This document shows, piece by piece, positions 1 through 25,903 of a DNA stretch of 25,903 bases. Origin of the DNA: a virus. The stretch is from positions 1 through 25,903 of IMG/VR virus record IMGVR_UViG_3300008012_000162; one strand, written 5' to 3'. Positions within the stretch are counted from its first letter, which is position 1. Each line of letters begins with the position of its first letter. Both the position numbers and the translations under genes were made by a program. The notes beneath the pieces are model-generated. The model was not told the DNA's origin. It made no database searches and saw only the letters and a list, made by a program, of their open reading frames with translations.

Positions 1-11
1 AAATCAGAAAT

Positions 12-17
12 AGGCAA
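12..17 (-). promoter_or_regulatory. -35 box of a promoter running off the left edge
   Basis: The minus strand reads TTGCCT here, followed by the TATTT-rich spacer start seen at 3861-3888 and 4773-4800. The expected -10 box, 16 bp further on, falls outside the window. It implies another small minus-strand gene just beyond the left edge. Confidence 0.4.
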
Positions 18-62
18 ATAAACACTGTAACGCAATCGCGTATCATAGTCGCACGGTGGTTG

Positions 63-82
63 CACTGTTCAAATGAACAGTG
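63..82. repeat. Intergenic palindrome (family TGTTCA-NN-TGAACA)
   Basis: Perfect inverted repeat with 9-bp arms CACTGTTCA/TGAACAGTG around the centre AA. It lies just after the stop of the 92-346 gene. It is one of about 20 family members between 63 and 5800. No T-run follows on either strand, so a protein-binding site is at least as likely as a terminator. Confidence 0.85.
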
Positions 83-91
83 GGTTATTCA

Positions 92-346
92 TTAGTATCT
101 ATAATCTTCAAGTGCTCCGTCAGCAACTTCGTCAGCAATTGCTTCTTTCGCTTTTTCCTGAAGAGATTCTTCATCAATGGTTGACCCATCTGTTGAAGAC
201 ATTTCAAGGATTTCAATTTCGTCATCGTCGTCTGGTTCCATTGGACATCCGAATTCATCTCGTCCGCCCTTCATTCCTGCTGTTACTTCAGCATCAACAA
301 GAATTTCAGTATCATTGTCATCGTAGATATAAGTAGAAACGATCAT
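92..346 (-). CDS. Acidic 84-residue protein, copy 1 of a paralogous pair
   Basis: I do not recognise a family. The protein is strongly acidic, with a run of Asp/Glu around residues 36-46. It starts MIVSTYIYDD and ends LEDYRY. It is clearly paralogous to the gene at 2980-3234: the same start and end, and the same MKGGRDEFG block in the middle. The start codon touches the TAA stop of the upstream membrane peptide gene (347-508), so the two are probably translated together. The second copy also follows a small membrane-protein gene, although a stop-interrupted ORF lies between. Predicted soluble, no signal peptide or cysteine motif. Function unknown. Confidence 0.85.
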   Translation of the reverse strand: MIVSTYIYDDNDTEILVDAEVTAGMKGGRDEFGCPMEPDDDDEIEILEMSSTDGSTIDEESLQEKAKEAIADEVADGALEDYRY

Positions 347-508
347 TTAGTATAGTAGTTTAGGAGTGGGTAATTGCAACTGAATAAAATCATTTTTTTC
401 TTCAATTGGTGGTAGTGGTTTAATCATTACATAGATACCAGTTACATGGTAAGTCATGATCAACATGAGGAACAACATTAGTGAGCGATAAAAGACTAGC
501 CAGTTCAT
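347..508 (-). CDS. Small membrane protein, 53 aa, paralogue of 3395-3550
   Basis: The reading frame is open further upstream, but I place the start at the ATG at 508. The residues after it align with the 51-residue paralogue at 3395-3550 (shared GIY-MIK block and a C-terminal LY). There is one hydrophobic segment at about residues 3-30 and a short hydrophilic Pro-rich tail. The gene ends exactly at the start of the acidic-protein gene 92-346. A clear promoter is not visible; an AT-rich sequence about 8 bp before the ATG resembles the leaderless promoters of the neighbours but is weak. Function unknown. Confidence 0.75.
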   Translation of the reverse strand: MNWLVFYRSLMLFLMLIMTYHVTGIYVMIKPLPPIEEKNDFIQLQLPTPKLLY

Positions 509-582
509 AATGTGTAGTTTATTCGCAAATACGCCAAATACAAGTAACGTGATCACGTATAGCAACAGTTGCACGGTGGGCG

Positions 583-600
583 CACTGTTCAGATGAACAC
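583..600. repeat. Intergenic palindrome
   Basis: TGTTCA-GA-TGAACA at 586-599, preceded by a GCACGGTGG block as at other family members. It lies upstream of the 347-508 gene on the minus strand. Confidence 0.8.
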
Positions 601-635
601 CTACGCATATCCGTATCACATGATTGAGTAGGTCA

Positions 636-666
636 GGGATCACGCGAATCCGTATCGCGTGATCCC
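636..666. repeat. Perfect 11-bp hairpin after the ATPase-like gene
   Basis: GGGATCACGCG and its exact reverse complement flank a 9-base loop (AATCCGTAT). It starts 16 bases past the stop of the 683-1840 gene on the minus strand. The loop contains the core of the 15-bp repeat unit found at 1890-1977. There is no U-tract, so it is not a standard terminator; it could block 3' exonucleases or bind a protein. Confidence 0.8.
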
Positions 667-682
667 GTCCCTTGTGTCATGA

Positions 683-1840
683 TTAAAGTGGGTTGTTCGT
701 GGCGATCTCCATTTGACCGACAAGCTGACGAAACAAGAATTGCTGAAAACCACGCGTTTCGTCGCGATGTCCTGTTGTTAGGTGGTAATGTTCTTCCAAC
801 ACAGTTTGAACAAGATCGTGCAAACCGTGATCGAAAGCTTTGTCAGTAAGGAAGATTTTATCGTCTTTGGCATAACCATAAAGATCGTCGCCTTCTCTTG
901 TTTTGACGAATTCGATTGGCGCTTCAACTTCAACGCCAGCACCTTTTAAAAACTCAATAGCTTTCGTTAACTTAATCTGTTGAAACTGTGTTGGCTCGAA
1001 AGATTCGCGTTGGATTTCGCCACGACGATTATTATGGATATTTGCCAGATTATTTGCAAGTTTGCGACAATTCACAAGCGCCAATTCAATGGCATCAAGA
1101 AACTTTTCGCTTACTGGCGTATTACTCCAAATTGCGTGATAATTTGGATAATTGGAAGTTAACGCTGTTTGAATGACAGCAGAATTTTCGCTCTGCGCTA
1201 ACAAACAAGCAATTTGCTGATCTGCGCAATTAATGGTTCTGTCTTCTGTCAGATCGGCGTCAGCAAAATTTACGCTTAAAGGAATGTCCATTGTGCCAAC
1301 CAAAACACCTTTACAGTAAGCGTTGCCTTTACTGCAATCAAGAATCTGATTGTCATTAATGGTTTCAACAACTGGAATGTTAGCATCAAGGAAGTATTTA
1401 TCCCGCTCATTCCAACAAGTTTCAATTTCAGGATGTTTAACCGTAACAACGGTATCGAAACCATCGATAGGCTTATTCGTGGAATCTCCACCTTCGTCAA
1501 GTGCATTAGAATGAAGCTCACGGAACCATTGCCATGCTTTCCAATGTTTTCCATAGTCCGTGCAGTATGCAAGCTTTTCACCATTGCACAGTATCACGTC
1601 AAAGTCTTTTCCACGGATATTCTGAGATTCCGTCGTGAAAATGTATGTGTAAACTTCATTGTCTGTGCCACGTGTTTTGATTGAAATGTTGCCGCCTGTG
1701 CGGAGAATGCCAGCAATGGCGTATTTCAACCCTGTGCCGAATTTACCAATTTTCGAATCGTCAGCTTTGACACTAACACCCATCATGCGAAACGACTCTT
1801 CATTGAGAGTCCCGTTATTGTAGAATCTGATTTTTTTCAT
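683..1840 (-). CDS. Bergerat-fold (GHKL/HSP90-like) ATPase-like protein, motif order unusual
   Basis: 385 residues. Residues 31-41 read IGKFGTGLKYA, which resembles the G2 box of HSP90/GyrB-type ATPases (GxxGxGxxxA). Residues 108-115 read ELHSNALD, matching the ExxxNxxD N-box that binds Mg-ATP. In HSP90, MutL and GyrB the N-box precedes the G2 box; here it follows, suggesting a permuted or rebuilt fold. Near the C-terminus EEHYHLTTGHRDE (349-361) is reminiscent of a metalloprotease helix but is not a clean HExxH. The gene has its own promoter, with the -10 box nine bases from the ATG. An ATP-binding chaperone or DNA-transaction role is inference only. The six-unit repeat array lies directly upstream. 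Confidence 0.8.
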   Translation of the reverse strand: MKKIRFYNNGTLNEESFRMMGVSVKADDSKIGKFGTGLKYAIAGILRTGGNISIKTRGTDNEVYTYIFTTESQNIRGKDFDVILCNGEKLAYCTDYGKHWKAWQWFRELHSNALDEGGDSTNKPIDGFDTVVTVKHPEIETCWNERDKYFLDANIPVVETINDNQILDCSKGNAYCKGVLVGTMDIPLSVNFADADLTEDRTINCADQQIACLLAQSENSAVIQTALTSNYPNYHAIWSNTPVSEKFLDAIELALVNCRKLANNLANIHNNRRGEIQRESFEPTQFQQIKLTKAIEFLKGAGVEVEAPIEFVKTREGDDLYGYAKDDKIFLTDKAFDHGLHDLVQTVLEEHYHLTTGHRDETRGFQQFLFRQLVGQMEIATNNPL

Positions 1841-1849
1841 GACATAGAC

Positions 1850-1877
1850 ATATTACCTCATTCAACCGATTTTACAA
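1850..1877 (-). promoter_or_regulatory. Promoter of 683-1840
   Basis: TTGTAA, 16 bp, TAATAT. Nine bases separate the -10 box from the ATG at 1840, so the transcript should start within about three bases of the start codon (leaderless or nearly so). Confidence 0.65.
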
Positions 1878-1889
1878 CTATTTGTTTGG

Positions 1890-1977
1890 CGTGAATCCGT
1901 GATACGCAAATCCGTATGGCGCAAATCCGTAAGGCTCAAATGCAAATAGCGCAAATACGTAATACGCACATCCGTAG
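1890..1977. repeat. Iteron-like array: six 15-bp units
   Basis: Units at 1890, 1905, 1920, 1935, 1950 and 1965 keep an exact 15-bp period with consensus near CGCAAATCCGTATGG; the fourth is the most diverged and the sixth is 13 bp. Single or double copies of a related unit (CGCAATCGCGTATGG) sit between other genes, for example at 3601-3630. Such arrays are typical of replication-initiator or regulator binding; which one applies is not shown. Confidence 0.75.
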
Positions 1978-2040
1978 TGTTCATCTGAACAGTGCCACGG
2001 TGGGACTACTGTTCAGATGAACACGGGGTTCATCTGAACA
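1978..2040. repeat. Cluster of three palindromes
   Basis: TGTTCA-TC-TGAACA at 1978-1991, TGTTCA-GA-TGAACA at 2010-2023, and a copy with GGTTCA as left arm at 2027-2040. The last two, with the spacing between them, recur at 2942-2972, which suggests duplication of the whole module. Confidence 0.85.
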
Positions 2041-2054
2041 GCATTGAGAGGTGA

Positions 2055-2438
2055 TTAAGCGGCGAAGTAATCTTTCAGAATTGGCCTTAGCCAATCTGAG
2101 TTTTCACCGCTGAATCCTGTTATGAAATTGTTTTCAATCTTGATGAGAGTATCGCATTTCCCCGCACTGAAAACGTGAAGCATACAGTAATCAGCGAATA
2201 CCGCATTGCTGATTAAAAAATCTTCGTCACCTGTTAGGAACAAGCCGCGTGCGGAGATTCCGAAAACTTCGCCGCCAGCTTTACTGATCGCATCGAAGAT
2301 TTTCGTAACGTGCTCAACGTCATTGAGTAAACCATCAACCATGTTGGCGGCATCAATAGCCGCTTCGATTTGCTCAACTTCGGCAGGCAAAAGGTCATTG
2401 ATATTGTGAACTGGAATTGTTGTAGTAGAGTTATTCAT
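2055..2438 (-). CDS. Hypothetical acidic protein, 127 aa
   Basis: Not recognised. I take the ATG at 2438 (MNNSTTTIPV) rather than the upstream in-frame ATG, because a promoter (TTGTGT-16-TATAAT) ends nine bases before it and the extra N-terminal residues would be encoded by promoter and repeat DNA. The protein is acidic with a predicted helical first half (residues 12-55) and a mixed second half; no signal peptide, no membrane segment. It stands alone between repeat clusters, so context gives no role. Confidence 0.8.
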   Translation of the reverse strand: MNNSTTTIPVHNINDLLPAEVEQIEAAIDAANMVDGLLNDVEHVTKIFDAISKAGGEVFGISARGLFLTGDEDFLISNAVFADYCMLHVFSAGKCDTLIKIENNFITGFSGENSDWLRPILKDYFAA

Positions 2439-2447
2439 AACACCAAT

Positions 2448-2475
2448 ATTATACCGCTTTTTGCTAAATACACAA
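2448..2475 (-). promoter_or_regulatory. Promoter of 2055-2438
   Basis: TTGTGT, 16 bp, TATAAT, then nine bases to the ATG. It fixes the start of the gene and predicts a nearly leaderless transcript. Confidence 0.75.
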
Positions 2476-2504
2476 ATAACACCTATAGCGCAATCGCGTA
2501 TCAC

Positions 2505-2541
2505 AGTGGCACGGTGGTGCCACTGTTCAGATGAACAGTGG
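2505..2541. repeat. Hairpin plus palindrome sharing one arm
   Basis: An 8-bp stem AGTGGCAC/GTGCCACT with loop GGTG is followed at once by the palindrome centred at 2530. The ACT of the first stem's right arm is also part of the left arm of the palindrome, so the two hairpins compete if transcribed. Confidence 0.75.
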
Positions 2542-2555
2542 TATGGATGGCGCGA

Positions 2556-2864
2556 TTACGGGATCTGCACCTCACGCACATGCGCCAGTTCAAACATGCG
2601 GTGATCAACAGCTAATTCCTCTAGTGATTCCAACCATTCTTCTTCAGACACAGCAGACACAGGATACTCAATCTGATAATGTGAAGAGGAACATTCTAGC
2701 TCCCCCACTGCGCCCATAGCGTCCCACTCACGTGAGTGGTCGTGCATACGCACACGGTATGTAAGTCCACCTTTGGGTTTCCAGTAATGTTTAGGTGCGG
2801 CTGCTGTATCGTCGTGAGCGCCATAGTTTTCAACGATTTGAGTAGTGACAATGTAGGTTTTCAT
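2556..2864 (-). CDS. Hypothetical protein, 102 aa
   Basis: Start placed at the ATG at 2864 (MKTYIVTTQI). The longer in-frame start at 2894 would translate promoter DNA. A weak -10-like TATTCT lies eight bases before this ATG. The N-terminus looks like a beta strand followed by a His/Asp-containing loop (YGAHDD). The middle block GGLTYRVRMHDH and an acidic helix (EEEWLESLEE) follow. No family recognised; it resembles small cytosolic phage accessory proteins. Neighbours are independent small genes. Confidence 0.75.
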   Translation of the reverse strand: MKTYIVTTQIVENYGAHDDTAAAPKHYWKPKGGLTYRVRMHDHSREWDAMGAVGELECSSSHYQIEYPVSAVSEEEWLESLEELAVDHRMFELAHVREVQIP

Positions 2865-2918
2865 AACTCCATAGAATAAACGCAAATAGGGCAAATACAG
2901 GGTACGTGATCACGTATA

Positions 2919-2972
2919 GTAGTGGCGCACGGCCGCACTACTGTTCAGATGAACACGGGGTTCATCTGAACA
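2919..2972. repeat. Hairpin and two palindromes
   Basis: AGTAGTG/CACTACT form a 7-bp outer stem at 2919-2943. Then come TGTTCA-GA-TGAACA (2942-2955) and GGTTCA-TC-TGAACA (2959-2972). The hairpin arm again overlaps the first palindrome. Confidence 0.8.
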
Positions 2973-2979
2973 GCGGGGT

Positions 2980-3234
2980 CTAATAGCGATAATCTTCTAA
3001 TGCGCCTTCGGCTATTTCGTCAAGAATTGCTTCTTTAGCTTTGCTTTGCAATCCTTCCTCATCGAATGATGAGCCACAGGTTGAAGACATTTCGAGGATT
3101 TCCACTTCTGGTTCATCGTCTGGTTCCATTTGGCGACCGAATTCATCGCGTCCACCTTTCATCCCCATAGAGACTTCTGCATCCACGAGAATTTCGGTGT
3201 CGTCATCACTATATATGTATGTTGAAACTATCAT
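2980..3234 (-). CDS. Acidic 84-residue protein, copy 2
   Basis: Paralogue of 92-346: same length, same MIVSTYIY start, MKGGRDEFG block, acidic centre and LEDYRY end. Its ATG overlaps the TGA of the interrupted ORF 3231-3392 in an ATGA junction, indicating translational coupling. Ends in TAG. Function unknown. Retention of two near-identical acidic proteins beside small membrane peptides suggests the module matters, but what it does is not visible. Confidence 0.85.
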   Translation of the reverse strand: MIVSTYIYSDDDTEILVDAEVSMGMKGGRDEFGRQMEPDDEPEVEILEMSSTCGSSFDEEGLQSKAKEAILDEIAEGALEDYRY

Positions 3235-3392
3235 TTTACAAACTTGTATTTTAACTTTTCAAGGAAATTGCAAACCTTAACGGTCCAATCGTGATGAAAG
3301 CCATCCTGACCTTCAATGATCTGATCACCGTTTCAGTGGCGTGAGTGCCACCAATACCAAACTTTATCCAATGTTCGTTCTAATTTTCTCAT
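3231..3392 (-). CDS. Stop-interrupted small ORF (in-frame TGA)
   Basis: Starting at the ATG at 3392, the frame gives 19 residues ending in WYWWHSRH, then TGA at 3335-3333, then 33 residues (NGDQIIEG to KYKFVK) and a final TGA. The final TGA overlaps the next ATG in an ATGA junction, as expected for a real gene end. It sits between the two members of a duplicated gene pair; the first copy of that pair (347-508 and 92-346) has nothing between. Either a point mutation broke the gene or the internal TGA is read through. No promoter of its own; it would be transcribed with 3395-3550. Confidence 0.45.
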
Positions 3393-3394
3393 GA

Positions 3395-3550
3395 CTAGTA
3401 TAGTTTTCCGTGATAGAATTTCGGTGCCGCAGGAATTGGAATCTTTTTTTTCACTGGTGCAGGTTTATTTTTTATCATCATGTAAATGCCGATTACATGG
3501 AAGTTAATGCTGATCAACAGACCCGCAATTAGAGAGAGTAAGAATTTCAT
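3395..3550 (-). CDS. Small membrane protein, 51 aa
   Basis: Start at 3550 (MKFLLSLIAG), set by a promoter whose -10 box ends nine bases upstream; the longer frame upstream is repeat DNA. One N-terminal hydrophobic segment (residues 2-26) could be a membrane anchor or uncleaved signal, followed by a basic Pro-rich tail ending KLY. Paralogue of 347-508. First gene of a probable three-gene unit with 3231-3392 and 2980-3234. Function unknown. Confidence 0.8.
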   Translation of the reverse strand: MKFLLSLIAGLLISINFHVIGIYMMIKNKPAPVKKKIPIPAAPKFYHGKLY

Positions 3551-3559
3551 GACACCAAT

Positions 3560-3587
3560 ATTATGCCACAATTCGACAAATACACAA
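3560..3587 (-). promoter_or_regulatory. Promoter of 3395-3550
   Basis: TTGTGT, 16 bp, CATAAT, nine bases, ATG. Same layout as the promoter at 2448-2475. Confidence 0.75.
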
Positions 3588-3630
3588 ATAACGCGTATGG
3601 CGCAATCGCGTATGGCGCAATCGCGACGTG
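3586..3630. repeat. 15-bp direct repeats
   Basis: Two full units beginning CGCAATCGCG at 3601 and 3616, and a partial one before them ending CGCGTATGG, keep the same 15-bp period as the 1890-1977 array. They lie immediately upstream of a -35 box. Confidence 0.7.
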
Positions 3631-3638
3631 GTTTGGGG

Positions 3639-3652
3639 TGTTCAGATGAACA
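3639..3652. repeat. Intergenic palindrome
   Basis: TGTTCA-GA-TGAACA, single copy, between the stop of 3667-3852 and the 15-bp repeats. Confidence 0.85.
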
Positions 3653-3666
3653 GTGCCCCCATGTGA

Positions 3667-3852
3667 TTAAAGCCACTTCATTCGCTCAGTATTAAACACT
3701 CTCTCATAGCGTTTTCTCGGTGCTGGATTTGTTGCATATTGAACACCTAAACATATGAGAACACCATTTTCCCATTTAGGTTCTTCATCGGTAACAATGA
3801 ACTCTTTGACTCTTCCTTTTTTGTTTTTGTGAGTAAAACGTTTTCCTTTCAT
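3667..3852 (-). CDS. Small basic protein, 61 aa, paralogue of 4552-4764
   Basis: MKGKRFTHKN start, strongly basic. The block YATNPAPRKRYERVF aligns with YAGNPAPRKQYTRQF of the 4552-4764 product, and both share a KGR-K-FIV-D stretch near residues 12-22. The pattern suggests a small beta-rich fold. The ATG lies eight bases from a TATAAT box with no room for a ribosome-binding site, so the mRNA should be leaderless. Not recognised as any family. Confidence 0.85.
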   Translation of the reverse strand: MKGKRFTHKNKKGRVKEFIVTDEEPKWENGVLICLGVQYATNPAPRKRYERVFNTERMKWL

Positions 3853-3860
3853 GACGCCAC

Positions 3861-3888
3861 ATTATACGGCATTGAGCTAAATAGGCAA
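3861..3888 (-). promoter_or_regulatory. Promoter of 3667-3852
   Basis: TTGCCT, 16 bp, TATAAT, eight bases (GTGGCGTC), ATG. With a start 7 bp after the -10 box, transcription begins within two bases of the start codon. A palindrome ends 18 bp upstream of the -35 box. Confidence 0.85.
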
Positions 3889-3905
3889 ATAACGCGATTG
3901 CGTAG

Positions 3906-3967
3906 TGTTCACCTGAACAGTAACGAGGACAGGGGTGTTCAGATGAACAGTGGTGCTCACCTGAACA
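3906..3967. repeat. Cluster of three palindromes
   Basis: TGTTCA-CC-TGAACA at 3906-3919, TGTTCA-GA-TGAACA at 3936-3949, and TGCTCA-CC-TGAACA at 3954-3967. The centre varies while the arms are kept, which fits a dimeric protein reading the arms. Confidence 0.85.
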
Positions 3968-3977
3968 GTGCCCTTTT

Positions 3978-4034
3978 CTAGTGGGTAGCGATAATTATCG
4001 CTATTATGATAAATGCGATAACTACGATAATCAT
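3978..4034 (-). CDS. 18-residue hydrophobic micropeptide
   Basis: ATG at 4034, TAG at 3978-3980; product MIIVVIAFIIIAIIIATH. It starts three bases after the TAA of the coiled-coil gene 4038-4325, so it is likely translated by reinitiation. A near-identical arrangement exists at 5825-5878, where the product is also a run of Ile/Val/Ala. Conservation of length, composition and position after duplication argues that this is a real single-span membrane peptide, comparable in size to small toxins or membrane regulators. Function unknown. Confidence 0.6.
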   Translation of the reverse strand: MIIVVIAFIIIAIIIATH

Positions 4035-4037
4035 GGA

Positions 4038-4325
4038 TTACATGATCTTTGTGGATTCCATGGTAGGCTCAGAATCTACGACAATTCCGCTGTCTCTGGT
4101 GATGCTGAAATCTTCGTTGTCTATGGAATCACTGAGTTTTTTGGTAATTCCAGCTTTTACCATTTCTGCCAGCTTTTGTAGTTGTTTTAGTTTTTTTAGT
4201 TCTTCCGCGTTTTTATCAACTTTCTCGTTAACTTTGGCAATTATGGAATCAATCTCTTCTTCAGTGATTTCACCCATGATGGCTCTTTCAGTGAGTTGAT
4301 TGATTGTAGGTATTCGGTTGTTCAT
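4038..4325 (-). CDS. Coiled-coil protein, 95 aa, paralogue of 5888-6256
   Basis: Residues about 18-65 are a charged helix (EITEEEIDSIIAKVNEKV onwards) with heptad-like spacing. Shared with the 5888-6256 product are an N-terminal PTINQ, a central LS-SIDNED block and a C-terminal ESTK-M. Both copies are followed by a hydrophobic micropeptide gene, so the pair (coiled coil plus micropeptide) was duplicated as a unit. The promoter is 61 bases upstream, unlike the leaderless neighbours. Soluble, no signal peptide. Function unknown. Confidence 0.85.
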   Translation of the reverse strand: MNNRIPTINQLTERAIMGEITEEEIDSIIAKVNEKVDKNAEELKKLKQLQKLAEMVKAGITKKLSDSIDNEDFSITRDSGIVVDSEPTMESTKIM

Positions 4326-4392
4326 AGTGATTATGGTTTTTATATTATAGGTTTCGTAATTGGCATAGCTCTCATAGCTTTACCATATATAC

Positions 4393-4420
4393 AGTATAGC
4401 ACATATTTACCATAATGCAA
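4393..4420 (-). promoter_or_regulatory. Promoter of 4038-4325
   Basis: TTGCAT, 16 bp, TATACT, with TGC before the -10 box (extended -10). About 60 bases of leader follow. The promoter of 5246-5584 shares most of this sequence. Confidence 0.8.
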
Positions 4421-4466
4421 TAGCGCGTATGCGCCATGTTCAAATAGACAGTGCCAAATAGAGTAG

Positions 4467-4545
4467 TGTGCAGGTGAACAGTGTTCACCTGAACGTCTAC
4501 AAGGGTGTTCGGATGAACAGTAGTGCTCTACTGTTCACCCAAACA
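4467..4545. repeat. Cluster of four diverged palindromes
   Basis: TGTGCAGGTGAACA (4467), TGTTCACCTGAACG (4482), TGTTCGGATGAACA (4506) and TGTTCACCCAAACA (4532). These are less perfect than other clusters, with one arm usually intact. Confidence 0.7.
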
Positions 4546-4551
4546 GTGGGG

Positions 4552-4764
4552 TTATGCTACGGGCACGGGGCGGATTTCGATGGGTTTGATTTGCGCTCGT
4601 CTGAATTGGCGTGTGTATTGTTTGCGCGGAGCGGGATTTCCCGCGTATTCCACTTTGAGAGTGAGAGTGGCTTCGCTTTCCTTCACAGGCGTATCGTCTG
4701 ATACGATGAAAGTTTTTGTTCTGCCTTTGGCATTGGTATATAAGAAGTATGTTCCTTTTTTCAT
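4552..4764 (-). CDS. Small basic protein, 70 aa, paralogue of 3667-3852
   Basis: MKKGTYFLYT start; the KGR-K-FIV-D and YA-NPAPRK-Y-R-F blocks match the 3667-3852 product, while the C-terminus (IKPIEIRPVPVA) is extended and different. The ATG follows the -10 box by eight bases, the same layout as its paralogue including the GTGG-GTC sequence between. Predicted leaderless mRNA. Family not recognised. Confidence 0.85.
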   Translation of the reverse strand: MKKGTYFLYTNAKGRTKTFIVSDDTPVKESEATLTLKVEYAGNPAPRKQYTRQFRRAQIKPIEIRPVPVA

Positions 4765-4772
4765 GACTCCAC

Positions 4773-4800
4773 ATCATACCCTATCTGACCAAATAGGCAA
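4773..4800 (-). promoter_or_regulatory. Promoter of 4552-4764
   Basis: TTGCCT, 16 bp, TATGAT, eight bases, ATG. Nearly identical to 3861-3888. Confidence 0.85.
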
Positions 4801-4826
4801 ATAACACGTATAGCACGATTGCGTAG

Positions 4827-4864
4827 TGTTCATTTGAACGTTGACACTACTGTTCATTTGAACA
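4827..4864. repeat. Pair of palindromes
   Basis: TGTTCA-TT-TGAACG (4827-4840) and TGTTCA-TT-TGAACA (4851-4864). They lie between two divergent promoters, 18 bases upstream of the plus-strand -35 box at 4882. Confidence 0.85.
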
Positions 4865-4881
4865 CTGGCACGATGACGCCA

Positions 4882-4909
4882 TTGTGTCACTGTCTATGTG
4901 TGCTATACT
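4882..4909 (+). promoter_or_regulatory. Promoter of 4916-5137
   Basis: TTGTGT, 16 bp, TATACT with TGC extension, then GTTAAC and the ATG. A start 7 bp after the -10 box would be exactly the A of ATG, the clearest leaderless case in the window. Confidence 0.85.
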
Positions 4910-4915
4910 GTTAAC

Positions 4916-5137
4916 ATGTACTTACTATTAGGATTATCACTGTTCACCATCTCAGTAGCTTGTTTTTGGACACTTGTTCACTTGCACAGTAGTAGAGATA
5001 TAGAGGAATTACATCCAGTGTTATTTTGGACACTGTTGGTAATTACTGTTGTTCAAATTTGCGGCACTAATCTGGTGTTCGCATTACCACTGTTAATTTG
5101 TGGTATAGACCAGTTTTTTTGTATAGTGCTCAAATAG
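4916..5137 (+). CDS. Small membrane protein, 73 aa
   Basis: The only convincing plus-strand gene in the first 10 kb. The start ATG at 4916 is dictated by the promoter; the in-frame ATG upstream at 4898 lies inside it. Two hydrophobic segments (residues about 2-22 and 38-66) suggest two membrane spans with a short charged loop (HSSRDIEELH). No signal-peptidase site, no known family. A holin-like role is possible by size and topology, but nothing else supports it. Confidence 0.75.
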   Translation: MYLLLGLSLFTISVACFWTLVHLHSSRDIEELHPVLFWTLLVITVVQICGTNLVFALPLLICGIDQFFCIVLK

Positions 5138-5159
5138 ACATTACTGTGAGCCTGAACAC

Positions 5160-5215
5160 TGTTCAGGCGAACGTTGACACTACTGTTCAGATGAACACCT
5201 GTGCCCATCTGAACA
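5160..5215. repeat. Cluster of three palindromes
   Basis: TGTTCAGGCGAACG (5160-5173), TGTTCA-GA-TGAACA (5184-5197) and a half-conserved copy TGCCCATCTGAACA (5202-5215), between convergent genes. Confidence 0.75.
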
Positions 5216-5226
5216 GTGTGCTATCC

Positions 5227-5259
5227 TCTAGCTAGTATGGGGGTTCTAGCTAGTATGGA
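5227..5259. repeat. Short direct repeat at the end of 5246-5584
   Basis: TCTAGCTAGTATGG occurs twice, 19 bp apart. The right copy contains the TAG stop of 5246-5584. It is a small tandem duplication of that gene's 3' end. Confidence 0.7.
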
Positions 5260-5584
5260 TAACCCGACCTCTATGAAAAGTAAAGATTTCCCATTTATCA
5301 TGAATTTTAACAAGAACATGACAGTCACAATGGGCATACCTACTATAATTTTCGGCGCTAGTCAAGTTCTTATCTTGAGTATAATTTCTATCATAGCCAA
5401 AACAACCGCCATCAGAACAGATACTATATTCCACAGATCCTTTCTGTAGTATCCATAATTTCCGTCCACAGTCCATATCAGTATGGTCTATCGAAAAACC
5501 AGAATTGTCAGGGTGCTCGGTGAGTGTTACATCTTCTATACTGATGATAGTAGATCCATTAGTTGCATTTTCAATAGTTTTCAT
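5246..5584 (-). CDS. Hypothetical protein, 112 aa
   Basis: Start MKTIENATNG. There are five cysteines, in the order C, C, C, then CDC around residues 39-88, which could bind a metal or form a small cross-linked fold. There is no signal peptide. The order suggests a beta-rich fold (GYDRNYTQD; HVLVKIHDKWEIFTF). No family recognised. The promoter 55 bases upstream is the same type as that of 4038-4325, so the two genes are probably co-regulated. Confidence 0.8.
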   Translation of the reverse strand: MKTIENATNGSTIISIEDVTLTEHPDNSGFSIDHTDMDCGRKLWILQKGSVEYSICSDGGCFGYDRNYTQDKNLTSAENYSRYAHCDCHVLVKIHDKWEIFTFHRGRVIHTS

Positions 5585-5638
5585 AAGAGTCGGTATTTTT
5601 AAGGTTGAGTAAGATTATCCTAACCTTACCATACATAC

Positions 5639-5666
5639 AAGGTAGCACAGAATTACCATAATGCAA
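5639..5666 (-). promoter_or_regulatory. Promoter of 5246-5584
   Basis: TTGCAT, 16 bp, TACCTT. The spacer is almost the same as at 4393-4420. About 50 bases of leader. Confidence 0.7.
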
Positions 5667-5682
5667 TGGCGCATATAGGCCA

Positions 5683-5799
5683 TGTTCTAGTGAACACTGG
5701 TCAAATGAGTAGGTGTCAAATAGAGCACTGTTCAAGCGAACACTGTTCATCTGAACGGCTGTACTACTGTTCAGATGAACAGTAACGTCCACCTGAACA
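5683..5799. repeat. Cluster of five palindromes
   Basis: TGTTCTAGTGAACA (5683), TGTTCAAGCGAACA (5729), TGTTCATCTGAACG (5744), TGTTCAGATGAACA (5769) and a half site ending CTGAACA at 5799. This is the largest cluster in the window. Confidence 0.8.
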
Positions 5800-5824
5800 G
5801 TATGTGCTTATGGTATTTATGGCT

Positions 5825-5878
5825 TTAGCCAACCGCTACCACGATTGCGATCACTATGAAGATTATGACTACTATCAT
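5825..5878 (-). CDS. 17-residue hydrophobic micropeptide, second copy
   Basis: ATG at 5878, TAA at 5825-5827; product MIVVIIFIVIAIVVAVG. It begins nine bases after the TAG of 5888-6256. Same length class, composition and position as 3978-4034, although the codons have diverged, which suggests selection at the protein level. Likely a single membrane-spanning peptide. Confidence 0.6.
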   Translation of the reverse strand: MIVVIIFIVIAIVVAVG

Positions 5879-5887
5879 ATCTTCAAC

Positions 5888-6256
5888 CTACATGACTTTT
5901 GTGGATTCTTCGACAGTGTTCTCATGAACAGTGTCTTCGATTACGATGCCGGAATTCTTAGTCCAGTCGGTAGTCTGGAGATCTTCGTTGTCAATGCTTG
6001 CTGACAGTTTAGCCATGGCCATATCCAGCATATCCTGATAGGCAACATATTCCGACCTTTTGGCTTCGTTAAGCTTTATTTTCTCTTCGGCTTTATCGAT
6101 CTTCGCCTGTTCTTTATCATTAAGTTCATCGAACCTTTCCAATTTGGCATCCAGTAATGTTTGGATTTGTTGATAGTCTGCCTCACTGTATTTTCCCTTA
6201 GCGTGAGAACCAGCGAATTGGTTGATAGTCGGCAGCTTAGTAATTTCAGATTTCAT
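5888..6256 (-). CDS. Coiled-coil protein, 122 aa
   Basis: Long charged helix from about residue 24 to 85 (YSEADYQQIQTLLDAKLERF onwards), with many Lys/Glu and heptad-like spacing. N-terminal PTINQ, later LSASIDNED and C-terminal ESTKVM match 4038-4325; this copy is longer in the helix. Followed by a micropeptide gene as in the other copy. No clear promoter of the 16-bp type is seen upstream. Function unknown; an oligomeric scaffold or membrane-peptide partner is conceivable. Confidence 0.85.
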   Translation of the reverse strand: MKSEITKLPTINQFAGSHAKGKYSEADYQQIQTLLDAKLERFDELNDKEQAKIDKAEEKIKLNEAKRSEYVAYQDMLDMAMAKLSASIDNEDLQTTDWTKNSGIVIEDTVHENTVEESTKVM

Positions 6257-6645
6257 GTATTATTAATGTAGGTTTATTTTCAGTGTGGTTGAAGTTGTCT
6301 CAACCATCGTGATAGCATCATAGTCGATTTTTCGCTGCATCGCAATGGCGTCATCGCGTATCTTGTCTAACCCGCATGAACAGAGGGGTAGGGGGTTTGT
6401 TGAAATTCCGCATAACTTAACTAAATCGGAAATCGAGGGGGGGGTGGGGCTTACTAAAAATATCCCAAACCAAAACAGGATCGAAGCATCTAAACAGATC
6501 TCAAAAATAGGCGGCACCAAAAATAGGCAACACACATTCTGACCAAACCAAAAAAACTAAGACAGTTGATGGCACAAATGTCCATAGCGCCGAATTATAT
6601 TCCGCCAAAACGTTATATATTATGCGGTTCTGGCGTAATTAAAGC
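6257..6645. other. Gene-poor stretch
   Basis: No convincing gene. It holds a small inverted repeat (GGTTGA/TCAACC) near 6282, one diverged 15-bp unit near 6343, and a G-rich run at 6435-6448. On the minus strand an ORF of 31 residues starts at 6585 (MDICAINCLS), eight bases after a TATAAT. It mimics the leaderless layout but lacks a -35 box, so I do not call it a gene. Confidence 0.5.
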
Positions 6646-6646
6646 T

Positions 6647-6686
6647 AAAAAGAAAAAGCGCCAATCCCCGCTAAAGGATCGGCGCT
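6647..6686 (-). terminator. Rho-independent terminator of 6858-8339
   Basis: On the minus strand AGCGCC-ATCC pairs with GGAT-GGCGCT around an 8-base loop, followed by TTTTCTTTTT. It is a classic intrinsic terminator, about 170 bases after the stop codon. Confidence 0.85.
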
Positions 6687-6857
6687 AACTTCATAGTTCC
6701 CTGTAACTCAAGAACTATTCGCGAAGTTTATTTCTACAATCTAGTTAAAGTCTATTTGCAAAGACTAACTCCGTTTAAAGATAAATGGAGTCACAACTCA
6801 CTTTTGTTTTTATTTAAAGAGTGGACGCAAAGATACAAAAACCCACTCCGCTACAAA
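6687..6857 (-). ncRNA. Structured 3' region, candidate small RNA
   Basis: Between the stop of the DUF2828 gene and its terminator, the minus-strand RNA can form several hairpins. One is an 8-bp stem around AGTGGG/TCCACT. Others are ACTCC/GGAGT and AGTCT/AGACT, and a long one pairs AACTTC and ATAGTTC with GAACTAT and GAAGTT (13 bp). This is much more structure than a plain trailer needs. An RNA partner of the vWA protein is inference by analogy with Ro60 and Y RNA. No dedicated promoter is visible. Confidence 0.3.
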
Positions 6858-8339
6858 TTACTCGACTGCTGCATAGCGTTCACTTTCGATCACCGCATCC
6901 ATCATATCAACTGGTGTCATGACTTCTACAGCAAGCGCCGATTTTAAAATCGATGGTGAAGCTCCTGATACGAGACATGTGCCTCGATCATCCTTTGTTA
7001 CTGGTTGATCTTTACCATAGGCATTCACATTCCAGAATACAACTTCAGGGAATTTATAACCAGCAGCTTCAAATTTCTTTTTCGCCGCTTCGTAGTTAGT
7101 CCCTGTGTTATCACAGGCTTGATCAAATTGCATATCACTCACGATGAAAAGAGTATCAATCATTTCATCTGCATCAATGTTATTAGCTACCGCAGTTGAC
7201 AGTATAAGATCAAACGCTGCTTGAAGGTTTGTTGAACCCCAATAACCACCTTTCTCATTTAGGTGCGCAACTTTTTCATAGATATTGCTACCTTTGATCG
7301 TTACAAGTTCCGCGCTTGAAGAAAATGGCATATAGCAGTCTTTCCAAACACCTTCGTTACGTTCCGCAATATAGATGCTCAATGATAGAGCAACATCAAT
7401 TGGACTTACTGAGTCGTTACGTCCACCGTAGTAACCTGATGATCCCATTGATCCAGATTGGTCCGCTAGAACCAGTCCATTGAATGGAGTCACGTAGTTT
7501 GGCAGGTTATCCCACTGCAACGAGATCGTTTGATCAAATGACTTACCATAAGTCTTACGAATCAAGTCATAAGGGTATAGCGTCGATGTTTGAATCTTAG
7601 CGTCACCTTTCTCTACTTTTTCAAGATATTTCTGGTATCGCTGATCTGTTTCGATATCGTGACGACCAAACGCCTTACGATAAATCATTGCTGCACGAGA
7701 AGGAATCTTTTCGTAATCAATCTCGCTCCAGTTTCCACTACACATTTCGCGTTCTACAACGTTCAAACGTGCACGGAGTGATGACAATGCTTTACGATAG
7801 CTTTTTTCATCTACTTCTAAATCCTTGATGAATTCACGCGCCAATTCACGTGTTGCCGCAGATGATGTGTTTGCCGATGGCATCCACTTCGCTAGCAATG
7901 ATGGAAACTCTGCTTCAAGATCTTCCTGAAACTGTTCAAGGATCACTTCTTTAGCCAAAGACCAAAGTGAAGTTCCACGTAGTGCAAAATAGTCATCCCA
8001 ACGTCCATATTCAGGAATCAGGTTAATGTTTCGCGCCAACGCATCTTTGTGAACGTTCGCTAAGTAGTTATAGATCGTGCGAGGAACTTTACGTTCACCC
8101 GCTCCACCACGAACATCTCGCGCCCAAAACAAAATTTTCAATGCTTTGGTTGGATCTTCACCATATGCGGCTGAGAACGCATTAATCACTTCCTGATCGC
8201 TTCGTGCTCGCATTGATCCAATGCTTCCGAATAAGTCTACACAGTTGTTCAATGACGACTTGTTTGACTTTGCTCCTTTGTGGTTTACAGTTGCATTTGC
8301 ACGCTTCTGTAGTCCGTCTTTTAGCTTATTAGTGCTCAT
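6858..8339 (-). CDS. DUF2828-type von Willebrand A protein
   Basis: 493 residues from the ATG at 8339 (MSTNKLKDGL), preceded by a weak GAGAG ribosome site. Residues 74-83 (RDVRGGAGER) sit in a helical repeat-like N-terminal half. The C-terminal half is a vWA domain with a complete MIDAS: DQSGS (293-297), T370 and the SDMQFD motif at 401. The stretch PEVVFWNVNAYG and the end AVIESERYAAVE match the layout I know from DUF2828 proteins of plants, bacteria and phages. They resemble TROVE/Ro60 in having a helical domain plus vWA, so RNA binding is plausible but unproven. Strong own promoter, 265-base leader and own terminator. Cytosolic. Confidence 0.85.
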   Translation of the reverse strand: MSTNKLKDGLQKRANATVNHKGAKSNKSSLNNCVDLFGSIGSMRARSDQEVINAFSAAYGEDPTKALKILFWARDVRGGAGERKVPRTIYNYLANVHKDALARNINLIPEYGRWDDYFALRGTSLWSLAKEVILEQFQEDLEAEFPSLLAKWMPSANTSSAATRELAREFIKDLEVDEKSYRKALSSLRARLNVVEREMCSGNWSEIDYEKIPSRAAMIYRKAFGRHDIETDQRYQKYLEKVEKGDAKIQTSTLYPYDLIRKTYGKSFDQTISLQWDNLPNYVTPFNGLVLADQSGSMGSSGYYGGRNDSVSPIDVALSLSIYIAERNEGVWKDCYMPFSSSAELVTIKGSNIYEKVAHLNEKGGYWGSTNLQAAFDLILSTAVANNIDADEMIDTLFIVSDMQFDQACDNTGTNYEAAKKKFEAAGYKFPEVVFWNVNAYGKDQPVTKDDRGTCLVSGASPSILKSALAVEVMTPVDMMDAVIESERYAAVE

Positions 8340-8610
8340 TTTCTCTCTTGTTGATTTTGCCACAGTTGATGTTGCCGTTACAGTTGTTGATGCTACTGTC
8401 GAGAAAGGACAAGATACAATTATTTTTGCCGTCTTTGGCAAAATGCAATGTTGGTGCATTTTCGTGGAATCGAGCCACAAGATTTGTTTGCTGTATGTAT
8501 CTTAAAAGATCCTCGATGCATTTATTTTTCCTTAATAATGATAGAATAAATGTATGTTTGCTGACCACATCTAAATTTTTAAAAAGTTAGAGATTATCTT
8601 CTCTAAACTT
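8340..8610 (-). promoter_or_regulatory. Long leader of the DUF2828 gene
   Basis: About 265 bases of untranslated RNA. Its 5' end folds at once into AAGTT-AGAGA/TCTCT-AACTT followed by a U-run, so it may be an attenuator or a 5' stabiliser. Two overlapping small ORFs are open on the same strand: 33 residues from 8521 to 8420 with an AAGGA site upstream, and 79 residues from 8568 to 8329 overlapping the main start. I cannot tell whether either is translated. Confidence 0.4.
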
Positions 8611-8638
8611 ATTATACGTCCAAAATGGGATTTGTCAA
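8611..8638 (-). promoter_or_regulatory. Consensus sigma-70 promoter
   Basis: TTGACA, 16 bp, TATAAT: a full match to both consensus hexamers, driving 6858-8339. Confidence 0.9.
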
Positions 8639-8664
8639 CATCTTTTTTAGGTTTTTTTAATTTT

Positions 8665-8692
8665 TGAGAGCTGATAGAAATTGTCTATCGCT
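8665..8692 (-). terminator. Hairpin after thyX
   Basis: GAGC-GATAGA pairs with TCTATC-A-GCTC (10 bp, one bulge), starting four bases after the thyX stop. Downstream is A-rich rather than U-rich on this strand, so termination is uncertain; it may protect the 3' end. Confidence 0.4.
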
Positions 8693-8696
8693 CATT

Positions 8697-9458
8697 TTAG
8701 TAACAGAGTTCATTAGCGTGTTTAACGATATCAAATGTTGGATGGCTCATTAACTTTTTTGCTGCCGCAAATTTTTCTTTGTTTTGTGACCATATTTTTC
8801 CAATTACTGGAAATTCATTGTTGAACTGTTGCTCCATCGCATCTGCTAAGACACGAATCTCCGATTGCGCATGAGAATCTGTGCGCAAACCCAAAAAATG
8901 CATAAGGTTATGAAGATCGACATTTACTGTTATTGCTGTCATTAAGTTTAGCGGCAAGATCATTCGCGCTTGCTCTTTCGCTACATTCTCATCTAACATA
9001 TGAGAGTAAAGTCCATAAGCTTTTTCACACAGTTCCTCTATCTCCTCGCTAAAGAAAATGGCTAACTCCTTATAGGCTTCACCTTTCTCGTGGAGTTTGC
9101 CGCCTGAACCCTGTTTATTACCTGTCTCATTCTGAATTCTCCATTCATCATAGGTAGGTATATAAAAATCGTCACGCATCTCAGAATATCGTCCGCTTTC
9201 TTCATTAAGGCGAAATGTGCGGTGACGCACAAATTGGCGCATGACAAAAATTGGCATTCGAATTTCAAACGTAATGCTTGCTTGTTCGAACGGGGAGGAA
9301 TGGCGGTTGCTCAGAAGATAGTTCAACAGTCTAGTATCCTGCTTCTCACCCTTTAACGCCGTTGCTCCGTAACTCTGTCGTGCTGCCTTAACTGGAGTCC
9401 AATCATCCCCCAATACGTCAACGACCCTACAAAAACCTAAATCGTGATATAGATTCAT
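8697..9458 (-). CDS. thyX: Flavin-dependent thymidylate synthase
   Basis: 253 residues, a normal ThyX length. It methylates dUMP to dTMP with methylene-tetrahydrofolate, FAD and NADPH, supplying thymidylate for phage DNA synthesis. The signature RHRx7S is present at residues 78-88 (RHRTFRLNEES), followed by GRYSEM. Downstream SHAQSEIRV supplies the usual C-terminal substrate-binding region. The start overlaps the stop of the upstream 43-residue membrane peptide gene in an ATGA junction, so both are translated together. Very secure assignment. Confidence 0.97.
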   Translation of the reverse strand: MNLYHDLGFCRVVDVLGDDWTPVKAARQSYGATALKGEKQDTRLLNYLLSNRHSSPFEQASITFEIRMPIFVMRQFVRHRTFRLNEESGRYSEMRDDFYIPTYDEWRIQNETGNKQGSGGKLHEKGEAYKELAIFFSEEIEELCEKAYGLYSHMLDENVAKEQARMILPLNLMTAITVNVDLHNLMHFLGLRTDSHAQSEIRVLADAMEQQFNNEFPVIGKIWSQNKEKFAAAKKLMSHPTFDIVKHANELCY

Positions 9459-9586
9459 AATTCTATGCGTTCCTGTTGTTCCTGTTCCTGCTCAAGCTTC
9501 TCGCGTTCCTTTTTAAAATGAAGATGGCGTTCCCATGCGCCAATCCCCGCACCGCCCAAAACAATTAGTAACAGCAAAATCTCCAT
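9455..9586 (-). CDS. Membrane-anchored coiled-coil peptide, 43 aa
   Basis: ATG at 9586. Residues 2-17 are hydrophobic (EILLLLIVLGGAGIGA), giving one N-terminal membrane span. The rest is a Lys/Glu/Gln helix (KKEREKLEQEQEQQER). The stop overlaps the thyX ATG (ATGA). The layout resembles small spanin or Rz-like peptides, but it is far too short for a full spanin, so I leave the function open. Codon use and coupling support a real gene. Confidence 0.7.
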   Translation of the reverse strand: MEILLLLIVLGGAGIGAWERHLHFKKEREKLEQEQEQQERIEL

Positions 9587-9590
9587 ATTT

Positions 9591-10061
9591 TTATATTACT
9601 TCAATTTCGGAGTTATCAAGACGATTTTCGACATATTCGTCAAGTGCGCGGTCATAGTCATCATCAGAATTTCCCAACGACAATGGGTCATCCGAAGAAT
9701 AACAACCAGCTAATTCATATGGATCGTCACCTTTTTTCAGTCGTTCTAATATGTGTGACAATTCACATTGCGTAAAAATTGTTCGAAATTGCTCCGCGCC
9801 AAACAATACCTCTTGAAAAATAGTATATTCCTCAGGAACCGTATATTGATTCAACACTTTTGGGGTGGATAATGTCGTACTCAAGTGTGATATTGACTGT
9901 TCATAAACATTAACGCATTCAGTGCCACTATGAATATAATCGGCTGTTTTTCCGTCTTTCAAAACTTGAAAGACATAAGAGGCAGTTATTCATTGGTGAC
10001 AATTATAAATATCCCAAAAATTTCGCGTTTTGGTATGTTCGATTAAATCATCTAATGTCAT
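9591..10061 (-). CDS. Acidic protein, 155 aa, with an in-frame TGA after 23 codons
   Basis: From the ATG at 10061 the frame gives 23 residues (MTLDDLIEHT to IYNCHQ), TGA at 9992-9990, then 132 residues to TAA. A promoter (TTGACA-16-TAGTCT) ends six bases before this ATG, so the gene really begins here. If the internal TGA stops translation, the only later start is TTG at 9962, with no ribosome-binding site, giving 123 residues. The product is acidic, with a C-terminal Asp-rich run (SDDDYDRALDEYVENRLDN). Family unknown. Either a mutated gene or a readthrough case; compare 3231-3392 and 22375-22662. Confidence 0.65.
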
Positions 10062-10067
10062 AGCGCC

Positions 10068-10095
10068 AGACTATCATCCTTTTTAAGCTTGTCAA
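10068..10095 (-). promoter_or_regulatory. Promoter of 9591-10061
   Basis: TTGACA, 16 bp, TAGTCT, six bases, ATG. Predicts a leaderless mRNA. The -35 box lies in the palindrome-like CTTGTCAAG shared with the divergent plus-strand gene. Confidence 0.7.
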
Positions 10096-10119
10096 GTAAA
10101 AAAGTGTGTAATTATACAC

Positions 10120-10419
10120 ATGGATCTCTTACACCGAATTCATATCTGCTCATCTGGCGACCTCGCTGGTTATAAGACGGAAATGCAAAATGCCTACAAT
10201 AGTGGGCTTTTCGACTTGCAATATGTGGAAAATCATGTTGGCCGTGAATTTAATAGGCGATGTGATGCTTATGGTGCAACTGATAAAATAATTCCACACA
10301 GCGGGCATTTTAGACCTTATGATTATGCAGCGTCAATCTCAACAGGGGTTAATGACATTGTATTGATTGGCGGTGACGATATACGACTAATCGATGGTGG
10401 TGATATGTTGGCGATTTGA
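10120..10419 (+). CDS. Hypothetical protein, 99 aa
   Basis: First gene of the plus-strand block. Starts MDLLHRIHIC just after an AT-rich promoter-like stretch (TTGTCA, TAATTATAC), again with almost no leader. Mixed composition, with a C-terminal part rich in Gly/Asp/Ile (DIVLIGGDDIRLIDGGDM) that looks like short beta strands and turns. No signal peptide or membrane span. Stop TGA lies three bases before the next gene's ATG. Not recognised. Confidence 0.75.
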   Translation: MDLLHRIHICSSGDLAGYKTEMQNAYNSGLFDLQYVENHVGREFNRRCDAYGATDKIIPHSGHFRPYDYAASISTGVNDIVLIGGDDIRLIDGGDMLAI

Positions 10420-10421
10420 TT

Positions 10422-11114
10422 ATGGTAACTTACAAAAAGATTACGGTTGAAGACGTTGAAATGTCTGAAGAGGATATTTTCGAGCAACGAAAGTTCCGTG
10501 TCCTTGTTGCAGGGGTGGCGCGAAGTGGAACCTCAATGATGAGCGGAATTGTGGAACGATTGGGTGTTAATTTCTTCTCAACCACCGATACTGAAGAGGA
10601 AAAGGAGAAGCGCCGACTAAATGAGCTTAAACGTTTTGGGGAAGACTTTAAGATGAACGAAGATTTTTACGAAGTTGCTAAGGATGTTTGGCGCTATCGA
10701 CTCAAGTTATGGAGCGAAGATTATTCGGGCCAAAAAATCTTACTTCCAGTTAGTAGAATGCACCCTTCTTATTTTATTAATCCCTGTCGTGTAATTCAAA
10801 TGTGGAGAGATCCCGAAGAGATTCGACAGTCGCAACAAGCGAGCTATAATGGAGAACAGATAATGACTCCTGAACAGTGTGACTTGAAACGTGCTGAACT
10901 GTTGAATCATTTAGTTGGCGCTAAAACTTTCTTCGGTGATCGCAACATTCCATCGTTGGATGTTGAATATAGAGAAATCTTAGTTAATCCAAAAGGTGTA
11001 ATTGAAGAGATTGCAAAATTTATCAATGCGCCAAATCCAATTGATGAAGCTGTGGCATGGGTGAATCCTGATAAGAACAGATTCAAGAAAGAAGAATTAA
11101 CGAAAGACATATAA
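10422..11114 (+). CDS. Sulfotransferase-like P-loop protein
   Basis: 230 residues from the ATG at 10422. Residues 27-41 (VLVAGVARSGTSMMS) form the 5' phosphosulfate-binding loop typical of sulfotransferases, and RVIQMWRDPEEIRQSQ further on resembles the 3'-phosphate motif (R followed by an RDP segment). The C-terminal part (LDVEYREILVNPKGVIEEIAKFI) also matches that family. In phages such proteins are often predicted to modify host or virion glycans; the acceptor is unknown. It overlaps the next gene in TAATG. The usual catalytic His/Glu could not be pinned down by eye. Confidence 0.85.
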   Translation: MVTYKKITVEDVEMSEEDIFEQRKFRVLVAGVARSGTSMMSGIVERLGVNFFSTTDTEEEKEKRRLNELKRFGEDFKMNEDFYEVAKDVWRYRLKLWSEDYSGQKILLPVSRMHPSYFINPCRVIQMWRDPEEIRQSQQASYNGEQIMTPEQCDLKRAELLNHLVGAKTFFGDRNIPSLDVEYREILVNPKGVIEEIAKFINAPNPIDEAVAWVNPDKNRFKKEELTKDI

Positions 11115-11743
11115 TGAGTGACGAAGCAGAACAAGTAGAAGTTGTAAATGATGATGCTGTTTTCTTACCCGAAGGGGTGACAATTGTAGATGATACATTA
11201 CCGTTGGAGCTACAAATGATGTCAGATGGTAGACCTGTTCTACAAGAGATGCTGGCTAAGAGAACAGAAACCACGAAGACCTTTTATAATTGGAGTACAG
11301 GAACTCGGCGCTTAATTTCCGCCAACCGTCCCATACATTACATTAAGGATCAGTATTGGGTCGATATTACAGGCGAGATTCAAGATGCTACTGTGCCATA
11401 TGTAGAGACTCCTACCTATTTTGTAAAGCTACATGAGAATAAGGTTGCTGTTACAGACAGAAATAAAACAACATCAATTGATATACCCGTTGAAGGGGAT
11501 CGAAGCTATGAATGTAATATGGTAGCATACGAAGAAGTTGTTTTTTCATTTGAGCCGTATAGCATATCAGTTGTCACGGCCCGAAAAGAAATCGTTGAAC
11601 ACTTCGGTTCATATATCGCTCATGACGCTGAAGGTAATATGGTGGAGGACGACAAAGCTATACATATTGATAACGAAACTCGTGTTCGCACAGAAAAAGA
11701 AATCGTTGCTCCAGTAGTTTATCAAGCTAGCTTTAATTTCTAA
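11114..11743 (+). CDS. Probable virion-associated protein, 209 aa
   Basis: Acidic at both ends with a beta-rich middle (YFVKLHENKVAVTDRN; VVFSFEPYSISVVTA). No known motif. Overlaps both neighbours by TAATG junctions, so it belongs to one translation unit with the sulfotransferase-like gene and the next beta-rich protein. By that company I infer a structural or decoration protein, without direct evidence. No signal peptide. Confidence 0.85.
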   Translation: MSDEAEQVEVVNDDAVFLPEGVTIVDDTLPLELQMMSDGRPVLQEMLAKRTETTKTFYNWSTGTRRLISANRPIHYIKDQYWVDITGEIQDATVPYVETPTYFVKLHENKVAVTDRNKTTSIDIPVEGDRSYECNMVAYEEVVFSFEPYSISVVTARKEIVEHFGSYIAHDAEGNMVEDDKAIHIDNETRVRTEKEIVAPVVYQASFNF

Positions 11744-12474
11744 TGCCCTCCCCTTCGTTTACAATTAATACCGCTAAAGCGGACGCATTGGGTTATGTAA
11801 GTGCTAGCTATGCTAGCAAGAGTGCTTATACAGGTAATCCAGCTTCCCCTAATACTATAGCTATTTATCCATCAACTCTGACAACAGTAAACCCTGTCAT
11901 ACTTACTTGTGGTAATTCACACACTACGGGAGGAAACTTTTATGCTCGTCGCACCTATATGTTGTTAGACGTGACGGGTATTAACAAAGGAGATACTATT
12001 AATAGTGCAACACTTAATTGTGATTTACAAGCACAGAATTATTGGGCTGGTGCAACAACAAAATCTGTTGGGGCGTTTATGTGGATAGCGGGAAGTGCTT
12101 CGCCATCTGCGTCACAATCTGTTACTCCTAATACTGGTGCTGCCGCGCCAACAGCAAATCAATTCTTAACTTCCAACACATCTAAATGGAAATCTGTATG
12201 GACAGGGTTAACTTTAACAACTACTAGTGCCGATGCCACTCATAGTTGGGATTATACCTCTCACGTGCAAAATTTAGTTGATAGTTATTATTTTAATCCT
12301 CAAAAAATATTAGTTAGATTCACTGCTAATAATGTGACTTATACTCAAGCTTCATCAGGAACCTTTTTGAAAACATCAATGGATAGAGGCGGGAACAATA
12401 CATATCTTGCTGTAGATTATACTGCTGCTCCACCAGCGGGATCAGATTTTGTGCCCCAAATCATCTTTTCTTAG
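11743..12474 (+). CDS. Beta-sandwich (DNRLRE-like) surface protein
   Basis: 243 residues, rich in Thr/Ser/Asn/Ala and poor in charge, as in secreted or virion surface proteins. The block YMLLDVTGINKGDTINSATL resembles the start of DNRLRE or jelly-roll carbohydrate-binding modules (a strand, then an I-x-x-A-x-L turn). WDYTSHVQNLVDSYYFNPQ and ILVRFTA follow as in that fold. Probably a tail or capsid decoration protein that touches the host surface. No enzyme motif. Follows in a TAATG overlap. Confidence 0.75.
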   Translation: MPSPSFTINTAKADALGYVSASYASKSAYTGNPASPNTIAIYPSTLTTVNPVILTCGNSHTTGGNFYARRTYMLLDVTGINKGDTINSATLNCDLQAQNYWAGATTKSVGAFMWIAGSASPSASQSVTPNTGAAAPTANQFLTSNTSKWKSVWTGLTLTTTSADATHSWDYTSHVQNLVDSYYFNPQKILVRFTANNVTYTQASSGTFLKTSMDRGGNNTYLAVDYTAAPPAGSDFVPQIIFS

Positions 12475-12490
12475 GTGTAATTAGGGGTAT

Positions 12491-13168
12491 ATGTCAAAGA
12501 AACGTTTCGAGACTGGTGTTCTTTTAGGACACATAGAACTGACGGAGAAACAACAAGAGTTTCATAAAATCATGACGAACTACAACACGCGTGTAGTTTT
12601 TCTATCTGGACCAGCAGGGTCATCCAAATCATTCCTGTCCGTATATTCGGCACTAGATTTGTATAATAAAGACAAGCGGCGAACTATCACCTACTTGCGC
12701 ACGGTGATAGAATCAGCAAGTAAAGGAATTGGTTTTTTAAAAGGGGATATGGATCAAAAACTATCACCTTATCTTCGACCATTAGAAGAAAAAATCTGTG
12801 ACCTCCTTAATGAACAGGAGAAAGATATGATGAAGCGCCAAAATGTGTTATCAGGAGAGCCTGTGAATTTCGTGCGGGGTCAAGACTGGAAGCATAAAGT
12901 AGTAATTGCCGATGAGATGCAAAATGCCACCATCAAAGAGCTACTGACTGTGATGACACGTATCAACGATAATACAAAGTTATATATATGCGGGGATAAG
13001 AGGCAAAGCGATATTAATAACAGTGGTTTTGAGCAGTTGTTTGATTTATTCAATGATGAAGTTTCCAGAGAGCAAGGGATACACTGTTGCGAGTTCGATC
13101 ATGATGATATCATGCGTGATCCCGTAGTAAGTTATGTCATTAAAAAGATAGATTCATTGAGAAATTAG
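12491..13168 (+). CDS. phoH: PhoH-like ATPase
   Basis: 225 residues. Walker A GPAGSSKS at 40-47, Walker B VVIADEMQN at 137-145, and GDKRQSD at 168-174, together with the family block GFLKGDMDQKLSPYLRPL (81-98). PhoH proteins are P-loop NTPases of the helicase superfamily, frequent in large phages; their job in infection is unsettled, with RNA metabolism proposed. A good ribosome site (AGGGG) precedes the ATG. It stands between virion genes and the sigma-factor group. Confidence 0.95.
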   Translation: MSKKRFETGVLLGHIELTEKQQEFHKIMTNYNTRVVFLSGPAGSSKSFLSVYSALDLYNKDKRRTITYLRTVIESASKGIGFLKGDMDQKLSPYLRPLEEKICDLLNEQEKDMMKRQNVLSGEPVNFVRGQDWKHKVVIADEMQNATIKELLTVMTRINDNTKLYICGDKRQSDINNSGFEQLFDLFNDEVSREQGIHCCEFDHDDIMRDPVVSYVIKKIDSLRN

Positions 13169-13185
13169 GAGTAAGTTAGTATAAT
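13157..13185 (+). promoter_or_regulatory. Possible promoter of the sigma-factor group
   Basis: TTGAGA, 17 bp, TATAAT, with a start near 13192 and a leader of about 22 bases. The -35 box lies inside the end of phoH. This would be the only one listed with a 17-bp spacer, so it is less certain. Confidence 0.45.
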
Positions 13186-13213
13186 ATTAGTGTAACACGG
13201 TTAAAGACTAGAC

Positions 13214-13573
13214 ATGACTTATAAATTTTGTCCACATTGCGCGGCGAAGAACTTCTTCGAAATCGAGCCTAAATTTTGCTGTTCGTGCGGTGAGCCTTTG
13301 AATGCGGCAGTAGTTGCATCGAGCGGAGCACCTAGCATGGACGATTCAACGTCTCCAGTTGATTCTGGCGGATTTCGTAAACCAGCTAAACTGGACGTTG
13401 ATATCGACATACCAGAAGAAAGTTGGGAAAAATTCGGTGAAAATATCGGCACCGCGCCAGACGAAAATTATCAAAGGGATTCGCGACCTGAATTTAGAAA
13501 GGACGTTCCCATCAGACAAGTACTTCTAGAAGACCGTCAACTCAAAAAAGGCACTATTGGCGGAGATGACTAA
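13214..13573 (+). CDS. Zinc-ribbon protein, 119 aa
   Basis: Residues 6-25 form a rubredoxin-like zinc ribbon: CPHC, then CCSCG, giving two CxxC knuckles. The rest is hydrophilic and largely disordered, ending in an acidic tail. Four bases separate its stop from the sigma-factor gene, suggesting a regulatory partner or a protein-protein adaptor. No enzyme motif. Comparable zinc-ribbon proteins often bind nucleic acid or RNA polymerase, but this is inference. Confidence 0.85.
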   Translation: MTYKFCPHCAAKNFFEIEPKFCCSCGEPLNAAVVASSGAPSMDDSTSPVDSGGFRKPAKLDVDIDIPEESWEKFGENIGTAPDENYQRDSRPEFRKDVPIRQVLLEDRQLKKGTIGGDD

Positions 13574-13577
13574 CTAG

Positions 13578-14249
13578 ATGGAAACTTACGAAGATAAACA
13601 ACACGAAATCGATGAACTACTAGTCAAGATGCGCGGAAAATGGCAACTTGATAGTATCCAATGGATGGGCTATGATGATGTCTGCCAACATATCCGCAGG
13701 CACATCTGGCAGAAATGGGATCTATGGGACCAGAAGCGTGCGTTCAAGCCATGGTGCCGCACGGTAATTTCGCACCAAATTAGTAACCTAATACGAAACA
13801 ATTATAGAAGTTTTGCGCGGCCCTGTCTCAACTGTGAGCATAATATGGGCGCTGACGCATGTGGTCTAACAAAATCTAAAGTTCAAGACTCCACATGTAA
13901 TGAATACGCTAAATGGAAAAAGAAGCGTTCTCATGTATATAATCTGAAACTACCTGTCCCTATTGAGGATAAGATGCTTTCGGAAACTGTTGAATTGCAT
14001 GATGAAATGGACTTTGAGGCTAGTTCTGATAACCTACATGGTTTGGTTATGATGCAACTAACTGAACGACAACAACAAGTTTACAGACTTCTATACATTG
14101 ATCAATTAGATGATGCAGAGGTGGCGAAGAAAATGGGGTTCACTGCCGATGGTAGTAAAAATGTAAGATATAAACAGCTTACCAACCTAAAGAAAAAGTT
14201 CGTCGCTATTGCTAAAATTGTAATGGAAAACAATGACATTATCGAGTGA
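13578..14249 (+). CDS. Sigma-70-family RNA polymerase sigma factor with a Cys-rich insert
   Basis: 223 residues. Region 2 is at about 37-80 (the WDLWDQKRAFKPWCRTVI segment and NLIRNNYRS). Region 4 is at about 160-210 (LTERQQQVYRLLYIDQLDDA and a helix-turn-helix). Between them C83, C86, C95 and C107 could bind zinc. Region 3 is missing, as in ECF factors. It would redirect host RNA polymerase to phage, probably late, promoters. Genes from 10120 to 18183 are the obvious candidates, but I see no shared late promoter upstream of them. Overlaps the next gene by 17 bases. Confidence 0.85.
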   Translation: METYEDKQHEIDELLVKMRGKWQLDSIQWMGYDDVCQHIRRHIWQKWDLWDQKRAFKPWCRTVISHQISNLIRNNYRSFARPCLNCEHNMGADACGLTKSKVQDSTCNEYAKWKKKRSHVYNLKLPVPIEDKMLSETVELHDEMDFEASSDNLHGLVMMQLTERQQQVYRLLYIDQLDDAEVAKKMGFTADGSKNVRYKQLTNLKKKFVAIAKIVMENNDIIE

Positions 14250-15309
14250 ACAAATAGAACGAGCACTGGAACTGTTCGACAGTGGAATTACCAACCTTAA
14301 TGAAATAACCCAAACAGTCTTCGACAATCCAGAATTGGATGGAAGACACAGAGAGGGTCGTGCTATTCGTGCTGCACTGGTAGATCAGGGCCGCGAATAT
14401 GGCACCACTCGTAGTGAAGCAGAAATTCCCGCTGAATTGGATGCCGAAGCACTTCACTTTTTAAATAACTCAGATAGAATAGTGGGCATGAATCCTTTGG
14501 AGATTGCCCGTATGATTTTTAATGATGACACAATTCAAAGTCTATCTTCCCATCACAGAATCGTCCTCAACCACCTCCAACAGCATCGTGCCGATGTTAT
14601 GGATAATACCGAAGCGCCAGCAGTCGGCAACTGGTATAATCCAAAGTCATTGTCTACTACGCTTAAACGTATTAACAAATGGGCGCACGCAGAATTAGGT
14701 GATACTGTAGACGAATTAACAGCAAGACACCTCAAATGCGTAGAGTCACTGTTTCGCTATCTACAAGCGTTCAAATTAGAATCGACGCTAAACAGCTTTC
14801 AAGATCAATCCGACCGTGATCTATTCGAGTCTGAATTTATCCGTGCAACGTGGGATAAACCAGATTTAACCAATGACGAGTTGAACTTGTATATGACCGT
14901 GTGCTCGAACTATGTTCGAATCAAACATATACAGGCTCGAATATCATCCCTCAACACGCTTTTGCAGGAGCAACAGGCAAACGCTGATGAAGAGGCTAGA
15001 GGACTTACTATTCAACTAACTGAGCGCCTTAAGGGAACCAGTGATGAACTGAACCAGACAGAGAAACGAATAGAGTCGTTAATCCAGAAACTAAATGGTG
15101 ATCGGGCCAAAAGAAAAGAAAAACAAATGGAGAATAATGCCTCATTTCTCTATATTGTAGAAGAGTTTCAGCGCAAAGAATCTCGTGATAGATATTTGAA
15201 GATTGCGAGGCTACAAAATGCTGCTGTTAAAAAGGAAACTGAGAGGCTTGAATCTGTGGCAGACATCAAGGCGCGAGTTTTCGGAATTGCACCAGAAGAA
15301 TTGTTATGA
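14233..15309 (+). CDS. Coiled-coil DNA-packaging-region protein, 358 aa
   Basis: The N-terminal 60 residues look like a DNA-binding helical domain (QIERALELFDSGITNLNEIT followed by an RHREGRAIRAAL helix). Residues about 225-345 form a long coiled coil (QARISSLNTLLQEQQANADE onwards). Immediately upstream of the ERCC4 nuclease and terL. The position and the HTH plus coiled-coil design fit a terminase small subunit, but I see no family signature. Stop overlaps the next ATG (ATGA). Confidence 0.85.
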   Translation: MTLSSEQIERALELFDSGITNLNEITQTVFDNPELDGRHREGRAIRAALVDQGREYGTTRSEAEIPAELDAEALHFLNNSDRIVGMNPLEIARMIFNDDTIQSLSSHHRIVLNHLQQHRADVMDNTEAPAVGNWYNPKSLSTTLKRINKWAHAELGDTVDELTARHLKCVESLFRYLQAFKLESTLNSFQDQSDRDLFESEFIRATWDKPDLTNDELNLYMTVCSNYVRIKHIQARISSLNTLLQEQQANADEEARGLTIQLTERLKGTSDELNQTEKRIESLIQKLNGDRAKRKEKQMENNASFLYIVEEFQRKESRDRYLKIARLQNAAVKKETERLESVADIKARVFGIAPEELL

Positions 15310-16238
15310 TCTTAACTTGTAAGGAATGTTATCGAGAATTTAAATCAAAGAGAGCTTTACATATCCACCTGAAAACACATGGTGGTAAGGCAAAGTATTA
15401 TCATAAGTTTTATCCGCGCCACGATAGACGGAGCGGCGAAGTTATTCCTTATAAAGACTACGACCAATACTTCTCTACTTTTTTTAAATCTCAAGCGAGT
15501 AGAGAAGAGTTCTATAGAACAGCGTCACAGAGTGATGTGCATGACGCAATCGTTGACGAATGGAATATCAACTTGAAGACAAAGGATTTGACGGTTCTAC
15601 CAACAGAGACGTTTTTTATGCTTACCAACCTTTGTTCGATCTACGATATCCGTCAAAGTTTTGGTTCAACGCAACAGTTCTGTAAAGAGCTTCGACTAGA
15701 ACAACTGTATGACGCTCATATGCCAGCAGATTTCTGGAACACTCCAGCCGACGAATTAGAAATGGAGGTGCTGGTTGATACTCGTGAGCAACAGCCGTTC
15801 AAGTATACCAATGCACAAGTTCAAAAACTGTCAATTGGTGACTATATGACGGCAGGCAAATATTTTTCAAAAGTAGCTGTTGATAGGAAGTCAACAGAAG
15901 ATTTTAAAGGAAGCTTCGGTTCACAAATTGATCGTATCAGGGACAACCTACAATTAGCAGAAGATATGGGATACCGTATCTACTTCGTGGTTGAAGGAAC
16001 ACCTGATCAAATGGAAAAGGAAGCTAAAAGAAATAAGTGGGACCGAACACGTTGGGGATACATCTATAAAAATGTGCGTGATGTATTAGTAGACTACCCA
16101 ACAACACAAATCATTTTTTGTAATAACCGCAACGAGGCACAGAAAGTCACTCGCAAGATACTCTATTATGGAGAGCGACTGTGGCGCGTTGATTTACAGT
16201 ATTTTTTAAATGTGGGAAAAAGGAGTTCAAGAGTATAG
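15306..16238 (+). CDS. C2H2 zinc finger fused to an ERCC4-type nuclease
   Basis: 310 residues. C5, C8, H21, H25 make a classical C2H2 finger. From about 155 an ERCC4 (XPF/Mus81) nuclease domain follows: DTREQQPF (158-165), GDY (178-180) and VDRKSTEDF (192-200), the counterpart of the ERKx3D motif, with Asp replacing the first Glu. The family cuts branched or flap DNA with metal ions. Overlap with the preceding gene and with terL places it in the packaging module, suggesting that it trims branched replicating DNA for the terminase (inference). Confidence 0.9.
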   Translation: MILTCKECYREFKSKRALHIHLKTHGGKAKYYHKFYPRHDRRSGEVIPYKDYDQYFSTFFKSQASREEFYRTASQSDVHDAIVDEWNINLKTKDLTVLPTETFFMLTNLCSIYDIRQSFGSTQQFCKELRLEQLYDAHMPADFWNTPADELEMEVLVDTREQQPFKYTNAQVQKLSIGDYMTAGKYFSKVAVDRKSTEDFKGSFGSQIDRIRDNLQLAEDMGYRIYFVVEGTPDQMEKEAKRNKWDRTRWGYIYKNVRDVLVDYPTTQIIFCNNRNEAQKVTRKILYYGERLWRVDLQYFLNVGKRSSRV

Positions 16239-18183
16239 GTTTGATTTCAGCGCCGAACAAGTTAATAATGAAATTGAAGCGATTGAAGGGTTCATTCCAG
16301 AGGATGAAGCGCAAATATTGGTGTACAGATTTCTTAGAGCTAATATTGGTTTCGCTAGTGAGCTTCTTCTCGGCGTAAAGCTGTTTCCATTCCAGCACAT
16401 ACTAATTAAAAGTATGATGCTCGGTGACTTCTCTATGTTTGTGTTGTCACGTGGTATGTCTAAGACATTCTCCGCAGCTATCTACGTGATGCTGCAACTG
16501 CTATTCAAGCAGGGTGTCAAGGTTGGCGTATTGAGTAGTGGTTTCCGACAGGCTAAGATGATCATGGGTAAAGCCTACGATGTATTGAAAAAACCCGCCG
16601 CTAAGATCGTGCGCCCACTATTTGGTAATGGTAAAACTATTATTCAAAAAGGAACGGATCAATGGACGTTAACCTGTGGTGCGTCCGAAGCTATTGCACT
16701 GCCACTGGCAGACGGAAGTAGGTTACGTGGTTTCCGTTTTCAAATTCTGTTGCTAGATGAGTTTCTAAACATCTCAAAGAATATCTTTCAGGAGGTTATC
16801 TTGCCCTTCATTGGTGTTGTGGATAATCCTACTGTGCGTGCTGATATGCGCGAAGCAGAAAACAAACTCATCGAGCAAGGTGTGATGGTAGAAGAAGACC
16901 GTTATAAATGGCCTTCAAACAAACTCATCCTTCTATCATCGCCCTCATATACATTTGAATATATGTATGAGGTTTATTGTCTATATCGAGACAGGATTTT
17001 AGGAGTGCACCATGAGGTGCATCATGACGATGCAGACCTTGCAGATCAATCAGATTACTCTATCATTGTGCAACTTGCGTATGATATGGCACCACCTGAC
17101 CTATACGATAAGAAGCAGCTTTCACAGCACAAACAGACAATGAGTGAAGCCGTTTTCGCAAAAGAATATGGTGGACAGTTTATCAGTGAAAGCGACAGCT
17201 ACTTTAAGCTATCGAAGATGATGCAGTGTATCATTCCAGATGGTGAACAGCCAACCACACGAATCGTCGGTGATCAGGATAAGAAGTATAGTTTCGCCAT
17301 TGACCCATCATGGTCACAAGACAGTGCTAGTGATGATTTTGCAATTACAGGTTTTGAGCTAAACGAAGAAACTCAAAAAGACGCTGTGGTTCATGCATAT
17401 GGTATAGCTGGTCAACCAACAAAGAATCATATTCAATATCTATTATACTTGTTAAAGAATTTTAACACCGAATTTTTGGCGCTTGACTATGCTGGTGGAC
17501 TTCAATTCGTGCAAACGTGCAACGAGTCTGAGTTGTTTAAGGAGGCTGGTATTGAACTGTTTATCGTAAACGATGAGATGGAGAGCGACTTTATGAAGCC
17601 CGAAAAATACAATGATGATCTTCGATGCTTCAAGAAACAATTACAGCGCCGAACAGATAAAAAGATTCCGTGCTATCTCCGTAATTTCAGTAGCACATGG
17701 ATTCGTGAAGCAAATGAGTATCTACAAGCTCAAATCGATCATAAGCGTATCTACTTCGGATCTGCTGGTGCATCTGTTGAATCCTCTTTCGAAGAACAAA
17801 CGAAAGCTAATATTGGAGTCCGCAAGTTGAAGTATACCATCTATCAGAACGAAGATAGGGAAACAACAAAATTCTTGAACGAGGGTATGAATAAAATGAC
17901 TTCTGTATCAAACAAGATGGTGGAATTCTTAGACCACCAAACATTTATGCTGGAGTTGACTAGACAAGAAGCGGCGAACGTTGAGATTAAAACGTCTCCA
18001 CAAGGGAACCAGACGTTCCAGTTGCCACAGCATATGCAGCGCCAAACTGGACCTAATCGCCCACGTAAGGATAACTACTCAACGTTGGTGTTGGGAAATT
18101 GGGCGAACAGAATGTATCATGAAGCTATAGCAGCAGAAGATAAAAAGGTTGCTGCTGCTACATTTACTCCAATGGCGTTTTAG
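16210..18183 (+). CDS. terL: Terminase large subunit
   Basis: 657 residues. ATPase domain: variant Walker A SRGMSKT (80-86), Walker B ILLLDE (179-184), coupling motif LLSSPS (241-246). Nuclease domain: Asp365 in FAIDPSW, Asp426 in FLALDYAGG, and a third acidic site in RPRKDNYS near the C-terminus. It pumps DNA into proheads and cuts the concatemer. The reading frame overlaps the nuclease gene by 29 bases and starts at ATG 16210 without a strong ribosome site. The last 20 bases run against the convergent gene 18164-18352. Confidence 0.95.
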   Translation: MWEKGVQEYRFDFSAEQVNNEIEAIEGFIPEDEAQILVYRFLRANIGFASELLLGVKLFPFQHILIKSMMLGDFSMFVLSRGMSKTFSAAIYVMLQLLFKQGVKVGVLSSGFRQAKMIMGKAYDVLKKPAAKIVRPLFGNGKTIIQKGTDQWTLTCGASEAIALPLADGSRLRGFRFQILLLDEFLNISKNIFQEVILPFIGVVDNPTVRADMREAENKLIEQGVMVEEDRYKWPSNKLILLSSPSYTFEYMYEVYCLYRDRILGVHHEVHHDDADLADQSDYSIIVQLAYDMAPPDLYDKKQLSQHKQTMSEAVFAKEYGGQFISESDSYFKLSKMMQCIIPDGEQPTTRIVGDQDKKYSFAIDPSWSQDSASDDFAITGFELNEETQKDAVVHAYGIAGQPTKNHIQYLLYLLKNFNTEFLALDYAGGLQFVQTCNESELFKEAGIELFIVNDEMESDFMKPEKYNDDLRCFKKQLQRRTDKKIPCYLRNFSSTWIREANEYLQAQIDHKRIYFGSAGASVESSFEEQTKANIGVRKLKYTIYQNEDRETTKFLNEGMNKMTSVSNKMVEFLDHQTFMLELTRQEAANVEIKTSPQGNQTFQLPQHMQRQTGPNRPRKDNYSTLVLGNWANRMYHEAIAAEDKKVAAATFTPMAF

Positions 18184-18352
18184 CAACAGGATATACCTTG
18201 TATTCTTTACCCTCTTGCTTAGAAATACTCGCGGCAAACTCTTTTACCTCTTGTTCTGTTCCGTAATGAACTTCTGTAAAATATATATAAACACAAAGAC
18301 CTTCTGAATTGTCGTCACTCCACTTTCGAGCAATGATGTAATGGATTTTCAT
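18164..18352 (-). CDS. Hypothetical protein, 62 aa
   Basis: Starts MKIHYIIARK one base after the stop of the upstream gene (TAG, then C and ATG). Strand-rich N-terminus, then a helix (YGTEQEVKEFAASISKQEGKEY). Looks like a small single-domain protein. Its 3' end overlaps terL in opposite orientation by 20 bases. Last gene of the minus-strand operon that begins after tRNA-Glu. Not recognised. Confidence 0.75.
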   Translation of the reverse strand: MKIHYIIARKWSDDNSEGLCVYIYFTEVHYGTEQEVKEFAASISKQEGKEYKVYPVAKTPLE

Positions 18353-18353
18353 G

Positions 18354-18605
18354 CTATAATGGATTTAGATCATCATCAAATTCTTCAAATGATTCGTCAA
18401 GTCGTGATATCTTCTTAGAGAATTCTGGCTTGAACATCATCCACCAATTCTGTGGTGTTAGAGCTTGATGTAGCAACTTGTATCGTTTTGTCTTTTTGCA
18501 TTTTCCGTAAAGTCGATAATAGTGAGGGAACCGAAGCTTTTCATTTCGTTGACAAGCAACCATGAAGAACTTTGAATACCTCCACTTCCAGAGTAGCGTG
18601 ATCAT
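18354..18605 (-). CDS. Hypothetical basic protein, 83 aa
   Basis: Basic N-terminal two thirds with many Lys/Arg/Tyr/Trp (YYRLYGKCKKTKRYKLLHQ) and an acidic C-terminal tail (DESFEEFDDDLN). ATG overlaps the stop of the HD-protein gene (TAATG). It could bind nucleic acid by composition; no family recognised. Confidence 0.75.
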   Translation of the reverse strand: MITLLWKWRYSKFFMVACQRNEKLRFPHYYRLYGKCKKTKRYKLLHQALTPQNWWMMFKPEFSKKISRLDESFEEFDDDLNPL

Positions 18606-19012
18606 TACTTTATTAACACCAATAATGCCGCAGCATACTTTTTAATTTGGTATTTTGTAGGAGAATCACTGAGGTTAGAAAGAATATCTTCAACCTTCAC
18701 GTATAAAGCTAATCCACCGTGGCTTTTGATACGATAGATGAAATCTGGATATTTTTCAGTATAACCCTGTGTTAAAACAACGACTTCATCTACAAGGTGC
18801 TGTGGGATTCCACGTTTAACCAATTTTTCGGCGCTCCAATCTTCACAGTCCTCAAGGACATCATGTAACCATGCTACCACTTGAGCTTCTTCGCCGTGAC
18901 ATCTACGTGCCACTGTAGCAGGATGGGTGATATATGGAGTATAGCCATTGCGTCGAGTTTGACCCAAATGAGCTTCGTGTGCAATATCCTGTGCTAATTT
19001 TACAATATTCAT
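18605..19012 (-). CDS. HD-domain protein, alarmone-hydrolase (MESH1/SpoT-N)-like
   Basis: 135 residues. The pattern AHEAHLGQTRRNGYTPYITHP and WLHDVLEDC is that of the (p)ppGpp hydrolase domain of SpoT and MESH1. Metal ligands are predicted at H30, H50, D51 and D109 (YVKVEDILSNLSD, the counterpart of the KxxDxxxN helix). The domain is short but complete enough for a single-domain hydrolase. If active it would clear the host alarmone and hold off the stringent response; other HD phosphohydrolase substrates are possible. No synthetase domain. Confidence 0.88.
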   Translation of the reverse strand: MNIVKLAQDIAHEAHLGQTRRNGYTPYITHPATVARRCHGEEAQVVAWLHDVLEDCEDWSAEKLVKRGIPQHLVDEVVVLTQGYTEKYPDFIYRIKSHGGLALYVKVEDILSNLSDSPTKYQIKKYAAALLVLIK

Positions 19013-19013
19013 T

Positions 19014-19241
19014 TTAATATGCTCCCCACAAGGATTCAGGTGATTCCATTGGTCGTGCGATTGAGCCTGACATTTCGTTGACCTTCAACATAATCGCGGC
19101 TTTTTCATCAGCATTACAATATGGCATAAAGTCGTAAGCCCATACAACAGTGGCTAACCAACGAAGTTGATGGGTTGCAACAACCATTCGTTGCTCATCT
19201 CCGTTAAAATCAATATAATTAATTACTGTTGAATTTTTCAT
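19014..19241 (-). CDS. Hypothetical protein, 75 aa
   Basis: Start set at ATG 19241 (MKNSTVINYI), because the longer open frame runs through the tRNA-Glu gene. Begins with a strand-like segment, then helices with conserved-looking aromatic residues (RWLATVVWAYDFMPYC). It lies 17 bases after tRNA-Glu and one base before the HD gene, so it shares the tRNA transcript. Not recognised. Confidence 0.75.
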   Translation of the reverse strand: MKNSTVINYIDFNGDEQRMVVATHQLRWLATVVWAYDFMPYCNADEKAAIMLKVNEMSGSIARPMESPESLWGAY

Positions 19242-19258
19242 GTGCAACAAAGATGAAG

Positions 19259-19334
19259 CAAGGCATGGGAGGATCGAACTCCCTTTTTCGGACTGAAAAC
19301 CCGATGTCCTAACCAACAATTAGACGAATGCCTC
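19259..19334 (-). tRNA. tRNA-Glu (TTC)
   Basis: Acceptor GAGGCAT/ATGCCTT (first pair G-U), D stem GTCT, anticodon loop TTTTCAG, T arm GGGAG-TTCGATC-CTCCC. CCA is not encoded. Second tRNA of a transcript starting near 19583. Confidence 0.92.
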
Positions 19335-19342
19335 ATTTTAAG

Positions 19343-19418
19343 ATCCCCGTGTCGGGATCGAACCGACCAGAATTCCTCTTTACAAGAGAGGTGCCTTCGC
19401 CTTCTCAGCCTACGGGGA
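19343..19418 (-). tRNA. tRNA-Thr (TGT)
   Basis: Acceptor TCCCCGT/ACGGGGA, anticodon arm CCTCT-CTTGTAA-AGAGG, T arm GTCGG-TTCGATC-CCGAC. First tRNA after the promoter at 19590-19617. Confidence 0.95.
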
Positions 19419-19589
19419 ATATGAACCGAATCGCACGGTTCTCATGAACTATTTTATTTGTCCCTATACGCTTCTTCGCTCATGTCGCACGTTCCACGGT
19501 CTTACAAGGTAAGTTGCCCTCATTTTGTTTATCCTTTCGGATGAATAGGTTTCAGCGGCAATCTAATTTCCGTCACCCATCTAAAAATA
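19419..19589 (-). other. Leader of the Thr/Glu tRNA transcript
   Basis: About 165 bases between promoter and first tRNA. It can form small hairpins (ATCC-GAAA-GGAT, CTTAC/GTAAG, GAACCG/CGGTTC). It contains a 19-codon ORF with an AAAGGA site (MRATYLVRPW) and a 9-codon one. I see no known riboswitch. Confidence 0.3.
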
Positions 19590-19617
19590 ATTATACACGC
19601 TCTCTGAGGATTGTCAA
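19590..19617 (-). promoter_or_regulatory. Promoter of the Thr/Glu tRNA unit
   Basis: TTGACA, 16 bp, TATAAT. The -35 box overlaps the 3' end of the HNH gene 19614-19952. Confidence 0.9.
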
Positions 19618-19952
19618 GAAGGATCTTCTAAATGATGATGTTCAGCATGACAATTAGCGCATAAAAGATCACATTTTTTACTTTCTTCAAAAACTACCGC
19701 CCACTTCTTACTGGCTAAATTTTTATGGCGAAGTCCGAACTTCTTTTTGGACGGATCTTTATGGTGAAAGTGTAGAGCGGCAATACATTTGTCATACCCG
19801 CATTCTTGACACCTTCCACCGTGCATTGCGACAAGCAGACGTTTTCGTTCTCTCGCTCGCTCTCGCGCATTATATTTTACGCAACAAGAGCTTGAACAAT
19901 ATAGACCATCTCTATCAATACTCTCATTACCGCAATTTTTACATTCTTTCAT
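19614..19952 (-). CDS. HNH endonuclease (homing-type)
   Basis: 112 residues. N-terminal zinc knuckle (CKNCGNES, CSSSC), basic helix (YNARERARERKRL), second CxxC (CQECGYDKC), then the HNH core FHHKDP and CANCHAEHH. Same family as 19981-20361 and 25381-25740. Free-standing HNH genes of this kind spread by cutting tRNA or gene borders. Divergent from the next HNH gene with only 28 bases between starts. Confidence 0.92.
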   Translation of the reverse strand: MKECKNCGNESIDRDGLYCSSSCCVKYNARERARERKRLLVAMHGGRCQECGYDKCIAALHFHHKDPSKKKFGLRHKNLASKKWAVVFEESKKCDLLCANCHAEHHHLEDPS

Positions 19953-19980
19953 AGATAAAGTGTTCTAGTTTCTTACAATA

Positions 19981-20361
19981 ATGGTTATGAAGCGATGTCA
20001 TAATTGTAATAAGAAACTAGCAGGTCGTCAAGAAAAATGGTGCTCTCGTAAATGTCAGAGTGATAATGCTAATATAAGAAATCAAAACTATCAAAAACAA
20101 CAAGAGAGGGCGCAAGAGCGTAAAGCTAAAATCTTAGAGTTAAAGGGTGATTGCTGTCAGAATTGTGGTTATTATCGTGCCACTGCCGCTCTTACATTTC
20201 ATCATCGTGACCCTTCACAAAAATTATTTCCTTTGGATGCGAGGAATTTATCAAATCGAAAATGGAGCAACATAATAAAAGAATTAGAAAAGTGTGACCT
20301 CTTGTGTTTTAATTGTCACATGGAAGAACATCACGGGATAGATAGGATAGGCAAGAATTGA
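19981..20361 (+). CDS. HNH endonuclease, opposite strand
   Basis: 126 residues, closely similar in layout to 19614-19952: CHNCNKKL and CSRKC knuckles, basic helix, CQNCGYY, FHHRDP and CFNCHMEEHH. It is one of the few plus-strand genes in this region. The last codons (DRIGKN) read through the 3' end of the antisense tRNA-Met gene, so the endonuclease gene seems to have been pasted right up to it. Confidence 0.92.
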   Translation: MVMKRCHNCNKKLAGRQEKWCSRKCQSDNANIRNQNYQKQQERAQERKAKILELKGDCCQNCGYYRATAALTFHHRDPSQKLFPLDARNLSNRKWSNIIKELEKCDLLCFNCHMEEHHGIDRIGKN

Positions 20362-20414
20362 ACTTGCAACCCCCTGATTATGAGTCAGATGCTCTACCAT
20401 TGAGCTACTATCCC
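20343..20414 (-). tRNA. tRNA-Met (CAT)
   Basis: Acceptor GGGATAG/CTATCCT (G-U at the end), D arm TAGCTC-AATGGTA-GAGCA, anticodon loop CTCATAA, T arm TTGCAAG-type stem with TTCAATT loop. I did not identify initiator features, so elongator Met or lysidine-Ile remain open. Confidence 0.9.
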
Positions 20415-20418
20415 TTAT

Positions 20419-20544
20419 CTACCCGTGCTTAAAAAGGTAGATCCAATAAATCACGATACCCACAGCGATGATTAGTGATACGGCAACTACTGAACCTACT
20501 GTTGCTGCGATACCTGTTAAAAAACCTTGCCAGAATTCACTCAT
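20419..20544 (-). CDS. Small membrane protein, 41 aa
   Basis: ATG at 20544 (MSEFWQGFLT), TAG at 20419. One hydrophobic segment, residues 10-37 (GIAATVGSVVAVSLIIAVGI and more), with a short basic tail (FKHG). Sits between tRNA-Gln and tRNA-Met on the same transcript. Size and topology fit a single-span membrane peptide; function unknown. Confidence 0.7.
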   Translation of the reverse strand: MSEFWQGFLTGIAATVGSVVAVSLIIAVGIVIYWIYLFKHG

Positions 20545-20554
20545 ATTTTTAAAG

Positions 20555-20626
20555 CATCCCTATCAGGACTTGAACCCGAACCGAAAGAACCAAAATCTTT
20601 TGTGCTGCCAATTACACCATAGGGAA
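20555..20626 (-). tRNA. tRNA-Gln (TTG)
   Basis: Acceptor TTCCCTA/TAGGGAT with an unpaired first position (U-U), D stem GTGT/GCAC, anticodon arm AAAGA-TTTTGGT-TCTTT, discriminator G as usual for Gln. Confidence 0.9.
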
Positions 20627-20635
20627 TTAGAAAAG

Positions 20636-20710
20636 GTTCCCCGACGAGATTCGAACTCGCCCCGTTTGCGTCACAAGCAAAAATGCTAAAACCACTACAC
20701 CACGGAGAAC
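20636..20710 (-). tRNA. tRNA-His (GTG)
   Basis: Acceptor TTCTCCG/CGGGGAA with the extra G(-1) facing C73, the hallmark of tRNA-His. Anticodon loop TTGTGAC. T arm GCGAG-TTCGAAT-CTCGT. Confidence 0.94.
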
Positions 20711-20781
20711 ATAAAATAACTGAGATTAGTTACTATGTCGCTGTCGTTGTATTCGTAGTGTTATGCTCATTGATCTAATTA

Positions 20782-20809
20782 ATTATACACGACTTCATGC
20801 AAAAGTCAA
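20782..20809 (-). promoter_or_regulatory. Promoter of the His/Gln/Met tRNA unit
   Basis: TTGACT, 16 bp, TATAAT, about 65 bases upstream of tRNA-His. It overlaps the end of the small membrane-protein frame at 20795-20942. Confidence 0.85.
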
Positions 20810-20942
20810 GATTAAAATTGTTATAAGAAGAATTATACTCACTACTGCAAACACAATAGATGATGACTCTTCTAGTGTTGGGAATTCTCCCACCATCTTT
20901 TTTTTCTTCGGGCGTTAGCTCAAAATCTTCTTCTTCATTCAT
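20795..20942 (-). CDS. Tail-anchored small membrane protein, frameshifted at A8
   Basis: A promoter (TTGACA-16-TAATTT) ends nine bases before the ATG at 20942, which opens MNEEEDFELTPEEKK. The frame then meets a run of eight A and continues without sense. In the +1 frame the DNA reads MVGEFPTLEESSSIVFAVVS and a further 13 hydrophobic residues (own ATG at 20896, TGA at 20795). Joined, this makes a 48-residue protein: acidic head, one membrane span. Either an indel, transcript slippage on A8, or two separate starts. Confidence 0.5.
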
Positions 20943-20951
20943 GGAATTGCA

Positions 20952-20979
20952 AAATTAGCACATGTTCAGAACTTGTCAA
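20952..20979 (-). promoter_or_regulatory. Promoter of 20795-20942
   Basis: TTGACA, 16 bp, TAATTT, nine bases to ATG. It lies a few bases downstream of tRNA-Cys. Confidence 0.75.
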
Positions 20980-20985
20980 GAAGAA

Positions 20986-21058
20986 ACTTACGGACGGGAC
21001 TCGAACCCGCATCGACGGAGATTTGCAATCTCCCGTATCGCCCCTCTACCACCGCAAG
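20986..21058 (-). tRNA. tRNA-Cys (GCA)
   Basis: Acceptor CTTGCGG/CCGTAAG, anticodon arm GGAGA-TTGCAAA-TCTCC, T arm GCGGG-TTCGAGT-CCCGT, discriminator U as expected for Cys. Its own promoter places the RNA start two bases before the 5' end. Confidence 0.94.
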
Positions 21059-21065
21059 TATATTG

Positions 21066-21093
21066 AGTATACCTTACTCTTCTAATTCGTCAA
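21066..21093 (-). promoter_or_regulatory. Promoter of tRNA-Cys
   Basis: TTGACG, 16 bp, TATACT, inside the last codons and just past the stop of the release-factor-like gene. Confidence 0.75.
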
Positions 21094-21496
21094 GTTGTTT
21101 TTTCTTAAAAAAGGAAAATCTATCAGCAACGATCTTTTCAAAATCTGTCGCTGTAGAATATTTAGCGCCAGAATCATGATCAACTATGCGATTGTCAGCA
21201 TAGTTGTAAGTTCTTATTGTTCTGTTTCCGTCTCGTTCTTGCCGAGAAGTTTGCGTCAAAACGCTTTTCGTTTCTCCTTGTTCGCTTTCCGCTTCTCTTT
21301 CCACTTCTGCCAGTTTTCGCCACCAGCTAACAATTTTTGGGGCGAGTTTGTTGAAAGCTCGTTTACGGTTTTCGAGTTTGGATCTAGTTTCGCGACACTC
21401 GGAACTGAAGCCACTTTCTTCGTGGGTAATTCTAACGCCGGTATTCGTTTTATTTTGGTGTTGTCCACCTTTACCACCTGCTCTGAATTCCTCCAC
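21074..21496 (-). CDS. Release-factor (GGQ) domain protein, 140 aa
   Basis: GGQ at residues 10-12 within FRAGGKGGQHQNKT, then GVRITHEESGF, RSKLENRKRAF, and the C-terminal RTYNYADNRIVDH, all conserved in class I peptide release factors. GGQ triggers peptidyl-tRNA hydrolysis in the ribosome. No stop-codon-reading domain is present, as in ArfB-like rescue factors. Start is GTG at 21496, but homology to the family (RKDFRVEEFR) extends six codons upstream, up to an in-frame TGA. The first half overlaps the 21256-21708 gene in another frame. A role in rescuing ribosomes or altering termination is inferred. Confidence 0.85.
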   Translation of the reverse strand: MEEFRAGGKGGQHQNKTNTGVRITHEESGFSSECRETRSKLENRKRAFNKLAPKIVSWWRKLAEVEREAESEQGETKSVLTQTSRQERDGNRTIRTYNYADNRIVDHDSGAKYSTATDFEKIVADRFSFFKKKQLDELEE

Positions 21497-21708
21497 TCGG
21501 AAGTCTTTGCGTCACGCGATTCACTGAGGATTGCCGCATGACGACGTAGATCTTGATCTGTTATTATGATTGGTTTTGTCGTCCATGTTTCTTCTGTTGG
21601 TTGTTCTTTCGCCACGACTGCTGGTGCCGAAGGATACTGAGTTTTTCCGTCAGCTAATATTATAGCGCCAAACGCAAAAAAAGTTGCAATAAATATGATA
21701 TATTTCAT
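21256..21708 (-). CDS. Secreted basic protein, 150 aa, overlapping the GGQ gene
   Basis: N-terminal signal peptide (MKYIIFIATFFAFGAIILA, likely cleavage after ILA) followed by DGKTQYP, a motif also found just after the signal of the upstream L,D-transpeptidase-like protein. C-terminus strongly basic (KWKEKRKANKEKRKAF). Its ATG overlaps the upstream stop (ATGA). Residues 72-150 are encoded by DNA that also encodes the GGQ domain in another frame. The N-terminal half is convincing; the tail may be only a by-product of that overlap. Confidence 0.65.
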   Translation of the reverse strand: MKYIIFIATFFAFGAIILADGKTQYPSAPAVVAKEQPTEETWTTKPIIITDQDLRRHAAILSESRDAKTSEWRNSEQVVKVDNTKIKRIPALELPTKKVASVPSVAKLDPNSKTVNELSTNSPQKLLAGGENWQKWKEKRKANKEKRKAF

Positions 21709-22202
21709 TCTTGAATAATTAGTTGGTCGTAATTAGCAATGACTAAATTATACAATTTATTCATGTTGCTTGTACTTAAATTTACACATCCTTTAGAACC
21801 ATCACCATAATCTTTATGCACCAAAATTCCGCGCTTCCAACCTTGATACCATCCACTTGTTATGTCGGGGTTGTTAATGTCCGCTGGTGGAGGACCAGTT
21901 AGCCGCAATACTAGTCCATATCTATGACGTGGTTGTTTAACAAACAGAAATTTACCTGTTGGTGTTTGGTTTGACTCTAAAACATAACCAATTCCCTTTT
22001 CTGAACCTTCTGCCCAAAATGTAACCGTCTTATCTTCTAAAACAACTTTACAAGTCTGATCAGATAGGTCCACAATAATCTCGCAAGGTGGACGGTGCCA
22101 TTTTGCAACAGTTACTATCTCTGGTTCAACAGGATATTGTGTTTTTTGTGCATCAACAATCGTGCAGCAACATAACGCAAAAAGTGTAATTAGCAGTTTC
22201 AT
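21705..22202 (-). CDS. L,D-transpeptidase (YkuD)-like secreted protein
   Basis: 165 residues from ATG 22202 (MKLLITLFAL); the longer frame runs into tRNA-Leu. Signal peptide residues 1-18 (ends CCCTIVDA; the Cys run could also be a lipobox variant). The catalytic motif is GILVHKDYGDGSKGCVNLS: the H and the SxGC of YkuD enzymes, with Cys as nucleophile. Preceding strands (KVVLEDKTVTFWAEGSEKG, TPTGKFLFVKQ) match the domain. Such enzymes cross-link or cut peptidoglycan peptides; in a phage this could serve lysis or block superinfection (inference). Confidence 0.88.
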   Translation of the reverse strand: MKLLITLFALCCCTIVDAQKTQYPVEPEIVTVAKWHRPPCEIIVDLSDQTCKVVLEDKTVTFWAEGSEKGIGYVLESNQTPTGKFLFVKQPRHRYGLVLRLTGPPPADINNPDITSGWYQGWKRGILVHKDYGDGSKGCVNLSTSNMNKLYNLVIANYDQLIIQE

Positions 22203-22225
22203 ACCACTAATTACACTTTTAAAAG

Positions 22226-22299
22226 TATTGCGGGTGGGAGTCGAACCCACACAACGTCAGGGCTTAAACCTGATGGCTTTGCCGTTTGCCTACCGCAAC
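22226..22299 (-). tRNA. tRNA-Leu (TAA) with a short variable loop
   Basis: Acceptor GTTGCGG/CCGCAAT, D stem GGC/GCC of only three pairs, anticodon arm TCAGG-TTTAAGC-CCTGA, T arm GTGGG-TTCGACT-CCCAC, discriminator A. The variable region is 6 bases, whereas bacterial Leu tRNAs have a long extra arm. Confidence 0.88.
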
Positions 22300-22310
22300 T
22301 TTGAAATAGC

Positions 22311-22381
22311 GCCCGTGACAGGACTCGAACCTGCTGCAATCTGAGTAGAAATCAGATACCACTCCAATGTGATCTCACGGG
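22311..22381 (-). tRNA. tRNA-Arg (TCT)
   Basis: Acceptor CCCGTGA/TCACGGG, anticodon arm TCTGA-TTTCTAC-TCAGA, T arm GCAGG-TTCGAGT-CCTGT. Its 5' end contains the stop codon of the upstream protein gene. Confidence 0.92.
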
Positions 22382-22662
22382 TATTCTTCAAATTCTTTTT
22401 CAATATTTAGAAATCTTAATGCATATTTAGCGACGTGCATTAAAACATCTGTGTCTTCATATTCAGTAAATCGATCTCCTATAGTCTCGATATGCCAACC
22501 TTCTGGACCCTCTATAAAAAAACAAAGCGTATAACAAGATTCCTTTCCGTTCTCTTCTCGACGCATCCATGAAACAATTTCGGGCGACCTGTCTGATGCT
22601 ATGATATGTTAGTTGGAATCTGGTACGCTCGGTCGTCTGAATTCAATATTATTAATTCTCAT
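22375..22662 (-). CDS. Protein of about 94 aa interrupted by an in-frame TAA
   Basis: The ATG at 22662 overlaps the upstream stop (ATGA). The frame gives 17 residues (MRINNIEFRRPSVPDSN), TAA at 22611-22609, then HIIASDRSPEIVSWMRREEN to the TGA within tRNA-Arg. Without readthrough the only ATG is at 22566 (MRREENGKES), 63 residues. The second part looks like a compact cytosolic phage domain (CYTLCFFIEGPEGWHIETIG). Family not firmly recognised. Third example in the window of an intact-looking gene with a single stop. Confidence 0.6.
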
Positions 22663-22829
22663 TTTTTCTTCTTTTTATGCCAACGGAATATACGCGCCAA
22701 ATTTATTGTTACTCCACCTCCACCTTTACCGCGATATTCTTCATCGCGCTCTGCATCCCGTTGGTCTAGTTCATGGAATACGCGTTGACTCCATGGAATA
22801 TAAGATGCTTTCTTTTTTCGGCGCTTCAT
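22659..22829 (-). CDS. Small basic protein, 56 aa
   Basis: ATG at 22829 (MKRRKKKASY), TGA at 22659. Basic at both ends (HKKKKK at the C-terminus), acidic centre, with a Gly run (GKGGGG) before VTINLARIF. Both its ends form ATGA overlaps with its neighbours, which makes a real gene likely. Possibly nucleic-acid binding. Not recognised. Confidence 0.7.
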   Translation of the reverse strand: MKRRKKKASYIPWSQRVFHELDQRDAERDEEYRGKGGGGVTINLARIFRWHKKKKK

Positions 22830-22951
22830 TTATTCCATTTGTTTTTGCGACGATAGCTTCCCTTTCCCTTTTTGGGACGATGGGTTTGCGGAGGAGGAGG
22901 TAAATGTCTCCTTTGTTTTATTTTTTTTGGTCGGATTGTAAAGCTTTTCAT
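22826..22951 (-). CDS. Very basic peptide, 41 aa
   Basis: ATG at 22951 with a good ribosome site (AAAGGA). The longer frame upstream covers tRNA-Gly. MKSFTIRPKK start, PPPP in the middle, and about 17 Lys/Arg; ends NKWNK. Stop overlaps the next ATG (ATGA). Likely an RNA- or DNA-binding peptide by charge alone. Confidence 0.65.
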   Translation of the reverse strand: MKSFTIRPKKIKQRRHLPPPPQTHRPKKGKGSYRRKNKWNK

Positions 22952-22970
22952 GTTCCTTTTATTGTCAGAA

Positions 22971-22998
22971 AAAATACCCTTTTTTTCTGATATGTCAA
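22971..22998 (-). promoter_or_regulatory. Promoter of the 22951-22375 operon with overlapping palindrome
   Basis: TTGACA, 16 bp, TATTTT. A 10-bp inverted repeat TCAGAAAAAA/TTTTTTCTGA spans 22965-22990 and covers the spacer and -10 box, so a dimeric repressor could block it. Confidence 0.7.
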
Positions 22999-23005
22999 GT
23001 GAAAA

Positions 23006-23077
23006 TATCAACGGTCGGATTTGAACCGACACCTCAAGTTTGGAAGACTCACGTGCTGCCAATTACACTACGCTGAC
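23006..23077 (-). tRNA. tRNA-Gly (TCC)
   Basis: Acceptor GTCAGCG/CGTTGAT with two G-U pairs, D stem GTGT/GCAC, anticodon loop CTTCCAA, T arm GTCGG-TTCAAAT-CCGAC. Confidence 0.9.
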
Positions 23078-23083
23078 ATTACT

Positions 23084-23815
23084 TTAATATTTGTTCCCTG
23101 AACTGCCATTTCTGACACGATACAGGTGATATGTTTTTGCTCCATAACCCATATGAACACCGTGGATATCATACTTCTTATAGACCAACATTTCGTTCTT
23201 GCTACTTGCCTCGCTCACAGCAAATTCTACATGCTCATGAACATAAGGTAGTGCCTCTACAAAATTCTTCAAGCCACAGCCTAAACCAGCGGCATGAGTT
23301 TCTTTAATTAACCATCTTAGATAATCTAAGTTATATGGTTTACCATTTACTTTTTTTAATCCGTAACCGTAAATTCCAGAATCTACGTTATCCCAATCAA
23401 TTGCATGATATCCTTTTTTCTTTACCATTGCAATACGTTTTCGCATTACAGTAAGATTTTCAGGATGTCTCCAATCAATATATTTCTCACCTTTCCATTT
23501 ACCTAATGCTTTACTTCCACGAAGATTAAAGTTTTTAGCGTCTGGTCGCCAGCTTTCATAGTGTGCTGACAAATATGCGATTGAGTATTCTCCCTTTGGG
23601 GAAAAACCAAATCCGTCAGTGATTACGTGAGTCTGTCCGTGGTTACGGTATTTACCGTTATATACAACTTGCCATTTCTTATTAGCGCCAACTTTTTTCG
23701 GCGCTTCACCTTCCTCCACAGCAATAGTATCAAGTGGAGGAATCGAAGGAATGTCTATATGTTCATCTTTGACAGAACCACCCTTTTTAAATAGTTTGGC
23801 TAGTCCTTTAAACAT
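23084..23815 (-). CDS. GH114-like TIM-barrel glycosidase
   Basis: 243 residues. After a 45-residue basic/acidic linker, the blocks AYLSAHYESWRPDA (80-93), GEKYIDWRHP (109-118) and KKGYHAIDWDNVDSG (133-147) match glycoside hydrolase family 114 (endo-alpha-1,4-polygalactosaminidase type). In that family the Asp at the end of the HAID strand and the DNVD segment line the active site. It may degrade a host exopolysaccharide. No signal peptide, so release by lysis or attachment to the virion is needed. The order of strands after residue 150 also fits. Confidence 0.8.
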   Translation of the reverse strand: MFKGLAKLFKKGGSVKDEHIDIPSIPPLDTIAVEEGEAPKKVGANKKWQVVYNGKYRNHGQTHVITDGFGFSPKGEYSIAYLSAHYESWRPDAKNFNLRGSKALGKWKGEKYIDWRHPENLTVMRKRIAMVKKKGYHAIDWDNVDSGIYGYGLKKVNGKPYNLDYLRWLIKETHAAGLGCGLKNFVEALPYVHEHVEFAVSEASSKNEMLVYKKYDIHGVHMGYGAKTYHLYRVRNGSSGNKY

Positions 23816-23820
23816 AATTA

Positions 23821-24015
23821 TTATTTATTACAGTTTTTGCAATCTTTATTTCCGCATTTCGGGCACTTGCAATCTTCACCGTCACAGAAGCAAACGAGTC
23901 CGCATCTGCATGGGTCACATGTGCATTTTGGATTCAGGCATGTGCCTGTCGCCACTAGACCGAAATGTAAGGCCGCTACTGCGCTTAATGTTATGAGTAT
24001 GATTTTCTTCTTCAT
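23821..24015 (-). CDS. Secreted Cys-rich peptide, 64 aa
   Basis: Signal peptide residues 1-22 (MKKKIILITLSAVAALHFGL), then twelve cysteines in 40 residues in CxCxxCxC and CxxC patterns (CTCDPCRCG, CKCPKCG, CKNC). This is a metallothionein-like or disulfide-rich exported peptide. Stop is five bases from the GH114-like gene, so probably co-transcribed. No known family; metal binding is inferred from the spacing. Confidence 0.8.
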   Translation of the reverse strand: MKKKIILITLSAVAALHFGLVATGTCLNPKCTCDPCRCGLVCFCDGEDCKCPKCGNKDCKNCNK

Positions 24016-24037
24016 ACTACATATTACACAAAATTAG

Positions 24038-24111
24038 TCCTTCTGGCTAGATTTGAACTAGCGACCTCTCGGTTATCAACCGAGTGCTCTGAACCACTGA
24101 GCTACAGAAGG
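24038..24111 (-). tRNA. tRNA-Ile (GAT)
   Basis: Acceptor CCTTCTG/CAGAAGG, D arm TAGCTC...GAGCA, anticodon arm CTCGG-TTGATAA-CCGAG, T arm GCTAG-TTCAAAT-CTAGC, A73. Confidence 0.95.
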
Positions 24112-24116
24112 TTAAG

Positions 24117-24208
24117 CAGAAGGGGTGGGATTCGAACCCACGGCGCTGTTTTACGAGACACTCTAGTTTTCAAGACTAGCGCAATAAACCTGACTCTGCC
24201 ACCCTTCC
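24117..24208 (-). tRNA. tRNA-Ser (TGA)
   Basis: Acceptor GGAAGGG/CCCTTCT, anticodon arm CTAGT-CTTGAAA-ACTAG, long variable arm as expected for Ser, T arm GTGGG-TTCGAAT-CCCAC, G73. Confidence 0.94.
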
Positions 24209-24217
24209 TTATTGTAA

Positions 24218-24290
24218 TACGGGAAGTAGGACTCGAACCTACAACCTCTGGTATGTAACACCCTTGCTCTTCCAATTGAGCTATTCCCGC
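24218..24290 (-). tRNA. tRNA-Val (TAC)
   Basis: Acceptor GCGGGAA/TTCCCGT, D arm TAGCTC-GAGCA, anticodon loop GTTACAT. The outer two positions of the anticodon stem are tandem A-G/G-A mismatches, so only three Watson-Crick pairs remain. T arm GTAGG-TTCGAGT-CCTAC. Confidence 0.9.
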
Positions 24291-24321
24291 TTATATATAA
24301 ACTATTACAGATTTTAAAAAA

Positions 24322-24393
24322 CACGGTAGGAAGGATTCGAACCCTCAACAAACGATTTGGAATCGCACGTGTTGCCAATTACACCACTGCCGT
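24322..24393 (-). tRNA. tRNA-Trp (CCA)
   Basis: Acceptor ACGGCAG/CTACCGT with a C-A mismatch, anticodon loop TTCCAAA, discriminator G. The anticodon is CCA, so it reads UGG only and does not explain the in-frame TGA codons. Confidence 0.9.
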
Positions 24394-24789
24394 TTATTTT
24401 AACCTGTTATATTTTAAACGTTTTTGATTCCCATTTCCTTTATTTAGCGCCTTATATGTTGGTGTTAAACTGTGACAATTGGGACATATTAAATCTAAAT
24501 TTTCAGGTTTGTTATTTTCTGAATTACCGTCTAAATGCTCTACTTCTAATATTGGTTTTCCTGTTACGGGGTTTGGAGTATTCCACCCACAACGAGAACA
24601 TTGGTTATCATGTATTTCCCAAAGGTAGCGTCGAACATAGTTGGATACTTTAAATCCATTAGCATAAGTTCCTGTCTCTTTACCTTCAAACCATCGTTTA
24701 ATATATAAAGTATATTCATAGTCTTTTTGACATTGAACGCTACAATACTTTTGGTTTTTTGTTTTAGTATTACATTTAAGGCATTCCAT
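24394..24789 (-). CDS. HNH endonuclease (different subtype)
   Basis: 131 residues. N-terminal zinc knuckle CLKCNTKT/CSVQC, then CSRCGWNTP and the HNH core LEVEHLDGNSENNKPENL with DLICPNCHS. Not closely similar to the other three. The stop codon directly touches the 5' end of tRNA-Trp and the start is eight bases from tRNA-Lys, so it exactly fills the gap between two tRNA genes. Confidence 0.92.
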   Translation of the reverse strand: MECLKCNTKTKNQKYCSVQCQKDYEYTLYIKRWFEGKETGTYANGFKVSNYVRRYLWEIHDNQCSRCGWNTPNPVTGKPILEVEHLDGNSENNKPENLDLICPNCHSLTPTYKALNKGNGNQKRLKYNRLK

Positions 24790-24797
24790 AATAAAAG

Positions 24798-24869
24798 TCA
24801 GGGATGGGGGTAACGATCCCCCTTCTTTGGATTAAAAGTCCAATGCTTCACCATTAAAGCTTATCCCCA
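24798..24869 (-). tRNA. tRNA-Lys (TTT), with unusual T loop
   Basis: Anticodon arm TTGGA-CTTTTAA-TCCAA, D stem GCTT/AAGC, T stem GGGGG/CCCCC. The T loop is ATCGTTA, with A54 and T58 instead of T54 and A58, and position 8 is A. Could be a variant or a decaying gene. Confidence 0.8.
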
Positions 24870-24870
24870 T

Positions 24871-24965
24871 TGGTGCGAGTATTGTGGACCTGCCCCACGT
24901 GCGGATATCTCCAACTGACCATCAGAATGCAGGAATCGAACCTGCTTACACTCTATAATACTCGC
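24871..24965 (-). ncRNA. Unassigned tRNA-like element
   Basis: A 9-bp inverted repeat GCGAGTATT/AATACTCGC flanks it, and the 3' side is followed by ACCA like a mature tRNA end. Inside lie a perfect T-arm-like hairpin GCAGG-TTCGATT-CCTGC, placed early rather than late, and GTGG-GGCAGGT-CCAC near the end. I cannot fold it as a normal tRNA. It may be a decayed tRNA or a tRNA-like RNA. Confidence 0.35.
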
Positions 24966-24972
24966 TTAAATT

Positions 24973-25049
24973 TGGTAGGACGAGAGGGATTCGAACCCTC
25001 AAAACTTCTGATCCTAAGTCAGACGACTTTGCCGTTTGCCCACCGTCCC
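24973..25049 (-). tRNA. tRNA-Leu (TAG) with a short variable loop, CCA encoded
   Basis: Acceptor GGGACGG/TCGTCCT, D arm like that of the TAA tRNA (GGGCAAACGGCAAAGTC), anticodon arm TCTGA-CTTAGGA-TCAGA, variable region 6 bases, T arm GAGGG-TTCGAAT-CCCTC, A73 then CCA. Confidence 0.9.
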
Positions 25050-25050
25050 A

Positions 25051-25127
25051 TGGCACGATGGACGGGATTCGAACCCGCAACCTCCAGATCGACAATCTAG
25101 TGCACTAGCCTATTGTGCTACCACCGT
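25051..25127 (-). tRNA. tRNA-Asp (GTC), CCA encoded
   Basis: Acceptor ACGGTGG/CCATCGT, anticodon arm CTAGA-TTGTCGA-TCTGG, T arm GCGGG-TTCGAAT-CCCGT, G73 followed by CCA. Confidence 0.94.
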
Positions 25128-25235
25128 TTTTAAATTTTTCTTCTTTGTTTTTCTTTCTTCTTTTTTCGCTTTCTCAAACGATTCTCTTGCTGTCTCAGCA
25201 AGCCGTTTCATAAATGTTTTGTTATCAATTTTCAT
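25110..25235 (-). CDS. Basic peptide, 41 aa
   Basis: ATG at 25235 (MKIDNKTFMK), TAG at 25110 inside tRNA-Asp. Mostly one long charged helix, Lys/Glu/Arg-rich (ESFEKAKKEERKTKKKNL). It fills the gap between the 130-base tRNA-like RNA and tRNA-Asp. Last six codons are tRNA sequence. Plausible but unproven. Confidence 0.5.
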   Translation of the reverse strand: MKIDNKTFMKRLAETARESFEKAKKEERKTKKKNLKTVVAQ

Positions 25236-25247
25236 ATTGTTCAAAAG

Positions 25248-25377
25248 TTCTAAGGGCGGGACTTGAACCCGCATTTCACTTAAACCCGAAGTGCGTTTTA
25301 CCTAATCGATCATATGGCATCCCGCCATATCCAGTGAGTCTTTAGTTCACCCGCTATCCTCTCCAAACTACCTCAGA
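25248..25377 (-). ncRNA. 130-base tRNA-like RNA
   Basis: TCTGAGG pairs with CCTTAGA as a 7-bp acceptor (8 with the next pair), and the 3' part is a perfect T arm GCGGG-TTCAAGT-CCCGC. Between them are hairpins ATATGGC/GCCATAT, GGTGA/TCACT and CACTT-CGGGTTT-AAGTG. The last lies where an anticodon arm belongs, four bases from the T stem, but has no U33. About 50 bases longer than a tRNA. Identity not assigned; a tRNA with an insertion or a tRNA mimic. Confidence 0.5.
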
Positions 25378-25380
25378 ATG

Positions 25381-25740
25381 TTAATTTTCTTCTGCGTGTA
25401 TTTCACGGTGACAGTTGGCACAAACTAATTGACATTTATCTACTTCTTTTTTCAATTTGTCAAGCGATTTTGTATGTCCATTTGCAGAAATACCAAAATC
25501 TTTTTCATTGGGGTTTTTGTGGTGGAAGTCTAAAGCTTCGATACATTTATTGTAACCGCACTTTTCACATTTTCCTCCTTTATATTCTACTAATAAACGT
25601 TTTACTTTTTTACGTCTACGTTGAACCGCTTCTGACCCGCACTTTTTACAACGAAGTCGTTCCCATTTAGTTCCTTCGTTTTCTAATCTATGTTCAGTTT
25701 CTCCGTGTTTATTGCATTTTTTAATTACTATTTTTGGCAT
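25381..25740 (-). CDS. HNH endonuclease (homing-type)
   Basis: 119 residues. Two zinc knuckles (CNKHGETEH with CKKCGS; CEKCGYNKC), a basic helix (RRRKKVKRLL), then FHHKNP and CANCHREIH. Same family as the pair at 19614-20361. Ends three bases from the 5' end of the 130-base tRNA-like RNA and starts 29 bases from the next tRNA. Confidence 0.92.
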   Translation of the reverse strand: MPKIVIKKCNKHGETEHRLENEGTKWERLRCKKCGSEAVQRRRKKVKRLLVEYKGGKCEKCGYNKCIEALDFHHKNPNEKDFGISANGHTKSLDKLKKEVDKCQLVCANCHREIHAEEN

Positions 25741-25769
25741 AACATTTAATGTTACACCAATTTAAAAAG

Positions 25770-25853
25770 CACTGGAAGTAGGATTCGAACCTACGATGGG
25801 ATTACTCCGACAGATTAACAATCTGTTGCCTGCTACCACTCGGCTACTCCAGT
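25770..25853 (-). tRNA. tRNA with GTT anticodon (Asn) and a long variable arm
   Basis: 84 bases. Acceptor ACTGGAG/TTCCAGT, three-pair D stem GCC/GGC as in Ser/Leu tRNAs, anticodon arm ACAGA-TTGTTAA-TCTGT, 15-base variable region with a GGA/TCC stem, T arm GTAGG-TTCGAAT-CCTAC, G73. Normal Asn tRNAs lack the long arm. Confidence 0.88.
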
Positions 25854-25903
25854 TTGGTCTAGATACATTATTCTATAACGTTTTACCCTTAAACTATACC
25901 CTC

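Follow-up and report, generated by a model that had tools for sequence, protein, structure and literature searches.

The gene at positions 683-1840 of the window (the whole stretch of DNA analyzed here, a virus record of 25,903 bases that includes a T4-like terminase gene) encodes a phage protein whose GHKL ATPase domain is, almost certainly, a circularly permuted version of the Bergerat fold. Taken as a whole, the protein probably couples this permuted ATPase domain to a transducer domain of the Hsp90/GyrB type and a zincin-like C-terminal tail. The Bergerat fold, shared by Hsp90, gyrase, MutL, and histidine kinases, ranks among the principal folds for ATP binding. In the open-access literature that we searched, we met no natural case of a circularly permuted domain of this kind. 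The proposal of the first-pass annotation, a permuted Bergerat fold linked to a protease-like tail, is supported.

That annotation had proposed a coding region here without naming a strand; the region is indeed occupied by one complete ORF, which by ORF calling and translation lies on the minus strand, with its ATG at 1840 and its stop at 683 (385 aa), and a frame check found that the plus strand is not open across the same interval. The protein matches phrog_8203, the family of YuA gp29, from end to end (E=1.7e-55) and phrog_6077 more weakly; the PHROG entry for the former reads 'unknown function', and no description of its permutation was found in the literature searched. The protein is a full-length member of phrog_8203, sharing its order of motifs and its tail and showing no structural difference. 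Relatives were recovered by tblastn in 78 phage records (66 of them at a coverage of at least 80%), spanning YuA-like Pseudomonas phages and phages of Bordetella, Stenotrophomonas, Synechococcus, and Bradyrhizobium, and among the matches listed the full-length phage relatives are about 29-35% identical to the query. Most are labeled 'hypothetical protein', with an occasional 'HATPase', 'ATP-binding protein', or 'hydrolase, metallopeptidase'. Further loci were found in IMG/VR (292, one of them on a contig overlapping the window at 99.97% identity) and on bacterial genome contigs (13). Two copies have broken frames, those of Pseudomonas phage EKU1 (L010) and Escherichia phage ERS-1 (L012); the record of ERS-1 is flagged as unverified, and its copy resembles a damaged YuA-type sequence.

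Several other genes of the window deserve mention. Two very similar 84-aa acidic paralogs (MIVSTYIY...ALEDYRY; 92-346 and 2980-3234, both minus) flank the permuted gene and have no PHROG match. A 540-aa protein (6858-8480, minus) combines DUF2828 and DUF7788 with a DxSGSM motif like that of vWA/TROVE (Ro60-like) proteins. The ORF at 21074-21496 (minus) has a release-factor RF-1 domain with a GGQ motif (Pfam, E=3.6e-21), and its predicted product is a phage-encoded release factor or a ribosome-rescue-like protein. There are also a ThyX thymidylate synthase (8697-9458), an HD_4-domain protein (18605-19012), a YkuD L,D-transpeptidase-domain protein (21705-22250), and four small Cys/His-rich HNH-endonuclease-like ORFs (19614-19952, 19981-20361, 24394-24789, and 25381-25740), three of which are clearly similar to each other.

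Table 1. Features of the permuted protein and, for comparison, the predicted elements of its canonical-order relative L147.
Feature	Residues	Position in window	Strand	Evidence
Whole gene: permuted GHKL ATPase, transducer-like domain, zincin-like tail		683..1840	-	phrog_8203 match; AlphaFold2 pLDDT 90.5
G1-like strand and loop, IRFYNNG	4-10	1811..1831	-	Alignment to the G1 segment of canonical-order relatives
G2-like glycine loop, KIGKFGTGLKYA	30-41	1718..1753	-	G32, F34, G35, and G37 invariant in 68 members
Relocated block	~84-121	1478..1591	-	Off-diagonal profile match; score gain to 167.2; secondary structure
LTEDRT in transducer-like domain	197-202	1235..1252	-	L197, E199, and R201 invariant
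Zincin-like tail	284-385	686..991	-	VIA-align to zincins; profile match to HExxH tails
EExxH...D motif, EEHYHLTTGHRD	349-360	761..796	-	E349, E350, H353, and D360 invariant (68 members)
Window protein, predicted elements	strand 4-8 (G1), helix 15-18, helix 36-47, strands 51-57, 63-75, 78-85, strand 88-93, helix 102-115 (N-box), strand 119-121, strand 130-135			
L147, predicted elements	strand 2-9, helix 18-36 (N-box), strand 40-45, strand 48-54 (G1), helix 60-63, helix 83-93, strands 98-102, 105-114, 119-127, strand 135-141			

Conservation was counted over 68 aligned members of the permuted family. Eleven positions of the ATPase and transducer parts (G32, F34, G35, G37, R107, N112, D115, E116, L197, E199, and R201) and four of the tail (E349, E350, H353, and D360) are invariant, and residue 108 is Glu in 67 of the 68. 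Two of the three classical GHKL motifs are thereby recovered: the ExxxN of the N-box, as R107-E108-L109-x-x-N112-x-x-D115 within RELHSNALDE (residues 107-116), and the GxxGxG of the G2 box, as G32-x-F34-G35-x-G37. This invariance across aligned relatives argues that the GHKL-like motifs are not a chance match. The Asp of the G1 DxGxG motif, in contrast, is absent: the corresponding segment reads N8-x-G10, with residue 8 being Asn (62/68), Thr (5/68), or Ser (1/68), and Asn8 takes the place of the usual adenine-contacting Asp. This substitution counts against reading the domain as a GHKL ATPase; the Asp is likewise missing from the canonical-order sister family, and the preferred nucleotide of these proteins may or may not be ATP. 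As the first-pass annotation noted, the G2-like motif precedes the N-box-like one, an order that recurs in every member examined in which both motifs could be located. Since the IRFYNNG segment ahead of the G2 loop aligns with the G1 strand of the relatives, the full order is G1-G2-N, rather than the N-G1-G2 of HSP90/GyrB/MutL. The recurrence of this order across many independent contigs, isolates, and bacterial genome contigs led us to reject both chance and an assembly artefact.

The departure from the canonical motif order is explained by one moved block. The homologous sister group with the canonical order, the phrog_6077 group (GAP31_101, A5-4_6, PaMx11_71, and others), shares the GHKL core and transducer, has its N-box first, and for the most part lacks the zincin tail; its motifs are RELxQNAID (near residue 23), GKFGEG (near 73), and L[DE]RDR (near 205), the last aligning with the LTEDRT of the permuted family in the profile alignment. 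Five members of the canonical-order family match Pfam HATPase_c_3 (best E=5e-6). Profile-profile alignment of the permuted and canonical families gave a collinear match that skips the N-box (probability 98.2%, E=4.3e-14) and a second, off-diagonal match for the N-box itself, joining permuted columns 89-116 to canonical columns 4-31 (E=2.3e-5), which was reproduced when the canonical set was enlarged (E=3.7e-6). When residues 84-121 were shifted to the front, the profile score rose from 109.5 to 167.2 (E=3.5e-22). As a control, a 32-residue block was slid along the whole protein and the score recomputed: a single peak emerged at the place of 84-121, with scores of about 71-123 elsewhere. Among model libraries, no native permuted member reaches a GHKL model in Pfam, which gives nothing significant in the 385-aa protein, and de-permuted sequences gain no GHKL match there; family profiles searched against PDB sequences yielded no useful match. 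The NCBIfam sacsin ATP-binding model matches five of six permuted members at G1/G2, below its cut-off, and de-permutation alters its score little because the match spans G1/G2 alone. That the motif order is a coincidence, with an accidental GHKL resemblance on an unrelated fold, draws on the silence of Pfam and of Foldseek searches of the PDB and is scarcely credible against the strong homology to canonical phage GHKL proteins, collinear plus one moved block with its peak only at the junction, the sub-threshold sacsin matches, and the homologous gene that both forms follow in sister subfamilies.

AlphaFold2 gave confident models for both the window protein (pLDDT 90.5) and the canonical-order relative L147 (pLDDT 94.3), and their secondary-structure strings are identical apart from one moved block, comprising strand 88-93, the N-box helix 102-115, and strand 119-121. 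The permuted model thus has the elements of a Bergerat fold, and the confident fold unrelated to GHKL that would have spoken against the first-pass proposal did not appear. L147 aligns with TRAP1, Hsp90, and GyrB from its residue 5 (Z 12-14). On VIA realignment to solved structures, the alignments of the permuted model begin near residue 81 for Hsp90 and at residue 66 for GyrB, at Z of about 5-6 (6.3 to Hsp90), and cover the parts of these proteins that follow their N-boxes; this is the expected behavior of a sequential aligner faced with a permuted chain. Foldseek found no significant match for the permuted model in the PDB. Taken alone, the Z-scores of the permuted model are unconvincing and could reflect a common arrangement, and it is the sequence profiles that carry the argument. 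Hsp90/TRAP1 and GyrB/ParE resemble the permuted family in having a Bergerat fold followed by a transducer or middle domain with a conserved basic residue, and differ in their N-G1-G2 order, the Asp of their G1, and the lack of a zincin tail. A separate observation is that both models structurally match BFVD A0A3Q8Q6V3, a protein of the archaeal filamentous virus Sulfolobales Beppu filamentous phage 1 labeled 'putative viral structural protein'; the predicted structures suggest a GHKL protein in that virus.

The genomic setting of the two forms points to the same event. In the Mesyanzhinovviridae, the permuted form occurs in YuA, of the Rabinowitzvirinae, and the canonical one in PaMx11, of the Bradleyvirinae; the genes immediately upstream are homologous (YuA gp28 and PaMx11_70; E=2.3e-14, 46% identity), so that the pair gp28-gp29 corresponds to PaMx11_70-71. 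Compared by blastp, gp29 and PaMx11_71 align in two pieces with their order swapped, residues 6-53 with 56-104 (E=5e-4) and residues 82-111 with 11-40, the latter weak by itself (E=0.79). In a tree of the de-permuted ATPase and transducer core (unrooted, from a quick search), the permuted proteins form one group (SH-aLRT 100), and five canonical proteins with an HExxH tail sit between this group and the other canonical proteins. The single clade is consistent with one permutation event. The ancestor would have had the canonical order of N-box, G1, G2, transducer, and zincin, and its first strand-helix-strand block would have moved to just behind the G2-linked sheet, where it could still form the same pocket. 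The circularly permuted Bergerat fold is therefore well supported by profiles, predicted structures, and a canonical homolog behind the same upstream gene, with homology, block order, permutation, and predicted fold each established by computation.

The tail, compared over residues 280-380, has its best structural matches among asp-zincins and mini-zincins: AsaP1 (Z 7.5, over 96 residues), GfMEP (7.2), Acel_2062 (6.1), and selecase (6.0), all below a Z of 8, with alignments of 84-99 residues (VIA-align). Its family motif is EExxH...D..R..Q (E349, E350, H353, D360, R363, and Q366), in which D360 is a candidate third metal ligand. The standard HExxH is absent from all 68 aligned permuted members, each of which has EExxH. 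Intact HExxH tails occur in the five canonical-order proteins L147, L159, L174, L175, and L179, carried on long viral contigs (82-398 kb), which share the three-part architecture, are placed by the tree closest to the permuted clade, and differ in their canonical order and intact motif. The two kinds of tail align in register (94.9%, E=4.3e-8, profile), so the permuted tail is related to the ordinary HExxH tail, Glu having replaced its first His. The motif of the permuted family, sharing the second His and the Asp, is close to HEXXHXXGXXD, a motif published for asp-zincins (PMC3890501), with one extra residue before the Gly and Glu in first place. The literature searched held nothing on point for EExxH zincins. 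On these grounds, the description of the C-terminal His-rich helix as a degenerate metalloprotease was reasonable, given the zincin structural match and in-register alignment; since the Glu substitution is invariant, 'fixed EExxH variant' is a better name than 'degenerate'. In some relatives (StAshley, a 462-kb phage, a Dependentiae MAG), the permuted ATPase is kept and the tail motif is absent; these relatives, together with the loss of the first His, count against the reading of the protein as a whole. The five HExxH-bearing proteins are possible ATP-linked metallopeptidases, and biochemical work might do better to start with them than with the permuted proteins.

For the permuted family, ATP binding is very likely. 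ATP and Mg would be bound between the N-box helix and the G1/G2 loops, with E108 activating water and N112 holding Mg, while R201 of the transducer is a candidate gamma-phosphate sensor; these roles follow the well-known analogs in Hsp90 and GyrB. On the same analogy, ATP would close the pocket and the movement would be passed to the zincin-like tail, which may bind, and perhaps cut, a protein client. That the tail acts on a client under the control of ATP has, in our estimate, close to an even chance. Speculatively, the client might be some protein of the host or the phage that is acted on in the course of infection, for which rIIA offers a loose analogy. The surroundings of the gene offered little guidance: no conserved neighbor was seen among the genes next to the permuted loci, PADLOC gave no credible link to a defense system, and a plasmid search returned no matches.

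What the tail does separates the remaining readings. One, to which we give somewhat less than an even chance, is that it is a pseudo-protease or client-binding module, making the protein an ATP-driven chaperone or remodeling factor like Hsp90; the replacement of the first His in all members, the resemblance of the transducer to the Hsp90 middle domain, and the relatives that retain the ATPase with the tail motif lost all fit, although the invariance of E350, H353, and D360 exceeds the needs of a passive binding module. The other would make the protein a working ATP-gated metallopeptidase: the metal would be coordinated by Glu349, His353, and Asp360, with Glu350 serving as general base and access to the site governed by ATP-driven closure of the GHKL domain. 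The invariance of all four residues points to function rather than decay, the closest tail structures are asp-zincins and mini-zincins, and the canonical-order relatives have intact tails in register with it. However, all members carry Glu in place of the first His ligand, a change on which we found no literature. We know of no characterized zincin with such a Glu-first ligand set. For this substitution true proteolysis by the tail is doubtful, and we regard the working metallopeptidase as unlikely; it is similarly unlikely that the permuted domain, fixed once in phages, drives a previously undescribed EExxH metal site as an ATP-gated phage metallopeptidase acting on a protein of host or phage during infection.

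Less probable still is that these are rIIA-type phage proteins, with a membrane-linked role in counter-defense or lysis control, in which the permutation is incidental. Two canonical relatives are labeled 'RIIA lysis inhibitor', and the canonical L147 model structurally matches RIIA models. T4 rIIA orthologs have an N-terminal GHKL ATPase and a variable C-terminal domain (PMC7824862), and T4 rIIA is in this respect similar to the permuted family, differing in being unpermuted and in having no reported zincin tail. Against an rIIA-type role stand the lack of a conserved neighbor and the confinement of T4 rIIA similarity to the G2 region: in hhalign comparisons with a single rIIA sequence, of limited sensitivity, the canonical profiles matched over 22-46 columns around G2 and the permuted profile gave no significant match (best E=0.066). 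With no homology found beyond the G2 loop, T4 rIIA was rejected on sequence as a close relative.

The preferred reading, a permuted GHKL ATPase with an Hsp90/GyrB-type transducer and a zincin-like tail, bears on how the Bergerat fold works as well as on the phages themselves. As the canonical and permuted forms each follow a homologous gene within two sister subfamilies of a single phage family, the permutation event can be studied directly. Because the G1 strand at the N-terminus replaces the usual first strand, any N-terminal strand-swap dimerization must differ from the usual one, which makes for a testable question on how ATP is coupled to movement in this fold. For phrog_8203, a family found in many Pseudomonas phages, the motifs and predicted structures now suggest a likely biochemistry.
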